Positions 1 through 64,000 of a stretch of DNA of 64,000 nucleotides are shown here, one piece after another. The notes beneath the pieces were generated by a model. The model worked only from the letters and a program-made list of their open reading frames with translations, had not been told where the DNA came from and did not search any database. The number at the start of each line of letters is the position of its first letter. Position 1 is the first letter of the stretch. This stretch comes from Halorientalis salina (GTDB taxonomy: Archaea > Halobacteriota > Halobacteria > Halobacteriales > Haloarculaceae), in NCBI RefSeq assembly GCF_005049285.1, contig NZ_SOSC01000001.1:62001-126000 (forward strand). The letters are read 5' to 3'. The position numbers and the translations under genes were made by a program.

Positions 1-75
1 GGCTGGGAGCCCGAAATCGACTTCGAGGAGGGCATCCGTCGGGTCTGTGCCCAGTACACCGGCGCGAACGTCTAG
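1..75 (+). CDS. NAD-dependent epimerase/dehydratase, C-terminal fragment
   Basis: The window opens inside a gene. The first frame reads 24 codons to a TAG stop at 73-75. The peptide begins GWEPEIDFEEGIRR and ends in YTGANV. A W-x-P-x-I-x-F-E-E-G-I signature near the C-terminus is typical of UDP-sugar epimerases and related short-chain extended dehydrogenases, where it follows the sugar-binding region. Only this tail is visible, so the substrate cannot be named. The downstream arginase gene starts about 50 nt later on the same strand with its own AT-rich box, so the two need not be one transcript. Confidence 0.6.
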   Translation, partial: GWEPEIDFEEGIRRVCAQYTGANV

Positions 76-122
76 CCCGTCGGACAGTCGATTTTTGTGC
101 GTTCGGGAGAGTGCAGGTACTG

Positions 123-1043
123 ATGGACAGGAACGTACGCGTCATCGGGGTACCGATGGATCTGGGAGCCGACCGACGTGGCGTCGACATGGGCCCGTCG
201 GCCATCCGCTACGCCGGTCTGGCCGCTGAACTGGAGGCGATCGGAGCGACGTGTGTCGACTGGGGCGACGTTCACGTCCCGCGACCGGAGGGAACCGATC
301 CGGACGCCGGCGCACCGACCGACGGCGACGCCAAGTTCCTGACCGAGACCGAGACCGTCTGTACGCGGCTCTCGCACGAAGTCACAGAGGCCGTCGACGA
401 CGGGGAACTCCCACTCGTGCTCGGCGGTGACCACTCGATCGCCATCGGGAGCGCCGGCGGGGTGTCCCGCGACGAGTCGACGGGGATCGTCTGGTTCGAC
501 GCCCACGGGGATTTCAACACGCCCGCGACGACGCCGAGCGGGAACGTCCACGGGATGAGCCTCGCCGCGATCCTCGGTCTCGGGGAGTTCGCCGACACCG
601 ACTGGGCCCCCGCACGGAACGTCGCCGAGGAGAACGTCGCCATCATCGGCCTCCGGAGCCTCGACGAGGGCGAGCGATCGAACATCCGCGACAGCGACGT
701 GACTGCCTACACCATGACGGACATCGACGACCGCGGCGTGACCGACGTGGTCGAGGAAGCCATCGAGGTGGCGACGGACGGGACGGACGGGGTCGCCGTC
801 AGTCTGGACCTGGACTGGCTCGACCCGACGGAGGCCCCCGGCGTGGGGACGCCGGTTCGCGGTGGCGTCTCCTACCGCGAGGCCCACGCCGCGATGGAAC
901 TGGTCGCCGAACACCTCTCGGAACCGGGGCTGTTGCGCAGCTTCGAACTGGTCGAGGTCAACCCGATTCTGGACCAGCACAACCAGACCGCTGAGCTGGC
1001 CGTCGAACTGGTCGCCAGCGCCCTCGGGAAGATCATCCTCTGA
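123..1043 (+). CDS. rocF: arginase/agmatinase family ureohydrolase, probably arginase
   Basis: A binuclear manganese ureohydrolase of about 306 aa that probably splits arginine to ornithine and urea. The metal-binding motifs are all present: GGDHS, the DAHGD segment followed by TPSGNVHG, and SLDLDWLDP. The N-terminal DLGADRRGVDMGPSAIRY and C-terminal LVEVNP signatures favour arginase over agmatinase. A GTG at 111 is in frame, but ATG 123 starts directly before the conserved first strand and has a T-rich box (around 88-97) at the expected distance for a leaderless haloarchaeal mRNA. Agmatinase or another guanidino-hydrolase remains possible. The gene stands alone; the next genes run convergently. 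Confidence 0.85.
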   Translation: MDRNVRVIGVPMDLGADRRGVDMGPSAIRYAGLAAELEAIGATCVDWGDVHVPRPEGTDPDAGAPTDGDAKFLTETETVCTRLSHEVTEAVDDGELPLVLGGDHSIAIGSAGGVSRDESTGIVWFDAHGDFNTPATTPSGNVHGMSLAAILGLGEFADTDWAPARNVAEENVAIIGLRSLDEGERSNIRDSDVTAYTMTDIDDRGVTDVVEEAIEVATDGTDGVAVSLDLDWLDPTEAPGVGTPVRGGVSYREAHAAMELVAEHLSEPGLLRSFELVEVNPILDQHNQTAELAVELVASALGKIIL

Positions 1044-1047
1044 GCGC

Positions 1048-1863
1048 TCAGCCTCGGCTTCGATACGGGGGTCGCGGCGGGGACGACCGCGTGACGGACA
1101 CCGTGTCCGACGACCCGGTCAGATCGGCGACGACCGTCATCGCGCTGATCTGGACGGCGAAGACGAGTTCGTCGAGCAGGACCCCGATCAGCGGGACCTC
1201 GCCCATCAGTCCGCTGCCCAGCCCCAGCACCAGCACGATACCGAGGACTCGAACCCCGTGGCCCGCGACCCGCCGCCAGCTTTCTCGCACGCTCCGTCGA
1301 AGGCCGTGTCCCCGAACGACCAGCGGGAGCGCGACGAAGAGGCGGAGCAGGACGAACAGGATCGCGAGCACCACCGGGAGTGCCAGGACGGGAACTAGCG
1401 CTGCGAGTCCGACGAGCAGCCCGAACCCGGCGAGGATGCCGACCGTCAGACCCACTGCTCGCAGGAACCGCTCCGGTGTGAGGTCGTCGAACCCGGCTCG
1501 AAGGTCGCCACTGTCGATGGCGGCGATGCCGATAACGACGACGGCCAGGGTTCCGAGCGACGTGACGGTCAGCATGACCAGCCGTGCGGCCAGCCAGGGG
1601 AGCCGCAGGCCGTAGAAGGCACCGAGCGACGCGCTAACTGGGGGACCGTCCGTTCCGCTGATCGTGCCGTCGACGGTGACCTGGAACGGACTGACCAGCG
1701 TCGTCGTCGTGGACGGCACCGGGTCCAGAAGCATGAGTTGCTCGACGCCGACCGAAAGGAGTCCAGCGACGAGAAAGAGCACAACGACGGTCGGGTGCCA
1801 GGACAGCCGACGCAGGGCTTCGCGGAGCGTGTCCCAGACACGCACGGGCTGTCGGTCGGTCAC
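1048..1863 (-). CDS. multi-pass membrane protein of unknown function
   Basis: About 271 aa with several long hydrophobic segments: near residues 20-40, then a run of four or more helices in the second half. Between them lies a short threonine/glycine-rich loop that probably faces outside. I do not recognise a family with certainty. The chosen GTG (1861-1863) overlaps the TGA of the upstream PQQ-propeller gene as GTGA. This overlap indicates translational coupling. A longer open frame upstream is only a shadow of the neighbour, rich in Arg and unlike halophilic protein. The pairing suggests that the membrane protein and the exported propeller act together at the cell envelope, but no function can be assigned. 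Confidence 0.7.
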   Translation of the reverse strand: MTDRQPVRVWDTLREALRRLSWHPTVVVLFLVAGLLSVGVEQLMLLDPVPSTTTTLVSPFQVTVDGTISGTDGPPVSASLGAFYGLRLPWLAARLVMLTVTSLGTLAVVVIGIAAIDSGDLRAGFDDLTPERFLRAVGLTVGILAGFGLLVGLAALVPVLALPVVLAILFVLLRLFVALPLVVRGHGLRRSVRESWRRVAGHGVRVLGIVLVLGLGSGLMGEVPLIGVLLDELVFAVQISAMTVVADLTGSSDTVSVTRSSPPRPPYRSRG

Positions 1864-3110
1864 GCCGACCCCTCCAGTGCGTACACCGCGTCTGCGTCGG
1901 AGAGGTACACCGTCCCGTCCCCTACCGCTGGCGAGGACACGTTGTACGTGCCTTCGAAGCGCCACAGTTCGTCGCCGGTCTCGGCGTCGTGTGCGAGCAG
2001 CGTGTCCTGATCCGGGAGCAAGAGCGTGTCACCAGCGGCGACCGGTGGAATCTCGTCGTCGCCGGGTATCTCCGTTTCGACAGCCCACTGTTCTGTCCCG
2101 CTGGCGGCATCGAGTGCGTAGAGTCGGCCGCCGTACCCGTCCTCGCCGTCCGACCAGCGGGATCTGATGAACAACGTGTCTTCGCGGACGACCGGGACCG
2201 TGACGAACCGCTCGTTCTCGCCGGCCTCGAACCGCCACCGTATGTCGCTCGACTCGGTGTCGACGGCGACCAGCCGCTCGTCCCGCGTGACGTACACGAG
2301 CCCGTTCGCGGCGACCGGTTGTATTCTGGGCCCACGCCCCAGGCTCGTTTCCCACTGTCGCTCGCCAGTCGAGGCGTCCAGGGCGACCAGCGAGGCCCCG
2401 CCTCCGTAGCTCGGGAGATACACCGTCCCGCCGGCGACGGCCGGACGCGTGAGGGCGCTCGTCTCCCGGTGCCACCGCACCCGGCCGGAACTCGCGTCGA
2501 GAGCTGCGATTCCGTCGCCTGTGGCGAAGACCGTGCCCGAGACGACGACCGGCGGCGTCTGCCAGCCGCTGTCCAGTGTGATCGTGGAGCCGATGGCGTC
2601 GTCAGACTCCTCGCCGACGTGCCAGCGTGACGTGAATGCGCGCTCGTCGGTCGCAGGTAGGTCGAGTCCGCCGTCGATACCCAGCGACTGATAGCCTTGC
2701 TCCCACGCGGTGACGAGCGCCGGCGAGACGTAGGCCGCCGCGTCGGCGACCGCCGGCGTCGACAGGAACCGTCTGTCGCGGTTAGTGAGTTCGTAGGCCA
2801 CGGCTCCGGTCTCGGCGTCCAGCGCGACCAGTCGCTCGCCAAAGGACTGGAACACGCGCCCGTCGTGGCAGATCGGTGCCGGCGAGGAGAACCCACCGTG
2901 CTCGACTTCGTATCGCCAGCGCACGGTCGGCTCGTCACGGGGGGCGGTTCTGTCCGGTGCGTAGCCGGCACCGGTCGCGTCGTATCGGTACTGGGGCCAC
3001 GACGGCCCGCCGTCGGCACCGGCGGCGGCGAGGGTGCCGACGCCGATACCGACGGCTCCGAGTCCGAGCCCCGACAGGAGGGACCGACGGGAGAGGGCAG
3101 GGCGGCGCAT
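1860..3110 (-). CDS. PQQ-type beta-propeller protein with Tat signal
   Basis: 416 aa, exported and probably folded before export. The N-terminus carries a twin-arginine motif (SRRSLLSGLG) followed by an Ala/Gly-rich hydrophobic stretch. The mature part contains repeated propeller blades of the PQQ-like (quinoprotein alcohol dehydrogenase-like) type, each with a variant of ALDAxTGxxxW: VALDAETGAVAYE, VALDASTGERQWE, YALDAASGTEQW, AHDAETGDELWRF. At least six blades are visible. Such proteins can be binding scaffolds (BamB-like) or cofactor enzymes; I see no evidence for bound PQQ. Translationally coupled to the membrane-protein gene that follows it. Confidence 0.85.
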   Translation of the reverse strand: MRRPALSRRSLLSGLGLGAVGIGVGTLAAAGADGGPSWPQYRYDATGAGYAPDRTAPRDEPTVRWRYEVEHGGFSSPAPICHDGRVFQSFGERLVALDAETGAVAYELTNRDRRFLSTPAVADAAAYVSPALVTAWEQGYQSLGIDGGLDLPATDERAFTSRWHVGEESDDAIGSTITLDSGWQTPPVVVSGTVFATGDGIAALDASSGRVRWHRETSALTRPAVAGGTVYLPSYGGGASLVALDASTGERQWETSLGRGPRIQPVAANGLVYVTRDERLVAVDTESSDIRWRFEAGENERFVTVPVVREDTLFIRSRWSDGEDGYGGRLYALDAASGTEQWAVETEIPGDDEIPPVAAGDTLLLPDQDTLLAHDAETGDELWRFEGTYNVSSPAVGDGTVYLSDADAVYALEGSA

Positions 3111-3178
3111 TACGAGCGGACCGTCCGGCCAGAGTGGTTACTAAGTTGTGATTTCCGACTGTCGAAAAACGGGCGAAG

Positions 3179-3775
3179 TCAGTCGTCCGCGGCCGCGATG
3201 GTCTCGGAGTGGTCGACGTCCGTGCCCAGCATGTCGAGGAACTCGGCGAGCCACTCGGGGTGGTCCGGCCAGGCCTGCCCCGTGACGAGGTTGCGGTCCC
3301 GGACGACGCCGTCGACCCACGAACAGCCGGCCGCCTCGACTTCCGCCTGGACTGCCGGATAGGACGTCATCTCGTAGCCCTCCAGCACGTCCGCCGCGGC
3401 CAGGATCTGTGGCCCGTGGCAGAGCGACGCCACCGGCTTCTCGGCCTCGAAGAAGTGCCGGACGGCGTCGAGGACCGCGTCGTAGGTCCGCAGGTACTCC
3501 GGGGCGCGGCCGCCGGGGACGACCAGGGCGTCGTAGTCGGCCGGGTCTACTTCCGCCATCGTGGCGTTGACCTCGAAGTTGTGCCCTCGTGATTCCATGT
3601 ACGTCTGGTCGCCCCGGAAGTCGTGGATTGCCGTCTTGCACGTCTCCCCGGCCTCCTTCTCCGGACAGACCGCGTCGACCTCGTGGCCGACCGTCTGGAG
3701 CGTCTGGAACGGTACCATGACCTCGTAGTCCTCCACGAAGTCGCCGGCTATCAGCAGGATTCGCTTGCCGCTCAT
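3179..3775 (-). CDS. DJ-1/PfpI family protein
   Basis: 198 aa, close to the family size of 170-200. It has the class I glutamine amidotransferase-like fold with the nucleophile elbow SLCHGP (Cys119, His120) and an acidic residue near the N-terminus (Glu15 in GDFVEDYE) as in PfpI/YhbO proteins. Members are described as proteases, chaperones or glyoxal-related deglycases in stress protection; sequence alone does not separate these. The family-typical loop VVPGGRAPEYLR precedes the elbow. The gene is transcribed alone, in the same direction as the HAD phosphatase upstream but separated by about 90 nt. Confidence 0.85.
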   Translation of the reverse strand: MSGKRILLIAGDFVEDYEVMVPFQTLQTVGHEVDAVCPEKEAGETCKTAIHDFRGDQTYMESRGHNFEVNATMAEVDPADYDALVVPGGRAPEYLRTYDAVLDAVRHFFEAEKPVASLCHGPQILAAADVLEGYEMTSYPAVQAEVEAAGCSWVDGVVRDRNLVTGQAWPDHPEWLAEFLDMLGTDVDHSETIAAADD

Positions 3776-3864
3776 TGGTGTTCACGCGCCCGCATCGGGA
3801 CGCAGCATATGCTATGGTGTCCCATGGATATAAACCCGAACCCGCTGAGTGCCTGCACCCCGCT

Positions 3865-4650
3865 TCACTCCAGCAGCGCGGGCACGTCGGCCAGCGACTC
3901 CATGACGTGGTCCGGCGTGAACTCGCTCTCCTCGACGTCCGATCGATCGGTGATGCCGGTCAGCACGAGGACGGTCGTCATTCCGGCGCGTTCACCGAGC
4001 GCAATGTCGGTGTCGAGTCGGTCGCCGACCAGCAGACAGTCCTCCGGTGGGACGCCCAGCGCGTCCGTCGCGGCCTCGACGGCCTCCGGCGAGGGTTTGC
4101 CCATCACGCGGTCGACGGCGCGGTCGGCGGCCGCCTCGATGGCTCCGATGATGGCCCCGGAACCAGGAATCAGGCTGTCCTCGCCCGCGGGAACGACGCG
4201 GTCCGGGTCCGAGCCGACGAAGACGGTGTCCTCGTCTTGCAGGCCCCGAAGGCCGGCAGTCATCGAGCCGTAATCGAACTCCCGGTCCCAGGACGCGACC
4301 AGGACGTCGGCGGCGGTGGCGTCTTCGGTCAGCGTGAGACCGGCGGTCTCGAACTGCTCGCGGAGCGCCGGCGACCCGATCAGGAAGAGGTCGTCGTCTG
4401 CGTGCTCGTCGGTAAGGTAGTCGGTCGTGACGGTGCCGGCCGAGAGCACCTCCTCGACGTCGACGGCGATGCCCATCTCGCCGAGGCGGTCGACGTAGTC
4501 CAGGCGGGTTTCGGTCGGGTTGTTCGAGAAGAAAAGCACGGAGAGATCGGCCGCGCGGAGCGAGTCGATGGCGTCGACCGCGCCGGGGAGCGGGTCGCTG
4601 CCGCGATACACTGTGCCGTCGAGATCGAGGACGACGCCGCGATAGCTCAT
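3865..4650 (-). CDS. HAD-superfamily hydrolase, subfamily IIA (NagD-like)
   Basis: 261 aa phosphatase-type protein. The catalytic motif DLDGTVY (Asp9 nucleophile, Asp11 acid/base) is at the N-terminus. Motif II is FFSNNPT, and the late motifs KPSPEA and VGDRLDTDI supply the lysine and metal-binding aspartates. A C2-type cap lies between them, as in NagD, AraL and pyridoxal or phosphoglycolate phosphatases. The substrate is not evident. Some haloarchaeal HAD proteins act on ribulose bisphosphate, but this gene is 50 kb from the RuBisCO module and I have no sequence reason to link them. It is not coupled to its neighbours. Confidence 0.85.
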   Translation of the reverse strand: MSYRGVVLDLDGTVYRGSDPLPGAVDAIDSLRAADLSVLFFSNNPTETRLDYVDRLGEMGIAVDVEEVLSAGTVTTDYLTDEHADDDLFLIGSPALREQFETAGLTLTEDATAADVLVASWDREFDYGSMTAGLRGLQDEDTVFVGSDPDRVVPAGEDSLIPGSGAIIGAIEAAADRAVDRVMGKPSPEAVEAATDALGVPPEDCLLVGDRLDTDIALGERAGMTTVLVLTGITDRSDVEESEFTPDHVMESLADVPALLE

Positions 4651-4716
4651 ACGCTACCCGGCGGACCCGGGGTTGATAACGCTCCCGGACGCGGCTACTC
4701 GGGGGCGAACCGCTCC

Positions 4717-6084
4717 TCAGCAATACGTCACGCCGGTGATATCGAACCGGGCACCACCCGATTTGCTATCAGCGACCGCGACCGACCAGCCGTGGGCTTC
4801 GGCGATCTCCTCGACGATGGCCAGGCCGAAGCCGGTGCCGTCGTCGGTCGTCGAGTAGCCGGTCCGGAACACCTCGCTGCGCTCGTCGGCCGGGATGCCG
4901 TCCCCGTCGTCGGCGACGAAGAACCCGTCGTCGACCCGGCCGACCCGGATCTCGGATGCGTCTCCGTGTTCGACGGCGTTCCGGAAGAGGTTGGAGAGCA
5001 GTTCCTGGAGTCGGGCACCGTCGGCTTCGATGGTCCCTTCGGCCTCGACGACGAGTTCGGCATCGCCCGTCTCGATGTAGGGCCAGACCTGCTCGACGGT
5101 CGGTTCCAGATCCGTCGGCTCCGGGTCCTCGACGGTCGCACCCTGCCGGGCGAGCGTCAGTACGTCGTCGATGAGCGCCGTCATCCGGCCGTGCGCGCCA
5201 CTGATACGGTCGAGTTCCTCGGGCGGGTCCTCGAACTGCTCGGACAGCAGCGAGAGGTTGACCTCGGCGACGTCGAGGGGGTTCCGGAGGTCGTGGGAGA
5301 CCATGCTGGCGAACCGGTCGAGGCGCTCGTTCTGTCGCTCCAGTTCCCGCTCGCGCTCGACGCGTTCGGTGACGTCTCTGGCGATGAGCTGGAAGGTGTT
5401 ACGCTCGGTCCTGATGTCGACCGGCGCGAAGATGTTGTGGAAGTACCGATCGTCGAACTCCGTTTCTGACCGCTGGGACTCGCCCGTTTCGATGGCGGTT
5501 CGACCGACGGACAGCCACTCGTCGCCGATGCCGTCGGGGAGCCGCTCGACGATGTCGCTCCCGAGCAACTCCTCGCGAGAGACGGATGCGAGGTCCGCCA
5601 TCGCTGGATTCGCCGCGATGAACTCCCCGTTGGCGGACACCTGCGCGACGGCGTCCGGGGTGTTGTTGACGAGCAACTCGTAGCGCCGTTGGGCACGCTT
5701 TTGGGTGACTGCGCTCTCGACCCGGTTGGCCAGTTGCTGGTACTGCTGGTCCTCGACGACCTCGAGTTTGAGGATGTAATCGGAGACGCCGGCCGCGATG
5801 GCTTTCGAGGCGATTTCCTCGTCCCCGCGGCCGGTCAGGAGGATGAAGGGTACGTCCCCGTGGCGCTCGGTGACCATGTCGAGGAGTTCGAGGCCGTTCG
5901 CGCCGGGCATCTCGTAGTCGCTCACGATACAGTCGATTTCGGTGTCGTCGAGAAACGTCAGCGCGTCCTCGGCGCTGGTCTCCCAGAACGTCGTCATCCC
6001 GTGTTCCTCTGACAGCGTCGAGGCCGTCATCTCGGCGAAGAACTCGCTGTCGTCGACCATCAGCAGCCGTATCTCGTCAGTCAT
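4717..6084 (-). CDS. hybrid REC-PAS sensor histidine kinase
   Basis: 455 aa, cytoplasmic, with no membrane segments. An N-terminal receiver domain (about 1-125) has phospho-acceptor Asp56 in VSDYEMPG. A PAS domain follows (about 133-245), then a short coiled linker, a HisKA domain with H264 in MVSHDLRNPL, and a HATPase domain with NLFRNAVEHG (N box), DDGDGIP and TGFGLAIVEE (G boxes). This order is very common in haloarchaea, where the input comes through a partner kinase and the PAS domain. No dedicated response regulator gene is adjacent. A TTATAA-like box near 6214-6219 on this strand would give a leader of about 100 nt. Confidence 0.88.
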   Translation of the reverse strand: MTDEIRLLMVDDSEFFAEMTASTLSEEHGMTTFWETSAEDALTFLDDTEIDCIVSDYEMPGANGLELLDMVTERHGDVPFILLTGRGDEEIASKAIAAGVSDYILKLEVVEDQQYQQLANRVESAVTQKRAQRRYELLVNNTPDAVAQVSANGEFIAANPAMADLASVSREELLGSDIVERLPDGIGDEWLSVGRTAIETGESQRSETEFDDRYFHNIFAPVDIRTERNTFQLIARDVTERVERERELERQNERLDRFASMVSHDLRNPLDVAEVNLSLLSEQFEDPPEELDRISGAHGRMTALIDDVLTLARQGATVEDPEPTDLEPTVEQVWPYIETGDAELVVEAEGTIEADGARLQELLSNLFRNAVEHGDASEIRVGRVDDGFFVADDGDGIPADERSEVFRTGYSTTDDGTGFGLAIVEEIAEAHGWSVAVADSKSGGARFDITGVTYC

Positions 6085-6234
6085 TGTCCCGCCGATGCGC
6101 CGTGACGACGGTTCTGCGCGCGGAACGATCTGCGACGAGGTTGGGCTGCCACCTGCACACTATTCGCATGAAGCCGGCCCTCACTCAAATATCCACCGGG
6201 AGCGATTTCGGAATTATAACTGGACTCGACGGCG

Positions 6235-7644
6235 TCACTCCCGCAAACGGCGTTCCCACTTCGGCCCGGCTCGGCTCCCCAACAGCCAACCCACGACCGC
6301 AGCGACCAGCGACAGCGCGACCGCGCCGACCGTCGTGGTGACCGGTGCCGTCGGATAGACGAGTGCCGCGACCAGCATCGGGATCGACACCAGCGCCAGC
6401 GCAGCGCCGAAAGCCACGAACAACACCGTATCGAAGAGCAACTCCGTCGCGGAGAGCCCGGCGACGTACGCCGTCACGCCGAAGACGTACACCGCGACGA
6501 GCGGCAAGACGAGGAGTCCCACGGCCAGTTCACGGGGCGGATACCAGATCGTCGCGATCGCGAGGTAGAGCAACCCGGCCGGGAGCGACAGGAGCAGGTA
6601 CGCGCGGCGCTTCCCCGCGAAGACCGCCCCGAGCGACACCGGATACCGGCGGTACTCGTCCGGGTCGTCGAACTGGGTCACCCAGCTGTACGTGGTGAAT
6701 GCACCGAGTCCGAGCAACGTTCCGAAGGCGATGCCGGGGGACGGTTCCAGCCCCGTCGCCGCCGTGATCTGTCCGAGCAGGAGCGCGGTGACGCCGAACA
6801 GGACGCCCATCGAGAACAGTACCTTCCAGACCGACCCACTGGACCGGCTCACGTCCAGCAGCGCTCGGGTCGTCAGCCCGGTATCGTCGGCGAGTACCCC
6901 GCGAATCCGGGAGAACCGGCCCGGCGAGGTCCGCTGGGCGCGGCCCTCGACCGGCTGGAAGAGGAGCGGCCCGAGCACGGCGAACGCGACGACCGGCGCG
7001 AACCCGCGGACCGCAGCGATCGCGCTCGGGTCCAGATACAGCGCGTAGGGGGTGTACGCGACGACGTCGAACCCGATCGTGACGACGGCCGCAGTCAGGA
7101 CCGCAACCGGGACGACGACGGCGAGTTTGCTCCGCGTCGCGAGTCCCGCGAGTGTCAGGCTGAGCGTCACCCCCAGCGCGAACGCGCCGACAAGCGTCAC
7201 CCAGAACAGCCCGATTCGGCCGGGGGTGACGCCAGTACGGAGGGCGCTCGGTGCGGCGGCGATCCCGAGTGGGGCCAGGAAAAAGACGGCGTAGTACACC
7301 AGGTCCTTGAGCAGGAACACCGCGAGCAGGCGGTTCCACGACACCGGTAACGTCCGAGCGGAGAAAACCAGCAGCGTCACGTCGCCGAGCACGTCCCGCA
7401 ACGCGTCGCGGCCGACGAGTCCGATAGTCCCGACCTGGAGGCCGAAGAAGAAGACCAGGCCGTGGAGGCCGGCGGCGACGGCGTCGAAGCCGGTTCCCGT
7501 GACCCGGAGCAACTCGAAGCCACCGGCCGCCAGCACCGCGATAGCGACCGGGAACGCGCCGAAGCGACGGCCGCCGAACAGTTCCTCGTGGAGTCGCCAC
7601 TCCTCGCGGAGCATTCGCCGGAACAGGTGGAGTGTGAGAGCCAT
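6235..7644 (-). CDS. ABC transporter permease, large integral membrane subunit
   Basis: 469 aa with about ten or more hydrophobic segments and few charged loops. The N-terminus (LHLFRRMLREEWRLHEELFGGRRFG) is cytoplasmic and basic, as in haloarchaeal ABC-2-type export permeases. The gene starts 3 nt after the stop of the ATPase gene 7648-8385, so the two form one operon and almost certainly one transporter. No substrate-binding protein is present, which points to an exporter. The substrate is unknown. Confidence 0.82.
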   Translation of the reverse strand: MALTLHLFRRMLREEWRLHEELFGGRRFGAFPVAIAVLAAGGFELLRVTGTGFDAVAAGLHGLVFFFGLQVGTIGLVGRDALRDVLGDVTLLVFSARTLPVSWNRLLAVFLLKDLVYYAVFFLAPLGIAAAPSALRTGVTPGRIGLFWVTLVGAFALGVTLSLTLAGLATRSKLAVVVPVAVLTAAVVTIGFDVVAYTPYALYLDPSAIAAVRGFAPVVAFAVLGPLLFQPVEGRAQRTSPGRFSRIRGVLADDTGLTTRALLDVSRSSGSVWKVLFSMGVLFGVTALLLGQITAATGLEPSPGIAFGTLLGLGAFTTYSWVTQFDDPDEYRRYPVSLGAVFAGKRRAYLLLSLPAGLLYLAIATIWYPPRELAVGLLVLPLVAVYVFGVTAYVAGLSATELLFDTVLFVAFGAALALVSIPMLVAALVYPTAPVTTTVGAVALSLVAAVVGWLLGSRAGPKWERRLRE

Positions 7645-7647
7645 GAG

Positions 7648-8385
7648 TCAGTCCGTGGCTCCGGTCGGGACCGCTCGGCTCTTGCCAACTTCCTCCCGGA
7701 ACACGTCGAGCAGGCGCTCGCCGTCGTCGAGTTCCTGCGGGTTGCGCTCGGCGACGAGGCGGCCGTCGCTGACGATGGCGACGCGGGTACAGAGTTCCTC
7801 GGCCACCTCGATGAAGTGCGTCGAGAGGAAGACGGTGTTGCCCCGCTCGCAGTACTCCCGGAAGTGGCCCTTGATCTGTTCCTGCATGAGCGGGTCCAGG
7901 TTGACCAGCGGTTCGTCGATGAAGACCAGGTCGGGTTCGTGGACGAAGGCCGCTGCGAGCATCACTCGCTGGCGCTCCCCCTCCGAGAGGTCCGTCGCCA
8001 GCGTGTCCAGTTTCTCGCGGAACTCGAAGCGGTCGGCCCAGTCGTCGATGGACGCGGACACGTCCGAGAGGTTCCGCACGGCACCCACGAACTCCAGGTA
8101 CTCCCGCGGCGTCAGGAAACTCGGCGGGTCCTCCCGCTCGGGCAGGATTCCGACGGCGCGCCGGACTGCCAGCGGATCGGCCACCGGGTCGTGACCCAGG
8201 ACGCTGGCGGTCCCCGAGGTCGGTTCGAGTTGCCCCGTGAGGATCTCGATCGTCGTGGTCTTCCCCGATCCGTTCGGTCCGAGGAGAGCGAACAGCTCTC
8301 CCTCGGGGACAGACAGCGAGAGGTCGGCGAGAGCCTCGAGGTCGCCGAAGCGTTTCGTCAACTCGGCCGTCTCGATGGCGGGCAT
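7648..8385 (-). CDS. ABC transporter ATP-binding protein
   Basis: 245 aa nucleotide-binding subunit. Walker A is GPNGSGKTT (residues 36-44), the signature is DLSEGERQR (LSEGE instead of the usual LSGGQ), Walker B is LVFIDEPLVNLDP and the H-loop is STHF. The fold and the EVAEELCTRVAIVSDGRLV segment match the ABC-2 type exporter class (CcmA/NatA-like). It is the first gene of a two-gene operon with the permease. The D-loop reads LVNLDP where LAGLDP is usual, a common variation in this class. Confidence 0.9.
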   Translation of the reverse strand: MPAIETAELTKRFGDLEALADLSLSVPEGELFALLGPNGSGKTTTIEILTGQLEPTSGTASVLGHDPVADPLAVRRAVGILPEREDPPSFLTPREYLEFVGAVRNLSDVSASIDDWADRFEFREKLDTLATDLSEGERQRVMLAAAFVHEPDLVFIDEPLVNLDPLMQEQIKGHFREYCERGNTVFLSTHFIEVAEELCTRVAIVSDGRLVAERNPQELDDGERLLDVFREEVGKSRAVPTGATD

Positions 8386-8458
8386 CCTCGGGGAATCGGC
8401 GTCGACCGAGAAAAGCGTTGTCCGGATATCGACAGGTCGATCGCTCGGATCGACGCGG

Positions 8459-8698
8459 CTACTCCCCGTCGGTGAAGACGATCTCGTCGATCTCGTGTCG
8501 CGGGTTCTCGTCGTCGTCGCCCTCGTACTTGTAGCGAACGCCCTCCTCCTCGTCGGCGGTGGCCTGATGTGATCCGTCGCAGAACGGGTAGTTCCCCGAG
8601 AGTCCGCACATGCAGATGGCGATGTCGCCTTTCTCTCCGATGTCGTCCTCGTCGACGATCTTCGGGCCAGTCGCGTCGTGGGTGATCTCCCGTGACAT
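8459..8698 (-). CDS. CDGSH-type 2Fe-2S iron-sulfur protein
   Basis: 79 aa acidic protein with one CDGSH domain. The cluster ligands are Cys29, Cys31, Cys40 and His44 (ICMCGLSGNYPFCDGSH), the three-Cys one-His pattern of mitoNEET-type proteins. There is no transmembrane anchor, unlike the eukaryotic relatives, so it is soluble. These proteins are proposed to carry or sense labile 2Fe-2S clusters. It is divergent from the K+ channel gene at 8784 and shares the short intergenic region with it. Confidence 0.92.
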   Translation of the reverse strand: MSREITHDATGPKIVDEDDIGEKGDIAICMCGLSGNYPFCDGSHQATADEEEGVRYKYEGDDDENPRHEIDEIVFTDGE

Positions 8699-8783
8699 AC
8701 GATAGCAATGGATTATCCAGGGAAAAACCCTCGGGCGGGTCGCTCAAAAAAGGTAAACCCTCCCTGTTCGTTGGGCCAAGGCA

Positions 8784-10412
8784 ATGAAAACGTGGCAGCG
8801 TCGGACTGCACTGTATCTCCTCGCGCTCGGGGCCATCATGCTGCTCTATTCCGTTCTGTATCACTACGCGATGCTGACCTACGAGGGGGCGACCCACTCG
8901 TTTCTCCACTCCGTCCAGGTCGTGGTCGAGACGTTCACCACGACCGGGTTCGGCTCCGACGCGCCGTGGTCGGAACCGGAGACGAACCTGCTGGTCATCG
9001 CCATGGACCTGACCGGCGTCGTGTTGATCTTCCTGGCGCTCCCGGTGTTGCTGTTCCCGATGTTCGAGGAGACGATCTCGACGACGCCGCCCAGCAGCGT
9101 CGGGGACGTCGAGGACCACGTCGTCATCTGTGCGTTTTCGCCGCGAATCCGGATGCTCATCGACGAACTCGATCTGCTGGACATCCCGTACGTCGTTGTG
9201 GAACCGGACCGCGACCGGGCGGTCGAACTCGTCGAGGACGGCGTGGACCTGATCCACGGCGACCCGGAGTCGGCGTCGGTCCTGGAGAACGCGAACCTGG
9301 GGTCGGCGCGCGCGCTCGTCGCCGACCTGGACGACTCGACGAACGCCAGCATCGTCCTGACCGGGAAAGACGTGGCCCCGGACGTGATGTGTATGACGTT
9401 CGTCACGGACCCGGAGATCGCCTCCTACCACCGGTACGCCGGGGCCGACCACGTGTTCTCGCCGCGGACGCTCATCGGTGAGAGTCTGGCCAAGAAAGTG
9501 ACCACGAGCATCAGCACCGAGGTAGGTGACGCGATCGAGATCGGCGAGGACTTCGAGATCGCCGAACTCCCCGTGCAGTCCGGGAGCGAACTCACCGGCA
9601 AGACCGTCGCCGAGAGCGGGATTCGCGAGCGAGTCGGCGCGAACGTCATCGGTGCGTGGTTCCGCGGCGAGTTCGTCAGTCCGCCCTCGCCGGACGCCCG
9701 AATCGACGAACAGACCGTGTTGCTGGTCGCTGGCCGCGAAGCGCAACTGGAGACGCTCAAAGAACTCACGCTGTCGAAACAGCGCGACCGTCGCGACGGG
9801 ACGGTCGTCATCGGCGGCTACGGCGAGGTCGGGTCCACTATTCACGCCAACCTCGACTCGGCGGGAATCCACTCGACCACCGTTGACATCGACGACCAGG
9901 ACGGGGTCGATTTCGTGGGGAACATGACCGACCAGGCGGATCTCCGGGCAGCCGGCATCGAGGAGGCCAGAACGGTCATTCTCGCGCTCGCCGACGACAC
10001 GATGACGATCTTCGCGACGCTCGCGGTCAGGGACCTCGCGCCGGACGTCGAGATCATCGCTCGCGCCGACGAGACCGAAAACGTCAGGAAACTCTATCAG
10101 GCCGGCGCCGACTACGCGCTCGCCCTGGCGACGGTCAGCGGTCGGATGCTCGCCTCGACGATCCTCGGCGAGGACGTCATTTCGCTGGATCAGCAGGTCG
10201 AAGTCGTCCGGTTCGACGCCGATGGACTCGCCGGTTCGACCCTGGCCGGAGCGGACATCCGTGCGAAAACCGGCTGTACAGTCATCGCGATCGAGCGCAA
10301 CGGCGACGTGATAACCGACCTCGACGCCGACTTCGAGATCCGGGCCGAGGACAGCGTCGTGATCGCCGGTCCCGACGAGAGCATCGCGCAGTTCGCCAAC
10401 CGATACGAGTAG
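8784..10412 (+). CDS. two-TM potassium channel fused to tandem TrkA (RCK) domains
   Basis: 542 aa. The N-terminal 100 residues have two membrane helices flanking a pore loop with selectivity filter TTTGFG (52-57). Two complete TrkA-N/TrkA-C modules follow. The first nucleotide-binding half begins at VVICAFSPR, the second at TVVIGGYGEVGS (GxGxxG). Each TrkA-C part contains the hydrophobic-rich core (VQSGSELTGKTVAESGI and ADGLAGSTLAGADI). The first Rossmann motif has lost the canonical glycines, so nucleotide binding may depend on the second module. Expected role: K+ conduction gated by a cytosolic ring, important in salt-in halophiles. ATG 8784 directly precedes the amphipathic first helix. 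Confidence 0.88.
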   Translation: MKTWQRRTALYLLALGAIMLLYSVLYHYAMLTYEGATHSFLHSVQVVVETFTTTGFGSDAPWSEPETNLLVIAMDLTGVVLIFLALPVLLFPMFEETISTTPPSSVGDVEDHVVICAFSPRIRMLIDELDLLDIPYVVVEPDRDRAVELVEDGVDLIHGDPESASVLENANLGSARALVADLDDSTNASIVLTGKDVAPDVMCMTFVTDPEIASYHRYAGADHVFSPRTLIGESLAKKVTTSISTEVGDAIEIGEDFEIAELPVQSGSELTGKTVAESGIRERVGANVIGAWFRGEFVSPPSPDARIDEQTVLLVAGREAQLETLKELTLSKQRDRRDGTVVIGGYGEVGSTIHANLDSAGIHSTTVDIDDQDGVDFVGNMTDQADLRAAGIEEARTVILALADDTMTIFATLAVRDLAPDVEIIARADETENVRKLYQAGADYALALATVSGRMLASTILGEDVISLDQQVEVVRFDADGLAGSTLAGADIRAKTGCTVIAIERNGDVITDLDADFEIRAEDSVVIAGPDESIAQFANRYE

Positions 10413-10479
10413 CGATCACTCGCCCCGTTCGACCCGGGCGGTCGTCGAGCAAAGCGGCGTTGGACCAACGGGGAGTCTG

Positions 10480-11088
10480 TCACGCCTCGTCGAGTCGGGT
10501 CCGAACGTCGACGGCGGTCGCGACGGCCCAGACGCCGAACACCGTCGCCCCGACGATCTCCGGGAGTGCCAGTCCGGGCCGCATGACCTCGCCGGTCACG
10601 GTCCAGACCGTCCAGGCTCCGGTGTTAAGCAGGCCGCCCGCGACGGTCGCGAGGCCGCGGGTCCGTGCCCCGGCGAGTACGTTCCCGATCCCGTAGGTCC
10701 ACAGCGCGACCGAGAGCAGGACGTAGAACCCCACGGCGGCCGGGACGTGTGGATCGGTCCCTTCTGGGAACACGCCGATGAGCGCCATCGCGAGCAGGAC
10801 CAGTCCGAACAGGCCCACGCCGGCCAACTCGACGCGGTTGCGAACGGACCGAAGGAGGGCATAGCCGAAGCCGAGGCCGACGAGCCCGCCCCCCACGAGG
10901 CCGCCGTTGAAGACAGCTCGTGTCAGGGATGTCGAGGCGTCGCTGACCGTGCCCCCGAGGTTCGAGAGCGCGTTCCCCGTCCAGGAAAAGGAGGGCGATA
11001 ACAGCGTCGCCAGAACGACCGCACCGAGCGTGAACGCGGGCGCGACCACCCCTGCCCATGCACTGACGCTGTCTGCTGTGTCAGTCAT
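10480..11088 (-). CDS. DUF998 family membrane protein
   Basis: 202 aa with about six membrane helices. The motif around FSWTGNALSNLGG between helices 1 and 2, and the GVFPEGTDPHVPAAVGFY loop, match the DUF998 family, whose biochemical role is unknown. It is convergent with the K+ channel gene (gap about 70 nt) and divergent from the thioredoxin-like lipoprotein gene. Confidence 0.75.
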   Translation of the reverse strand: MTDTADSVSAWAGVVAPAFTLGAVVLATLLSPSFSWTGNALSNLGGTVSDASTSLTRAVFNGGLVGGGLVGLGFGYALLRSVRNRVELAGVGLFGLVLLAMALIGVFPEGTDPHVPAAVGFYVLLSVALWTYGIGNVLAGARTRGLATVAGGLLNTGAWTVWTVTGEVMRPGLALPEIVGATVFGVWAVATAVDVRTRLDEA

Positions 11089-11195
11089 CGAGACTGTGTT
11101 CCGAGTAGTAACCCTTCAACGTGATTGATCGTGACGAACGTCGTGTTCGAGTCGATGGCGTGTTACTTTTCTACCAGGATACCAGACAGGGGAAC

Positions 11196-11720
11196 ATGTA
11201 CGACAGGGGCCGCCGGGGGTTCCTCGCGATGGGGACGACGGCCGTCGCCACGCTGGCCGGGTGTTCCGGAATCCTCGGTGGCGGTGACGAAAACGAACAG
11301 AGGGGGACTCCTCGCAGTTCGTTCACCCTACAGACGCTCGATGTCGGTGGGTCGACCGGCTCGGAGATTCGAGTCCAACCGCCCGGGGAAGTCGCCCTGA
11401 TCGACTTCTTCGCGTCGTGGTACGAACCGTGTAAACCACAGATGGCCGAACTGCGGACGGTCCGCGAGAACAACCCCGACCTCCACATGCTCTCGATCAC
11501 CTGGGAGACGGAACGCCGGCCCGTCCGGACCTTCTGGGAACGGTACGACGGGACCTGGCCGGTCGCCATGGATCCCCAGATGAAAGCCGGAACGAAGTAC
11601 AACGTCGAGGGCCTCCCGACGGTACTCGTCGTCGACGCCGAGGGGCAAACGGCCTGGCGACACACCGGGCTGACGAAGGCCGAGACCATCGAAGCGAACC
11701 TGGCGACTGCGCGGCAGTGA
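11196..11720 (+). CDS. thioredoxin-like (TlpA-type) lipoprotein lacking the N-terminal active-site Cys
   Basis: 174 aa. The N-terminus has a twin-arginine motif (RRGFLAMG) and a lipobox ending TLAGC (Cys23), so it is a Tat-exported lipoprotein. The rest is a TlpA/AhpC-like thioredoxin fold: VALIDFFASW, the cis-proline loop EGLPTVLVV, and a C-terminal GLTKAET helix. The expected WCxPC motif reads WYEPC (Tyr76, Cys79), so the attacking Cys is replaced by Tyr and only the resolving Cys remains. Classical disulfide exchange is therefore unlikely. ATG 11196 starts directly before the signal. An earlier GTG at 11121 would put an unrelated extension before the Tat motif. Confidence 0.82.
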   Translation: MYDRGRRGFLAMGTTAVATLAGCSGILGGGDENEQRGTPRSSFTLQTLDVGGSTGSEIRVQPPGEVALIDFFASWYEPCKPQMAELRTVRENNPDLHMLSITWETERRPVRTFWERYDGTWPVAMDPQMKAGTKYNVEGLPTVLVVDAEGQTAWRHTGLTKAETIEANLATARQ

Positions 11721-11757
11721 GCTACCCGTCCCCGCTCGGCGGTTCGACGGTCACCCT

Positions 11758-11871
11758 TCAAGGTTCGTCTCGGACGACGGTTCCGGTCACGATCCCGTCG
11801 GAAAGGGGCGCGTTACAATCGGCGAGGACCACGAGGACGGTAATCGCAACGACGCCGAGGCGTCGGCTCAT
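11758..11871 (-). CDS. putative 37-aa lipoprotein or remnant
   Basis: A short open frame with ATG 11871, TGA 11758. It begins MSRRLGVV, continues as a hydrophobic helix, and has LADC (Cys19), an acceptable lipobox, then about 18 polar residues ending VVRDEP. A TATA-like box (TTTATT on this strand, 11897-11902) lies 26-31 nt upstream, the right place for a leaderless transcript. The mature part is too short for a domain, so this may be a truncated lipoprotein; the following sequence gives no clear continuation in another frame. No homology is claimed. Confidence 0.4.
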   Translation of the reverse strand: MSRRLGVVAITVLVVLADCNAPLSDGIVTGTVVRDEP

Positions 11872-11896
11872 CGAGTGGGCGTACTTTCCGGCCGTG

Positions 11897-11902
11897 AATA
11901 AA
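11897..11902 (-). promoter_or_regulatory. TATA-like box of the 37-aa lipoprotein ORF
   Basis: AT-rich hexamer TTTATT on the minus strand, 26-31 nt before ATG 11871, in otherwise G+C-rich sequence. The spacing is that of a leaderless archaeal promoter and is the main support for the small gene. Confidence 0.4.
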
Positions 11903-11940
11903 GCCACGCCGGGTTCGGGCGGATCGGGATTCGCTGAGTC

Positions 11941-12099
11941 TCAGCGGGGGGATTCGTCGCTCTCGGCCGTGAACAGCCCCTGTATCTGAACCTCGTTCTC
12001 CGTGGAGAACATCAGTGGCGCGGTCTCGGAGTCGGTTCGGGTTCCTGTCTGGGTCGGCAGTGTCTGGCGCGAGTCGGACGTCGAGCGTTGTGTACTCAT
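11941..12099 (-). CDS. small hydrophilic protein, 52 aa, unknown
   Basis: ATG 12099 to TGA 11941. The product starts MSTQRSTSDSRQ, is rich in Thr, Ser, Gln and Glu, and has a less charged core APLMFSTENEVQIQGLF. No membrane segment, Cys pair or known motif is visible. The composition is that of a soluble haloarchaeal protein. A TATA-like box (12126-12132) sits 27-33 nt upstream. It lies in a 600-nt stretch between the thioredoxin-like lipoprotein and cdc48, together with the 37-aa ORF. Confidence 0.5.
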   Translation of the reverse strand: MSTQRSTSDSRQTLPTQTGTRTDSETAPLMFSTENEVQIQGLFTAESDESPR

Positions 12100-12321
12100 G
12101 GATTTGGTGTGTCGGGCAGCAGCGGAATATTCGAAAGCGATGCCTGGACGCGTCAGTCGAGAATGAGACAGCGTACGCGTACGATCGGCATCATGTGTCT
12201 ACCTGATCGTACCGGCCTATCTTTAATAAATGTTCCTGTTGTATCGTGCGAATGGAACGAGTAGTGGTACCGTATATCGATGGCCGTTGGGTCTTCGACC
12301 GAATTAGCGCAGTGATTGGGG
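12100..12321. other. intergenic stretch downstream of cdc48
   Basis: About 220 nt between the stop of cdc48 and the start of the 52-aa gene. It holds the TATA-like box at 12126-12132 and an AT-rich patch at 12218-12234 (around CTTTAATAAA). A 42-codon plus-strand frame from ATG 12252 overlaps the end of cdc48; the AT-rich patch is at a promoter-like distance, but codon content past 12322 is antisense shadow. No RNA fold or repeat was recognised. Confidence 0.4.
12126..12132 (-). promoter_or_regulatory. TATA-like box of the 52-aa protein gene
   Basis: GAATATT on the minus strand, about 27-33 nt before ATG 12099, consistent with a leaderless transcript. It supports this start and the reality of the short gene. 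Confidence 0.4.
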
Positions 12322-14469
<2,148 letters not shown>

Positions 14470-14537
14470 TTATCGGCCCACCGTCTTGAGGTTTCCCCGG
14501 GGGAACGCATAAGACGGACGCCAGTAGATAAAATGAC

Positions 14538-14672
14538 ATGGTGGTCCAGACCCAGCGCGACGAAGCGACCTGGTTCAAATGCGAGGAGTGCGGACTCATG
14601 TTCGACGATCAGGACGACGCGCGGAAACACGAGGACAACTGCGACGCCGAGGAACCGTCGTATATCCAGTAA
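14538..14672 (+). CDS. 44-aa single zinc-finger protein (DUF7128-like)
   Basis: A very short gene starting MVVQTQRDEATW. It encodes one C2H2-like finger: FKCEECGLMF, then ARKHEDNC, giving Cys-x2-Cys, His and Cys ligands, and ends PSYIQ. The pattern matches a widely conserved small haloarchaeal zinc-finger family of unknown role that I recall as DUF7128. A CATAAG box near 14508 sits about 28 nt before the ATG. It is divergent from cdc48. Confidence 0.8.
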   Translation: MVVQTQRDEATWFKCEECGLMFDDQDDARKHEDNCDAEEPSYIQ

Positions 14673-14702
14673 AGACCCGCCGAGCGTGAGGGGACCGACC
14701 CC

Positions 14703-15401
14703 TCACCGATAGAGGACGACCAGGAAGGCCAGTGCGGCCCCGAGGAAGACGACCAGTCCTTCCAGCGGGAGGTCGGTGACGTCGAGTCGCCAGACGAGTT
14801 CAGTCAGGGCGACGAATACGGCACCGACGAGCAGCGTCGCGCCGACGTGGGTTAGTTCGACGCCCCTGGTCTCGGCCTGCCTACCCACCTGCGCACCGAG
14901 AGTGATGGCGTGTCTGGCCGCGTCCCAGGACGCGACGACGCCCGCGGTGGCGACCAGGAGGACCAGTCGGTCGCTCCCGTAGGCGATCCCGCTGTTGAGC
15001 ACACTGAGGAACACGAGTGCGGCACCTGCGGTGGCGAGTGCGGTCTCCCAGCCCCGGCGGATCGGCAGGAGCGCGCCGGTCAGGACCGCCACGCCGATCA
15101 GTCCCGGATACAGCTCCGCAGTCGCGATGTTGTCGAGGTTTGCCGTCGCGACGAACGCGACGCCGGTGAGCGCGATACCGATGCCACAGAGGCCGACGAG
15201 CAGGGTCGCGGTCCCGTCGTCCCGGTGGATCCCGAAACCCAGGACCAGCAGTCCGAAGACGGTCAGGCCGACCGGCAGCGCGTGGGTCCAGCCGGCGACG
15301 AGGAGGACGCTCCCGGCCGCGACGAGTACGGCGACTGCACTCGCGAGCGTCGTCGGTCGGTGGACCATCGTCGAACTCGCGGGAGCACTGGCCTGTGTCA
15401 C
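14703..15401 (-). CDS. multi-pass membrane protein, last gene of DUF58 operon (DUF7519-like)
   Basis: About 232 aa with seven or eight hydrophobic helices and short loops. GTG 15401 overlaps the stop of the DUF58 gene as GTGA, so it is translationally coupled; a GTG at 15410 is the alternative. I recognise this as the membrane protein that commonly ends the haloarchaeal DUF4129-DUF58 cluster (DUF7519). No enzymatic motif is visible, so a membrane assembly or anchoring role is inference from position. Confidence 0.75.
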   Translation of the reverse strand: MTQASAPASSTMVHRPTTLASAVAVLVAAGSVLLVAGWTHALPVGLTVFGLLVLGFGIHRDDGTATLLVGLCGIGIALTGVAFVATANLDNIATAELYPGLIGVAVLTGALLPIRRGWETALATAGAALVFLSVLNSGIAYGSDRLVLLVATAGVVASWDAARHAITLGAQVGRQAETRGVELTHVGATLLVGAVFVALTELVWRLDVTDLPLEGLVVFLGAALAFLVVLYR

Positions 15402-16672
15402 CGAGACCACCGCCGCTTTGCGCCCAGCAGTGCGCGGGCCAGTGAGTCCTGGGTGTCCCAGTCGACGACCGACACGCCGCCTCGGCGCAGCGCGTAGAGC
15501 CGGTTCCGTCGCTCGACCGCCGCGATCCGACTCCCCGGCGACTCCGTCGTCGACACGTCGGGACTCACGACAGTCACTGGACGGCCGGCGTCGGCCAGTT
15601 CCAGCGCGCTCTCGACGACGAACTCGTCGGCGAGCGGACTCACGATGACGAGCTGGGTCTCGCGATCGAGCCCGGTCCTGAGTTCCCGAACCTGTGCCGC
15701 CGCCCTGTCGTAGTCAGATTCCGGGTTCTCGGGCGGTTGTGGCGACAGCGTCGGATGGGTGAGCAGTACCTCGCGTACTCGCCGTTCGTGGTCAGTCCCT
15801 CGGTCCGGTGGGACCCAGCAAAAGTCCCGGCCGATGGCTGCCAGTCCCGCCCGCTCGTCGACCTCCCAGACCGCTTCGAGCAGTTCCTGTGCGGCCGCGA
15901 CGCCGTGTGAGACCGCGTGTGGACCGCCCTCGATCCCGCGATACGCGCTCGGTCGGGCATCGATGCAGACCACGACGCTGACGGTTCGCTCCTGGCGGTA
16001 CTCGACCGTCGCGAGCGTTCCGGTCCTGGCGTACTGCTTCCAGTCGATCCGATTCGGACTGTCGCCGGAGCGGTACTCGCGGGTTCGAGCGAACTCGATG
16101 CCTTCGCCCTCGCCGCTGGTCAGGATCTGGCCGGGGAACGGGTCGCTCGTCTCCGCGACGGGCGGGTCCGGAATCTCGCGACGGCACTCGATGTCGGCGG
16201 TATCCGACTCTAGAGTCGTCTCGACCTCGGTACGACCGCTCACGTCGCGGGCGATGGCCGTCGCAGCCCGGAACTGGTGGGAGCCGTGCTCGGCGGTCAC
16301 GGCGTAGGCGAACGTCGTGGTCTGACCGGGTCGAAGGACCGCCGCGTGCCTGGCGCTGCCCTCGCTCACCGCGAGCATCGCCGGAACGCCGTCGACGAGG
16401 CGCAGGTCTCGCAGCGTCTCCTCGCCCTCGTTGGTCACCGCTACCTCGACGGATACCTCGTCGCCGGGCGACGGGTTCGTCTCGCTCACGCGCCGGTCGA
16501 GCGCCAACTCGACCGCGGGCGGTTCGAGCAGCCGCGGGTAGATGGCGTAGCCGACGCCGAGACAGGCCGCGAGCAGGACGTAGGGGCGCTTCAACAGGAC
16601 GCCGAACGCACCGGCGAGCAGTGCAACGGCGACGACGCCCCGCCAGTGGTGTGTCCGGCGAACCGTCGTCAT
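15398..16672 (-). CDS. DUF58 domain protein with two N-terminal TM helices
   Basis: 424 aa. Two hydrophobic segments near residues 10-45 anchor the protein. A CARDB-like beta domain follows (SPGDEVSVEVAVTNEGEETLRDLRL), then the DUF58 signature region GIEFARTREYRSGDSPNRIDWKQYART, and a von Willebrand A-like fold (VVVCIDARPSA). DUF58 proteins usually work with MoxR-type AAA+ ATPases in assembling or activating envelope complexes. ATG 16672 overlaps the upstream stop as ATGA. The longer open frame upstream is antisense-like Arg-rich shadow. Confidence 0.88.
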   Translation of the reverse strand: MTTVRRTHHWRGVVAVALLAGAFGVLLKRPYVLLAACLGVGYAIYPRLLEPPAVELALDRRVSETNPSPGDEVSVEVAVTNEGEETLRDLRLVDGVPAMLAVSEGSARHAAVLRPGQTTTFAYAVTAEHGSHQFRAATAIARDVSGRTEVETTLESDTADIECRREIPDPPVAETSDPFPGQILTSGEGEGIEFARTREYRSGDSPNRIDWKQYARTGTLATVEYRQERTVSVVVCIDARPSAYRGIEGGPHAVSHGVAAAQELLEAVWEVDERAGLAAIGRDFCWVPPDRGTDHERRVREVLLTHPTLSPQPPENPESDYDRAAAQVRELRTGLDRETQLVIVSPLADEFVVESALELADAGRPVTVVSPDVSTTESPGSRIAAVERRNRLYALRRGGVSVVDWDTQDSLARALLGAKRRWSR

Positions 16673-17268
16673 CGACCGTCCGCCCCCTGATCCCGTTCGA
16701 GGATCGCGGTCACTGCGCTCTCGGTGCGACGCTGGAACCGCGATCCGCCCGGGAGCGCGTCCCGGAGGCGTCGACCGAACTCGCCCGCGCCGTCGTCGGC
16801 CAGGAACGTCGCCGCGGTCCCGTCGTCGGTCCACTCGCCGGCGGAGACGCTCGCCGTCGCAGCGGCCGACGAGCAGCCGTCGACCCGCATCACGGTCTCG
16901 ACGGCCGTTCGGCGCAGCCTCGCTCTCACCGCCGCCCGCTGTCCGCCCGTGAGGTGTTCGGCGGGATCGAGCCCCCGCTCGATGACGCGGTCGATCTGCT
17001 CACCCGGCGGCCGCCCGGCGGGGACGGATTCGGTCGATGGCGGGTCGGCTCCGTCGAACCCGTCGAGCGTGCGGGCGAGCACCACGAGCAGCGCGAGACC
17101 CAATGCGACGATGCCGACGAGCGCGACGACGAGGTAATCGTGTCCGAGCCGGGACACGAGCCACTCCATCGAGACGAGACTCGCGAGACCGCGGGCGAAG
17201 AGTATGCCCACACCGAGACAAAACAGGAGTGCCCCGACGAGCAGCGGCCCCCGTGCAGTCCGAGTCAT
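16669..17268 (-). CDS. small membrane protein of DUF58 operon (DUF7269-like)
   Basis: 199 aa. Two membrane helices lie in the first 70 residues (GPLLVGALLFCLGVGILF and LVVALVGIVALGLALLVVL), then a soluble domain of about 125 aa with the conserved-looking blocks GGQRAAVRARLRRTAVETV and GEWTDDGTAATFLAD. ATG 17268 overlaps the stop of the DUF4129 gene (ATGA) and its own stop overlaps the DUF58 start (ATGA). The four-gene order identifies it as the DUF7269-type partner; the molecular role is unknown. Confidence 0.78.
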   Translation of the reverse strand: MTRTARGPLLVGALLFCLGVGILFARGLASLVSMEWLVSRLGHDYLVVALVGIVALGLALLVVLARTLDGFDGADPPSTESVPAGRPPGEQIDRVIERGLDPAEHLTGGQRAAVRARLRRTAVETVMRVDGCSSAAATASVSAGEWTDDGTAATFLADDGAGEFGRRLRDALPGGSRFQRRTESAVTAILERDQGADGR

Positions 17269-18152
17269 ACGGTGCCCTCCGGCAGGTCGAGTTGCAGTCG
17301 CTGACAGACCTGTGAGACGCGCTGGCGGCGGTCCTCGGTCACTGGCCGCTCCCCGTATCGGACCTCCTCGAAGGTCCGCGTGAGCGTCTCGATGGCACTC
17401 GGGTCCATCCCGGCTTTCGCGGCGGCATTTGCACACTCGTGGGTCGTTCTGGTCCGCGTGTTCTCGACGTCGACGTTCCGCATCAGGGCGTCCCAGGCCG
17501 CGAACACGACGTTCGCATCCGGCGGGGGACTGGGCTCCCACGCGTTCTCGGCGTCCGTGTCGGCGCTGGCCCCATCGGTCGAGCCGTCGAACCACGGGAG
17601 TCGGTCGCGATACCGGTAGAGCAGGGCAGCCAGCAACCCGGCCGCGAGAGCGATCAGCAGCGGGTCGAACCCGTCGGCGTCCGACTCCGTCTCCTCGTTC
17701 GTGGCCTGGTCGGACTCGCCACCGCCACCGCTACCGTCCCCGCCGGCGATGGTCTCTGACCCGTTCCCCGGTGCGGGTCCCGAACCGCCGTCTTGGGGTT
17801 CCGGCATCGCACCGGATTCGTCCTCGTCACCGGTAGCGGGCGCGAGCCCGCTGTCGTCGCGGTTTCGCTGTTCCGGTCGGTCCGGCTGGTCCCCGATTCC
17901 ACCCGCTCCCTGGCCGTCGTCACTGCCCCCAACCGGGGGCTCCTCGGCCGCGTCCGCGTCGCGCTTTTGCGTCTCGATGTCCTGCTGGAAGTCGGCGACG
18001 TCGCTGCTCTCGATGGGGAGATACGAGTAGTCGAGGTCGACTGCCTCGTGCGGTTCCGACGACAGCGTCGAGGACAGCGTCGTCGCTGCGACGCCAACGG
18101 CCAGAAAGCAGGACATCGCGACCGCGATGGAGATGAGTTGGTGGCGGTTCAT
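17265..18152 (-). CDS. DUF4129 domain protein, first gene of DUF58 operon
   Basis: 295 aa. An N-terminal hydrophobic segment (HQLISIAVAMSCFLAVGVAATTL) is followed by a long Gly/Asp/Ser/Glu-rich, probably disordered region outside the membrane (about 70-185). A second helix (LLIALAAGLLAALLYRY) comes next, then a cytosolic DUF4129 domain (VFAAWDALMRNVDVE ... TRTTHECANAAAKAGMDP ... FEEVRYGERPV). DUF4129 regions are often fused to transglutaminase-like proteins and found with MoxR-DUF58. Here the transglutaminase part is absent. ATG 18152 begins directly before the first helix. It is divergent from the Dna2-like gene. Confidence 0.85.
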   Translation of the reverse strand: MNRHQLISIAVAMSCFLAVGVAATTLSSTLSSEPHEAVDLDYSYLPIESSDVADFQQDIETQKRDADAAEEPPVGGSDDGQGAGGIGDQPDRPEQRNRDDSGLAPATGDEDESGAMPEPQDGGSGPAPGNGSETIAGGDGSGGGGESDQATNEETESDADGFDPLLIALAAGLLAALLYRYRDRLPWFDGSTDGASADTDAENAWEPSPPPDANVVFAAWDALMRNVDVENTRTRTTHECANAAAKAGMDPSAIETLTRTFEEVRYGERPVTEDRRQRVSQVCQRLQLDLPEGTV

Positions 18153-18370
18153 AACACTCGAGCCTTCGTGACACGACAACCACCCCGTGGAGCGGGCATT
18201 GTTATCCACAGCATATTGGGATATCGGGTGTATTGGGGTGTGTCTGTGCCGTTCTCGCTCGATGACAGTAGTACCGGGATTCGACGCCGACAGTGTCGGT
18301 CCTTCCGGGAAAGCCGTCTCTATTCGCCCCCGACGCTGCCGGGAGGGGAGCGCTTTTGTCCGTCGCACTG

Positions 18371-21088
18371 ATGCCATCGACCGTGCAGCTCCGCGGGCCA
18401 ATCGTCGACGCCGAGGAACCCCGAACCGTCCAGACCAGCAACGGCCAGAGCGACCTCGCCGAAGTGACGATGCGCCCCGACGAGGGCCGCGAGGACCCCG
18501 TTACCGTCACGCTCTGGGGGAAGTGGAGCGAGACCGCCGAGTACATAGAACCCGGCATGGACCTGCTGGTGACCGACGCCGACGAGGACGAGTTCCGCGG
18601 GGAGATCCAGTACTCGACGGGCCGGGACTCGATGGTCGTCGTCGAACCCGGATTCCTCGTCGACGTGACCGACATCCGCTCGTGGGTCCAGTGCCCGCGG
18701 ATGTACTACCTCAACAAGCTCGCCGGCCTGCCGCTCGCCTACCCCGTCGTCAAGGGGACCATCGTCCACGAGGTGTTCGGCGACCTGCTCCGTGGTCGGG
18801 ATCTCGACGACGCCGTCGAGGAACGCGTCGCGGAGGCGGGCCTGGAACTGGGCTTGCTCGACCGGGACGCCGCGAGCGTCGCCGAGGAGGTCCGCCAGAA
18901 CGCGAGCGCCATCGAAGGCTGGCTGAACCAGGGAACGCTGACCGAGGGCGACCAGTGGCGCAGCGAGCAGACGCTGGTCAGCGAGACCTACGGGCTGAAA
19001 GGCCGGGCCGACGCCGTCCGCCGCGGCGCGCCGGTCGAACTCAAGACCGGGAAAAACACCAACCGCGACCCACGCTTCCAGGACAAAGTCCAGGCCGCCT
19101 GCTACGCGCTCATGCTCGGGGAAGGGGAATCCCGGGGGTCGGACGTTGTCCACACCGGTGCGGCTCCGGACACGGGGACACTCCTCTACACCAAGAACGC
19201 GGCCGTGGAGCGGACCGAGGAGACCGGCGACCTCTCGCCGGCCAAGGACTTCTCGATCGGGCCTGGCTTCCTCCAGTACGTCGTGCGGACGCGCAACGAG
19301 ATCGCCGCGATGGAGGCCGACATGAGCGTCCCGACGGGCTACGAGGCCGACGCCAAATGCGAGTACTGCTTCGAGCAGGACACCTGCATGGCCGTCTCGG
19401 GCCGTCTGGACCAGGAGTCCAAAGCCGGCCAGGTCGGACAGGCCATCCCCGAGGAAGAGCGGGACTACTTCGAGCGGTTCTACCGCGCCATCGAGACCGA
19501 ACGGCGGGCGATCCATCGTGAGTACTCGAAGCTCTGGCGACAGACCGCCGAGGAACGGGCCGAGGACGACCGGGCGCTGGTCGATCTGGAGCCGCTCGAC
19601 AACCGGGAACTCGACGGCGGCCGCTGGGAACTCCGCGCGGCCGGGACGGGCGCGGTCTCGAAGATCCGAGAGGGCGACGTGGTGCTGGCCAGCGACGGCC
19701 ATCCGATCCGCGGGAAGGCCGAACTCGCGCGGGTCCAGCAACTGGAACCGGAAATCGTCGTCACGACCGACGAGCCGCTCGACCTCCGACGCCTCGACGT
19801 CTATCCCTCCGAGATCGGCGTCGACCGGATGCTCACCGCGCTCCACGACGCCCTGTTACAGCAGCCGGCCGAGCAGAAAGACGTCCTCTTTGGGCGACGG
19901 GATCCCGAGTTCCGCGAGGACGACACCACGTATATCGACAACAACGACGCCCAGAACGAGGCGGTGTCGCTGGCGGCCCGGGCCGAGGACTTCGCGCTCG
20001 TCCACGGGCCGCCGGGAACGGGCAAGACCTACACCCTCGCGCGGACGGTGCGCGCCCTCGTCGAACGCGGCGAGCGCGTCCTGTTGACCGCCTTCACCAA
20101 CCGGGCGGTGGACAACGCCCTCGAAGCCCTTCGAGACCAGGGGTTCGACGACTTCCTCCGGATCGGCACCGAGAACGGCGTCCACGCCGACATGCAGTCC
20201 TACCGGCTGAAAGAGCGCGGCGACCCGGGGACCCTGTCGAATCGGCTCCGGGATGCGCCCGTGGTCGCAGCGACGACGGCCTCCTGTGGCTCGACGGTGA
20301 TGCGCGGCCAGTCCTTCGACGTGGCCATCGTCGACGAGGCCGGCCAGATCACCGAACCCGGCGCGCTGGCGGCCATCAATCTCGCAGACCGGTTCGTCCT
20401 CGTCGGGGACCACCAGCAACTCCCGCCGGTCGTCCAGGCCGAGGACGACATGGACGGCGTGGAGACGGCGGACCTCTCGGCGTCGCTGTTCGAGCGACTC
20501 ATCGAGGCCCATCCCGAGGCGTCGGTGATGCTCGACCGCCAGTACCGGATGGCCCAGCGCATCCAGGCCTTTGCCTCCCGGGAGTTCTACGACGGCCAGC
20601 TCCGCCCCGCCACGGGCGAGGTCGCGGCCCAGCGCATCGACGACCTCTCCGACGTCACGCTCGACGCGCTCCCCGACCATTTGCGGGACTCCGTCGCGTT
20701 CGTCGACCCGGGCGGTCAAGCCCGGGGGAACACCAACCCCGACGAGGCCGACGCCGTCGTCGAGACCGTTCAGTCCTACCTGGATGCGGGGGTCGCCGCC
20801 GACGAGATCGGCGTCATCGCCCCCTACCGCGCACAGGTCGCCGAGATCAACAAACGCGCGCCGGAGGGCGTCACTGTCGACACGGTCGACCGGTTCCAGG
20901 GCTCCTCGAAGGAGGTCATCGTCGTCTCCTTCGTCGCCACGGGGTCGCTGGAGGGGCCGATCTTCGAGGACTACCGCCGCATCAACGTCGCGCTCACGCG
21001 GGCGAAGAAGTCGCTCGTGCTGGTCGGCGACGCCGACGCGCTCTCGACGGACCCGGTCTACGGCCGGATGGTCGAGTGGGCGCGCTGA
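18371..21088 (+). CDS. Dna2-like nuclease-helicase (Cas4-type nuclease fused to SF1 helicase)
   Basis: 905 aa. The N-terminus (to about 90) looks like an OB-fold (EVTMRPDEGREDPVTVTLWGKW). A RecB/Cas4-type nuclease follows: WVQCPRMYYLNKLAG, the catalytic region around VELKTGKNT, and the iron-sulfur Cys set CEYCFEQDTC, which together with the early Cys forms a 4Fe-4S site. The C-terminal half is an SF1B helicase with Walker A GPPGTGKT near residue 548, DEAGQI (motif II), VGDHQQLPP (III), RQYRM (IV) and TVDRFQGSSKEVI (V). This arrangement is that of Dna2, which processes flaps and DNA ends. ATG 18371 was chosen because the OB-fold starts there; an earlier in-frame start adds non-conserved residues. 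Confidence 0.87.
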   Translation: MPSTVQLRGPIVDAEEPRTVQTSNGQSDLAEVTMRPDEGREDPVTVTLWGKWSETAEYIEPGMDLLVTDADEDEFRGEIQYSTGRDSMVVVEPGFLVDVTDIRSWVQCPRMYYLNKLAGLPLAYPVVKGTIVHEVFGDLLRGRDLDDAVEERVAEAGLELGLLDRDAASVAEEVRQNASAIEGWLNQGTLTEGDQWRSEQTLVSETYGLKGRADAVRRGAPVELKTGKNTNRDPRFQDKVQAACYALMLGEGESRGSDVVHTGAAPDTGTLLYTKNAAVERTEETGDLSPAKDFSIGPGFLQYVVRTRNEIAAMEADMSVPTGYEADAKCEYCFEQDTCMAVSGRLDQESKAGQVGQAIPEEERDYFERFYRAIETERRAIHREYSKLWRQTAEERAEDDRALVDLEPLDNRELDGGRWELRAAGTGAVSKIREGDVVLASDGHPIRGKAELARVQQLEPEIVVTTDEPLDLRRLDVYPSEIGVDRMLTALHDALLQQPAEQKDVLFGRRDPEFREDDTTYIDNNDAQNEAVSLAARAEDFALVHGPPGTGKTYTLARTVRALVERGERVLLTAFTNRAVDNALEALRDQGFDDFLRIGTENGVHADMQSYRLKERGDPGTLSNRLRDAPVVAATTASCGSTVMRGQSFDVAIVDEAGQITEPGALAAINLADRFVLVGDHQQLPPVVQAEDDMDGVETADLSASLFERLIEAHPEASVMLDRQYRMAQRIQAFASREFYDGQLRPATGEVAAQRIDDLSDVTLDALPDHLRDSVAFVDPGGQARGNTNPDEADAVVETVQSYLDAGVAADEIGVIAPYRAQVAEINKRAPEGVTVDTVDRFQGSSKEVIVVSFVATGSLEGPIFEDYRRINVALTRAKKSLVLVGDADALSTDPVYGRMVEWAR

Positions 21089-21136
21089 CGGTGGCGTCCG
21101 TGGGGACTATCATTCTCCGAAGATAACGGGGGAGCG

Positions 21137-21718
21137 ATGGTCCCCATCGCCACCCCCTCCAGACGCGTTGGTATTGCCCTCCTGATCATCGCCGTCGTCC
21201 TCGTCGGTGCGAGTGACGTGTCGGTGAACACACTCCCCGGATTCTCGGACCACACCGGTCCCTCGGAGATGGAGATCACCGAGTTCGAGCGCGTCGATTC
21301 GGGCTGTGCGGACGACCTGAGTAGCTTCCGCGGAACGCGGTCCGGCCCCAACGGAACGTACACCAAGCACACCTTCATCCGAACCGAGGACGCCGACGCC
21401 GCCCTCTCGGCGTGGGTCGAGCGCACGTCGCCGCCCGGCGCGGACCTGAGCACGTTCCGGGTTCACGTCGAGTCTCACCACGAGGGGCCGGTCAACGAGA
21501 CGTGTGACACCGGCGTCCTCTATCGGATCACGATCAACGGCAGCGGCGGGTCCCCCCAGGGATTCCTCCCGGACGCACACGGGACGCGGATTCTGTGGCT
21601 GGAGAACGGGCGGTTCGCTGGCTGTAGCGGGAGCGTGACCAGCCCGCTGGAGAGCGGCTGTCAGCGCTTCGTAGACCAGCCTGAACGAACCTGGGCCAAC
21701 GCGACCGACGGGGCGTAA
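21137..21718 (+). CDS. predicted exported protein of unknown function
   Basis: 193 aa. An N-terminal hydrophobic stretch (VGIALLIIAVVLVGAS) is probably a signal anchor. The outside part has four or more Cys residues and several Asn-x-Thr/Ser sequons (NGTY, NETC, NATD), fitting an extracellular glycoprotein. No domain is recognised. A purine-rich GGGGGAG precedes the ATG closely and may serve as a ribosome-binding site. It starts about 50 nt after the Dna2-like gene in the same direction. Confidence 0.65.
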   Translation: MVPIATPSRRVGIALLIIAVVLVGASDVSVNTLPGFSDHTGPSEMEITEFERVDSGCADDLSSFRGTRSGPNGTYTKHTFIRTEDADAALSAWVERTSPPGADLSTFRVHVESHHEGPVNETCDTGVLYRITINGSGGSPQGFLPDAHGTRILWLENGRFAGCSGSVTSPLESGCQRFVDQPERTWANATDGA

Positions 21719-21766
21719 CGCGGGGGACCGACAGCTACTCCCCGCTTCCGGCCTTCAGGGCCAGCC

Positions 21767-22993
21767 ATGAGTTTCACGCTCCCGCTCGGGGAGGGCACCA
21801 TCGACGTCTCGCTTCCCGACTGCGAGGTGACGGTCGCCGACCCGCCGGGCGGCGAGGCTGTCGACGTCCGCGCTGCCGCTGAGAACGCCGTTGCGGACCC
21901 GCACGGCCCGTCGCTCGCAGCGCTCGCCGATCCCGACGACCTCGTGACCATCGTCGTTACCGACGTGACGCGTGCGACGCCGGACGACGTACTGCTCGAC
22001 GTGCTACTTGGCGAACTCGAACGCGCGGGCGTCCCGCGTGAGCAGGTGACGGTGCTCCTGGGCCTGGGCCTCCATCGGCCGATGACCGACGCGGAGATCG
22101 AAGACGGGCTGGGCGAACACGCGGACCTCGCGCAGAATCACGACCCGGACGAGACGGTCACGGTCGGGACCGTCGACGACTGTCCCATCCAGGTCCACGA
22201 ACGCGTCGCCGACGCCGATCTAGTCGTCTCGACGGGGATGGTCGAACCCCACCAGTACGCCGGCTTCTCCGGCGGGGCGAAGACGGTCGCCATCGGCGCG
22301 GGCGGCGCGCCGCTCATCCGCTACACGCACGGCCCCGAGATGCTGGCCGAGGAGGGCGTCAGACTGGGCCGGGTTGACGGCAATCCGTTCCGCGAGGCGG
22401 TCGACCGCGCGGGCGACGCGGTCGGCCTCGACTTCTGCCTCAACGTCACGCACGGACCGTCGGGGATTCTGGCCGCGAGTGCGGGCCGACCCCGATCGGT
22501 CGTTCAGGACCTCGCAGCGGCCGGTAAGGAGGCCCTATCGGTCCCGGTGACGAAGGCGTACGACGCGGTGGTCGCCGGGGTCGGCGCGCCGAAAGACGCC
22601 AACCTGTATCAGGCGACCCGGGCGGCGACGTACGTCGTTTTGGGTGCCCGTAATCCGCTCCGGAGCGGTGGCCGAGTCGTCATCCCGGCCGCGCTCCCGG
22701 AGGGTGCGGGCGACGGGACCGGCGAGCGCCGGTTCTACGAGTGGTTGGCCGAGGCTGGGAGCGCGGAATCGCTCTACGAAACGATGCGGGAGGGGTACGA
22801 ACCCGGCGCACAGCGCGCGTTCGTCGTGGCGCGGGCGCTCCGCGACCACGACGTATACGTGACCGACAGCGACTGTCCCGAGATCGTCGAGGAGTGTTTG
22901 CTGTCCGCGGCACCGACGGTCGCGGATGCGATCGACCCCGGGAGCGACGTGCTGGTCGTGCCCGACGCGCTGAATACACTACTTACCGAGTAA
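21767..22993 (+). CDS. larA: LarA-like nickel-dependent racemase (DUF2088 family)
   Basis: 408 aa, matching lactate racemase LarA in length. Active-site features are conserved: LGLHRPM (His103), the PHQYAGFSGGAKTV block with His162 and Lys172 (the lysine that holds the nickel-pincer NPN cofactor in LarA), and GNPFRE. The N-terminal half is the DUF2088 domain. LarA homologues act on diverse 2-hydroxyacids, so the substrate is open. No larB, larC or larE gene for making the pincer cofactor is in this window; they would have to be elsewhere. Confidence 0.8.
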   Translation: MSFTLPLGEGTIDVSLPDCEVTVADPPGGEAVDVRAAAENAVADPHGPSLAALADPDDLVTIVVTDVTRATPDDVLLDVLLGELERAGVPREQVTVLLGLGLHRPMTDAEIEDGLGEHADLAQNHDPDETVTVGTVDDCPIQVHERVADADLVVSTGMVEPHQYAGFSGGAKTVAIGAGGAPLIRYTHGPEMLAEEGVRLGRVDGNPFREAVDRAGDAVGLDFCLNVTHGPSGILAASAGRPRSVVQDLAAAGKEALSVPVTKAYDAVVAGVGAPKDANLYQATRAATYVVLGARNPLRSGGRVVIPAALPEGAGDGTGERRFYEWLAEAGSAESLYETMREGYEPGAQRAFVVARALRDHDVYVTDSDCPEIVEECLLSAAPTVADAIDPGSDVLVVPDALNTLLTE

Positions 22994-23016
22994 CAGTCCG
23001 GTGTTCCGGGTCGCAG

Positions 23017-23151
23017 TCAGACCTGCTCTTCGAGCGGCACTGCACAGTCGGCGTGGAGCCACGCGGCTTCGTTTTCCGAGTCGTAGATGACGACGGTTCC
23101 GTCGGGAGCCTCTTCGACGAGGTACCGGCCCGAATCCTGTTGTCCTTGCAT
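23017..23151 (-). CDS. small haloarchaeal protein, 44 aa (DUF7331-like)
   Basis: ATG 23151 to TGA 23017. It begins MQGQQDSGRYLVEEAPDG, then TVVIYDSENEAAWL, and ends in an acidic tail. The pattern of a short beta-rich acidic protein matches a small family common in haloarchaea that I recall as DUF7331, of unknown function. A TATAA box on the opposite strand numbering (23176-23180) sits 25-29 nt upstream, supporting a leaderless transcript. It is convergent with the LarA-like gene. Confidence 0.7.
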   Translation of the reverse strand: MQGQQDSGRYLVEEAPDGTVVIYDSENEAAWLHADCAVPLEEQV

Positions 23152-23175
23152 CGATATCTGGTAGCAGCCGAAGCC

Positions 23176-23180
23176 TATAA
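23176..23180 (-). promoter_or_regulatory. TATA box of the 44-aa protein gene
   Basis: CTTATAGG on the minus strand, core 25-29 nt before ATG 23151. It fixes the start of the short gene as leaderless. Confidence 0.5.
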
Positions 23181-23324
23181 GAGTTTAATCGGGGATTTCG
23201 CAACACATCGGCCGAGTGACGTGCGAATAACCAGACCCAAACTCGGAGACGGTACTGGGGTAGCGGTGATCTGGGGCCGTTCCCCGTGAGTAAGCTGACG
23301 ATTCCACCGCCGAAGCGGCCCGTC

Positions 23325-24557
23325 TCAGGCGGAGGTCCCGTTCTCGCGGATACTGTGTCGGATTCGGCTATCGATCTCGGCTTTCAGTTCCTCGCGTTCG
23401 TGTTTCGTCGCGACCCGCCCGTGCACGAGTTCGAGAAGGTCGAGATGCCCGAGCAGGTTGTGGGCTTCCGCGCGGTCCAGGCCGAAGCCCTGTTGAATGT
23501 CGTAGAGCGTGTCGGCGGTGCGTACCGCCTCTTTCAGTTCCGCGAGCGTGACGTCGGCCGGCGCAGTCACGTCCGACGGGAGCACGTCCGCGAGCGGGTC
23601 GCTCTCGGGAACGACCGATCCATCCTCGTCGTTCTCGGACTCGTCCGCGGCAGCCGTCTCGGCATCGACATCACTGTCGGTGGTTCCTTCCTCCAATTCG
23701 GATTCCCGACGCTCCGCTTCCCCCTCCGTCTCTGGGGTCGAAGGAGGCGATTCGGGGTCTGGAGAGACCGTTTCAGCGTCCGCGTCCGACTCGGAGTCAC
23801 TCCCGCTGGCTTCCGAAGCTGCATCGTCTGTCCGGTCTCCCACATCGGGCGTCCCCTCGGGGCTGGAAGCGCCATCCTCGCCGGTCGGATCGTGGATGCC
23901 GTGCTGTATCATGTGTCGCCGAACCGTCTGGGCGGAGACGTCGACGTCGAGCGCCTCGCGCATCGCGGGGAAAGAGTCGTGGGACTCGTAGGCGTCCCTT
24001 AGCGCATCGGGGTCCCGGTAAGCCGGGGTTGATTCGACGTCCTCGTCGCTGCTCTCCGCACGGAGGTGAATCTTGGTCCGGTGGATCTTCATCCCCGGTT
24101 CGCTCTCGAAAGTCTCGCCACACCCCGGTTCCGGACAGACGACTGCCCCGTCCTCGGCCGTCTCGTCCACACTCTCGACTGGCACTGCACTGGACTCGGG
24201 ATCAGGTTCCTCCGGTACCGCCTGGGACGTTTCGGTGGCGTCCGCCCCGTCCGAATCAGCGGCCGATTCGGCCGGTCGATCCGCCGAGTCGATCGTCTCG
24301 TCAGAAGCCGTCACCACGCCCGAAACCACTGCCTGCTCGTTCTCGCTGCCGTCCGCTTGGCGCGTCACTGACTCCTCGGTCGTCGTTTCCGTCGTCTCGC
24401 AGTCGAGCGATACGGCGAGATCGAGCGTAACGTGTACCTTCCCGTCGGAGACCGCCGCTCGGTCGGCCGGAATCGTCGCATCACACACCTCGACGCCGCC
24501 CGTCTCGACCTCGTCGACGACAGCCGCGAGCCGACGAAGTGCATTACTTACTGACAT
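23325..24557 (-). CDS. C2H2 zinc-finger and helix-turn-helix protein with long acidic linker
   Basis: 410 aa. One classical-looking finger has Cys141, Cys146, His159 and His164 (C-x4-C-x12-H-x4-H in CPEPGCGETF ... MKIHRTKIH). A helix-turn-helix-like block follows at 181-222 (DPDALRDAYESHDSFPAMREAL ... SAQTVRRHM), resembling DNA-binding helices that read a split zinc-finger/HTH module. Then comes an extremely acidic Ser/Asp/Glu linker (about 224-335), and a conserved-looking C-terminal domain (340-410, VTLAELKEAVRTADTLYDIQQGFGL). The N-terminal 50 residues form a small beta-type domain. It is probably a regulator, but the target is unknown. It is transcribed alone. Confidence 0.72.
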   Translation of the reverse strand: MSVSNALRRLAAVVDEVETGGVEVCDATIPADRAAVSDGKVHVTLDLAVSLDCETTETTTEESVTRQADGSENEQAVVSGVVTASDETIDSADRPAESAADSDGADATETSQAVPEEPDPESSAVPVESVDETAEDGAVVCPEPGCGETFESEPGMKIHRTKIHLRAESSDEDVESTPAYRDPDALRDAYESHDSFPAMREALDVDVSAQTVRRHMIQHGIHDPTGEDGASSPEGTPDVGDRTDDAASEASGSDSESDADAETVSPDPESPPSTPETEGEAERRESELEEGTTDSDVDAETAAADESENDEDGSVVPESDPLADVLPSDVTAPADVTLAELKEAVRTADTLYDIQQGFGLDRAEAHNLLGHLDLLELVHGRVATKHEREELKAEIDSRIRHSIRENGTSA

Positions 24558-24734
24558 AGGTTCTCCGTTCGTTAAGCACGGTGTAACCGATTGTCGAATA
24601 TGAACTTCACGGCTGTTTTGTGCTGTTTATCGCTTATTAGACTTTAATTCGTTGCGGGCTACTTGCACGGAAATCACGCGATTCCGTAGACACCCGACGG
24701 TTCGTCGATTGTCGACCGTCGAGTCTGTCCGTCG

Positions 24735-27470
24735 TCAGACTCGCGATTCGGTCGGGTCCTCGTCGATGGCGTCGAGCACGCGTTCGTGGAACTCCTGTAG
24801 CACCTGGCTCTCGTCCTCCGCGAGGACGACGTCGGACGCCATCAACGTCGCCAGCCCGAACGATCGGGGCGTGGGCGTCTCCACTCGATGGGAGCGGATC
24901 GAGATCGCGTCGGACTGGACGGCTTCCAGCACCGTCTCGATACCGGCGACGTCGAGTTTGTCGTCGAGGATCTCCCGGTAGGTCTCCTCGATGACCGCGA
25001 AATCGGGTAACTCCTCGGCGAACCCCAGCAACATCTCGCTGGAGACCTGCTGTTCGCTGGCCGACTTCTCGTAGCCCTTGTAGCGCTTGAGTATCATCAG
25101 CGCCCGCGTGGCGTTGATGCGGAAGTACCGTTTGAGCAGGTCCGTCCCGTCGAGGCTCGCCCGGAGGTCAGAGCGAACGTCCGCGGGGTCGATGTCCCGA
25201 ACGACGCCCGCGAGGTCGACTTTCCGATTGAGCGGCATCGAGAGGGTGAAGCCGTGGTCGGCCACGGCGACTGTGACGTTCGCGTTTGCCTCCTGGGCCA
25301 CGCGGTAGGCCAGCAACCGGGAGAAACCGTCGTTGAATCGGCGACCGTAGTTGGAGTGGACGTAGTAGTGGCGCTCGTACTCGTCGCGGTCCATCTCCAC
25401 CTCGATGACCAGCCGCGAGTCCGTGCTCACGCTCTCGGGACCGGCGTAACTGACCTGCTCGTCGAACATCCGGGCGATGGCTCGGACGCTGTCGTCGTCC
25501 AGCGGGAACTCCCTGAGCCACGCGCGAACCGCCGGCGGGCCGCCCCGCTCTAGTTTCTGGAGCAGGTCCCGCTGAAACGCCAGTATCTCCCGACCGAGGT
25601 CGTAGGAGAGCGGGAGCCGTTCGGAGAACCAGGAGGGAACGGTCGGGCGAGCGCTCGTCCGGTCGACATACACCTTCGAGCCACGGCGGTAGACGTACTC
25701 GAAGTTGTTCCCGCCGAGGACGAACACGTCACCGGATTCGAGCGTGTCGAGGTACTCCTCGTCAAGATTGCCGACCCACTGGTCGTCCGACCGGGTGAAC
25801 ACGTCGCAGGTAAAGGAGTCGGGGATGGTCCCGATGTTCGTCATGTAGATGACCCGCGCCAGCCGACCCCGTTTGCCGATGAGGGGCTCACCGACCGGGA
25901 AGTCCTCGTAGTGGTGTTCGCCCTCGGGCGGGTCGTTCGTGTCCCGCCAGACTTTCGCGTAGACGTTCCGGTCTTCCATCCCCTCGTAATCGGCGGTCAG
26001 GTACGAAAGCAGGGACTCGAACTCGTCCTCGGAGTAGTTCCGGTAGGGGTAGGCTCGCCGGAGAATCCCCTTTACGTCCCGTTCGGGACGGACCTCGTTG
26101 ATCGCCATGCCGTAGACGTGCTGGGCGGCCACGTCCTGTGCGTTCTCGGGCACGAACACGCGGTCGACGAACCCCTCCTCGGCCTTCTTGCACATCACCG
26201 CACATTCGATCAGTTCGTCCCGGTCCAGCGCGACGATGCGCCCGGTGACCGTCTCGCCGAGCTGGTGCCCCGCCCGTCCCACGCGCTGGAGCAGGGAGGC
26301 CACCGATTTCGGCGACCCGACCTGTACCACGAGGTCGATGTACGGCATGTCGATGCCCAGTTCCAGGCTCGTCGAGGTCGTCACCACGTCGACGTCGCCG
26401 GACTTCAGCGCCCCCTCGATGCGCTGGCGCTCCTCTTTCGAGAGGCTGCCGTGGTGACACCCCGAGTTGCCCTCGTCGTAGTCGTCGTACCGCTCCCGCA
26501 GGTTCTTGAGGACGCGCTCGGCTCCCGAACGCGTGTTCGTGAAGACGAGCGTGTTCGTGTGGTCCTGAATCAGGTCGTGGAGCTGGTGGTAGAAGCGATC
26601 CGTGATCAGGTCCCGCGGCGTGTTGATGAGGTCGTCAGTGGGGCAGGACAGTTCGATGTCGAACTCCCGGACGAACCGCGTGTCGACGAGTTCGTACTCC
26701 CTGGACGCGCCGCCCGGTTCCGCCCGGCCGACCAGGAACTCCCCCATCGTGTCCAGGGGCTCGACGGTGGCCGAACAACCGATCCGGGTCGGGGACGCGT
26801 CGGTCATCGCTTCCAGGCGTTCCAGCGACACCGAGAGGTGCGTCCCGCGTTTGTTCTCGGCCAGGCTGTGGATCTCGTCGACGACGATCCACTCGACGGT
26901 TTCGAGTTTCCGCTTGAACTTCGGGGAGTTCAGCAAGATCGCGAGCGTCTCCGGCGTCGTGTTGAGGATGTGGGGCGTCTCTTCTAACATCCGCTGGCGC
27001 TCGCTGTCGTCGGTGTCCCCGTGTCTGATGGCGTGTCTGATGTCCACCGACTCGCCGCGAGCGGACAGTTTCTCGGTGATGCCCTGCAGCGGGACTTCCA
27101 GGTTCCGGTGGATATCGTTGGCCAGTGATTTCAGCGGGGAGATGTAGAGACAGTAGACGCTGTTGTCCAGCCCCTCGGCCCGGTCACGACGGAACAGTTC
27201 GTTGATGATCCCGCAGAAACTCGCCTGGGTCTTGCCCGACCCCGTCGGCGCACAGATGAGCGCGTTCGTTCCCTCGTGGATGAGCGGGATGGCCTCCTTC
27301 TGTGGCGGCGTGAAGTAGCCGCCGTTCTGGGGGACGAACTCGCCGAACTGTTCGACCCACCACTCCCGGACGGCGGGCTCTAACAGGTCCAGCACCTCGC
27401 CGTCGTCGATGTCGACGGCCGACGGATCGTAGTCCAGCGACTGCTCGGCCAGCAGGTCGCGTCCTCCCAT
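24735..27470 (-). CDS. lhr: Lhr-family SF2 DNA/RNA helicase
   Basis: 911 aa. The two RecA-like domains carry Walker A APTGSGKT (74-81), the DEIH box in IVVDEIHSLAENKRGTHLS, SATVEP (motif III), VFTNTRSGAE and the motif V-VI region QRVGRAGHQLG. The remainder contains the winged-helix and Lhr-core C-terminal domain (ending in the region FRINATRALMILKRYKGYEKSA). Archaeal Lhr proteins unwind forked DNA and RNA-DNA hybrids and are linked to repair and recombination. It is divergent from the aldolase gene at 27591 and is a single-gene unit. Confidence 0.92.
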   Translation of the reverse strand: MGGRDLLAEQSLDYDPSAVDIDDGEVLDLLEPAVREWWVEQFGEFVPQNGGYFTPPQKEAIPLIHEGTNALICAPTGSGKTQASFCGIINELFRRDRAEGLDNSVYCLYISPLKSLANDIHRNLEVPLQGITEKLSARGESVDIRHAIRHGDTDDSERQRMLEETPHILNTTPETLAILLNSPKFKRKLETVEWIVVDEIHSLAENKRGTHLSVSLERLEAMTDASPTRIGCSATVEPLDTMGEFLVGRAEPGGASREYELVDTRFVREFDIELSCPTDDLINTPRDLITDRFYHQLHDLIQDHTNTLVFTNTRSGAERVLKNLRERYDDYDEGNSGCHHGSLSKEERQRIEGALKSGDVDVVTTSTSLELGIDMPYIDLVVQVGSPKSVASLLQRVGRAGHQLGETVTGRIVALDRDELIECAVMCKKAEEGFVDRVFVPENAQDVAAQHVYGMAINEVRPERDVKGILRRAYPYRNYSEDEFESLLSYLTADYEGMEDRNVYAKVWRDTNDPPEGEHHYEDFPVGEPLIGKRGRLARVIYMTNIGTIPDSFTCDVFTRSDDQWVGNLDEEYLDTLESGDVFVLGGNNFEYVYRRGSKVYVDRTSARPTVPSWFSERLPLSYDLGREILAFQRDLLQKLERGGPPAVRAWLREFPLDDDSVRAIARMFDEQVSYAGPESVSTDSRLVIEVEMDRDEYERHYYVHSNYGRRFNDGFSRLLAYRVAQEANANVTVAVADHGFTLSMPLNRKVDLAGVVRDIDPADVRSDLRASLDGTDLLKRYFRINATRALMILKRYKGYEKSASEQQVSSEMLLGFAEELPDFAVIEETYREILDDKLDVAGIETVLEAVQSDAISIRSHRVETPTPRSFGLATLMASDVVLAEDESQVLQEFHERVLDAIDEDPTESRV

Positions 27471-27590
27471 CCTACGCCCCCGTTAGGGTGGCTCCTTCAA
27501 GTCCGTTCGGACCGCACGGTGAAAGTGAAACTCGCGCCGCCAACGGCCCCGCGCCCCCGTGTTTATGGACGTCACTGCACAATCTCTGGT

Positions 27591-28400
27591 ATGCCCGATT
27601 CACAGCGGTCGAACGCCATCGCGCAACGGCTCGACGCCGGCGACGTCGCACTGGGAGCGCTCGACAGCACGTACAGCCCGACGCTGGTGGAATTGTACGG
27701 GGACCTGGGACTGGACTTCGTCTGGATCGACCTGGAACACGGCGGACCGAGCCCCTGGGATTCCGGGGCGCTCGAAGACCTGCTGCGGGCGGCCGAGGTG
27801 ACCGGGACGGAACTGCTCGTCCGGGTCCCGACGAGCCAACCCGCGATGGTCCGGAAGGCCCTGGACGCCGGCGTCCGGAACCTGTTTCTCGCACGGGCCG
27901 AGAGCGCGGCGGAAGTCCGGGAGGCGGTCGAAGCGGCGCGGTTCCGGTACGACGGTGACGCCGGCAAACGCGGTCTCGCCGCGCCCCGGGCCCGTCGCTG
28001 GGGGATGGCGGAGGACTACGTGGATACCGAGGACCAGGAGACGCTGGTCGGTGTCACCGTCGAAACCCGGGAGACGCTCGACGAACTCGACGACCTGCTG
28101 GCCATCGACGAGCTCGGGTTCGTGTTCATCGGTCCCTTCGACCTCTCGGTGCAACTGGGCCATCCCGGCGAACTCGACCATCCCGAGGTCCAGGAGGCCA
28201 TCGAAACGGTCCGTTCGAAGGCGATCGAGGCGGACGTTCCCGTCGGCGGTCTCGGCTTCGGGATGGACGACGTTAACGAGAAAGTCGACGACGGCTACCA
28301 GATACTCAACATCGGTAGCACGGCGGGTGCACTGCAGTCGGCCGTCAACGGCTGGCTCGACGACTACGACGGCGACCGGACGGGGGAATCCGGGGACTGA
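27591..28400 (+). CDS. HpcH/HpaI family aldolase
   Basis: 269 aa class II (metal-dependent) aldolase fold. Motifs visible are VWIDLEHGGPSPWD (substrate/metal strand), VRVPTSQPAMVRKALDAGV, the metal-binding Glu in VTVETRETLDELDD, and FIGPFDLSVQLG with the metal-binding Asp. Relatives cleave 2-keto-3-deoxy-sugar acids or 4-hydroxy-2-oxoheptanedioate; the substrate here is not given by context. ATG 27591 was chosen since the long upstream frame is shadow and the conserved fold starts about 15 residues later. Confidence 0.85.
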   Translation: MPDSQRSNAIAQRLDAGDVALGALDSTYSPTLVELYGDLGLDFVWIDLEHGGPSPWDSGALEDLLRAAEVTGTELLVRVPTSQPAMVRKALDAGVRNLFLARAESAAEVREAVEAARFRYDGDAGKRGLAAPRARRWGMAEDYVDTEDQETLVGVTVETRETLDELDDLLAIDELGFVFIGPFDLSVQLGHPGELDHPEVQEAIETVRSKAIEADVPVGGLGFGMDDVNEKVDDGYQILNIGSTAGALQSAVNGWLDDYDGDRTGESGD

Positions 28401-28438
28401 CAGGGCAGTTTGAAGTTCGCGGCCGTCGGCCACCCTGT

Positions 28439-29215
28439 ATGCGACTGACTTTTCTCGGAACGGGGACGGCGATGCCCACGGGTGAGCGGTTCCAGACCGG
28501 CCTGCTCGTCCAGGACGGCGACGACCGACTTCTGGTCGACTGTGGCAGCGGCGTCGTCCACGCCCTCCAGCGGACCGACGTCGGCTACGAGGGCATCGAC
28601 ACCGTCCTGCTGACCCACCACCACCTCGACCACGTCTCGGACCTCATGGTCCTGCTCAAGGCCAGATGGCTCGCCGGTGAGGAGTCGCTGACCGTCGTGG
28701 GACCGCCTGGCACGCCCGAGTTGGTCCGTGACCTGCTCGACGTCCACGAGTACATGCAGGACCGGATCGACCTCGACCTCCGGACCGTCGACCCCGACGA
28801 CGGTTCCTTCGAGGTGGCCGGGTTCACCGCCGAGGCGATGGCGACGCGCCACTCGATGGAGTGCCTCGCCTACCGGCTGACCTCGGCGGAGGCCTCGGAT
28901 GGGGACGCGACCCCGACGCTCGGCTTCAGCGGGGACACCGAGGCGTTCACCGACCTCGTCGACTTTTTCGACGGCGTGGCCGTCCTGGTCCACGACTGCT
29001 CGTTCCCCGACGAGGTCGACGTGTCGAACCACCCGACGCCGTCCTCGCTCGGCACGGCACTGGCCGATGCTGACGCCGATATCGGGCGCGTCTATCTCAC
29101 TCACCTGTACCCACATACAGACGGCGAACACGACGCGATGCTCGATTCACTGTCCGACCGGTACGACGGCGACGTTCGCTTCGCCCGCGACGGACTCTCG
29201 CTGGATATCAGCTAG
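28439..29215 (+). CDS. metallo-beta-lactamase fold hydrolase, RNase Z-like
   Basis: 258 aa. The zinc-binding set is complete: THHHLDH (HxHxDH), MATRHS (third His), SGDTEAF (bridging Asp) and LTHLYPH. The opening MRLTFLGTGTAMPTG resembles RNase Z/ElaC and phosphodiesterase-type members, but the RNase Z exosite arm is not evident. It may be a phosphodiesterase of unknown target. It follows the aldolase by 38 nt on the same strand and could be co-transcribed. Confidence 0.85.
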   Translation: MRLTFLGTGTAMPTGERFQTGLLVQDGDDRLLVDCGSGVVHALQRTDVGYEGIDTVLLTHHHLDHVSDLMVLLKARWLAGEESLTVVGPPGTPELVRDLLDVHEYMQDRIDLDLRTVDPDDGSFEVAGFTAEAMATRHSMECLAYRLTSAEASDGDATPTLGFSGDTEAFTDLVDFFDGVAVLVHDCSFPDEVDVSNHPTPSSLGTALADADADIGRVYLTHLYPHTDGEHDAMLDSLSDRYDGDVRFARDGLSLDIS

Positions 29216-29341
29216 CACACCGGAACCCTGTTTCACGTGTACATCCCACGTCGGTACTGTGTGCCAAACACAATATTTTCTATCAGGCCTGATAACTGCG
29301 CCGATGCCGATAAAAAAGCCGGTCGAATCTGTTCGGACACT

Positions 29342-30886
29342 ATGGCTAAACGGGAGTCCCTCCAGGATGACGCGTCCGATTCAGAACCGGCTGTGACGGC
29401 CGACGTACGTCGCGGGGTGGACGGAAGCGATCTCGCCGCGGACATCGGTCTCGATAGCGACGAGATCGCCTGGCGAAAGAGGTTCACCGGGTTCGACGAG
29501 TCGACCGCCGAGCGACTCACGTCGATGTCGGGGCTGTTCGAGGACGTCGCGGACGAACTGGTCGACGACTTCTACGAGCACCTATCCGACCACGAGCAGA
29601 CAGTCGAGATATTCGGACGATCGAGCAAGGGCATCGAGCAACTCAAGGAGACACAGCGGGAGTACCTCCTCGATCTCGGCCGTGGCGAGTACGGGTCGGC
29701 GTATTTCGAGCGACGGGCCCGGATCGGGAAACTCCACGACATGCTCGATCTCGGGCCGCGCGTCTATCTCGGGGCGTATTCGATCTATTACGACGGATTG
29801 ATGGAGGAAATCGCCGACGACGCTGTCGAGTCGACCGTCGCCGAGTACTCCGAGGAAGCGGGCGACGGGGCCGTCGAGCAGGCCGTTTCCGAGGCCGTCG
29901 AGCAGGTCACCGATCGAATGGAGGCCGTCTGTAAAATCATCAACCTCGACCAGCAGGTAGCGATGGACACGTACATCGACTCCTACAACAAACGGGCGGA
30001 GGCCGAGGCCCGACGCCGGAAAGAGGTGTCCCGAGAGGTCGAATCCGAAGTCAAACAGCCGATTCAGGAACTCGAAGCGGCTGCCAAGCAGTCGGCCGAC
30101 CAGACCGAACGAATCGACGACATCACGACTGACCAGACCCAGAAAATGGAAGCCATCGCGACGGAGGTGTCGAACATGAGCGCCACCATCGAGGAGTTGG
30201 CCTCGACCGCCGACGAGGTGGAGTCGACCAGCCGGAACGCCGAGGAACTCGCCCAGACCGGTCGCGAGTCCGCCGACGAGGCCATCGAGTCCATGGAGAC
30301 GGTCCAGCACTCCGCCGGCGCCGTCGCGGACGATCTCGACCAGTTACAGGACCGCGTCGACGAGATCGACGCCATCGTCGAGGTCATCGACGACATCGCC
30401 GACCAGACGAACATCCTCGCGCTGAACGCCTCCATCGAAGCCGCCCGGGCCGGCCAGGACGGCGAAGGGTTCGCCGTCGTCGCGGACGAAGTGAAATCGC
30501 TGGCCGAACAGGCACAGGATCAGGCCAGCGAGATCGAACGCACTGTCGAGCAGATTCAGGACGATACCGACGAGACCGTCGTGAGTCTCGCTGAGACCAA
30601 CGAACACGTCGAAGACGGGATCGACCGCGTCGAGGCGGCGATGGCCGATCTCGAAGACATCGCGACGGCCGTCACCGAAGCCTCCCAGGGGATTCGCGAG
30701 GTCGCCGACGCCACGGACGACCAGGCGGCCAGCGCCGAAGAGATCGCGAGCATGGTCGACGTCGCTGTCGACAAGGCTCACGAGGTCTCGGACGCCGTCG
30801 ACGAGATCGCGACCGCGACCGAACAACAGGCCCAGAGCATGCAACGGATCGACGAGGCGGTCACGAAACTGGCTGCCGACGACTGA
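29342..30886 (+). CDS. hemAT: HemAT-type globin-coupled aerotaxis transducer
   Basis: 514 aa soluble chemoreceptor. Residues 40-195 are a protoglobin-type sensor domain, with the heme proximal His at about 132 in [17 protein letters not shown]. The rest is a long coiled-coil methyl-accepting signalling domain; its hairpin tip is [36 protein letters not shown] (conserved MCP core). It should sense O2 through heme and signal to CheA/CheW encoded elsewhere. ATG 29342 is preferred over an earlier frame start at 29237 because the upstream part has no globin similarity and an A-rich box (29306-29315) sits about 30 nt before it. Confidence 0.92.
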
Positions 30887-30907
30887 CCGGCCGTTGATCG
30901 ACCCCTC

Positions 30908-32062
30908 TCAGGCCCGTTCGAGCGTGATGCGGAAGTCGGCTCCGCCGTGGTCGCCCTCGGTGACGCCGATGTCGCCACCGTAGGACTCGGTGAGCGCCTT
31001 GACGAAGCCGAGACCGAACCCCGTCCCGTCGCTGTCCGGCCCTTTGATTCCCATCTCGAACAGCCGATCCGTGATCGTCTCGGGGATGCCAGACCCGTCG
31101 TCTTCGATGCTGACGACGACCTGTTCGGCGTTCGCCTCGAGGACGTCCAGTCGGACGTGTACCTCGCCGTCGTTGTGGACCGCGGCGTTCGTGATGACGT
31201 TCGTGAACACCGAATCGAGTAGATCACCGCCGAAAACCTGATAGTCGAACCCCTCCGGGTCGTACTCGATAGTCAGCGACTCGTACTGGTTTCGCGCGTC
31301 CCCCACGACGGCCGTCGTGATGTCAGCGAGGGACCGCGGTGCCGGTTCGTCCTGCTGTTCGAGCGTGGTGACCAGGTCACCGACTCGTTCGATGAGATCG
31401 GCTGAACTCCGCGCGGTCCGGTTGATGCGTTCCGCGTACTCACGGGCCTCCCCGTCGACCTGACTGGCAACCTCGTCGGCGAAAGCCGCGATGACCTGCA
31501 GGTCGTTGCCCAAATCGTGACGCAGGAGCCTGTCGTACATCTCCACCATCTCCTTGCGCTTTTCGAGGTCCTGGTGTGCCCGTTCGAGTCGCTCGCGCGA
31601 CCGGATGTTACCGATCGCGGTCGCGGCGTGTGAAGCCAGGATCTCCAGTGGCCGAATCACCGCGTCGCCGAACTCCTGTTCCTCGACGCTGCGGGTCACG
31701 ATGATGGCGACGACCTCGTCGACGATGGTCGCCGGCACCGCCAGCGTCGAACCGACGCCCGATCCGCCCTCGCCCGCATCCGCACCCGTCACGACGACGG
31801 TCTCCCTGGACTCGTAGGCTTCGTACGCCACCTCACCAGGCGCATCACCCTGCGAAATCTCCGGATACGTGCTGTGGACGACACGCAGGTCGCCGTCCCG
31901 GGCCTCGATGAACGTCGTGTACGGGAACTCGAAGAGCAACGACATCGCTTCCAGACTCAGGGACACGACCTCTTCGACGGACTCGCAGTTGTTCAGCGCC
32001 TGCCCGTACTTGTTGAGATCGGCGACCTGGCGTGCGAAATCTGGTTGCTCTTCGAAGGACAT
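30908..32062 (-). CDS. GAF-domain sensor histidine kinase
   Basis: 384 aa, cytoplasmic. A GAF domain (about 25-155) is followed by a short coiled linker and the phospho-acceptor His182 in LLRHDLGNDLQVI, a variant H-box common in haloarchaea. The HATPase domain shows FTNVITNAAVHN (N box), EDDGSGIP (G1) and GTGFGLGFVKALTESYGG (G2). The signal read by the GAF domain is unknown. It is convergent with hemAT, with stops 22 nt apart. ATG 32062 excludes an Arg-rich upstream extension. Confidence 0.88.
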   Translation of the reverse strand: MSFEEQPDFARQVADLNKYGQALNNCESVEEVVSLSLEAMSLLFEFPYTTFIEARDGDLRVVHSTYPEISQGDAPGEVAYEAYESRETVVVTGADAGEGGSGVGSTLAVPATIVDEVVAIIVTRSVEEQEFGDAVIRPLEILASHAATAIGNIRSRERLERAHQDLEKRKEMVEMYDRLLRHDLGNDLQVIAAFADEVASQVDGEAREYAERINRTARSSADLIERVGDLVTTLEQQDEPAPRSLADITTAVVGDARNQYESLTIEYDPEGFDYQVFGGDLLDSVFTNVITNAAVHNDGEVHVRLDVLEANAEQVVVSIEDDGSGIPETITDRLFEMGIKGPDSDGTGFGLGFVKALTESYGGDIGVTEGDHGGADFRITLERA

Positions 32063-32166
32063 CGAAACCCCACTACCTACTGACCAATCGTGATACCGGT
32101 TGAAAATTGTTGCGTCAGACACAGTCGACGCCACTGCGGACGACCGGTTCGCGGCCCACCCCCGCC

Positions 32167-33231
32167 TCAATCCAGCCGATAGCGGAGGATCGCGGCGACC
32201 TCACCCAGGTTCGAGAGCTGGAGTCCGGGATCGAAATCGCTGGAGAAGACGGTCACCTCGCCGCCCTGTTGTTCCGTCTGCTCGATCACCTCGTCGACGT
32301 CGACGTCCCAGTCCCCGTCACCGCGCTCGCGCCGGAGTGCCTCGTCGAGCACCAGCAGCGTCTCGACCGCGCCGAACTCCGCGGCCTTCGCGACCTGCTC
32401 TGGCCCGTAGGCCGCCTTCTCGCCCTTGCCGATTTCGTCCATCAACCGGTCGATGAGGTTCGCCTCCTCGGCGATCCGCGTCTCGGCCTGGACCTCCTCG
32501 ACGGCCCCGCGTTTCAGCACCTCGTGGACGCCCCTGTCCCCGACGCCGCTGGTGTCGACCGTGGTGATCTTCTCGGTCAGGTCAGTCGAGTTATCCTCGA
32601 TGTAGTCCAGCGCGTCCTGTTTGGTGAACCCGGGTCCCGCGAGAATGATCGCATCCACGTCCATCCGCGCCAGCACGTCGGTCAACTCCGAGAACAGTTC
32701 CTTCCGTGGCTGCGCGTAATCGCCTTTCCCCGTCGTGGCCGTGATACTCGCCCGTTCCTCGGTGCCGTACTGGGCGACGGTGTGAACGTACGCCTGCCCC
32801 TCCTCGACCGTCGCGATCGCGACGTCCGGGTTATCCGCCGCCTCGGCGGCCTCCTGGAGGCGTTCGAGCTGATCGGACTTCCAGTGTTTCTCGACCTCCA
32901 GTTCGGTCCGCTCCTCGACGTTGAGTGTGTGATGGTGACCGAGTTGGTCCTCCCGCGAGCAGTCGACGATCTCCCCGCCGACGCGCAGCCGATTCGCGAA
33001 CCGAGCGAACTCGACGTCGTCCACATCGATGGTGACGTACATGTGCTCGCGTTCGCCACCAGTGTCCCGCATCTGGTCGTCGTTGCGCTGGATGCGGCGC
33101 GTAGTGTCCCCCGAGACGTGATCGCCGGGCTCCAGAATGTAGGTGAGATGCCAGAGGTCGTCCAGGGTTTCGGGCACCACTGTGATCCGCTCTTTGCCCC
33201 CCTCGACTTGGACCCGGTCGGCGATGCGCAT
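32167..33231 (-). CDS. pelA: Pelota (Dom34-like) ribosome-rescue factor
   Basis: 354 aa, the usual length of archaeal Pelota. It opens [22 protein letters not shown], continues with the Pelota signature [15 protein letters not shown] and the eRF1-like central and C-terminal domains ([29 protein letters not shown] at the end). There is no GGQ motif, as expected for Pelota as opposed to aRF1. It works with aABCE1 to split stalled ribosomes in no-go decay. ATG 33231 gives the conserved N-terminus; the longer frame upstream reads into non-coding sequence. Confidence 0.93.
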
Positions 33232-33311
33232 ACTCTTCGGTGTGTGAGTTGACGGTAAGTGCCCTCCGGTTTCGGCCACCGATACCGCTGCCTGGTGTCT
33301 TCTCCGTCGAT

Positions 33312-33435
33312 GCACGGGACCGAATTCGAACCGGATGAAACCTCGCTTCGCTCGTCTTCTGGGCTGCAAATCCGCTGGCGATTTTACTGCTCGCGGATCG
33401 CTTGCAACAAAAATGCGCGGGACCGGATTTGAACC
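33312..33435. repeat. degenerate copies of the tRNA-Leu 3' end
   Basis: Two fragments resembling the 3' part of the tRNA gene at 33506-33590 lie on its downstream side, in the same orientation. Copy A (33413-33435) repeats without mismatch the 23 nt at 33505-33527, covering the acceptor 3' strand and most of the T-arm. Copy B (33312-33334) is more diverged but keeps a T-loop-like TTCGAAT and an acceptor-like 3' strand. No integrase gene is adjacent. Such remnants arise when mobile elements integrate at a tRNA 3' end or through local duplication. Confidence 0.7.
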
Positions 33436-33505
33436 TCAGTCACTCCGCTTCGCTCCGTTCCCTGCTTCAAATCCGCTCCTGCTCTTCGCTCACTGCGTTC
33501 GCTCA

Positions 33506-33590
33506 TGCGCGGGACCGGATTTGAACCGGCGGACCCCTACGGGACAGCGTCCTAAGCGCTGCGCCTTTGGCCTAGCTCGGCAACCCGCGC
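33506..33590 (-). tRNA. tRNA-Leu (anticodon TAG)
   Basis: 85 nt on the minus strand. Acceptor stem GCGCGGG/CCCGCGC pairs over 7 bp; discriminator base A73 at 33506. The D-arm has the leucine-type GAGCTAGGCCAAAGGC. The anticodon stem CAGCG/CGCTG encloses loop CTTAGGA, so the anticodon is TAG. A long class II variable arm (CCCGTAGGG) and T-arm GCCGG-TTCAAAT-CCGGT complete it. No intron is seen, and CCA is not encoded. It is followed downstream by two copies of its own 3' end. Confidence 0.96.
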
Positions 33591-33690
33591 TCGCATCCCC
33601 CACTTTCCCCTTCCCACTTATAAAGGTCACGAGCCAGTCCGATCACCATCGATCGAATCGAACGCGATCGCTTCCACGACCAGTTTACCA

Positions 33691-33699
33691 ACTCATATA
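33691..33699 (+). promoter_or_regulatory. TATA-like box of the membrane glycosyltransferase-like gene
   Basis: ACTCATATA, 29-37 nt before ATG 33728 and only a few nt before ATG 33704. For a leaderless mRNA this favours 33728 as the start. Confidence 0.5.
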
Positions 33700-33727
33700 T
33701 GCGATGGTTGGAAATCGCCTCCTGAGA

Positions 33728-35086
33728 ATGCGGGAGTACTACGGTTCGATTCCGCGAACCCATCGTGATCTCTACGACTGGATCGACACCAACTGGTTTC
33801 AGGTCCTGCTCGTCGGTGCGACTGTCGTGTTGACGCTCGCGACGGTTTTCCAGTTCTCGCGGAACCCGTTCTACGTCAACAAGGACTCGGCGCTGTTCCA
33901 GCACGCCGGCTGGTACATCGGTCAGGGCGCGGACCTCTACGTGGACATCTGGGACCTCAAACCCCCGCTCATCTACTTCGTGACGACCCTGCTCGCCTTC
34001 CTCTCGTTCGGCGATATGGCGGTGCTCCACGTCATGAGTGTCATCGTCGCTGTCGCCACGATGATCGGCGGGATCACCCTGGTCGGGGTGATCACCCACC
34101 GGCTGACCGAGGACGGCTTCGCCAGCGTCGTCGCGGGCATGTCGATGCTCGTCGTCCCGTCGACGTTCATGTTCCCCTACGCCGGCATCCGACCGAAGTA
34201 CTTCGCGTTCCTCTGTGGCGCGGCGGCCCTCCTCCTGGCGATCGACGACCGCCCGCTCTACAGCGGGGCCGCGGCCGCACTGAGCGCCGGCTTCTGGCAA
34301 CTTGGCGGCATCCTCGCGTTCCTCGTCGTCGCGATGGGATACGATCGCGGTGGCCGTCGCGGGATGGGTCGAACCATCGCGGGTGGGCTCGTCGTCACGG
34401 TGCTGACCGTCCTCCCGTTCGTGCTGACCGGGCGCGCGATCCCGCTCTTCGTCGAGGTCGTCCTCGGGCCGATTTACGGAGTGATCAGCTACACGATACC
34501 CGGCCGACTGCTCAAAGCCGTCATCGAACTCGGGTACGGCATCGTCCTCGTGCCGATCGGTGTCTACGGGTGGGCTCATGCTACCGTCGAGGACTACTCG
34601 AAGTACTGGTGGCTCGCTCTGGGAGGCGGGCTGTACCTGTTCCAGGTCTTCCTGGAGTTCCAGGGTGCCATCGAGATCATCCTGTTGCTCATGTTTCTCG
34701 CGATCGGGGTCGGCGTCCTCGTCTCGGAGGCCGCCACGCCGTCCAGACAGGCAGTCCTGGCCTGTCTCATCGTCCTGCTCGTCGTGTCCACGCTCTACTG
34801 GAACCAGGGGCCGGTCACGCCCGTCAGGGACGCCGTCGAGGACGAATACGAGAAGTGGGACATCGCCAACTACGACTCGCTCCCGCCGGACCCCGAGGGC
34901 TGGCCGTCGATGCAGACCATCTACTGGGAGAAACTGAAACCGGAGTACTGCCACTACAGACTGGGGCACAAACAGAAGTTCCTCGAACAGGAGACCGGCG
35001 GCACGCTTCTGAAGGAAACCTGTGGCCAGTGGCCCTACGACGACCCGCCCCTAGAGTGGGCCACTGGCGGATTGTATCCGTTCTGA
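33728..35086 (+). CDS. polytopic membrane protein resembling DolP-mannose mannosyltransferases
   Basis: 452 aa with about 11 hydrophobic helices. The N-terminal region FQFSRNPFYVNKDSALFQHAGWYIGQGADLYVDIWDLKPPL resembles the first extracytoplasmic loop of GT-C fold glycosyltransferases (DolP-mannose dependent type), which carry acidic catalytic residues there (the D of KDSALF and WDLKPP). The hydrophilic C-terminus (380-452) is outside and contains several Cys. It may glycosylate S-layer or pilin protein. ATG 33728 was chosen over ATG 33704 because of the TATA-like box spacing. It stands alone beside tRNA-Leu and its remnants. Confidence 0.68.
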   Translation: MREYYGSIPRTHRDLYDWIDTNWFQVLLVGATVVLTLATVFQFSRNPFYVNKDSALFQHAGWYIGQGADLYVDIWDLKPPLIYFVTTLLAFLSFGDMAVLHVMSVIVAVATMIGGITLVGVITHRLTEDGFASVVAGMSMLVVPSTFMFPYAGIRPKYFAFLCGAAALLLAIDDRPLYSGAAAALSAGFWQLGGILAFLVVAMGYDRGGRRGMGRTIAGGLVVTVLTVLPFVLTGRAIPLFVEVVLGPIYGVISYTIPGRLLKAVIELGYGIVLVPIGVYGWAHATVEDYSKYWWLALGGGLYLFQVFLEFQGAIEIILLLMFLAIGVGVLVSEAATPSRQAVLACLIVLLVVSTLYWNQGPVTPVRDAVEDEYEKWDIANYDSLPPDPEGWPSMQTIYWEKLKPEYCHYRLGHKQKFLEQETGGTLLKETCGQWPYDDPPLEWATGGLYPF

Positions 35087-35119
35087 AAGATATTCGCTCC
35101 CAGAGCGGTCGACGCCGAA

Positions 35120-35353
35120 TCAGTGCTGTGACGATTCGCGAACCCCTCTGTACGTATAATAGAGCAGCAATGGAACCACGAAAACGGTCGGTATCCACAA
35201 TATCCATCCGGTTTGCTGGAGGCTCGCCCCGCCAGCACCCGCAATCAGTATCAAGAAAAACCACAGTATCGCCGTCGGGATCACGATCACGAAGAGACTA
35301 GTCGCGAGCAATCGGAGGAGGCTGAAACACAGGTTCTTCAACTGGCGAGACAT
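35120..35353 (-). CDS. small two-helix membrane protein, unknown
   Basis: 77 aa. Two hydrophobic helices (LLATSLFVIVIPTAILWFFLILIAGAGG and WILWIPTVFVVPLLLYY) are joined by a short loop, with basic residues at both ends predicting both termini inside. ATG 35353 begins MSRQLKNLCFSLLRLL. The upstream part of the longer open frame (to 35452) has no conserved look. No family is recognised. It is convergent with the glycosyltransferase-like gene and divergent from the TFB-like gene. Confidence 0.6.
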   Translation of the reverse strand: MSRQLKNLCFSLLRLLATSLFVIVIPTAILWFFLILIAGAGGASLQQTGWILWIPTVFVVPLLLYYTYRGVRESSQH

Positions 35354-35533
35354 GGGATGATACCGTCCGTGACTGATCGAACTGACGACAGTTCTGTTCG
35401 GTCGAAAAGTATGCGGAACCGCCAATAAAATGTTCTGATGACCGCAGACCACTATCGAGTTCCGTCGGTCTCGAATCGCGTCGCCTTCCCGGCCACGACC
35501 CCCGACGGTCCTGACGCGTTCGACGGACAGCGC

Positions 35534-35538
35534 TTATA
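35534..35538 (+). promoter_or_regulatory. TATA box of the TFB-like gene
   Basis: GCTTATACAGG with the core 25-29 nt before GTG 35563. It supports the GTG start and a leaderless transcript. Confidence 0.55.
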
Positions 35539-35562
35539 CAGGGGGCCGTCCTATCGGAGCGC

Positions 35563-35871
35563 GTGTACCGCGCCAGCGACGAGGTGGAGAACGAACGGTG
35601 GCTCGCCGACATCAACGAGATCGGCGACCGACTCGACCTCGACGAGGCGGCGCGCTCGCGGGCCGCGGACCTCTTTCTCTCGACGGTGCCGGACACGGAT
35701 CGCTCGAAGCGAGCCACGATGGCCGCCAGCATCTACGTCGGGGCGCTGATCGCCAGTGACCGGCGATCGCAGGGCGAGGTGGCCGAAGCCGCTGGCGTCG
35801 CTCGACTCACGGTCCAACAACGGTGGAAAGACCTGCTGGAAGAAGCGGGACTGGACGCGCCCGACTGGTGA
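35563..35871 (+). CDS. TFB-like single cyclin-fold protein
   Basis: 102 aa. The segment KRATMAASIYVGALIASDRRSQGEVAEAAGVARLTVQQRWKDLLEEAGL closely resembles the second cyclin repeat of archaeal transcription factor B, including its helix-turn-helix that binds the BRE. There is no N-terminal zinc ribbon and only one repeat, whereas TFB has about 300 aa with two. It may act as a modified DNA-binding regulator that competes with or modulates TFB. The start is GTG. Small proteins of this kind occur in other haloarchaea. Confidence 0.75.
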   Translation: MYRASDEVENERWLADINEIGDRLDLDEAARSRAADLFLSTVPDTDRSKRATMAASIYVGALIASDRRSQGEVAEAAGVARLTVQQRWKDLLEEAGLDAPDW

Positions 35872-35883
35872 GAACCGCGATCG

Positions 35884-36378
35884 TTACGTCTCGGGGTGTT
35901 TCGGTCGGCCGTCGCTGTCGGGCGTCAGGTTGCCGTGTTCGTCGATCTCCCCGTTGACGATGCGGGTGCTCGAGATGATCTCGCCGTCCTCGGCGTAGAC
36001 GTGGTCGACGACTTCGATCTCGAGCGGGTCGTGGCCGCGCTCGCGGCGTATCTCGTTGATCCGCCGACCGCCGGTTTCGGTCTCAGGAGAGACCACGAGC
36101 ACGTCGAACTGTTCTTCGGTGGCGATACCGGTCGGCTCGGTCAGTTTCCGGATCTCGTAGGAGCGGTCGTGTGGTTCGGCGAACTCGGAGAGTTCCGCGT
36201 CGAGACCGCGCTCGCGCTCGTCGTAGGAACGGACGTAGCGGTCTTCGTTGCGCGTCTTCGGTGCGAGTTCGTCGCTCGTGAGTCCGACCGTGACGTCGCC
36301 GAGTTCGAACGCACGCTCGAACAGCGCACGGTGCCCATCGTGTACGGGGTCGAACGTCCCGCCCAGCGCGACCTTCAT
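35884..36378 (-). CDS. coaD: phosphopantetheine adenylyltransferase (archaeal CoaD)
   Basis: 164 aa enzyme of coenzyme A synthesis, joining AMP to 4'-phosphopantetheine to give dephospho-CoA. It has the nucleotidyltransferase motif GGTFDPVHDGHRALFERAF at the N-terminus and the second motif ISSTRIVNG. The length matches archaeal-type PPATs (about 155-165 aa). ATG 36378 (MKVALGG) was preferred over ATG 36390 (MAGSMKV) because the conserved strand starts at once and a CTAAG box lies about 28 nt upstream. It is convergent with the TFB-like gene. Confidence 0.92.
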   Translation of the reverse strand: MKVALGGTFDPVHDGHRALFERAFELGDVTVGLTSDELAPKTRNEDRYVRSYDERERGLDAELSEFAEPHDRSYEIRKLTEPTGIATEEQFDVLVVSPETETGGRRINEIRRERGHDPLEIEVVDHVYAEDGEIISSTRIVNGEIDEHGNLTPDSDGRPKHPET

Positions 36379-36469
36379 ACTCCCCGCCATTGTCCCCTCA
36401 TGGCTTAGAGCCTTCGGATTGGGAACCCGGCCCACGGGTCACTCGTCCGTGCACGGTCCTGTTTCCCCG

Positions 36470-37006
36470 TCACTGTTCACCAGCGGTCTCCTCGTCGACC
36501 GTGATCGTCACCGGTTCCGAATCAGCCGACTCCGCATCTCCGTCCTCGTCGTCCGCACAGAGGTGATCGTCGAGGTTGAACACCGTGTTCAACTCCGACT
36601 GCACGTCGCCGACGATATCAGTCACCAGTTCGCTCGGTGGCATGGCCGTGTACTCGTAGGGGTTGTTGCCCGCGCCGCTACTCTCGCGTTTCCGCCGCTC
36701 GACTTTCCCCTCTTCGTGGAGTTCCGCGAGCGCCTCCCGGACGGTACTCGGGTACAGCCCCGTTCCGTCCGCGATCTCGTCGCTGGTGCTGTGGGCGTTC
36801 TGTCGGAGGAACACGTAGATACGCGCTCGCGTCTCCGTATCGAGAATCCACGCGAGCAGGTCGATGACGCTGTCGTCGAAGCGCTCGACTGCCTTATCGG
36901 CCTCCTCTTCGAGCCGTTCGCGGACGCTCTCCTCGCCCGTCTCGTCCGATACGTCGACCCCGTCTGTCGGTTCGTCTGGCTCCTGTGGCCCGTCGTCTGT
37001 AGACAT
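36470..37006 (-). CDS. winged helix-turn-helix regulator
   Basis: 178 aa. An acidic N-terminus (1-45) leads to a winged-helix domain (about 46-120): DLLAWILDTETRARIYVFLRQ, then HSTSDEIADGTGLYPSTVREALAELHEEGKVERRKR, with recognition helix and wing. The C-terminal part (PYEYTAMPPSELVTDIVGDVQSEL) is like other haloarchaeal regulators, and a short acidic tail ends the protein. It lies immediately after gshA in the same direction (48-nt gap), so it may be co-transcribed with or regulate it; this is inference. Confidence 0.8.
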   Translation of the reverse strand: MSTDDGPQEPDEPTDGVDVSDETGEESVRERLEEEADKAVERFDDSVIDLLAWILDTETRARIYVFLRQNAHSTSDEIADGTGLYPSTVREALAELHEEGKVERRKRESSGAGNNPYEYTAMPPSELVTDIVGDVQSELNTVFNLDDHLCADDEDGDAESADSEPVTITVDEETAGEQ

Positions 37007-37054
37007 GAGTCGTCTCTATGACGACAGAAGCAACTGCCGGGTAAAAACCCTTGG

Positions 37055-38137
37055 CTACAACCGAAGGCTCTCACATAGCGCGTCCATCCCCTTCTCGTCA
37101 CGCAGTCGACGCTGTGCGTGTGCGCCGCTCTCGGCGTCGAATACTTCCTTGATACCGGTCACGCCGAGCCGCTCGCACTCGCGGTCGACGAGTTCGCCGA
37201 GCGGCACGGACTCCGAGAGGTCACGGGAGAGCAGGTCGGCGTCCTGGCCGTGTCGGATCGCTCGCCACTTGTTCTCGTCCAGCGGCTCGCGGCGGTGTTT
37301 CCGCCCGTTTTCGCCGTCCTCGAATCGCTCCGCGAGGTCGGTGACCAGCGCGTGCGTGTACTCGACGAACGCCATGACGCGCTCGGGATCGGCCTGGCCG
37401 TCCGGCGTCCGGACCTCGACGGTTCCCAGTTCCGAGTGCGGGCGCACGTCGTACCAGAGTTCGCCCCGGTCGTCGATCGATCCCGTCTCGATCATCGTCC
37501 GCTCGAAGTCGTCGAAGTCGGCGTAGGAATCGAACGCCGTCGGGACGCCCGTGTTGGGCAGCGCCTCGAAGATCTTCGCCCGCGCGGAGTGCAGGCCGGT
37601 GTCGAACCCGTTCCAGTACGGGGAGTTCGCCGACAGCGCGAGCAGAATGGGGAGATGCCAGCGGATTTCGTTTGCGACCCACACCGCCTTGTCCGCGTCG
37701 TCGACGCCGACGTGGATGTGCAGCCCGGCGGTCGTGTTCCGGTGCTGTGGGTACTGGATGCGGTCGAGTTGCGAACGGTAGCGGGGTTTCTCCGCGTGTT
37801 CGAGTTCGCGCCACTTCGCCGCCGGGTGGAGGCCGGCCGCGGCGATTCCGTAGCCGTGGGACTCGGCGTGGTCGACGAGCGCGTCCCTCACCGCGTTGAG
37901 TTGCTCGCGCGCGTCGTCGAGATCGTCGGCCTCGATAGTCGGGGTCTGGGTCTCGATGACGCACTTGAACAGTTCGTGGTCCAGCCGCTCTTCCAGAATC
38001 GCGGGCGGCTCGGTCTCGTAGACGAGTTCGTCGGTGCCCGAGGTCGGTCGGTTGTGTTCGTCGACGACGTAGAACTCCTCTTCGATGCCCAGCGTGCCCA
38101 TTCGGGTGAAATTCTCGGCTGAACCCCGCTCGTCCAT
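37055..38137 (-). CDS. gshA: glutamate-cysteine ligase, haloarchaeal type
   Basis: 360 aa, ATP-dependent carboxylate-amine ligase (GCS2 family). It makes gamma-glutamylcysteine, the main low-molecular-weight thiol of haloarchaea, which lack glutathione. Signatures: [18 protein letters not shown] at the N-terminus, [31 protein letters not shown], and [18 protein letters not shown] 38137 gives the conserved [10 protein letters not shown] with a short lead; the extension further upstream is not conserved. No gene for the second glutathione step is nearby, as expected. Confidence 0.92.
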
Positions 38138-38493
38138 CGAAATCGGGTTTGGGTGGGTGTGGCTAAAACGTTCTGCATGCGACGCGAGTAGCGAGACACG
38201 ACCATCGGGAGTGTCTCGGAACGAACGGGGAGGAACGACCCGTGAGTAGCACGAGCGTCGTAGACAGAGCGAGCGGGGAGGAACGATCCGCGAGTCGTGT
38301 GAGGGAATCGGACAGTATGCACGGCTCAGAACGCGGAAGTCAGCCAAAGCGAAGTGACCGTTGAGAGTGTGAATCGGGTATCACATCCAGAGGGTTTTGC
38401 CCCGTCGGCTCCTACTGTTGCCCATGGGTTGCGACAGGCGTTACCATGAATCAGGGGGCGTCGAACACGGATTGACACCCGAGCGGAGCAGCC
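38138..38493. repeat. intergenic region with two imperfect direct repeats
   Basis: About 356 nt between gshA and the next gene. Two 25-nt imperfect direct repeats (GGGGAGGAACGA core) lie at 38223-38247 and 38271-38295, period 48 nt, with 4 mismatches. They sit beside short echoes of GAGCG/GCGAG. No gene with convincing composition, TATA box or hairpin was found in the remainder. Confidence 0.5.
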
Positions 38494-39141
38494 GTGTCCG
38501 GTGAACTCGTCGGTGCTGTCGACCGCGCCCACCGATCGGGCGTCGCTCTGTCGCTGTATTTCCGCCGGCTGTTGACACCTCCGCTCCCGGGTGACGGGCT
38601 GCTGTTGTTCGGCTTCCTGGAGGGTGTGCTCGGCTGGGGGCTGTCCTGGCTGTTCAGCCAGAACCCCGGATTGGCTCCGATCGGGTTGATCCCGTCGATC
38701 GTCCTCACGTGGGTCGTCCTGACCGGTGGGGTCGTCTTCGTCGGCGTGACCTACACCGCGCCGACCGTCCGCCGGAACCGAGTCTGGATGGTCTGGGGCG
38801 GACTCAACGTGACCGCGACCGGGGTTAACCTCGCCGCCCTCGCCGGCACGCTCCCGTCGGGGCTGGTCACGTACGCGTACTGGCACCCGTGGCTGGCGGT
38901 GATGGGAATCGGCTATCTCGTGACTGGCCTGTACAACTGGGGGAACCCACAGATACGCCGGCAGGAGCGCCTCGTCTACGTCGCTACTGGTCTCGTGACG
39001 CTCGGCCTGCTGGTCGCGAGTTTCGGACCGCTGACCGGGTTCGTCACTGGCAACGTATTCCTGCTCGGCGGGGTATTGCAACTCGTCCCGATCGGCCACG
39101 ACGTACTCGCTGACGCAGTGCTCATCGCCCGCCGACAGTAG
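38494..39141 (+). CDS. polytopic membrane protein, unknown
   Basis: 215 aa with about six membrane helices. It starts at GTG 38494 with a short cytosolic N-terminus (VSGELVGAVDRAHRSGVALSLYFRRLLTPPLPG), then helices around GLLLFGFLEGVLGWGL, IVLTWVVLTGGVVFVGVTY, WMVWGGLNVTATGVNLAALAG, WLAVMGIGYLVTGLY and VYVATGLVTLGLLVASF. Composition supports a real gene, but no family or catalytic motif is recognised. It is 57 nt upstream of the UspA gene. Confidence 0.6.
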   Translation: MSGELVGAVDRAHRSGVALSLYFRRLLTPPLPGDGLLLFGFLEGVLGWGLSWLFSQNPGLAPIGLIPSIVLTWVVLTGGVVFVGVTYTAPTVRRNRVWMVWGGLNVTATGVNLAALAGTLPSGLVTYAYWHPWLAVMGIGYLVTGLYNWGNPQIRRQERLVYVATGLVTLGLLVASFGPLTGFVTGNVFLLGGVLQLVPIGHDVLADAVLIARRQ

Positions 39142-39197
39142 CCCACCCATAGTGATCGAAGAACGATGCCTGGGCCGACCGACCAACGAGTCGACTG

Positions 39198-39620
39198 ATG
39201 TACGACACCATCCTGCTTCCGACTGACGGTAGCGAGGCGACGACCGACGCCGCCGCTCACGCGTTCAGCCACGCCGAGCAGTACGACGCCACGATACACG
39301 TCCTGTCGGTCGTCGAACTCTCTAGCAGCCTCGGGACCGCCGGCCGGGACGAGGAGGAACTCGATCGCCGGAAACGGGAGCGAATGGCGATGGCCAAACG
39401 ACTCCTCGAAGCGGATGCTCCCGAGGGCATCGACGCGACCGTCGCCGTCGAGTTCGGGAGTCCAGCCCGGGTCATCACGGAGTACATGACAGCCGTGGAG
39501 GCCGATCTCGTAGTCATGAGTACCCGCACCCGAGGCGGAGTCGAGCGATTCGTTTTCGGCAGCATCACGGAGCAAGTCATCCAGGCCAGCGACACACCAG
39601 TCCTGGCGGTCCAGCGGTGA
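39198..39620 (+). CDS. universal stress protein (UspA family)
   Basis: 140 aa, the standard length. It starts MYDTILLPTDGSE, the usual first strand and nucleotide-contact segment. The phosphate-binding region appears as STRTRGGVERFVFGSITEQVIQ, that is G-x2-G-x9-G-[ST] type, suggesting ATP binding, and the protein ends with DTPVLAVQR. Likely a dimeric stress-response protein. It is single-copy here and lies between two unrelated genes. Confidence 0.93.
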   Translation: MYDTILLPTDGSEATTDAAAHAFSHAEQYDATIHVLSVVELSSSLGTAGRDEEELDRRKRERMAMAKRLLEADAPEGIDATVAVEFGSPARVITEYMTAVEADLVVMSTRTRGGVERFVFGSITEQVIQASDTPVLAVQR

Positions 39621-39647
39621 TCCTGGTCGATTACCAACCCTCATACT

Positions 39648-39905
39648 ATGAATCACGACCGTATACACGCCCGGGAGCCGACCCATCACCGAGAGCAGTG
39701 GGCAGTCGGGGTCATCGAATCGATTCGGGAGCGGGACGGCCACTGTGTCGTCACGGTCACCGGGGACGAAGGCGAGACACTGGAGCTCGTCGTCACGCTC
39801 GCCATTCGCGACCTGTTCGTAAGTCGGCTGAATATCGACGAGGGAGCGTCGCCCGTCGGCGAGCGGGTCTGGTATCGAAAACACGGCGGTCACACGTCCC
39901 CGTAA
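39648..39905 (+). CDS. small conserved-looking protein, 85 aa, unknown
   Basis: ATG 39648, 27 nt after the UspA stop. A basic, His-rich N-terminus (NHDRIHAREPTHHREQW) is followed by a compact beta-rich region: AVGVIESIRERDGHCVVTVTGDEGETLELVV, then VSRLNIDEGASPVGERVWYRK. This looks like a small OB- or SH3-like barrel. No catalytic motif is seen. Codon composition is normal for the genome. It could be co-transcribed with UspA. Confidence 0.6.
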   Translation: MNHDRIHAREPTHHREQWAVGVIESIRERDGHCVVTVTGDEGETLELVVTLAIRDLFVSRLNIDEGASPVGERVWYRKHGGHTSP

Positions 39906-40020
39906 GGGACACCCCGGACCGAGACGCGTTCCGGTGGCTGTCTGGTTCTGGTCGAGAGGAGTGACGAAGACCGGCGGGCGAAGCGAGTGGTTCGTCTGGG
40001 AATTCGTGCCCGTTCTAAAC

Positions 40021-40650
40021 TCACCGCGGTCGTGCGACGACGCCAAGGTGGTCGGCGTGGAACGGTTCCAGCCGCTCGCGTTCCAGGACCTCGTAGTCGC
40101 TCTCCAGATCGGTGACCACGTCGTCGAACACGTCCTCGGGATCGGCGGTCACGTCTTCGCTCCGGGCCTTGACGGCGAGCAGTAGCCGCCCCTCGTCGGC
40201 CAGGAACTGTCGGTTCGCGAGCGCCACGTCCGCCTGCCCGCGCGTGGCGACGTCCTGAACGAGAACGTCGACCGGTTCGACGACGTGGGCGTAGGTCTCC
40301 GGTTTCCGGGCGTCTTTCAGCAGGGGAAACAGTCGATCACGGCTCTCCGCCGCGTCGAGCAGGTCTCGAATCGGGCGCGGAGCGAACTCGACGGCGTACG
40401 TCGGCCCGGAAAAGTCCGCCACGTGGCTGACCGTCGTCCCGGCCGCCGCACCCAGGTACAGCACCCTCTCCCCGCCGTCGAGGCCGGTGTCCATCCCGAG
40501 TTCGAGCATCGCCCCGAGTTTCGACCGGTGCGGGTCCCACCGTCGCCAGCCATCGCTCTCCGGTTCGCCGTACACCGGCTCTCCCTGTGTCGCCAGCCCC
40601 TCCGCTCCGTCGATGGTGCGGCGCTCGACGCCGTGGGGGAGGTCACGCAT
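40021..40650 (-). CDS. flpA: fibrillarin-like rRNA/tRNA 2'-O-methyltransferase
   Basis: 209 aa, catalytic subunit of the box C/D sRNP that methylates ribose 2'-OH groups guided by sRNA. SAM-binding motifs: RVLYLGAAAGTTVSHVADFSG, VYAVEFAPRPIRDL, and DVLVQDVATRGQADV. ATG 40650 overlaps the stop of nop5 by 8 nt (ATGCGTGA), so the two partner proteins are translationally coupled. Larger frames in the track of this locus are antisense shadows of nop5. The third box C/D protein, L7Ae, is encoded elsewhere in this window (58876-59238). Confidence 0.94.
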   Translation of the reverse strand: MRDLPHGVERRTIDGAEGLATQGEPVYGEPESDGWRRWDPHRSKLGAMLELGMDTGLDGGERVLYLGAAAGTTVSHVADFSGPTYAVEFAPRPIRDLLDAAESRDRLFPLLKDARKPETYAHVVEPVDVLVQDVATRGQADVALANRQFLADEGRLLLAVKARSEDVTADPEDVFDDVVTDLESDYEVLERERLEPFHADHLGVVARPR

Positions 40651-41482
40651 CGTCGTCACCTCGGGCCTGGATAGCGGCGATGCGCTCGTCCAGTTCGGCC
40701 TGCAGGTCCGGCCGCCGGTCGCCGCTGTAGTGGTCGATTCGTGCTGCGATGGAGAGTTTCCCGGCCAGTGCCCGCGATGCGGACCCGCGGTCTTCCGGTC
40801 GGGTGCCGTGGACCGCTTCGTGCGTGTAGATGAGTCCGTGCTTCGGTGAGGGCGCGTCGCCCCGAAGGTGGGCGAAGAGGGCGTCCTCGGCACCGAGAAC
40901 TTGCACTGTGCCGCTCGGCTTTTTCGCCAGCGATTCCAGACCGCCCGCCAGCGAGATGAGGCGGGCCGCCAGAACCGGCCCGGCGAGCATCGTGAGGTTC
41001 GGCGCGACTTCAGGGGCCGTCGTCTCCACGAACCGTTCGAGGTCGTCGGCTTCCTCGTCGAGTCCGACGACACGGCGGGCCAGCGAGACGACCCGTCGGT
41101 CTCCGGGCGTCTCCGGGTCCTGTGCGGCGAGTTCGCGGGCGTAGTCGACGCCAGTTCCGGCGTCATCATCGAGGCTGCCGGCCCACTCGCTGAGCCGTTC
41201 GGCGAGTTCGTTCGCCTGCTCGCGGCAGTCGTCCATCGCGCGGACGGCGTGGACGAGTTGCCGGTCGGCCGCTCGCTCGCGCTCACCGGCGGCTTCCCGG
41301 GCGGCGGCGACCGTCACCTCGTGGAGTCGGTCGTAGTACTCGTCGCGGTTCCCGGCGAATCCCTGCTCGACGGCCACCCTCGGCCAGTCGGCCGATGTCT
41401 CGGCCTGGCCCTCCCGGATACGAGTCACGGCGGCCCCGTGGTCCTCGGGATCAAGTCCCGCGAACCATCCCTCGTCAGTCAT
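40643..41482 (-). CDS. nop5: Nop5/Nop56-like box C/D sRNP protein
   Basis: 279 aa. The Nop domain is in the second half: APNLTMLAGPVLAARLISLAGGLESLAKKPSGTVQVLGAEDALFAHL, and GDAPSPKHGLIYTHEAVHG, the conserved RNA- and L7Ae-contact surface. A coiled-coil region precedes it (REQANELAERLSEW ... DDDAGTGVDYARELAAQDPE). The N-terminal fibrillarin-binding domain is short. The protein lacks the Lys/Glu-rich tail of eukaryotic Nop56/58, and its length is normal for halophiles. The start ATG 41482 begins MTDEGWFAG. Confidence 0.92.
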   Translation of the reverse strand: MTDEGWFAGLDPEDHGAAVTRIREGQAETSADWPRVAVEQGFAGNRDEYYDRLHEVTVAAAREAAGERERAADRQLVHAVRAMDDCREQANELAERLSEWAGSLDDDAGTGVDYARELAAQDPETPGDRRVVSLARRVVGLDEEADDLERFVETTAPEVAPNLTMLAGPVLAARLISLAGGLESLAKKPSGTVQVLGAEDALFAHLRGDAPSPKHGLIYTHEAVHGTRPEDRGSASRALAGKLSIAARIDHYSGDRRPDLQAELDERIAAIQARGDDDA

Positions 41483-41571
41483 GTCCGCCGGTAGCGCCCC
41501 CACGTCGGTAAAGCTTCGCGATTGCTGCCCGAATCATCACGTATTTGCATGTCGTTGTCGTGGTTCGTAGT

Positions 41572-41934
41572 ATGACGAGTGCGGACCTCGATGCGGTCGA
41601 CCCCTTTCACCGATTCGTGTTGCTCGCCGTTATCGACCTCCGCAACCGGTCGGATACACCCGTTCACTCATTCGACGTTACGGGCGTCTGCGAGGATCTC
41701 ATCGACGAGTTCGAGGGCCTCGCGGAGATGATCCCGGGTGGCGTGACCCGCCAGCGCGTCATCGAGGCGCTCACGACGCTCGAAGAGGCCGACCTCCTCG
41801 GGAAAGAGCGGACCGAATCCCCGACGGGAAAGGGCAGACCCGCCTACTCGCTGGCGATCGACGAACCGGCGATCCTCGACCAGTTGGCCGACGACGAACG
41901 GTTCGCGCCCGCCGTCGAACGGGTCCGGGACTGA
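41572..41934 (+). CDS. winged-helix-like small protein, 120 aa
   Basis: ATG 41572, starting MTSADLDAVDPFHRFVLLAVIDL. The central part resembles a winged-helix DNA-binding domain: HSFDVTGVCEDLIDEFEGLAEMIPGGVTRQRVIEALTTLEEADLLGKE, then a basic wing KERTESPTGKGRPAYSLA, similar in type to the C-terminal wing of Orc/Cdc6 and other haloarchaeal regulators. No effector domain is present. It is divergent from nop5 (90-nt gap). Confidence 0.7.
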   Translation: MTSADLDAVDPFHRFVLLAVIDLRNRSDTPVHSFDVTGVCEDLIDEFEGLAEMIPGGVTRQRVIEALTTLEEADLLGKERTESPTGKGRPAYSLAIDEPAILDQLADDERFAPAVERVRD

Positions 41935-42029
41935 CCGCCGACCGTCCGGGATGACACCGGCACCCGGGAGCTCGTCGTCCGGGTCCCGGTGACGAAATGT
42001 TGATGAGGGGGGCGTTGCTACCAGTTCGC

Positions 42030-42908
42030 ATGGTTGTGCTGCCGCTCGGCGAGTTTTTCGACCGTCTCCGACAGCCGGAATACACCGGCGACAACCGGTG
42101 TCTCCCCTGTACGGCGACGAACTTCGTCATCGCGGTAGCGGTGAGCACCCTCCTGGGCTACCTGACACTGGGCGCGGATGCCGGGTTCGCCGCCGCCTTC
42201 GGACTGGCCGGTACTGTCTTCCTGGTGAGCGTCGCGGCGATCTACGTCCGCGGGTATCTCGTCCCGGGGACGCCGGAGCTGACCAAGCGGTACTTCCCGG
42301 ACTGGCTGCTGGCTGCCTTCGGGAAAGCCGAGGCGGACCCGGACAAACACGGGCCGGTCGATACGGCGGTCGACGTCGAGGCCGTCCTGCTGGAATCGCA
42401 CGTCATCGAACCGAAACCACACGGCGACCTCGGACTGACGCCGGCGTTCGAGGACGCCCTCTTCGACCGGATCGAAGCCGAACGGTCCGCCGACACCGAC
42501 CGGGAGGCACTCGCAGAGATCATCGGCGTCGACGCGGCGACGCTCGAGTTCGAGGGCTACGGCGACGGCGCGTTCGTCGCCGCCAGCGACGGCCAGCGGG
42601 TCGGGAGCTGGGAATCACGCGCCGCCTTCCTCGCGGACACGGCTGCCGGTCGACTGCTCCCGGACCGCTACGACGACTGGGGGGAGACGGACCCGGTCGA
42701 TCGCGGGGCCATCCTCGGTGGCATCCGACTCTTTCTCGAACGGTGTCCGGCCTGCGACGGTTCGGTGCGGTTCGGCCAGGAGGTCGTCGAGTCCTGCTGT
42801 CGGACCCACGACGTCGTCGCCGTCACCTGTGAGGACTGCGAGGCGCGGCTCTTCGAGGTCCAGGTGACCGACGAAGCGCTGGCGTACGATCCCGAAGCGT
42901 CGACCTGA
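42030..42908 (+). CDS. membrane protein with C-terminal zinc ribbon, unknown
   Basis: 292 aa. The N-terminus (MVVLPLGEFFDRLRQPEYTGDNRCLPC) is followed by two membrane helices (NFVIAVAVSTLLGYLTL and AAFGLAGTVFLVSVAAIYV). The large remainder is cytosolic with a mixed domain, then a zinc ribbon: RCPACDGSVRFGQE and VTCEDCEARL, two CxxC pairs. ATG 42030 was preferred over 41997 as the conserved-looking N-terminus starts there. No family is recognised. Confidence 0.65.
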   Translation: MVVLPLGEFFDRLRQPEYTGDNRCLPCTATNFVIAVAVSTLLGYLTLGADAGFAAAFGLAGTVFLVSVAAIYVRGYLVPGTPELTKRYFPDWLLAAFGKAEADPDKHGPVDTAVDVEAVLLESHVIEPKPHGDLGLTPAFEDALFDRIEAERSADTDREALAEIIGVDAATLEFEGYGDGAFVAASDGQRVGSWESRAAFLADTAAGRLLPDRYDDWGETDPVDRGAILGGIRLFLERCPACDGSVRFGQEVVESCCRTHDVVAVTCEDCEARLFEVQVTDEALAYDPEAST

Positions 42909-42927
42909 GGGCGGAAATCGCGGTAAC

Positions 42928-42935
42928 GTTTAACC
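42928..42935 (+). promoter_or_regulatory. TATA-like box of the 3-hydroxyacyl-CoA dehydrogenase gene
   Basis: GTTTAACC with the core 26-31 nt before ATG 42959, in keeping with a leaderless transcript. Confidence 0.5.
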
Positions 42936-42958
42936 CGACGGCCCTCCCGTGTGAGGGC

Positions 42959-43858
42959 ATGCACGTCGCTGTCGTTGGCGCCGGGACCATCGGAACCGGC
43001 ATCGCACACGTCTGTGCGGCCGCTGGCCACAACGTGAGTCTCCGCGACCTGGAACCGAACATCGTGATGGACGCGATCGATACGATCACGACGCGTCTCG
43101 GAACCAGCGTCGACCGCGGCGAACTCGCACAGCGGGACGTAGACGAAGCACTGGACCAACTCGACGGGACGACCGGACTCGAATCGGCCGTCGACGGCGC
43201 CGACCTCGTCGTCGAGGCCGTCCCTGAGGACCTCGACGCCAAACGCGAGGTGTTCGCCGATATCGAGGAACACGTCGACGAGGAGACGGTCATTGCGACG
43301 GCCACCGCCTCGCTGTCGGTTTCGGCCATCGCCGCCGGGCTGAAACACCCGGAACGGGCTGTCGGGCTCCACTTCTTCGACCCGCCGGCCGAGATGGCGC
43401 TCGTCGAAGTCGTCCTGGCGGACCAGACCGACGACGAGACGGCCGCGTTCGCCAAGTCGCTCGTCGAAGACCTGGGGAAGACGCCGGTCGTCGTCTCGGA
43501 TTCGCCGGGGTTTGCCTCCTCGCGTCTCGTCCTGGCCCTCGGCGTCGAGGCCATGCGGATGGTCGAGGACGACGTGGCCAGCGTCTCCGACGTCGACGCG
43601 ACCATGGAACTCGGCCACGACCACCCGATCGGCCCGCTGGAACTCACTGATCGCGTCGGCCTCGACCGAAGACTGTCCGTCCTCGAACGACTCCACGAGG
43701 AACTCGGGGACCGCTTCGAGCCGCCCGAAATACTCCGGGAGAAGGTGGAACAGGGCGACACCGGGAAGAAAGTCGGCCGCGGGTTCTACGTCTGGGAAGG
43801 CGGCGAACCGATGGACGTCGCCGACGACGACGAGTACGACATCGAGGACGTCATCTGA
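42959..43858 (+). CDS. 3-hydroxyacyl-CoA dehydrogenase family protein
   Basis: 299 aa, close to the usual 280-300. The NAD-binding motif is VGAGTIGTGIAHVCAAAGH. The middle contains LVVEAVPEDLDAKREVF, ATASLSVSAI and VGLHFFDPPAEMALVEVV (the HFFNP catalytic-His block, here HFFDP). The C-terminal helical domain has DSPGFASSRLV, HPIGPLELTDRVGLD and GKKVGRGFYVW. It probably oxidises a 3-hydroxyacyl-CoA in fatty acid breakdown or PHA-type metabolism. It is 3 nt upstream of the DUF2391 gene. Confidence 0.88.
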   Translation: MHVAVVGAGTIGTGIAHVCAAAGHNVSLRDLEPNIVMDAIDTITTRLGTSVDRGELAQRDVDEALDQLDGTTGLESAVDGADLVVEAVPEDLDAKREVFADIEEHVDEETVIATATASLSVSAIAAGLKHPERAVGLHFFDPPAEMALVEVVLADQTDDETAAFAKSLVEDLGKTPVVVSDSPGFASSRLVLALGVEAMRMVEDDVASVSDVDATMELGHDHPIGPLELTDRVGLDRRLSVLERLHEELGDRFEPPEILREKVEQGDTGKKVGRGFYVWEGGEPMDVADDDEYDIEDVI

Positions 43859-43861
43859 TCG

Positions 43862-44464
43862 ATGTCCGAGGGACCCGGTCGGGACGGTGTGGACGCCGAC
43901 GAGTTCGACCACGACGCGTCGGACGAACCGCCCACGATGGGGGACCTGCTCGACGAACTCGACGACTATCACGACTCGTTGGCCGATCCACAGCGCCGCG
44001 AACGGATTCAGGACATCATCGAGACCGCACAGGACGTCGAGGAACCCGCCGTCTTCGGTCGGACTATCGCCGTCTTCGACCGGGGGGACATCGCCGAGGG
44101 GCTCCTCGGCTCGGTCCTGTTCGGGGTTCCGATGATGGTCGAAGGGGGGACACAGGAGGTCGGGGCGTTCATCGCGACCAATCCGGCGTACCTCGCGGGG
44201 ACGATCGGCTTCGCCCTGTCGATGGCCGTCGGCATCCTCTACGTCGCCGATTTCCAGGACGTGCGTATTCACAAACCGATCTTCGGGCTGATCCCGCGCC
44301 GACTGGTCAGCGTCGTCGGCGTGGCGGCGCTGACTTCGGTCGCGCTGAGCACGGCCTGGGGCCGCGTCGACTGGGCCGACCCGATGCTCGCGTTCAGCAC
44401 GTGTGCCGTGGCCTTCGTCCCGATGGTCATCGGGGCCGCGCTGGGCGACATCCTGCCGGGCTAG
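43862..44464 (+). CDS. DUF2391 family membrane protein
   Basis: 200 aa. A soluble acidic N-terminus (about 1-85) is followed by four membrane helices: LLGSVLFGVPMMVEGG, AYLAGTIGFALSMAVGILYV, LVSVVGVAALTSVALSTAW and STCAVAFVPMVIGAALGDIL. These match the DUF2391 family, of unknown function. It starts 3 nt after the dehydrogenase stop, so the two share a transcript although there is no functional reason visible. Confidence 0.78.
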   Translation: MSEGPGRDGVDADEFDHDASDEPPTMGDLLDELDDYHDSLADPQRRERIQDIIETAQDVEEPAVFGRTIAVFDRGDIAEGLLGSVLFGVPMMVEGGTQEVGAFIATNPAYLAGTIGFALSMAVGILYVADFQDVRIHKPIFGLIPRRLVSVVGVAALTSVALSTAWGRVDWADPMLAFSTCAVAFVPMVIGAALGDILPG

Positions 44465-44489
44465 ATAGGAACACATATTTGATCGAAAT

Positions 44490-44504
44490 GATCATCAGAT
44501 GATC
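44490..44504. promoter_or_regulatory. 15-bp perfect palindrome immediately before a start codon
   Basis: GATCATC-A-GATGATC, a perfect 7-1-7 inverted repeat ending 2 nt before ATG 44507. A TATA-like ACATATTT lies at 44472-44479. In a leaderless gene the palindrome would cover the transcription start, a position suited to a repressor operator. It lies directly upstream of the lipoprotein coding start. Confidence 0.55.
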
Positions 44505-44506
44505 GT

Positions 44507-45790
44507 ATGAGATCGGGTCCATCGCGGCGACGGGTGCTACAGAGCGCCTCCGCCGGCTTACTGGTTGGGCTATCCGGTTGTAACTACGTCACGCAACGTC
44601 TGGCACGTGGCAACGTGAAAAACACCGTCGAGAAGACGTACGAGCCGGGCGATCTTTCGGCGTCGTTCTCGCTGAAAGAGGGACAGTCTGTTGCGTTCGG
44701 GAACGAGGATGTCGACGTGGTGCAGGGTGCCGGCGATGAGGACAGCGACCAGGCACGACCGTACGTCTCGGCACTCTTCCACGTTGAAACCGGCCGCGAA
44801 CTACCGACACAGAACGTGACGCCGCCGGCAGAATCTGTCGCATACGTCGACGGTATCGGCGCGCCGACTGACGGCGAGTACGTCTGTGCCGTCGTCCCGT
44901 CGCTCCCGATACCGGAACAGCAGACCGGGACTAACGACGACCCATCGCTCGACAGGAAAATCGAGGTGTTCGGCGCGGCCGGGTCCTACGAGTCGATCGA
45001 CGCGAACCCGTATCCGCTGGGGGACGCGGTCGACCTGCTCGAAACCGCGCGGGAGAACGTCGCATCGGGGTACGATCTCCGTGGAGGCCCCCTGAATCAG
45101 CTTGGCTATCCCGTTCCAGAGCAATACTACTACCTCCGTCACGACAGTACACCCAGGGAATCACCCGGCGTGGACGCCGAAGCTCCGTTCGACGAGGAAC
45201 ACATCTACGTCCCGGGGAACAAACTGTTCGAGTTCGCGACGGTGGAACTGGTGCGAGCGCGCACCGTCGAGTCGCTCTCCGATGAGGACCGCGAGGAGTA
45301 CGTCTCCCGCTTACAGGACCTGCTCCCGACCCTCTACGCTGAGTACGGCCTCGCAGTCCAGTACGACAAACTGCTAGAGCAGGAAGACGAGGTGACCACG
45401 GTGATCAGGGACATGGTGCTCGCCGAGATGGGGACCGATCTCGAAGAGGTCGCCGAACCCGTCACCGAATCGCTCACCCCCAAGATCGGTGACGAGTACA
45501 GCTGGACGGTAGAGGATGTTCGGGAACCGACACTCGACGACCCAGGAATGACCGCCATGTGGGTGTTGAGGGGCAAGGCCGAGATCGATATCAGCGACGA
45601 GAGAGTCGGGTTCAAGTCGATTGGAGCGGTACTCCCACCGGACGTCTCGCCAACGTTCCAGTTGTCCCTCTCGGTCCCTTTCAAGTTCGAGACCAGAACC
45701 ACGCTGAACGAGCGCTTCCCGGTCAGTTTCGAGGTGTCGGCGAACGAACAGCCGTTCGATACCGAAATCGGTATCGACTACGACGTGTAG
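44507..45790 (+). CDS. Tat-exported lipoprotein, unknown
   Basis: 427 aa. The N-terminus has a twin-arginine motif ([12 protein letters not shown]) and a lipobox LSGC (about residue 25). The mature protein is hydrophilic, with no known domain: it contains [21 protein letters not shown], a middle helical region ([28 protein letters not shown]) and a beta-rich C-terminus ending EIGIDYDV. Likely a cell-surface protein of unknown function. The start is flanked by a 15-bp palindrome. It follows the DUF2391 gene by 42 nt, but the promoter-like box suggests its own transcript. Confidence 0.7.
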
Positions 45791-45873
45791 GTTCGGTAAA
45801 GCGGTCCGTGGCAACCGCGAACCTCCCGGTCGGTTTGTTAAGCGTTAAATGTAGGGGTACCTTCCACCCCGGT

Positions 45874-46053
45874 ATGAGCGAAGGTCAGCAGAAGCGCAAG
45901 CAGAAATGCATCTCCTGCGGGATCAACATCTCCGGGACCAACGCCGCGGCGTTCAAATGCCCCGATTGCGGCCAGCAGATCTACCGATGTGCCAAGTGCC
46001 GCAAGCAGAGCAACCTCTACGAGTGCCCCGACTGCGGGTTCACCGGTCCCTGA
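45874..46053 (+). CDS. two-zinc-ribbon small protein (HVO_2753-like)
   Basis: 59 aa. It has four CxxC pairs: KCISCG, KCPDCG, RCAKCR and ECPDCG. This is the architecture of a small haloarchaeal zinc-finger protein studied in Haloferax as HVO_2753, reported to matter for swarming and biofilm formation. As there, it sits directly before the aEF-1 beta gene (44 nt apart). A GTTAAAT box at 45844-45850 is 24-30 nt upstream of the ATG. Confidence 0.88.
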
Positions 46054-46097
46054 GTCGAAATCGCAACCCCAATACACCCTCATTCACACCACTACCC

Positions 46098-46364
46098 ATG
46101 GGAAAAGTCGCAGCCAAGATCAAGGTAATGCCGCAGAGCCCGGAAGTGGACCTCGACGCGCTCCAGGAGCGCCTCGAACAGTCCCTGCCCGAAGGAGCCA
46201 AAATCAACGGGTTCGAGCGCGACGACGTCGCGTTCGGTCTCGTCGCCCTGTTCCCGACCGTCGTCGTCCCCGACGAATCCGGCGGGACGGAAGCCGTCGA
46301 GGAGGGCTTCCAGAGCGTCGACGGCGTCGAGAGCGTTTCCGTCGACTCGGTCGGTCGCCTCTAA
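46098..46364 (+). CDS. ef1b: translation elongation factor aEF-1 beta
   Basis: 88 aa, the normal length for archaeal EF-1 beta, the nucleotide-exchange factor of EF-1A. It opens [19 protein letters not shown] and contains the EFG-like beta-alpha-beta fold ([35 protein letters not shown]). The frame continues upstream only as shadow. It is coupled in position with the zinc-ribbon protein upstream. Confidence 0.95.
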
Positions 46365-46432
46365 GCAACTGCCTGTTTTTCGCCGTCACTCACGACCGCG
46401 TCCCAGCGATAGCTCCTGTCGGACGTCGTCGG

Positions 46433-46573
46433 TTACTGATGGGCGACGACCGTGGCGAACGGCACCGTCGCGATCAGCGCTCCCGCCGCCAGATAGCCCG
46501 ACAGCAACAGCAAGGAACCGTTGATCATCGCGAGCATCCCCAATGCCGTGACCTTCTCCCCCGGTGTCATCAT
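46433..46573 (-). CDS. very small membrane protein, 46 aa
   Basis: Begins MMTPGEKVTALGMLAMING, followed by one hydrophobic stretch or a hairpin (SLLLLSGYLAAGALIATVPF) and ends ATVVAHQ. A TTTATG box (46603-46608, minus strand) is 30-35 nt upstream of ATG 46573, supporting a leaderless small gene. No family is recognised. It is convergent with aEF-1 beta and divergent from L21e. Confidence 0.5.
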   Translation of the reverse strand: MMTPGEKVTALGMLAMINGSLLLLSGYLAAGALIATVPFATVVAHQ

Positions 46574-46712
46574 GGTACGAGTACCAGTATTCGGCCAAAA
46601 GACATAAATTACCCTTTGCGTTTTCACAGCGAGAAAACGCCCACCCGGTGACTCGGCTCACGGGACGGGAACGCACGTTTTATAAGCCCGTCCCGACAAC
46701 CGACGGGCACGA

Positions 46713-47003
46713 ATGCCCAACTCGCACGGACCCCTGAAGAAGACGCGACACAAGCTACAGAACAAACCCCGAGAACGCGGGACCTCCCCGCCCCAGCGAT
46801 CGATCGCCGAGTACGACGACGGTCAGAAAGTCCACCTCCGCATCGACCCGAGCATCAACGAGGGCCGATTCCACCCGCGCTTCAACGGTCAGACCGGAAC
46901 CATCGCCGGCATGCAGGGCAGCGCGTACAAGGTCGAGATCAACGACCAGGGGAAGGACAAAACGATCATCGCCAAACCGGCGCATCTGACGGCTCAGGAA
47001 TGA
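46713..47003 (+). CDS. rpl21e: 50S ribosomal protein L21e
   Basis: 96 aa, the normal archaeal length. It begins [23 protein letters not shown] and has the SH3-like barrel with [24 protein letters not shown] and [21 protein letters not shown]. First gene of the block L21e-rpoF-DUF655-ksgA. Its ATGA stop overlaps the start of rpoF. Confidence 0.97.
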
Positions 47004-47356
47004 CGATCTTCAAGGAGAAGGTCGGTGAGGAGTACCTCACACTCGCCGAAACGAAAGACGTGCTCGCCGACCTGGAGCGCGAGCGCGCCGCCGACGAGGA
47101 GCGGGAGATGCGCTACGAACTGGCGCGGGCCATCGAGCACGTCAACCGCTTTGCGGTGCTGACGCCCGAAGAGTCCCAGGAGTTCGTCGAGGAACTGCAG
47201 GAACTGGAGAAAGTCGACGAGGCGACCGCGTACAAGATCGCCAACACGCTCCCGCAGGACCGCGACGAACTGCGTGCCATCTACGCACAGGAACGGTACT
47301 CCCTCTCTGGCGACGAACTCGACGACGTGCTCGACGTCGTCGCGAAGTACGCCTAA
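47000..47356 (+). CDS. rpoF: RNA polymerase subunit F (Rpb4-like)
   Basis: 118 aa archaeal Rpb4 homologue that forms the stalk with RpoE'. Features: [55 protein letters not shown] and [41 protein letters not shown] 47000 overlaps the L21e stop (ATGA), a typical coupling in archaea. Confidence 0.95.
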
Positions 47357-47412
47357 TCACCGGGCCGCTCGCGGCTGGGGCTTTTATGTAGCCCGTCGTC
47401 GTATCCACGGGC

Positions 47413-48009
47413 ATGAGCGATTCCGAGAGCGGCGAGCCTGAATCCCAGACTGCGGGCACGACAGGTGTCGTCCTCGACTACTTGCCACACGGGAGTGCCG
47501 AGGACGACAGACCACAGTACGAGAAGTCGCCGCTCGCGTACGTGTTGACCGTCGACGAGTTCAAACTGCAGGAACTCGTCCTGGAGACCGATCCGGACGT
47601 CCAGATCGGCGACCGGCTGGACCTGGACCGCGGGGGCGACGGCCCCATCAAGCGGCGTCGCGACATCGAGTACGACGACCTCCCCAGCGGGGCGCGTTCG
47701 GAGATCGACTACGTCGTCGAGGAGATCGTCACCGGGAACGAGGATCGGTTCGTCGACTTCTACAACGAGGCACAGCCGATCACGCTCCGACTGCACCAAC
47801 TGAACCTCCTGCCCGGCATCGGGAAGAAGCTCCGTAACAACTTACTCGACGAGCGCGACCGCCGACCGTTCCAGAGCTTTTCGGACCTGGAATCGCGCGT
47901 CAGCGGCCTTCACAACCCCAAGGAGGTCCTCGTCGAGCGCATCCTCGAGGAGCTTCGCGAGGACGACCTGAAGTACCGGACGTTCGTCCGCGAGGACGAG
48001 CAGAACTGA
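47413..48009 (+). CDS. DUF655 protein with helix-hairpin-helix
   Basis: 198 aa. The N-terminal part (VVLDYLPHGSAEDDRPQYEKSPLAYVLTVDEFKLQELV) is the DUF655 RNA-binding-like barrel; the C-terminal part has a helix-hairpin-helix (NLLPGIGKKLRNNLLDERDRRPFQSFSDL). The family sits before ksgA in many archaea and is presumed to be a nucleic-acid-binding ribosome-assembly or polymerase factor; its activity is not established. Confidence 0.9.
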   Translation: MSDSESGEPESQTAGTTGVVLDYLPHGSAEDDRPQYEKSPLAYVLTVDEFKLQELVLETDPDVQIGDRLDLDRGGDGPIKRRRDIEYDDLPSGARSEIDYVVEEIVTGNEDRFVDFYNEAQPITLRLHQLNLLPGIGKKLRNNLLDERDRRPFQSFSDLESRVSGLHNPKEVLVERILEELREDDLKYRTFVREDEQN

Positions 48010-48043
48010 CAGGCTTTTGTTCGCGGAGGGGAACCGTCCCGGT

Positions 48044-48916
48044 ATGACTGGCGGCTCACGGGACGACGGGACCGCGGGCGATCGACGCGATCCGGATGCA
48101 CTGCTCGCTCGCGCGGGCGTCCGCGGGAACCCCGACCGCGACCAGCACTTCCTGGTCGACGACCGAGTTCTCGACCGTCTGCCGGAGTACGCCACCGACG
48201 CCGAGTTCGACACCGGCCACGTCCTCGAAATCGGGGCCGGAACGGGCGCGCTGACCGACCGCCTGCTGGCCGTCGCCGACGAGGTCACCGCCGTCGAGCG
48301 CGATCCCGATCTCGCGGCCTTCCTCCACGAAGAGTTCGCCGACGCCATCGATGCCGGCCGACTCACCGTGATCGAAGGCGACGCCCTCGACGTCGACCTG
48401 CCCGAGTTCACGAGTTCCGTCTCGAACCTGCCCTACGGCGCATCGAGCGAGATCATCTTCCGGTTGCTTCCGCAGAAGCGGCCGCTGCTGGTGATGGTCC
48501 AACAGGAGTTCGGCGAACGGATGGCGGCCGATCCCGGAACCGACGAGTACGGTCGCCTCTCGGTGACGGCCGGCCACTACGCCGACGTGGAGGTCGTCGA
48601 GCCGGTTCCGAAGGAAGCGTTTTCGCCGCCGCCCGCGGTCCAGAGCGTCGTCGTCCGGACGCGACCGCGGGATCCCGAATACACGGTCCCGAGCGATGAC
48701 TTCTTCATGGACTTCGTGACCGCGGTGTTCACCCAGCGGCGCAAGACGATGCGCAACGCGATTCGGAACACGGGCCACATCTCCGGGCTGGACGACCCGG
48801 ACGCCGTGGTCGCGGACGCGGACGAGGACCTGATGGGGATGCGGGCCGGCAACGTCACGCCCGCGCAGTTCGCGGCGCTGGCCCGGTTGGCGTGGGAGGT
48901 CGGCGACCCGTCATGA
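48044..48916 (+). CDS. ksgA: 16S rRNA dimethyladenosine transferase
   Basis: 290 aa KsgA/Dim1 enzyme that dimethylates two adenines in the 3' hairpin of 16S rRNA. Motifs: NPDRDQHFLVDDRVLDRL, VLEIGAGTGALTDRLL (SAM loop), VERDPDLA and the catalytic NLPYGASS. ATG 48044 was chosen because it is the first start after the DUF655 stop that precedes conserved sequence; an earlier start (48017) adds 9 residues. Its stop overlaps the MscS start (ATGA). Confidence 0.94.
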   Translation: MTGGSRDDGTAGDRRDPDALLARAGVRGNPDRDQHFLVDDRVLDRLPEYATDAEFDTGHVLEIGAGTGALTDRLLAVADEVTAVERDPDLAAFLHEEFADAIDAGRLTVIEGDALDVDLPEFTSSVSNLPYGASSEIIFRLLPQKRPLLVMVQQEFGERMAADPGTDEYGRLSVTAGHYADVEVVEPVPKEAFSPPPAVQSVVVRTRPRDPEYTVPSDDFFMDFVTAVFTQRRKTMRNAIRNTGHISGLDDPDAVVADADEDLMGMRAGNVTPAQFAALARLAWEVGDPS

Positions 48917-50109
48917 GCGTCGCGGGACCGGTTGCCGGGACCGTCCTGCAGGCCGGGCTTCTTCAGGAGCTGATTTCGACGCGTGCGGGGAAGACGCTGG
49001 CCAGCCTCGTCATCGTCGTCGGGTTCGTCGCGATCGGATTCTGGATCCGTGCGATCGGACCGCGGTTGAAAGAGCACTACTCCGAAGGGGACGCCGAAGC
49101 GATCCAGGCGGTGCTGGTGAGCCTGACAGCGGCGTCGACGGGCTGGTTCCTCGTCGTCGTCTGGCGAGCGATCGATCAGGTGTTCGAAAGCCTGGCGATC
49201 ATCCGCTTTGGCCCTCGACAGGGCGCGCTCGCGCTGGTCGGCGTCCTCACCTTCATCATCGCGTACACGCTGACCCGCGTCACCAGGGGGATCCTGCAGG
49301 ACCGGGGCGGCGACGTCATCACGGCACACCGGCGGGAGGCGTTCCACCACGTCCTGCAACTGGGGATCTACACGGTCGCGGGGATGGTCGTCCTCTCGCT
49401 GGCCGGCGTCAACCCGGCGAACCTGCTGGTCGGGGCCGGGGCAATCGGTCTGATCGTCGGGTTGGCCGCACGACAGACGCTCGGGTCGATCCTCGCCGGG
49501 ATCGTCCTGCTGTTCGCCCGCCCGCTGGAGGTCGGTGACTGGGTCGTCATCGACGAGGACGAAGGAATCGTCACCGACGTGACCCTGTTCAACACGGAAC
49601 TGCGGACCTGGAACGACGAACACGTCATGATTCCCAACGACGAGGTCGCCGCCAGTTCCATCGTCAACCGGTCGCGCTCGGGGCGACTCCGCGTGACGTT
49701 CGAGGTCGGAATCGACTACGATGCGGACGTCACCCGCGCGGCCGAACTCGCGGAGGCGGCGATGACGGACGCCGACGTCGGCCCGCTGCTCTCGACGCCC
49801 TCGCCGAGCGTCGTCGGGAAGGGCTTCGGCGACTCCGCCGTTCTCCTGGAGTGTCGGTTCTGGATCTCGGACCCGAGCGCACGGCGGAAGTGGCACACGC
49901 AGACCGCCCTCGTCCGCGCCGTCAAGGAGGCCTTCGACGAGGAAGGCATCAAGATCCCGTACCCGCAGCGCGAACTGATGGCCCGCGAGGAAGCCGACGG
50001 GTTCAGACTCGCCGGCGGCCCGGAGTCGGTCGAGGGGGCGACCGCCGACGGCCGCGCCAGCGGGGACGGGGACGCGGCCGAAGACAACCGTTCGGGTGAC
50101 GGCCGATGA
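48913..50109 (+). CDS. mechanosensitive channel of MscS family
   Basis: 398 aa. Four or so membrane helices are followed by the MscS beta domain and C-terminal vestibule. The pore helix TM3 region is LLVGAGAIGLIVGLAARQTLGSILAGIVLLFARPLEVGDWVVI, with the typical Gly/Ala pattern, then FNTELRTWNDEHVMIPNDEVAAS. It should release small solutes under osmotic down-shock, useful in a halophile. It is embedded between ksgA and hemK with ATGA overlaps on both sides, although it is functionally unrelated to them. The C-terminal tail is acidic and Gly-rich. Confidence 0.9.
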   Translation: MSVAGPVAGTVLQAGLLQELISTRAGKTLASLVIVVGFVAIGFWIRAIGPRLKEHYSEGDAEAIQAVLVSLTAASTGWFLVVVWRAIDQVFESLAIIRFGPRQGALALVGVLTFIIAYTLTRVTRGILQDRGGDVITAHRREAFHHVLQLGIYTVAGMVVLSLAGVNPANLLVGAGAIGLIVGLAARQTLGSILAGIVLLFARPLEVGDWVVIDEDEGIVTDVTLFNTELRTWNDEHVMIPNDEVAASSIVNRSRSGRLRVTFEVGIDYDADVTRAAELAEAAMTDADVGPLLSTPSPSVVGKGFGDSAVLLECRFWISDPSARRKWHTQTALVRAVKEAFDEEGIKIPYPQRELMAREEADGFRLAGGPESVEGATADGRASGDGDAAEDNRSGDGR

Positions 50110-50693
50110 CGGATCTCGCGGACCGGCGGGACCCCGATCCGGTGTACCAGCCGGCCGAGGACTCCCGACTGCTCGGCGAGGTGACCCGGGAGTTCGTCGA
50201 CCGCGGCGATCTGGTGTTGGACGTGGGAACGGGCTCGGGGTGGGTCGGGAGCGTCGCGGCCGACGAGGGAGCCACGGTCGTCGGCGTGGACGTGAACCCC
50301 CACGCCTGCCGGGAAGCCCTGGATCTCGGCGTTCCGACGGTTCGCGGGAACCTCGTCGAACCCTTCCGGGACGAGACGTTCGACACGGTGGCGTTCAATC
50401 CGCCGTATCTGCCGACCGACCCCGAGGACGAGCGCGACGACTGGCAGGAGACGGCCCTCTCCGGCGGAGAGTCCGGCCGTGCCGTCGTCGACCCCTTCAT
50501 CGACACCGTCGGTCGCGTTCTCGCGCCCGGCGGCGACGTGCTCCTGCTGGTCTCCTCGCTGACCGGCATCGAGGAAGTGACGGACCGCGCCGAGGCTAAC
50601 GGCTTCCACGTCGAGGAAGTCGAACGCGAAAAGTTCCCCTTCGAACGCCTCGTCGTGCTCCGAATGATTACTCAGAAACATCAAACTGATTAG
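50106..50693 (+). CDS. HemK2/Mtq2-like N5-glutamine methyltransferase
   Basis: 195 aa class I methyltransferase. SAM motif VLDVGTGSGWVGSVAADEG, acidic residue VVGVDVNPHAC, and the catalytic FNPPYLPTD that marks N5-glutamine methylation of release factor GGQ. Short size and lack of the PrmC N-terminal domain fit the eukaryotic/archaeal Mtq2 type, which methylates aRF1. It overlaps the MscS stop by ATGA. Confidence 0.9.
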   Translation: MTDLADRRDPDPVYQPAEDSRLLGEVTREFVDRGDLVLDVGTGSGWVGSVAADEGATVVGVDVNPHACREALDLGVPTVRGNLVEPFRDETFDTVAFNPPYLPTDPEDERDDWQETALSGGESGRAVVDPFIDTVGRVLAPGGDVLLLVSSLTGIEEVTDRAEANGFHVEEVEREKFPFERLVVLRMITQKHQTD

Positions 50694-50711
50694 CAAATAT
50701 TAAAGGCCGTC

Positions 50712-50731
50712 ATTACGTATCGATGCGTAAT
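50712..50731. promoter_or_regulatory. 20-bp near-perfect palindrome over the metE-like start
   Basis: A 10+10 bp inverted repeat with one mismatch pair, outer arms ATTACG and CGTAAT. It covers the bases immediately before and including most of the start codon of the first MetE-like gene (ATG 50730). An AT-rich AAATATTAAAG box at 50695-50704 is 26-35 nt before the ATG, so the palindrome would lie at the transcription start. It is a candidate operator for methionine-related control. Confidence 0.6.
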
Positions 50732-51725
50732 GCCAGAGGTAGTCACGACGACGCCGGGTTTGTTCCCGTTGCCCGACTGGGCGAAAGACGAGTTATCGGA
50801 GTTGAAGGGCCATCAGAAGGCCGATCTGATTAGCGGCGACGAGACTGGGGAGATCCAGGAGGCCTACGAGCACGGCCGGAGCGAGATCATCGACCGCCAG
50901 CGCGAGGCCGGTCTCGACCGCATCGTCGAGGGCCAGTTCCGCTGGGACGACATGATCGCGCATCCGCTCGCCGTCCACGACAACGTCGACACGCGCGGCA
51001 TCGTCCGCTACTACGACAACAACAACTTCTATCGGGAGCCGGTCGTCACCGGTGACCTCACTGCCGACGGCGACGTTGCCGCAGAGCTGAACGCCGCCGG
51101 CGAACAGGTCGACGAGGGCCTCCAGGCCGTGCTGCCGGGGCCGTACTCGCTGGCCGATCTGGCGACCGACGAACACTACGGCGACGACGGGGAGTTCCTC
51201 GACGCGGTCGCGGAGTTCCTCGCCGGCGAGATCGCCGAGTTCCCCGAGGTCGAGACGCTGTTCCTGCTCGAACCGTCGCTGGTCGAGAACGCGCCCGGCG
51301 AGGGTGCCGACGAACGCGCCAGCGAGGCCATCGACGCCGTCGCGAGCGAGGCCGACGCCGAGGTCGTCGCCCACACCTACTGGGGCGCGCTGGACGAGAA
51401 GGTGTACGCCCACCTGATGGACGCCGACGTCGACGCCATCGGCTTCGACTTCGTGGCCGACCACGAGGCGAACCTCTACAACATCAACGAGTACGGCACG
51501 AAATCCGACGTGGCGCTCGGTCTGGTCGACGGCCAGAACACACTGGTCGAGGACCCCGAGACCATCGCGGAGCGTATCGAGTGGGTCGCCGACCAGACGC
51601 CCTCGGCGGACTTCGAGACGGTCTACGCCACGATCAACACGGAGACGTTCTATCTGCCGTACAACAAGTTCGAGGCCAAACTGGAAGCGCTCGCTGCAGT
51701 CAACAAGACGGAGGTGGAAGCATGA
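50730..51725 (+). CDS. MetE-like protein lacking zinc ligands
   Basis: 331 aa of the cobalamin-independent methionine synthase (UROD/MetE) barrel fold. It begins MPEVVTTTPGLFPLPDWAKDEL and contains VLPGPYSLADLA and FDFVADHEANLYNI. The HxC zinc-binding pair of active MetE reads AHTYWG here, and the late Cys region has FYLPYNKF, so the zinc site is missing. Probably it acts with the following gene as an archaeal split or core-type methionine synthase. Its stop overlaps the next start (ATGA). Confidence 0.82.
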   Translation: MPEVVTTTPGLFPLPDWAKDELSELKGHQKADLISGDETGEIQEAYEHGRSEIIDRQREAGLDRIVEGQFRWDDMIAHPLAVHDNVDTRGIVRYYDNNNFYREPVVTGDLTADGDVAAELNAAGEQVDEGLQAVLPGPYSLADLATDEHYGDDGEFLDAVAEFLAGEIAEFPEVETLFLLEPSLVENAPGEGADERASEAIDAVASEADAEVVAHTYWGALDEKVYAHLMDADVDAIGFDFVADHEANLYNINEYGTKSDVALGLVDGQNTLVEDPETIAERIEWVADQTPSADFETVYATINTETFYLPYNKFEAKLEALAAVNKTEVEA

Positions 51726-52780
51726 CCCGAGAGCAGTTCCGACCCGAGAACCACGACAACGACAACTTCCTGCTGACGACCGTCGTCGGCTCGTATCCCA
51801 AGCCGAAGTGGCTCAACCGCGCCCAGGATCTCATTGAGGACGACGAATCGAGCTTCGACGACGACGACTTAGAAGAGGCGCTCGACGACGCGGCGCGACT
51901 CATCACGGACGAACACGAGCGGACCGGGATGGACGTCGTGGTCGACGGCGAGATGCGCCGCAACGAGATGGTCGAGTACTTCGCCCACCTCATCGAGGGC
52001 TACGAGTTCAACGGCCGCGTCAAGGTCTGGGGGCACAACTACTTCGATAAGCCCTCGGTCGTCGACGAGGTCGAGTACGACCAGGAGTGGCTCGTCGACG
52101 AGTTCGAGTTCACCGACTCGGCGTCGGCCCGCCCCGTCAAGGTCCCGATCACCGGCCCTTACACGCTCGCGAACTGGTCGTTCAACGAGGTCTACGACGA
52201 CACGGAGGAACTCGCCTACGACCTCGCCGATCTGGTCAACGAGGAGATCGTCCGGCTGGTCGAGGCCGGCGCGAAGTACATCCAGATCGACGAGCCGGCG
52301 CTGGCGACGACGCCGGACGACCACGCCATCGTCGGCGAGTGCCTCGACCGGATCGTCGACGACATCCCGGAGGACGTTCGCGTCGGGCTCCACGTCTGTT
52401 ACGGCGATTACTCGCGCATCTATCCCGAGATGCTCGACTACCCCGTCGACGAGTTCGACCTCGAACTCTGCAACGGCAACTACGAGCAACTCGACGTGTT
52501 CAAAGAGACGGAGTTCACCGCGGACCTCGCGCTCGGCGTCGTCGACGCCCACGTCGCCGAGGTCGAGTCCGTCGAACAGATCAAGGAGAACATCAAGAAG
52601 GGCTTCGAGATCGTCCCGCCGGAACAGCTCACGGTCTCGCCCGACTGCGGTCTGAAACTCCTGCCGCGTGACGTGGCCTACGGCAAGATGGAGAACATGG
52701 TGAAAGCCGCCCGCGAAGTCGAGGAAGAACTCGACGCCGGCGAGATCGACGTCGGTCGAGCGGCCCCGGCCGACGACTGA
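51722..52780 (+). CDS. metE: methionine synthase, MetE C-terminal (core) type
   Basis: 352 aa, corresponding to the catalytic half of MetE. It has VVGSYPKPKWL (N-terminal), EMRRNEMVEYFA, ITGPYTLANWS, IQIDEPALA, the zinc site GLHVCYGDY (His224, Cys226) and SPDCGLKLLP (Cys309), so it should bind zinc and activate homocysteine. It lacks the N-terminal half of full-length MetE, as archaeal core methionine synthases do. ATG 51722 overlaps the stop of the zinc-less partner. Methyl donor in haloarchaea is not certain from sequence. Confidence 0.9.
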   Translation: MTREQFRPENHDNDNFLLTTVVGSYPKPKWLNRAQDLIEDDESSFDDDDLEEALDDAARLITDEHERTGMDVVVDGEMRRNEMVEYFAHLIEGYEFNGRVKVWGHNYFDKPSVVDEVEYDQEWLVDEFEFTDSASARPVKVPITGPYTLANWSFNEVYDDTEELAYDLADLVNEEIVRLVEAGAKYIQIDEPALATTPDDHAIVGECLDRIVDDIPEDVRVGLHVCYGDYSRIYPEMLDYPVDEFDLELCNGNYEQLDVFKETEFTADLALGVVDAHVAEVESVEQIKENIKKGFEIVPPEQLTVSPDCGLKLLPRDVAYGKMENMVKAAREVEEELDAGEIDVGRAAPADD

Positions 52781-52788
52781 TCGCGGAT

Positions 52789-53010
52789 TTATTTTTTGTC
52801 GTCGGATTCGTCGTGGGAGAGTGCTAAGAGTGCGGCCCCCAGTGCGAGAATCACTGCGAGCAGCCAGAACTGCTGGCCGATCGATTCGCCAGCGAGGACG
52901 CTCCCACCAGCGTACCCGATTGCGAAGGCCAATACGGCGAGTCCGACAACGATGACGCCGAACTGATCGCTGTCGAAGAGCCGTTCGCTGGACGGGAGCG
53001 CTCCGCGCAT
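52789..53010 (-). CDS. small two-helix membrane protein, 73 aa
   Basis: Begins MRGALPSSERLFDSDQFG, then two hydrophobic helices (VIVVGLAVLAFAIGYAGG and FWLLAVILALGAALLALS), ending in the acidic tail HDESDDKK. A TTAATATTT box (53031-53039, minus strand) lies 21-29 nt upstream of the ATG, suggesting a leaderless transcript. No family is recognised. It is convergent with metE. Confidence 0.6.
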   Translation of the reverse strand: MRGALPSSERLFDSDQFGVIVVGLAVLAFAIGYAGGSVLAGESIGQQFWLLAVILALGAALLALSHDESDDKK

Positions 53011-53122
53011 ACGTGTCCAATTTGCTGTAGAAATATTAAGACTACTGGCTCCAGCGATCGAGACGCTCCGACGGTGCTGCCGCTATCCGGGTAGCGTCCG
53101 AAAAAACGAGATTACCGCGCGA

Positions 53123-53662
53123 TTACGAGGTTTCGGGACCGGTTTCTTCCGCAATAGTCGCGGAGTTGTCGCCTTCTGAGGACTCGTAGACGAGCTGAAT
53201 CTCGAAGTCGTTGTTGGCCGTGATTTTCGCGTAGTCACCGGACACCACAGCGCTGTCGCCGCCTTTGTCACCGTTCGCTGTTACGTTTGCACTGTCCAGA
53301 GCGGACCATTTCGTGTTGGAACTGTTAATGAACTTGTTATCTGGATTTGTATAGTCGACCGATGGACCTGGTGAGGCGTCAGTATTCATACTGTTGTTGT
53401 ACCCCTGTCCACGGAACACGAGTTCATTTGCCTTGATCGTCGCCCCGCCATCGTGAGTTACCGTAACGATGCCAGCCTCGTCGTTGAGTGAGTTGTAATC
53501 GAAGCTGAACGAGGCCTGCGGCGTCTGGTTCGTCTGCCCGCCGAGCCCGAGCACGAACGATGCGATGACTGCGGCCAGAATGACCGTGATCGCGACCATC
53601 AGGATGACCCCGATGACCGGACTGACTGCGTCGTCGTCGGAAAGCAGTTGTCGTACCTGCAT
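53123..53662 (-). CDS. archaeal type IV pilin-like protein
   Basis: 179 aa. The N-terminus MQVRQLLSDDDAVSPVIGVILMVAITVILAAVIASFVLGLGG contains the conserved haloarchaeal class III signal peptide/hydrophobic H-domain of PilA-type pilins, cut by PibD just before the AVSPVIG segment. The mature C-terminal part is rich in Asn, Thr and Ser, with N-x-S/T sequons (NNSM, NSSN, NVTA), so it is probably glycosylated. ATG 53662 was chosen over 53692 because a TTTATG box (53690-53695) lies about 30 nt before it. Confidence 0.82.
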   Translation of the reverse strand: MQVRQLLSDDDAVSPVIGVILMVAITVILAAVIASFVLGLGGQTNQTPQASFSFDYNSLNDEAGIVTVTHDGGATIKANELVFRGQGYNNSMNTDASPGPSVDYTNPDNKFINSSNTKWSALDSANVTANGDKGGDSAVVSGDYAKITANNDFEIQLVYESSEGDNSATIAEETGPETS

Positions 53663-53689
53663 GACAACTGCCTTTTGTGAGCTGGTGTA

Positions 53690-53695
53690 CATAAA
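53690..53695 (-). promoter_or_regulatory. TATA-like box of the pilin gene
   Basis: TTTATG on the minus strand, 28-33 nt before ATG 53662, which supports that start over an upstream ATG. Confidence 0.45.
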
Positions 53696-53820
53696 GGGGG
53701 CCGAGCGTTTATTTTTGTTCAGCCGGTATGTGGACCTCTTTCGATGGGCGTACAGTGTTTTCACGCTGTGTAAAAGCCTGTATTGAACCGGTCCCTTACT
53801 GCGATTATGGGTGATATTTC

Positions 53821-53840
53821 GATATCAAAATAGATATCGT
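53821..53840. repeat. perfect inverted repeat CGATATC-N6-GATATCG
   Basis: Two 7-bp arms with a 6-nt AT-only spacer, in an AT-rich pocket between divergent genes. It is about 160 nt upstream of the pilin start. No poly-T tract follows it on either strand as would be expected of a terminator; an operator is as likely. Confidence 0.45.
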
Positions 53841-54065
53841 ACCTAGTCATCATAATCTCGACAATACTGGGACTGTCGAGGTCGATTCGGACTGGTTCGT
53901 CCGATTGGTCGATGGGTGGGTGGATTCCGGCGCGTTTCGTGGAGAGGTTGCTGTGGACATCCCAAGTAGCGCCACGTTCGGGCGGGTATGGGTTCCTCTG
54001 GCCAACACGTCCGGCCTCGAAGTCGCCCCCGTTGTTTTTGCCCGACGGCCGACAACACTGTCGAC

Positions 54066-55025
54066 ATGGGCAGTCAGGAGGTACATCAGGAGGTCGAGGC
54101 CGTCGCGGAGGACATCGCGACGATGGAGACGCGCGGGGCCGCCACCATCGCCCGCGCCGTGGCCGATGCGTTGGCAACCCAGGCAGCGGCCAGCGAGGCG
54201 GAGACGCCGACGGACTTCCGCTCGGAGATGCGCGTCGCCGCTCGACTGCTCTCCGATACGCGACCGACGGCCGTGAGCCTCCCCAACGCGCTCCGGTTCG
54301 TCTTCGAACAGATGGACGGGGAAACCGTCGATGAACTCAAAGCGACGTCGATCGCGGCCGCCGACCGCTTTCGCGTGCAACTCGAACGCGCACAGGATGA
54401 TCTCGGTCGCGTCGGGGCGAACCGACTCCGCGACGGTGACACGGTCATGACCCACTGCCACTCGACGGACGCGCTGGCCTGCATCGAGGCCGCCGTCGAC
54501 CAGGGCAAGGACCTCTCGGCCGTCGTCAAGGAGACCCGTCCCCGCAACCAGGGACACATCACGGCTCAGGCGCTCCGCGAGATGGACGTTCCGGTGACGC
54601 TCGTCGTCGACAGCGCCGCCCGGCGCTACCTCGACGAGGTCGACCACGTCGTCGTCGGGGCCGACTCTATCGCCGCCGACGGCTCGGTCATCAACAAGAT
54701 CGGAACCAGCGGGCTGGCCGTCGTCGCCCGCGAGCGCGGCGTCCCGATCATGGTCGCCGCACAGACTATCAAACTCCATCCCGCGACGCTGACCGGCCAC
54801 ACTGTCGAGATCGAGATGCGCGACGAACGGGAAGTGATCGACGACGAGGCTCGAAGGGACATCGGCGAAATAACAGTCGAGAATCCCGCCTTCGACGTGA
54901 CACCGCCGCGGTACGTCGACGCCATCGTCACCGAACGCGGGCAGTTCCCACCCGAGAGCATCGTCACCCTGATGCGAGATATGTTCGGCGAGGGGACCGA
55001 CGACCCGTGGGAAGCGGAGACGTGA
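54066..55025 (+). CDS. ribose-1,5-bisphosphate isomerase
   Basis: 319 aa, eIF2B-alpha-like fold. It converts ribose-1,5-bisphosphate to ribulose-1,5-bisphosphate. Catalytic residues as established for the Thermococcus enzyme are kept: Cys131 in TVMTHCHSTDAL and Asp200 in VVVGADSIAADG. Other marks are RPTAVSLPNALRF and GTSGLAVVARERGVP. Length matches R15P isomerase (about 320) and not eIF2B subunits. Followed by a PfkB kinase gene and then, convergently, type III RuBisCO. ATG 54066 follows a weak AT-rich box; upstream frame is not conserved. Confidence 0.92.
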   Translation: MGSQEVHQEVEAVAEDIATMETRGAATIARAVADALATQAAASEAETPTDFRSEMRVAARLLSDTRPTAVSLPNALRFVFEQMDGETVDELKATSIAAADRFRVQLERAQDDLGRVGANRLRDGDTVMTHCHSTDALACIEAAVDQGKDLSAVVKETRPRNQGHITAQALREMDVPVTLVVDSAARRYLDEVDHVVVGADSIAADGSVINKIGTSGLAVVARERGVPIMVAAQTIKLHPATLTGHTVEIEMRDEREVIDDEARRDIGEITVENPAFDVTPPRYVDAIVTERGQFPPESIVTLMRDMFGEGTDDPWEAET

Positions 55026-55046
55026 CCTGCCCGCTCGCGGGGCGAA

Positions 55047-55055
55047 CTATTTACC
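55047..55055 (+). promoter_or_regulatory. TATA-like box of the PfkB kinase gene
   Basis: CTATTTACC, 25-33 nt before GTG 55080, supporting that GTG start and an independent leaderless transcript. Confidence 0.5.
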
Positions 55056-55079
55056 GCCGTCGCTCGAACCTACCTGTTC

Positions 55080-55967
55080 GTGGCTCGTGTCATCTGTGCC
55101 GGGCACGTCAACTGGGACGTGACCCTCCGCGTCGATCGCTTCCCGGCAGCCGACGGTGAGGCGACCATCACCGACCAGCACCAGTCCGGCGGCGGGAGCG
55201 CCTCGAACGTCGCCTGCGCCCTGACGGCCCTCGACGTCGAGACCGCGCTGCTCGGGAGCGTCGGCACCGACGAGAACGGGCACCTCGCCAGGCGTGAACT
55301 CTCCGCCGCCGGCGTCGACTGTTCGTCGCTGGTGACCGCCGAGGGCGAGACAGCAGTGAAGTACCTCGTCGTCGACGCCGACGGGGAGGTCGTCGTGCTG
55401 GGCAACGACGGCGCGAACGAGTCGTTCGACGCGGCCGACCTCTCGGAGGAAGCCCTCGAAGCGGCCAGCCACCTCCACCTGACGAGCCAGGAGCCGGACA
55501 CCGCGGCGCGGCTCGCCGAACGGGCGACAGAAGCCGGCCTGCGGGTCAGTTTCGACCCTGGCCGTCGCATCCACGCCCGGGACTACTCGGCGACTATCGC
55601 GCTCGCGGACGTCCTCTTTCTCAACGAGCGCGAGGCGGCCACCGCTATCGAGGAGCATCTCGGAGCCATCGAGGACCTCGCCCGCGTCGTCGCCATCAAA
55701 CACGGCGGCGACGGTGCCGAAGTGTTGACGCCCGAGGGCAACTACGTCAGCCACGACGGGTTCCCCGTCGATACCGTCGACACCACCGGTGCCGGCGACG
55801 CCTTCGCCGCCGGGTTCATCGCCGCTTTGCTCGACGACCGCTCGCCTCCGGACTACGAGCGAGCGCTCGCGGTGGCGAACGCTTGCGGCGCGCTCGCCGC
55901 CTGCGAACCCGGCGCTCGCGCCGACATCTCCTGGGACTGTATCGAAGCCGTCCTCGAAGAGCGATGA
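55080..55967 (+). CDS. PfkB family sugar kinase, candidate ribose-1-phosphate kinase
   Basis: 295 aa ribokinase-fold protein. It has the N-terminal GGGSASNVACALTAL substrate motif, and the C-terminal DTTGAGDAFAAGF with the anion-hole Asp as base. Start is GTG 55080, with a TATA-like box 25-33 nt upstream. Its position beside R15P isomerase and RuBisCO makes phosphorylation of ribose-1-phosphate to ribose-1,5-bisphosphate a sensible role, as described for a halophile PfkB kinase in the pentose bisphosphate pathway. A general ribokinase or nucleoside kinase role is the alternative. Confidence 0.85.
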   Translation: MARVICAGHVNWDVTLRVDRFPAADGEATITDQHQSGGGSASNVACALTALDVETALLGSVGTDENGHLARRELSAAGVDCSSLVTAEGETAVKYLVVDADGEVVVLGNDGANESFDAADLSEEALEAASHLHLTSQEPDTAARLAERATEAGLRVSFDPGRRIHARDYSATIALADVLFLNEREAATAIEEHLGAIEDLARVVAIKHGGDGAEVLTPEGNYVSHDGFPVDTVDTTGAGDAFAAGFIAALLDDRSPPDYERALAVANACGALAACEPGARADISWDCIEAVLEER

Positions 55968-55973
55968 GTCCGC

Positions 55974-57227
55974 CTAGCGGGGCGTCTCAGTTCCCCACTT
56001 CTCCAGGGCCGTCGCCAGTTCGGGGACCGCTTCGGCTTTCGACTCGATGTCCTCACCGGAAGCGGCGGCCTCGACGGCGGCTCTGAGTGCCTTCGCGCCG
56101 GCGTGGGTTCCGTCGGGGTGGCCGTGGACGCCGCCACCGGCCTGCACGCCGATGTTCGTCCCGAGACGGTCGACGAGCTCCGGGACGAGTCCGGGATGTA
56201 ATCCGCCGGACGCCATCGGAAGCACGTCGTTCAGGCCGTGGAGGTCCGAGTAGAGCCACTCGTTGATGCCGGCCGTGTCCTCGTTTTCGAGTTTGCCGAG
56301 GTCGGCGGTCCCCGTGTGGATGTGGTCGACGCCGCAGAGTCGGGCGATCTGTGCGACGACGCGCATCGAGACGCCGTGATTGGGTACCCGGTCGAACGCC
56401 GCGTGCATCGCACGGTGGGCGTGGATGGCGATGCCGTGTTTCTCACAGCGTTCGCGGACCCGCTGGACGGCCGCCCACCCGGTCGTCACCACGTCGACCA
56501 TCACGTACTCACAGCCCTGCTCGGCCGCCATGTCTACGCGTTCGAGCATCCGCCGGGTGTCCGCCGTGACGTTCACCAGGTACGATTTCGTCTCGCCGGT
56601 CTCCTCCTCGGCCCGGTCGCGTGCGGCCAGGCTCTCGGTCAACCGGTCGGCGAAGGGGTTGAAATCCTGGTCGGTCAGGTTCTCGTCGTCCTTGAGCAGG
56701 TCGAGGCCCCCCGTCCAGGCCTCCTCGCCGACCGTGACGTGTTGGTCCGTCGAGAGCCCCACCTTCGGCTTGGGGACCGTCGCGGTGATGGGGCGGTCGC
56801 CGGCGTCGAAGATCTCCTCGCGAACGCTGGTCCCGAACTGCGGCCCGGGGAAGGAGGTCGACAGTGGTTCGGGCCAGTCGCAATCGAGCAGGCGGATGCG
56901 CTCGACGGCTTTCATCCCCAGGATGTTCCCGGCGATACAGGAGAGCACCTGCGCCATGTTGCCGTCCTCGAACAGGGCGTCCGGATAGGCGACCCTGATC
57001 TCCCCGGACGACTCGTCGATGGCACACGCGGTCGCTGAGAGGTCCGTGACCGCCCCCTCGACCTGGAGTTCCGCCCAGGTGCCGTTGGAACTCTCGGAGG
57101 CGACGCGGCCGGCGGCCGCTTCCATGTCCATGTCCGCCGCCGGTTCGATGCGGAAGTCACAGACCAGTTCCGAATCCGCGGGGTCGTAGTCCAGATCCAG
57201 GAAGTCCTCGTATTTGATGCCGGGCAT
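55974..57227 (-). CDS. rbcL: type III ribulose-1,5-bisphosphate carboxylase/oxygenase, large subunit
   Basis: 417 aa, slightly short for RuBisCO (about 430-475), in keeping with archaeal form III. Catalytic residues are preserved: VPKPKVGLS (Lys153/155 region), the carbamylated Lys179 and metal ligands in GGLDLLKDDEN, HRAMHAAF, loop-6 Lys312 in GTADLGKLENED, and the phosphate sites SGGLHPG and QAGGGVHGHPDG. It should carboxylate RuBP to 3-phosphoglycerate. It is convergent with the PfkB gene (stops 7 nt apart) and has its own TATA box. No small subunit or carboxysome gene is near, as normal in archaea. Confidence 0.95.
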   Translation of the reverse strand: MPGIKYEDFLDLDYDPADSELVCDFRIEPAADMDMEAAAGRVASESSNGTWAELQVEGAVTDLSATACAIDESSGEIRVAYPDALFEDGNMAQVLSCIAGNILGMKAVERIRLLDCDWPEPLSTSFPGPQFGTSVREEIFDAGDRPITATVPKPKVGLSTDQHVTVGEEAWTGGLDLLKDDENLTDQDFNPFADRLTESLAARDRAEEETGETKSYLVNVTADTRRMLERVDMAAEQGCEYVMVDVVTTGWAAVQRVRERCEKHGIAIHAHRAMHAAFDRVPNHGVSMRVVAQIARLCGVDHIHTGTADLGKLENEDTAGINEWLYSDLHGLNDVLPMASGGLHPGLVPELVDRLGTNIGVQAGGGVHGHPDGTHAGAKALRAAVEAAASGEDIESKAEAVPELATALEKWGTETPR

Positions 57228-57250
57228 ACCTCCGAGTTGGTGGCCCGCCA

Positions 57251-57260
57251 GTATAAAACT
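57251..57260 (-). promoter_or_regulatory. TATA box of the RuBisCO gene
   Basis: AGTTTTATAC on the minus strand, core about 25-31 nt before ATG 57227, so rbcL can be transcribed without a leader, separately from the membrane-protein gene upstream. Confidence 0.6.
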
Positions 57261-57269
57261 CGGACCGGA

Positions 57270-57674
57270 TTAGAGTATCGAGACGACGATTCGTGCAAGA
57301 AGCACGTATCCGAGCGCCACCGGCGCGAAGTAGATGCTGCCCGCGACGACGGCATCGAGGCGGTCGTGTCTGAACTGCCAGACGTGGGCCGCGATCGCCG
57401 TCAGGATCGCGAGGATACCGACGACCGTCCACCGGGGCGCGAACTGCGTCGTCCCCGTGAGGGTAAACACCGCGACGAGCGATGCCGCCGCGGTGGAGAC
57501 GTACTGAAAGGCGTGCTCTCGCTTGCTGACTGCCCCGGCCAGGGCCGCTACCAGCGGCAGCCCCAGCACGACGGCGACGAGCGTCGAGAAGACCGTCTCC
57601 GGTCCGATCAGTAGTGGTCCGAAAACCGTCCCGCGTTCATCGTCGCGAAACCGTCGACCTGGCCGCCACGTCAT
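57270..57674 (-). CDS. small multi-pass membrane protein, 134 aa
   Basis: Basic N-terminus (MTWRPGRRFRDDERGTVFG), then four hydrophobic helices: TVFSTLVAVVLGLPLVAALAG, YVSTAAASLVAVFTL, WTVVGILAILTAIAAHVW and YFAPVALGYVLLARIVVSIL. No family or motif is recognised. It runs in the same direction as RuBisCO and ends 42 nt before it, but the RuBisCO TATA box lies between them. Confidence 0.65.
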   Translation of the reverse strand: MTWRPGRRFRDDERGTVFGPLLIGPETVFSTLVAVVLGLPLVAALAGAVSKREHAFQYVSTAAASLVAVFTLTGTTQFAPRWTVVGILAILTAIAAHVWQFRHDRLDAVVAGSIYFAPVALGYVLLARIVVSIL

Positions 57675-57773
57675 ATCTCGGGTTCCCGTCGGGTTCGTAT
57701 ATAGTTTCCGTCAGGTGTCGTAACTGATAGCTGCTGCTCGGGCGAGTGAAAAAGGGAGAATCAGCGGGCCGCC

Positions 57774-58247
57774 TCAGGCGTCTTCGTAGACCCAGGGCTC
57801 GTCGGCGCGCTCGTAGTCGACGAGTTCGTCCTCGTCGAAGAACAGTTCGATCTCGCGCTCGTTTGCGCCCTCGTCCTCGTGGTCGGAGCCGTGGATGACG
57901 TTCTGCCCGAGGTCCAGTCCGAGGTCACCGCGGATGGTGCCCGGCTGGGCTTCCTTGGGGTCCGTCGTGCCCATCATCTGGCGGACCTGGCGGGTCGCGT
58001 CGGCACCCTCCCAGACCATCGCCATGACGGGACCGGACGTGATGAACGCCACGAGCTCGTCGAAGAACGGTTTGTCCTCGTGCTCGCCGTAGTGTTGCTC
58101 GGCGAGGTCCTGGTCGATCTGCATGAACTTCGCCGCGGCCAGCTTCAGCCCGCGCTCTTCGAGTCGACCGATGATTTCGCCCACGAGTCCGCGCTGGACG
58201 CCGTCTGGCTTGACCATGACGAACGTGCGTTCGTCGTGATGGCTCAT
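57774..58247 (-). CDS. ndk: nucleoside diphosphate kinase
   Basis: 157 aa, normal length. It balances NTP pools by phosphate transfer through a phospho-His. Markers: [53 protein letters not shown] and the active-site His in [18 protein letters not shown]. Last gene of the L7Ae-S28e-L24e-Ndk operon; it starts overlapping the L24e stop by 4 nt. The C-terminus is more acidic than in mesophiles. Confidence 0.95.
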
Positions 58248-58636
58248 GCCTCGGCCTCCTCTTCGGCCTCGTCGTCCTCGGTGTCCGCGTCAGCTTCGTC
58301 CGTCTCCGCCGGCTCCTCGTCCTCGGCGTCAGCCTCGTCGGCTTCGGCGTCTTCCTCGGCCGCTTCGAGGTCGGGGGCCGCTTCGGAGTCGTCGGCTTCC
58401 TCGGTTTCCGGTTCGGGTTCCGGCTCGCTCTCTTCCGCCTGCTGTGTGGCCGGTCCACCCGCCGCCTGCCCGGACGCGGTCCACTCTACCTCGCGTGGCT
58501 CGCGTCCGAGGTCGGCGTTCTTCTCGCATTTCGAGGAGCAGTAGTCGACGGTCGACCCGTCGTTTCGGACGAGCAGCGTGCCCGTCCCGGGCTCGATGTC
58601 GTCACCACAGTAGTCACACTCGCGTGTTCGTGGCAT
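58244..58636 (-). CDS. rpl24e: 50S ribosomal protein L24e with long acidic tail
   Basis: 130 aa. The first 55 residues are a normal L24e with a zinc ribbon: REC-x2-C (CDYCGDD) and [11 protein letters not shown] tail of about 70 residues rich in Glu, Asp and Ala follows ([14 protein letters not shown] ... [10 protein letters not shown]). Archaeal L24e is usually 55-70 aa, so the extension roughly doubles it. The tail is low-complexity and will be disordered. It overlaps ndk by 4 nt and S28e by 1 nt (TAATG). Confidence 0.92.
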
Positions 58637-58866
58637 TATTGGCCTCCAATCTGGTCAGCTTCGCGGGCGGTCTCGCGGAGCTGCAACACGTCGCCCTCGC
58701 GGACTGGCCCGAGGACGTTCCGCGTGATGATTCGACCCTGGTTTTCGCCTTTGCGGATTCGACACTTGACCTGCATGGCTTCACCGTGCATGCCGGTCCG
58801 CCCGACGACCTCGATGACCTCTGCGGGCGTCGAACCGCCGTCGCCTTCGGATTCCTCTGCACTCAT
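58636..58866 (-). CDS. rps28e: 30S ribosomal protein S28e
   Basis: 76 aa, normal length. Core: [55 protein letters not shown], the S1-like barrel of S28e. It lies 9 nt after the L7Ae stop and 1 nt overlapped with L24e. N-terminus is acidic and Ser/Gly-rich, a halophile trait. Confidence 0.96.
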
Positions 58867-58875
58867 CTAAACCAC

Positions 58876-59238
58876 CTACTGGAGGTCCTCGAGTTTCTCG
58901 GCGATGTCGTCGACGTCGCCGCTGGCGTCACCGGCGTCGGTGACGGCTGCGGCGGCACTGCCGACTTCGAGGCCGGCTGCGTGTCCGACATCGTCCTGAG
59001 ACTCGACGAAGAGATAGGGAACGTCCTTCTCTTCGGCCAGCTCGGGGAGATGCATGACGATCTCCTCGGGCTGAACGTCCTCTGCGACGAAGACGAGGTC
59101 CGCGTTGCCTCGCTCGACCGCTTTGGTCGTCTCGTTCGTTCCTTTCTTTACGCTACCTGTGTCTCGTGCTACCTCGAGCGCTTCGAGGGCGTCCTCGGCG
59201 AGATCCGCCGGAACATCGAAATCAACGTATACTGGCAT
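58876..59238 (-). CDS. rpl7ae: ribosomal protein L7Ae (kink-turn binding)
   Basis: 120 aa. It binds kink-turn RNA in the 50S subunit, box C/D and H/ACA sRNPs and RNase P. Core motifs: [51 protein letters not shown]. First gene of the operon with S28e, L24e and Ndk. Unlike most genes here it has a strong Shine-Dalgarno sequence, GGAGGTGA, 7 nt before ATG 59238 and a long leader with a stable RNA structure, so translation may be regulated. L7Ae autoregulation through its own 5' leader is known in another archaeon. Confidence 0.96.
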
Positions 59239-59400
59239 GGTTGTTCACCTCCCGCGCGTGGGCTCGCGCTCCCCCGCCTGGAGGGCCGCTGTAACCCGGC
59301 TTCGGGTGCTGCCGACGTGAGTCGGCTGCTCCGTGGCTGAGTTACAGCCGGCCCGATGTAGTCCTAAGAGGCTAGGAGCATCATCAACCCCGCGCAGGCT
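59239..59400 (-). ncRNA. structured 5' leader of the L7Ae operon
   Basis: The 358-nt gap between L7Ae and TmcA has no gene. On the L7Ae strand a 13-bp stem with one bulged base is formed by 59283-59295 and 59341-59354. It encloses a hairpin at 59295-59306 (4-5 bp, 4-nt loop) and a second hairpin at 59311-59326 (6 bp, 4-nt loop). A further 5+4 bp hairpin lies at 59357-59386 and contains TGATGA, a box C-like sequence. The TATA-like TTTTAA at 59425-59430 would start RNA near 59400. It is a candidate autoregulatory element or a separate small RNA. Confidence 0.5.
59245..59252 (-). promoter_or_regulatory. Shine-Dalgarno sequence of L7Ae
   Basis: GGAGGTGA on the minus strand, complementary to the 3' end of archaeal 16S rRNA, ending 6-7 nt before ATG 59238. 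It shows that this operon is translated from a leadered mRNA, in contrast to most starts in the window. Confidence 0.75.
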
Positions 59401-59596
59401 GTATCCGTCATTGAACCATGCCCTGTTAAAAGCGCTTTCGATGCCGAGAAGAGCGTGTCAGAACCCCGCACATGCCTGAGGACCAATGAGACCATACGGA
59501 CCCCTGCTCGAGCCCCGTTTTCCCCCGTCTCCTGTCGACGGCTCTCGAAAACGACCCATCGGCACATCCAAAGGCCCCGACCGTCACTGACCGAGT

Positions 59597-61834
59597 ATGT
59601 TCGCGGAGGTCGTCGACGCGCTTCGCGCCGAGGCGCGAGCGACGAACGAACGCCGCCTGCTGGTGTTCACTGGGGAGCCATCCAGTACCCGAGAGAGGGC
59701 GGCCGAGGCGTTGGATGCGGCCGCCATCGAAATGACCGACACCACGCTGATCGGCCCCGAAAACGCTCTCCGCTGTGAGCATCTCTCAGTGGCTCAATCC
59801 GGAGACCTGCTCGGGCGGACCCGCGACGCTGTCGTCCTCGATTTACACGACGAGTGCCGACCGAACGCGATTGGCCGGGCCGTCGGTGCCGTCGACGGCG
59901 GCGGCCTTCTGGTACTCCTGACGCCGCCGCTCGACGAGTGGCCGGTCCGTCGCGACGAGTTCGACGAGACCCTGGCGGTTCCGCCGAGTTCCCTCGGCGA
60001 TGTCTCGGGGAACTTCCGAACTCGCCTGGTCGAAACCCTCCGGGCACATCCGGGGATCGCCATCGTCGACGCCGACGACGGGACGGTCGAACGCGACGGG
60101 CTGACCTACCCGGCACCCCGCTGTCGATCACCGAACGACGACCTCGCTCCCCCCGCCGACGCCGACTTCTCCGACGACATCTACGACGCTTGTCTCACCG
60201 CCGATCAGGTGTCCGCTGTTCGAGCGTTCGAGGATCTCCGGACCGACGGACGAGCGCTCGTCGTCGAGGCCGACCGCGGCCGGGGGAAATCCAGTGCCGC
60301 GGGACTCGCCGCCGCCGCACTGGCGCTCGACGGCCGGCACGTACTCGTGACCGCCCCGCAGTACCGCAACGCCGCCGAGGCGTTCGCTCGCGCTCGGGAA
60401 CGACTCGATGACGCGGGCGAAACGGCGGACCACACCGACGAATCCCGGGAGATACGGACCGACACCGGCCGAATCCGGTTTCGCCGCGCGGCCGAGGCGA
60501 CTGACCTTCCGGGGGACCCCGACGTGGTCGTCGTCGACGAGGCGGCTGCCCTCCCGGTCCGGGTCCTCGAATCGTTCCTGGATGCGCCCGCTGTCGCCTT
60601 CGCCACGACGATCCACGGGTACGAGGGGGCCGGCCGTGGATTTTCCGTCCGATTCAGGGACCGACTCGAAGAGAGCGATCACGAAATGACCGAACGCACG
60701 CTCGAGGAACCGATCCGGTACGCCGGCGGTGATCCGGTGGAGGTCTGGGCGTTCCGCACGCTCCTGCTCGATGCCCGCCCGGCCGTCGAACAGGTCGTCG
60801 AGACGGCGACACCCGACGCCGTCGAGTACACGCGACTTTCGGCCGATTCCCTCCTCGCCGACGAACACCTGCTCGGAGAAGTGTTCGGCCTCCTCGTCCT
60901 GGCTCACTACCGGACGGAACCCGACGACCTGGCCCGCCTGCTCGACGCCCCGAACGTCGCTGTCCGGGCGCTTACTCACGAAGGTAACATTATCTCGGTG
61001 GTGCTACTGGCTCGTGAAGGTGGCCTCTCGGCCGAGACGCGAGCGGGGATGTACGATGGGGGACGCATCCGGGGAAATATGCTCCCCGACGTGCTCACGA
61101 CACAACTCCGGGACGAGTCAGCGGGGGCTCCGGAGGGGCTGCGGGTGTTGCGTATCGCCACGCACCACGCTGTCCGATCGCGCGGTTTCGGGTCGCGACT
61201 CCTCGCCGACGTCCGCGAGGAATTTGGGGCTGACCTGGACTGGCTGGGCGTCGGCTACGGTGCCACGCCCGCACTGCTTTCCTTCTGGGCGCGGAACGGC
61301 TACACGCCAGTGCACCTCTCGACGACCCGCAACGACACCAGCGGCGAGTACTCGGCACTGATGGTGGACCCCACGAGCGACGCCGGCCGCGACCTCGTCG
61401 ACCGCCACGCCGACCAGTTCCTCGACCGTATCGGCGGCGTCCTGGCGGACCCGCTCTCCGACGCCGATTCCGACGTGGTCAGGGCGACGCTGTCGGCCGT
61501 CGACCGTGAGATCGACCCCGAATTAGCCGACTGGGAGTGGCGACACGTCGCCAGCGCCGCCTTCGGTCCGGGGCTGTTCGACATGGCTCCCGACGCGTAT
61601 CGGCGGCTCGCCGTGACCTACTTCGCGTCCGGTCGAATCGACTCGCTGTCCGACCGACGGGAGCGCCTGCTCGTCCTGAAGGCCCTCCAGGGGCGTCCCT
61701 GGGACGAGGTCGCCGAGGGTCTCGGGTACCACTCGACTGCCCAGTGCATGCGCGCGCTCGGTGACGCGCTCGAACCGCTCGTCGACGCCTTCGGCTCCGA
61801 GGCCGCGATCCGGGAGGCCGATCGATATCGGTGA
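59597..61834 (+). CDS. tmcA: tRNA(Met) cytidine acetyltransferase TmcA
   Basis: 745 aa. It acetylates N4 of cytidine in tRNA (and, in archaea, other RNAs via the same family), using acetyl-CoA and ATP. Order: N-terminal DUF1726-type domain (1-165), RNA helicase-like domain with Walker A EADRGRGKSSAAG (about 223-232) and DEAAALP, GNAT acetyltransferase domain (VLRIATHHAVRSRGFGSRLLADV) and a C-terminal tRNA-binding region. Length and motifs match the bacterial and archaeal enzyme. It is divergent from L7Ae; its stop TGA overlaps the DUF456 GTG start. Confidence 0.94.
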   Translation: MFAEVVDALRAEARATNERRLLVFTGEPSSTRERAAEALDAAAIEMTDTTLIGPENALRCEHLSVAQSGDLLGRTRDAVVLDLHDECRPNAIGRAVGAVDGGGLLVLLTPPLDEWPVRRDEFDETLAVPPSSLGDVSGNFRTRLVETLRAHPGIAIVDADDGTVERDGLTYPAPRCRSPNDDLAPPADADFSDDIYDACLTADQVSAVRAFEDLRTDGRALVVEADRGRGKSSAAGLAAAALALDGRHVLVTAPQYRNAAEAFARARERLDDAGETADHTDESREIRTDTGRIRFRRAAEATDLPGDPDVVVVDEAAALPVRVLESFLDAPAVAFATTIHGYEGAGRGFSVRFRDRLEESDHEMTERTLEEPIRYAGGDPVEVWAFRTLLLDARPAVEQVVETATPDAVEYTRLSADSLLADEHLLGEVFGLLVLAHYRTEPDDLARLLDAPNVAVRALTHEGNIISVVLLAREGGLSAETRAGMYDGGRIRGNMLPDVLTTQLRDESAGAPEGLRVLRIATHHAVRSRGFGSRLLADVREEFGADLDWLGVGYGATPALLSFWARNGYTPVHLSTTRNDTSGEYSALMVDPTSDAGRDLVDRHADQFLDRIGGVLADPLSDADSDVVRATLSAVDREIDPELADWEWRHVASAAFGPGLFDMAPDAYRRLAVTYFASGRIDSLSDRRERLLVLKALQGRPWDEVAEGLGYHSTAQCMRALGDALEPLVDAFGSEAAIREADRYR

Positions 61835-62349
61835 TCGACTCGTTCGTGCCGCTCGTCCCCGTGCTTGGGATGGACCTGCTCACCTGGGCTGCAATCGGAC
61901 TCGCACTGCTGGGCGTGGTCGGCAGCGCCGTTCCCCTCGTGCCCGGCGCGTTGCTCTCGCTGTCCGGACTCTACCTCTACTGGTGGCACACCGGGTACAG
62001 CGACCCTGGCCTGATCGTCCTCGTCGCGTTGACCCTGCTCGGACTCCTGATCATCGCCGTCGACTGGCTCGCCGGCGCGATATCGGCGAAAGCGGGGGGA
62101 GCGTCGACGGGCACTGCAGCCCTGGCCGGCGTCGTCGGCTTCCTCCTGTTTTTCGTCGCCGGGCCGGTCGGCATCCTCCTGGGCGTCGCCGGGGTCGTCT
62201 TCCTCGCGGAGTTCAGCCGGACCGGGAACCCGACAACCAGCGGGCGGACGGCCGTCTACACGACGGTCGGGATGCTCGCCTCGACGGTCGCACAGGTCCT
62301 GCTGACCGTTCTCTTCTTCATCGGATTCCTGCTCGCGATCCTCATCTGA
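61831..62349 (+). CDS. DUF456 family membrane protein
   Basis: 172 aa, with about five membrane helices. The DUF456 signature is the glycine-rich GLALLGVVGSAVPLVPGALLSLSGLYLYWW followed by LAGVVGFLLFFVAGPVGILLGVAGVVFLAEF. Function unknown; the fold suggests an internal repeat. GTG 61831 overlaps the tmcA stop (GTGA), so the gene is translationally coupled to tmcA without any obvious functional link. Confidence 0.82.
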   Translation: MIDSFVPLVPVLGMDLLTWAAIGLALLGVVGSAVPLVPGALLSLSGLYLYWWHTGYSDPGLIVLVALTLLGLLIIAVDWLAGAISAKAGGASTGTAALAGVVGFLLFFVAGPVGILLGVAGVVFLAEFSRTGNPTTSGRTAVYTTVGMLASTVAQVLLTVLFFIGFLLAILI

Positions 62350-62387
62350 GGGAAAAACACCTTGCCAGTGCCCGCGAAGATCGGAGT

Positions 62388-62552
62388 ATGGCCACCTGTA
62401 CGGAGGGGGAGTGTGAGAAACGCGCGGCCGTCATGTTACACATCCCGTGGGCCGAGAACCGCCGGGTATGCCTCGGGCACGCCAGAGTCTGGTCGCAAAA
62501 AGACGGGGTCGTCGCCGATCCGCTGGACGAGGCCGACGAGGAACTCCCCTAG
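62388..62552 (+). CDS. small zinc-binding protein, 54 aa
   Basis: Begins MATCTEGECEKRAAVML and has Cys4, Cys9, Cys28 and His31 (CTEGEC ... VCLGH), a likely zinc site, then an acidic tail DPLDEADEELP. No family is claimed. It follows the DUF456 gene by 38 nt. Its TAG stop and the TAG stop of the convergent GNAT gene share a CTAG (62549-62552). Confidence 0.7.
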   Translation: MATCTEGECEKRAAVMLHIPWAENRRVCLGHARVWSQKDGVVADPLDEADEELP

Positions 62553-63283
62553 AGGGTGATCTCCATCATCACCTCGTCGACGTAGTCCCCGTCCATCATG
62601 TAGTGGTCCTCGCGACGGGCTTCCTCGTGCCAGTCGTGCGTTTCGAGGAACTCGATAGCGGCCTCGTTCGACGAGGGGATGCTGTTGTAGATCTTCTCGT
62701 AGCCGTGTGAGTTGGCCCACTCGAGTCCGCGCTGGAGGAGGTGGCTCCCGATCCCGTACTCGCGGTACTCGGTGAGTACGCCGACTGTCAGTTCGGCCGT
62801 GTGGCTCAGTTTCTCGATTTCCGGGTGATTGAGGTGGACCCACCCGACGACCTCTCCCTCGACGCTGGCGACGAAGAACATCCGCGACTCCAGTTCGTTG
62901 TGTCGGAGCAGGACCTCCTCGTGGTCGATCATGTCCGCGATACTCTCTGCGACGACGTACGACCCGTCCTCGACGACTGACCGCATCACGCCGACCAGGC
63001 CGGTGATGTCTTCCTGGCGGGCCTGCCTGATCGTGAATTCGATCTCGGCTTCCTCGTACTCCTCCTCTGCGGCCTCGTCGTACGCGATCTGCAACTGGTC
63101 GTCGTCGGTCTGGGCCAGGACGCCGTCACGGCGCAGGATCGCGACGTGGTGGCCGAACTCCCGCGGCTCCATCCCGAGCGCCTCCCGGGTGGCGTCCGGG
63201 TCGACCAGACCGTGCCTCTCGACGTACTCGTAGATGTCTTTGCGACCCCGGTGGCTGAAATCCAGTTGCTCGGTCAGCTCCAT
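62549..63283 (-). CDS. HTH-GNAT fusion acetyltransferase
   Basis: 244 aa. The first 80 residues look like a winged-helix or related DNA-binding domain (HRGRKDIYEYVERHGLVDPDATREALGMEPREFGHHVAILRRDGVLAQ), followed by an acidic hinge and a GNAT domain with HTAELTVGVLTEYREYGIGSHLLQRGLEWANSHGY, the acetyl-CoA-binding motif Q/RxxGxG/A. It may be a protein acetyltransferase whose first domain regulates or targets it. ATG 63283 is the first start before the conserved helices; an AGTTAAG box lies about 25-30 nt upstream. Confidence 0.8.
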   Translation of the reverse strand: MELTEQLDFSHRGRKDIYEYVERHGLVDPDATREALGMEPREFGHHVAILRRDGVLAQTDDDQLQIAYDEAAEEEYEEAEIEFTIRQARQEDITGLVGVMRSVVEDGSYVVAESIADMIDHEEVLLRHNELESRMFFVASVEGEVVGWVHLNHPEIEKLSHTAELTVGVLTEYREYGIGSHLLQRGLEWANSHGYEKIYNSIPSSNEAAIEFLETHDWHEEARREDHYMMDGDYVDEVMMEITL

Positions 63284-63413
63284 GGTATGAGTTACCAGCC
63301 CACGATACTTAACTGTTGATGCAATTATAACACGGATTGTCACTCCCCGATCGGACGGATCGGGGGTTTAATTCCCACGTGTGATAGAATCCGAAATGCG
63401 GACAGCGAGACCT

Positions 63414-63800
63414 TCAGTCGATCTCACTCCGATCAGGGACGCGGGTAAGCATCGCGGCGACGTCTCTGATGTTGTGGGTGTCGAGAAGCAACTCGGCGGC
63501 TTCCCGGACGGTGAAATCTGCGTCGAGTTCGGTCCCGTAACAGCGCGTGTACAGTTCTAGATAGCCGTTCAGGGCCTCGTGGAGTTCCTCGAACTCGGCA
63601 TCGGTGAACTCGACGCCCCGGTCGTTCGCTCGGGCGTCGACGTACACCATGACCGTCGGACCGACACCTTCGCGGAGGTACGCCATCGCACGGTCCGCCG
63701 CTGGTGGGTTCGCCGGCGGCTCGAAGTCGGCACGGTCCCGGCGGTACTGCTCTACGAGCACGTCGATTCGGTTCGCGTAGGCCGAACGGCGGTTCGTCAT
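63414..63800 (-). CDS. hypothetical protein, 128 aa
   Basis: Starts at ATG 63800 (MTNRRSAYANRIDVLVEQYRRD). Acidic, mostly helical with mixed content: AMAYLREGVGPTVMVYVDARANDRGVEFTDAEFEELHEALNGYLELYTRCYGTELDADFTVREAAELLLDTHNIRDVAAMLTRVPD. No membrane segment or known motif. It begins 26 nt after the FixX-like gene stop in the same direction, so probably belongs to that transcript. Confidence 0.65.
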   Translation of the reverse strand: MTNRRSAYANRIDVLVEQYRRDRADFEPPANPPAADRAMAYLREGVGPTVMVYVDARANDRGVEFTDAEFEELHEALNGYLELYTRCYGTELDADFTVREAAELLLDTHNIRDVAAMLTRVPDRSEID

Positions 63801-63826
63801 GTGGAATCCTTGGGACCAACCGGGTA

Positions 63827-64000
63827 TCAGCCCTGCTTGAACTCGACGCCTTTCCCGCCGGCGGGGTGGTCCCAGTCGGTGTCGGCGACGATCGCACAGG
63901 TGCCACACTCGACGCAGGGCTGGGTGTCGAGGCTGACGAGGTGTTCCTCGCTGCCGTTGGTCTTGACCTTCTCGTCGCGGTAACAGCCACCGCCAAAGTC
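63827..64000 (-). CDS. fixX: FixX-like ferredoxin, C-terminal fragment
   Basis: 57 aa visible; the gene continues beyond the window. The segment LDTQPCVECGTCAI followed by W-D-H-P-A-G-G-K-G-V matches the end of ferredoxin-like FixX (and the related ETF-ubiquinone oxidoreductase ferredoxin domain), where a Cys-rich ECGTC is followed by a W-x-YP-x-GG-x-GV block. It would carry electrons from electron-transfer flavoproteins. The C at the second position of a 4Fe-4S site is visible as CVECGTC. Confidence 0.75.
   Translation of the reverse strand, partial: DFGGGCYRDEKVKTNGSEEHLVSLDTQPCVECGTCAIVADTDWDHPAGGKGVEFKQG

Follow-up and report, generated by a model that had tools for sequence, protein, structure and literature searches.

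A 3.2-kb gene trio that very probably encodes the lower half of the haloarchaeal pentose bisphosphate pathway

Three genes within 3.2 kb of haloarchaeal DNA very probably encode the lower steps of the pentose bisphosphate pathway of haloarchaea, in the form that uses RuBisCO. They lie in the window, the whole 64,000-nucleotide stretch that we analysed, which covers positions 62001-126000 of contig C11 in a 3.66-Mb haloarchaeal genome (G000) of 23 contigs. The original prediction had taken the trio for the core of a route from ribose-1-phosphate (R1P) to 3-phosphoglycerate, with a PfkB-family protein as the kinase. This reading is supported by equivalog models, by a tree and by sources of R1P in the genome. 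The prediction had also pointed to a described halophile route with a PfkB-family R1P kinase. That is so, and the combination of kinase, isomerase and RuBisCO has already been published (Sato et al. 2022, PMC9700705). The pathway is ordinary for haloarchaea and the window genome adds one more case.

In outline, R1P would come from a nucleoside phosphorylase whose gene lies in another part of the genome, and the PfkB kinase would convert this R1P with ATP to ribose-1,5-bisphosphate (R15P). The isomerase would turn R15P into ribulose-1,5-bisphosphate (RuBP), to which RuBisCO would add CO2, splitting the product into two molecules of 3-phosphoglycerate for central metabolism. An NMP phosphorylase may supply R15P directly from nucleotides. 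What the enzymes do in the organism, including the use of ATP by the kinase and the flux through the route, we infer.

The locus and its genes

All three genes are open and lie at the coordinates first given. The features of the locus are as follows.

54066-55025, + strand: ribose-1,5-bisphosphate isomerase (R15P to RuBP), 319 aa; TIGR00511, PF01008, PDB 5yfj
55048-55053, + strand: TATA-like TATTTA in the 54-nt gap, about 29 nt before the kinase GTG
55080-55967, + strand: PfkB-family kinase of the ATP-R1P-kinase type, 295 aa, GTG start; NF053626, PF00294, GAGDAFAAG motif, tree
55974-57227, - strand: form III RuBisCO (RuBP + CO2 to 2 x 3-phosphoglycerate), 417 aa; TIGR03326, PDB 2cwx, lysines

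A chance match is of no concern for these genes, since the E-values of the three family matches run from 1e-129 to 1e-183 and the trio recurs in 14 further genomes.

The isomerase matches the PF01008 domain and scores 467.9 bits against a cut-off of 314.1 in a profile search with TIGR00511. It also matches PDB 5yfj, a solved archaeal R15P isomerase, with an E-value of 9.7e-91. The predicted catalytic residues Cys131 and Asp200 are present, and the same residues stand at the aligned positions of 5yfj; we take these to be the Cys133 and Asp202 of the T. kodakarensis enzyme. The score and the alignment bear out the earlier call and confirm the gene as R15P isomerase, with the activity itself as a prediction. 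We also considered methylthioribose-1-phosphate isomerase and eIF2B as identities and rejected them, as their equivalog models fell below their cut-offs (197.8 against 279 for the MtnA equivalog, TIGR00512). TIGR00524, a broader subfamily model that bears MtnA's name, is passed (265.3 against 185.85).

The kinase follows on the same strand, directly after the isomerase as had been predicted, although the gap is 54 nt (55026-55079) and not the 55 nt first given. Kinase and isomerase nearly abut in three congeners, whereas the window has this 54-nt gap, and the TATA-like box within it suggests that the kinase may possibly have a leaderless promoter of its own.

RuBisCO and kinase converge, and their ends are 6 nt apart. 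Being on the opposite strand, RuBisCO is not co-transcribed with the isomerase and kinase. TTTTATA stands about 27 nt before its ATG, and similar boxes are found, by eye, upstream of RuBisCO in many relatives that have the trio. A form III enzyme with all of its catalytic lysines had been predicted here, and both parts hold: the protein scores 610.4 bits with TIGR03326 (cut-off 497.45), and K153, K179 and K312 lie in the conserved motifs KPKVGLS, GGLDLLKDDEN and LGKLE, the last of them in loop 6; lysines and carbamylation motif are matched in the alignment with PDB 2cwx. These lysines are presumably K175, K201 and K334 in form I numbering. The 2cwx structure, from P. horikoshii, is the best solved match (E 5.4e-123) and aligns over about 410 residues with small gaps only, so that the 417-aa protein is a normal short form III and not an odd truncation. 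A form IV (RuBisCO-like) identity was rejected, with both models below their cut-offs (mtnW 181.7 against 513.6, OiaX 169.5 against 700).

The neighbourhood holds a few other genes. An archaeal type IV pilin-like gene (window 53123-53764, - strand; PF07790, 88.8 bits) closely precedes the module on the opposite strand. Two adjacent methionine-synthase-type genes lie at window 50730-52780. The second passes PRK04326 (547.5 against 406); the first matches this family weakly (101.7) and may therefore be a separate N-terminal half.

The kinase

Assigning a substrate to a PfkB-family protein calls for some care. This one matches PF00294, carries a GAGDAFAAG motif that is invariant across eight aligned homologues, and reaches 430.9 bits with NF053626, the ATP-R1P-kinase equivalog, against a cut-off of 330. 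This is the sole kinase equivalog cut-off that it clears. Ribokinase (114.3 bits, cut-off 299.65), ADP-R1P kinase (111, cut-off 500), fructokinase (81.4, cut-off 450), a Thermoplasmatales nucleoside kinase model (63.4, cut-off 450) and a haloarchaeal 1-phosphofructokinase model (51, cut-off 400) were each rejected, as was adenosine kinase by model cut-offs.

The comparison with adenosine and fructose kinases proposed in the original prediction was run in part. In a tree of 54 rows the window kinase groups with those of three congeners (support 100/98) and sits within the 43 haloarchaeal kinase rows, which fall on one side of a single, moderately supported branch (88/90; found in 86% of 200 bootstrap trees). 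This tree has unassayed outgroup rows and several long branches; it leaves out the assayed kinase Halxa_1682 and named ribokinase, fructokinase and adenosine kinase references, and it omits L004 (no BLAST hit at the threshold) and L118 (partial gene). Neither this comparison nor the search for an R1P source, the second check proposed, speaks against the prediction.

In the rival reading, the PfkB protein acts on nucleosides, ribose or another sugar and is a mere neighbour of the isomerase, and R15P comes from NMP phosphorylase alone. It draws on the NMP phosphorylase that the genome does encode, on a ribokinase as the best solved-structure match of the kinase (92.5 bits), and on the assayed ATP-R1P kinase Halxa_1682, which also acted weakly on xylulose, 2'-deoxyguanosine and ribulose (PMC9700705). 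The window kinase shares 58-62% identity with seven aligned haloarchaeal homologues, so that some drift in substrate is possible. Against this stand the rival equivalog models, and also the gene order: in 14 of 14 relatives with the trio the two genes for kinase and isomerase share a strand and fit within 1.4 kb, and the same holds in named genomes that have no RuBisCO nearby. Furthermore, 44 of the 94 form III RuBisCO genomes in our survey lack an NMP phosphorylase over its cut-off and so need another source of R15P. We consider a different kinase function very unlikely, and an ATP-dependent R1P kinase remains our reading of the gene.

The genome has four PfkB matches, and this protein is the one R1P-kinase candidate among them. 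Of the remaining three, one is a KDG kinase (483.4 against 440), one a KDG-kinase-like protein (354.5, below 440) and one an HMP-P-kinase-like stretch.

Sources of ribose phosphates and the fate of RuBP

The proposed route depends on a source of R1P, and the genome search found two PNP_UDP_1 (PF01048) phosphorylases, at 169.4 and 142.2 bits against a cut-off of 25.1, plus an NMP (AMP) phosphorylase that would give R15P directly (G000:C11:440120-441580; TIGR03327, 596.1 bits against 535). Both PNP_UDP_1 proteins, taken as trimmed stretches, fall below the NCBIfam uridine phosphorylase cut-off, which leaves their nucleoside unfixed. One of the two, the phosphorylase of locus L008, is 76-86% identical to phosphorylases near the kinase in nine of 19 named haloarchaeal loci (L100-L118), namely L100, L103, L104, L105, L107, L109, L110, L112 and L113, with a distance of 5.8 kb in L110. 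In four of these (L105, L109, L112 and L113) isomerase, kinase and phosphorylase are consecutive on one strand. This order resembles the operons containing Urdpase1 that Sato et al. describe (PMC9700705), which suggests that the L008 phosphorylase is probably of the guanosine phosphorylase type.

Could the RuBisCO serve some other purpose? With its catalytic motifs present, it might work in a Calvin-type or reductive hexulose-phosphate cycle in place of nucleoside breakdown. However, the genome has no match to PF00485, the phosphoribulokinase family, at E <= 0.001, while the same search was positive in 11 of the 14 controls, Haloferax volcanii among them. We give such a cycle almost no chance.

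RuBP might also be consumed mainly through a non-carboxylating branch, in which RuBP phosphatase is followed by ribulose-1-phosphate aldolase. Many haloarchaea have this branch, 17 of 63 species in one count (PMC9700705), but the window genome has no match to Aldolase_II (PF00596), for which 12 of the 14 control genomes were positive. Such a branch is thus extremely improbable as the main sink, and carboxylation by the RuBisCO of the trio is the fate that we favour.

Distribution in the class

We surveyed 292 genomes of the class. The cut-offs are exceeded for NF053626 in 228, for TIGR00511 in 190, for TIGR03326 in 94 and for TIGR03327 in 54. Kinase and isomerase nearly always accompany RuBisCO: by eye from the tables, both are matched in 91 of the 94 RuBisCO genomes, the kinase at E <= 3e-83 (in a few cases under its cut-off) and the R15P isomerase at E <= 1e-110. 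NMP phosphorylase is over its cut-off in 50 of the 94. The compact convergent trio occurs in at least 15 of the 94, the window included, across seven genera and two families. Fifteen regions were compared; 14 have the trio in the same orientation, and G267 has RuBisCO only in the stretch taken. Within the window's genus, five genomes with its own, G110 is without the module. This absence, the small share of RuBisCO genomes in which the trio was seen clustered and the opposite strand of RuBisCO weigh against the pathway reading.

Where kinase and RuBisCO are spaced more widely, there is no conserved extra gene among the five open frames scanned between them. Three of these frames match a phosphotransferase family (L185, L192, L193), one matches a histidine kinase (L188) and one matches nothing over cut-off (L184).

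Three RuBisCO genomes, G021, G218 and G285, have no kinase match and no isomerase match over its cut-off. In all three, NMP phosphorylase sits immediately beside RuBisCO (G021:C14, G218:C10, G285:C17). A kinase or isomerase gene may simply be missing from the assemblies, as completeness is 89-92% for two of these genomes.

In four of the 54 genomes with NMP phosphorylase, no form III RuBisCO passes the cut-off: G160 (L195), G046 (L196), G253 (L197) and G020 (L198). They have R15P isomerase and ATP-R1P kinase, and a class II aldolase directly preceded by a hydrolase reading frame whose start motif is, by eye, HAD-like. This suggests an NMP phosphorylase feeding the non-carboxylating branch, unlike the species of PMC9700705, where NMP phosphorylase occurred only together with RuBisCO.

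The counts for NF053626 and TIGR00511 further imply at least 38 genomes with the kinase and no clear R15P isomerase. Ten species of this kind were reported by Sato et al., who left the pathway open (PMC9700705).

Loop 6 of the haloarchaeal RuBisCOs

The window RuBisCO and those of all 45 haloarchaeal loci examined (L040-L069, L180-L194) share the loop-6 signature GTA[DG]LGKL, as GTAGLGKL in 29 of the 45 and GTADLGKL in 16. It is one residue longer than the GTAVGKM of P. horikoshii at the same point. Form III RuBisCOs are often oxygen-sensitive. The hosts here are presumably aerobic, which counts against our main reading of the trio, but a longer loop 6 could be selected in an aerobic host to limit the oxygenase reaction. 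An unlikely idea is that the haloarchaeal enzymes make up a sub-form of their own within form III, one that tolerates oxygen, with the tolerance conjectural. If true, limiting the oxygenase reaction would make RuBisCO-based nucleoside salvage workable in air.

Ten further genomes have matches of 160-298 bits to TIGR03326, below its cut-off (G106, G232, G197, G280, G192, G277, G026, G263, G173 and G251). These are probably RuBisCO-like proteins in haloarchaea.

Discussion

The closest known system is that of Sato et al., who assayed R15P isomerase, ATP-R1P kinase and guanosine phosphorylase from other haloarchaea (Htur_0571, Halxa_1682 and Hlac_2318 are the assayed enzymes) and found RuBisCO by homology in 25 of 63 halophiles; NMP phosphorylase is also present in 14 of these (variant i) and absent from the other 11 (variant ii) (PMC9700705). 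Judged by its predicted genes, the window genome is of variant (i), with RuBisCO, NMP phosphorylase and nucleoside phosphorylase all present. It shares with that scheme (Fig. 5a of PMC9700705) the nucleoside phosphorylase, ATP-R1P kinase, R15P isomerase, RuBisCO and NMP phosphorylase. The layout differs: kinase, isomerase and RuBisCO stand together in the window, whereas the operons of PMC9700705 come, by the legend of its Fig. 3, from genomes without RuBisCO.

Two other archaeal pathways overlap with this one. That of Thermococcus kodakarensis (Aono 2015; Sato 2007, both via PMC9700705) likewise runs from R1P through R15P and RuBP to 3-phosphoglycerate, with NMP phosphorylase feeding R15P. 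Its R1P kinase is ADP-dependent (PMC9700705), in contrast to the window kinase, which fails that model. Halobacterium and its relatives share the route from guanosine to RuBP but end in RuBP phosphatase and ribulose-1-phosphate aldolase (PMC9700705), where the window genome has RuBisCO and no Aldolase_II. Excerpts of other papers report the NMP-RuBisCO route in Halorutilus (PMC10134839) and both branches in Natrarchaeobius strains (PMC12343721), while archaeal RuBisCO without PRK is set aside in PMC12999727, at least in the part cited. In the open-access literature, searched by titles and the openings of abstracts, with subscription papers outside our scope, we found no further report of this gene cluster in haloarchaea.

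In summary, judged by family models and genome context, every step of the published route from R1P kinase through R15P isomerase to RuBisCO is accounted for in one more genome. The compact layout offers a handy locus for genetics, where one can ask whether a form III RuBisCO carries nucleoside-derived flux in an aerobe.

Follow-up and report, generated by a model that had tools for sequence, protein, structure and literature searches.

A predicted autoregulatory kink-turn leader on the L7Ae mRNA of haloarchaea

The principle that L7Ae controls its own synthesis through the leader of its mRNA is already known. Repression of L7Ae translation through a leader kink-turn was demonstrated in Sulfolobus (Daume et al. 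2017, PMC5539422), in a study that also aligned 121 archaeal leaders and reported high conservation only for Sulfolobales. An upstream piece of ~50 bp from Haloferax volcanii gave downregulation in an E. coli reporter in the same study; that piece used a stand-in bulged strand, while another was noted “further upstream” in the alignment. Six L7Ae leaders have also been the subject of an RNA study (PMC6298567). In the published leaders (PMC5539422, PMC6298567) the stems are short and weak, and the RNA is proposed to gain its structure only when protein binds. Related feedback is found in yeast, where L30e, a protein of the L7Ae family, acts on a kink-turn of its own transcript (PMC6298567), but there both splicing and translation are regulated, in a eukaryote and through an unrelated RNA. 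Cis-regulatory RNAs known in archaea are few; one survey (Eckert and Weinberg 2020, PMC7247131) describes leaders of S15 in Halobacteria and Methanomicrobia and of eL15 in Euryarchaeota that, like the element described here, covary, stand ahead of a ribosomal-protein gene and are restricted to one lineage.

We analyzed a 64,000-nucleotide stretch of the Halorientalis salina genome (the window), in which a structured leader lies ahead of the L7Ae gene. We read this element, with a probability of about 85%, as an autoregulatory kink-turn leader of the haloarchaeal L7Ae mRNA. It shares with the published leaders the gene, a GAU-bulge kink-turn, tandem G-A pairs and the adjoining Shine-Dalgarno sequence (PMC5539422, PMC6298567), yet it differs in its size (~90–200 nt), its C-helix of 11–12 bp, its long covarying NC-helix, its variable cap, its near-universality in the order and a structure predicted to be stable without protein. 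This large form, predicted to be pre-folded, is a variant of a known principle. The main texts of the papers searched do not describe the long-range structure seen in haloarchaea, nor that it covaries and is nearly universal, and the leader is not among the 20 new motifs in Table 1 of PMC7247131; part of it may have been drawn earlier in the supplements of PMC5539422 or PMC7247131.

Locus, promoter and bounds of the leader

The leader occupies the minus strand at 59239-59405, between the divergent tmcA (59597-61834, plus strand) and the L7Ae gene rpl7ae (58876-59238, minus strand; ATG at 59238-59236), as read from the sequence and the list of open reading frames. It is the leader of the operon rpl7ae-rps28e-rpl24e-ndk, whose later genes follow on the minus strand at 58636-58866, 58244-58636 and 57774-58247; the names rps28e, rpl24e, ndk and tmcA are ones that we take from sequence knowledge. 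The genome holds a single L7Ae match (E 5e-72). An initial annotation had placed a structured, Shine-Dalgarno-containing leader at 59239-59430, a span that proved right to within ~25 nt, the functional element being about 59405-59239. The Shine-Dalgarno motif it had noted at a proper distance from the ATG is GGAGGUGA (59245-59252, minus strand), which ends 6 nt before the start codon.

Its remark that no TATA box stands at leaderless distance was equally sound, as the TATA-like CTTTTAA sits at 59432-59426. This belongs to a putative BRE/TATA-like promoter of the operon, AAAGCGCTTTTAA (59426-59438, minus strand). In 77/80 related loci, 26–28 nt separate the TATA-box TTTA from the U of a conserved UACAGCC downstream, and in two of the remaining three our script had chosen a second TTTA. 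This spacing predicts a transcription start at the conserved UACAGCC (59402-59403, minus strand), at or a few bases from the 5′ end of the element, rather than within 20 nt of the ATG. Leaders predicted from the TATA spacing are about 90–200 nt long, and related leaders measure about 85 to 195 nt. The BRE/TATA region also contains a perfect palindrome, AAAGCGCTTT, found at the same place in many of the related loci (L002-L159); the exact sequence GAAAGCGCTTTTA occurs once in the H. salina genome and in 78/177 loci, some of them redundant. The palindrome may be where a regulator binds, or an unusual form of BRE. An upstream mini-ORF starting at AUGAUG was also considered and rejected, because its reading frame is not conserved (80 loci, by eye).

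Fold, covariation and the kink-turn core

The 192-nt stretch first annotated has a minimum free energy of -94 kcal/mol against a shuffle mean of -72 (z -4.72), and none of 200 dinucleotide shuffles folds as low; computed stabilities, here and below, are rough, as neither G-A pairs nor molar salt enter the energy model. What the initial annotation described as a 13-bp stem with one bulge corresponds to P1, the C-helix, which in the minimum-energy fold joins ~59398-59386 to 59263-59251 with one bulged A. As counted for covariation, P1 comprises 11 pairs and one bulge: its 5′ strand is CCUGCGCGGGG (59388-59398, minus strand) and its 3′ strand is CCCACGCGCGGG (59251-59262, minus strand; A59259 bulged), the last two pairs taking the first GG of the Shine-Dalgarno sequence. 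P1 pairs the predicted 5′ end of the mRNA with the bases immediately ahead of the Shine-Dalgarno sequence. Above it stands P2, the NC-helix, with nine to ten pairs and an internal irregularity, formed by UGCUCCUAGCC (59370-59380) and GGCGGGGGAGCG (59267-59278), both on the minus strand and both supported by covariation. Comparison of leaders further defined a conserved apical-loop motif, AGGAC (59361-59365, minus strand), which is AGGGA in other lineages. The cap also carries a species-specific insert, a 72-nt hairpin in the fold (about 59283-59354, minus strand), which is real but missing or different in congeners; 94-nt leaders that lack it occur in the same genus, and a search of the H. salina genome for duplicates found it in single copy. 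Among the 80 haloarchaeal L7Ae loci fetched, all those with enough upstream sequence follow one pattern, allowing for lineage-specific changes: TATA box, UACAGCCUGCGCGGGGUUGAUGAUGCUCCUAGCC, AGGAC-type loop, variable cap, GGCGGGGGAGCGCGAGCCCACGCGCAGGAGGUGA and start codon.

Covariation was assessed in two sets. The first, A1, comprises 55 leaders aligned from sequence alone; here 94.4% of cells were paired (88.5 in shuffles; 39–55% in slid controls), and double changes fell in 12/20 pairs, with 61 double-change cells as against 13 in shuffles. None of 500 shuffles reached the real value on any measure. The second, A2, comprises 80 matches, nearly all from outside the covariance model yet aligned by it and so leaning towards it; double changes were present in 17/20 pairs and 125 cells (0/500 shuffles). 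Such counts are inflated by sequence relatedness. Within P1, 7/11 pairs covaried in A1 and 9/11 in A2. A mutual-information scan, blind to the proposed structure, ranked column pairs 11-207, 14-204 and 13-205 highest, all of them in P1, and hinted at an extra P2 pair (32-185). The compensatory changes that the initial annotation had proposed to seek with a covariance model over haloarchaeal L7Ae leaders are thus present, and its view of the leader as a regulatory element is supported by these changes, by conservation and by the distance of the putative promoter from the ATG.

A kink-turn had not been clearly identified beforehand; we found one at the junction of P1 and P2, and its core is GA/GA. 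In this internal loop UUGAUGA on the 5′ side (59387-59381) faces C-GA (59266-59264), so that the UGAUGA element previously drawn as a hairpin of its own is instead one strand of a long-range structure. Leader comparison divides the bulged strand (59381-59387, minus strand) into a UU-GAU loop and G1b-A2b (59382-59381), and assigns G2n-A1n to the non-bulged strand (59264-59265, minus strand), with C59266 ahead. Across 129 distinct leaders, the second GA of the bulged strand is invariant (129/129), the non-bulged strand is GA in 117 and AA in 12, and the loop is UUGAU in 90. The AA form was seen in leaders of family f12 (L108, L111-L113, L118 and L119, and further L127, L131, L134, L135, L144 and L151). 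Several lineages have lost the first GA of UUGAUGA (UUGUGA, UCAUGA), which shows that constraint acts on the second; the GAU ahead of that second GA is the bulge reported for published L7Ae leader kink-turns (PMC6298567). Most lineages have an additional base opposite 3b, where the motif departs from the textbook kink-turn, as it also does in the 12 leaders with AA, whereas others lack this base and have a standard kink-turn (for example AGU-C-GA in L018, L024 and L038). With a GAU bulge and tandem G-A/A-G pairs between two covarying helices, the element reads as a kink-turn at the level of sequence. Ahead of the bulge stands a U opposite G, or a G-C pair, and not C-G; under the rules of PMC6298567, ions by themselves should kink such a kink-turn poorly, but all the kink-turns studied there fold upon L7Ae binding. 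Our findings suggest that the ~50-bp piece used in the one H. volcanii reporter test (PMC5539422) was too short to contain the true bulged strand.

Distribution across the order

A covariance model, R1, was built from A1 and run on whole genomes. It matched 132/146 sampled genomes of the order and 119/122 of the near-complete ones, with one match per genome except in one fragmented assembly, so the leader is near-ubiquitous in the sampled haloarchaea. All 131 matches whose coordinates were compared lie ≤12 nt from the L7Ae start, and no other site was matched in the H. salina genome; the element is present in 8/8 genomes of its genus. Across a phylum sample of 295 genomes, the sole match outside the order was weak (G220, E 6e-4). 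Two genomes of family f13 that the model did not match carry diverged versions recognizable by eye (L102, L105).

Five small-genome relatives in the same order (families f9 and f11; L100, L101, L104, L106 and L107) have a short kink-turn hairpin beside the Shine-Dalgarno sequence in place of the long leader, for example GCGU-GAU-GA-AGCGC-GCUA-GCGCU-GA-ACG-AGGUG. These short hairpins show a compensatory A-U/C-G change directly after the GA pairs, and two of three that were folded prefer another minimum-energy form, as expected for a switch that folds on binding. The short-hairpin leaders are of the published kind (PMC5539422, PMC6298567). Within one order the same feedback thus appears to be built in two ways: small-genome relatives have a short hairpin that competes with other folds, and the rest have a large leader predicted to be stable.

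Proposed action and alternative readings

By analogy with the described systems, L7Ae very likely binds the predicted leader kink-turn and likely represses translation through it, since the motif stands at the right gene and beside the Shine-Dalgarno sequence, and L7Ae is known for both activities. P1 would pair the 5′ end of the transcript with the bases just ahead of the Shine-Dalgarno sequence, carrying the kink-turn, P2 and the variable cap above it. Once L7Ae outnumbers its rRNA and guide-RNA targets it would bind the kink-turn, and binding would mainly bend the RNA sharply and hold P1 beside the Shine-Dalgarno sequence; L7Ae and the folded-back P2 cap would then obstruct the 30S subunit, and translation of L7Ae, possibly of the whole operon, would drop. 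The Shine-Dalgarno core begins ≤6 nt from the last P1 base in 79/80 leaders. Plain sequestration is a weak explanation, as only two of the eight Shine-Dalgarno bases lie within P1. The computed probability that P1 is paired without protein is 0.89–1.0 in 80/80 leaders. We therefore favor a model in which L7Ae would act by kinking and by steric blocking of the 30S subunit rather than by forming the stem. A stem unstable without L7Ae, a property proposed for the published leaders and not a criterion for binding, is not what is predicted here, and a pre-folded stem would conflict with PMC6298567, which requires a leader that lacks structure until protein binds. This suggests that the published fold-on-binding model would not cover the haloarchaeal form.

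Two other pairings near the Shine-Dalgarno sequence were rejected. An alternative CUCC/AGGA hairpin switch does not hold in general, as lineages in which UUCG or UUUG replaces CUCC retain AGGGA (L035, L037, L056). An additional pairing of a 5′ UAC with the GUG of the Shine-Dalgarno sequence is possible in most leaders and accounts for a predicted half-pairing of its core, but it shows no covariation and GGAGGAG lineages retain UAC.

P1 and P2 are similar in length, and judging by this a kink would bring the P2 cap with its AGGA/AGGGA loop towards the Shine-Dalgarno sequence. Only tentatively do we extend this to a switch in which the stems stay permanently folded and the protein-induced kink lays that loop on the Shine-Dalgarno sequence for a second contact, with ribosome, RNA or protein. 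The loop (AGGA, AGGGA or a close variant) is kept in 128/129 distinct leaders, for which neither base pairing nor the L7Ae model gives a reason, and it could also point to a leader that answers another ligand or trigger, such as eS28, eL24, salt or temperature, with the kink-turn merely architectural, as kink-turns are in riboswitches. Stems predicted to be stable without protein would also suit such a leader. We nevertheless consider it unlikely, as archaeal L7Ae folds every kink-turn analyzed (PMC6298567), the operon opens with the L7Ae gene, and several archaea show, or give indications of, this feedback (PMC5539422).

The initial annotation had also allowed that the leader hides an independent small RNA, and it might carry, or be processed into, a box C/D or H/ACA guide RNA that uses L7Ae in trans. 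UUGAUGA does resemble box C, and the opposite strand is CUGA (box D) in Haloarcula and some others, the whole being a motif of the kind that L7Ae recognizes in box C/D RNAs. Most lineages, however, have GCGA, UCGA or GCAA in place of box D, the conserved strands sit in covarying helices and are not free to act as guides, and the element stands in an mRNA leader without guide regions; a box C/D guide was rejected on these grounds, an Rfam match to sR19 being non-significant. sR-h45 is an H/ACA RNA. An H/ACA rRNA guide had been considered first, in view of the H/ACA hairpins that serve 23S pseudouridines in haloarchaea (PMC2584109) and of UUACAG in the window's apical hairpin, but the conserved part is not a guide pocket, the ACA is paired in the fold, and the apical hairpin, the sole part long enough to be an independent RNA, is absent or different within the genus. 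Rfam 15 at gathering thresholds returned only a tRNA (33506-33590) across the whole window and no family for the leader; matches to mir-3130 and mir-673 at relaxed thresholds are hairpin artefacts. A guide RNA is thus highly improbable. Scarcely credible is a leader that merely protects or stabilizes the mRNA or keeps the Shine-Dalgarno sequence open without feedback: nearly all loci have P1 starting a few bases from the predicted 5′ end, which would suit shielding of that end, and most of the Shine-Dalgarno sequence lies outside P1, but the near-invariant GA/GA kink-turn core and the exclusive link to L7Ae would go unexplained.

Given the covariance model and clear bases to mutate, the predicted kink-turn leader can be tested in the tractable H. 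volcanii. As minor observations, the 23S rRNA of the H. salina assembly breaks off at a contig end, so that just its first half is present (G000:C17:5-1382), and ARAGORN calls a tRNA-Ser(cga) in the window at 10177-10256 (plus strand) that the Rfam tRNA model does not report at its gathering score; this call may be spurious or may mark an unusual tRNA.
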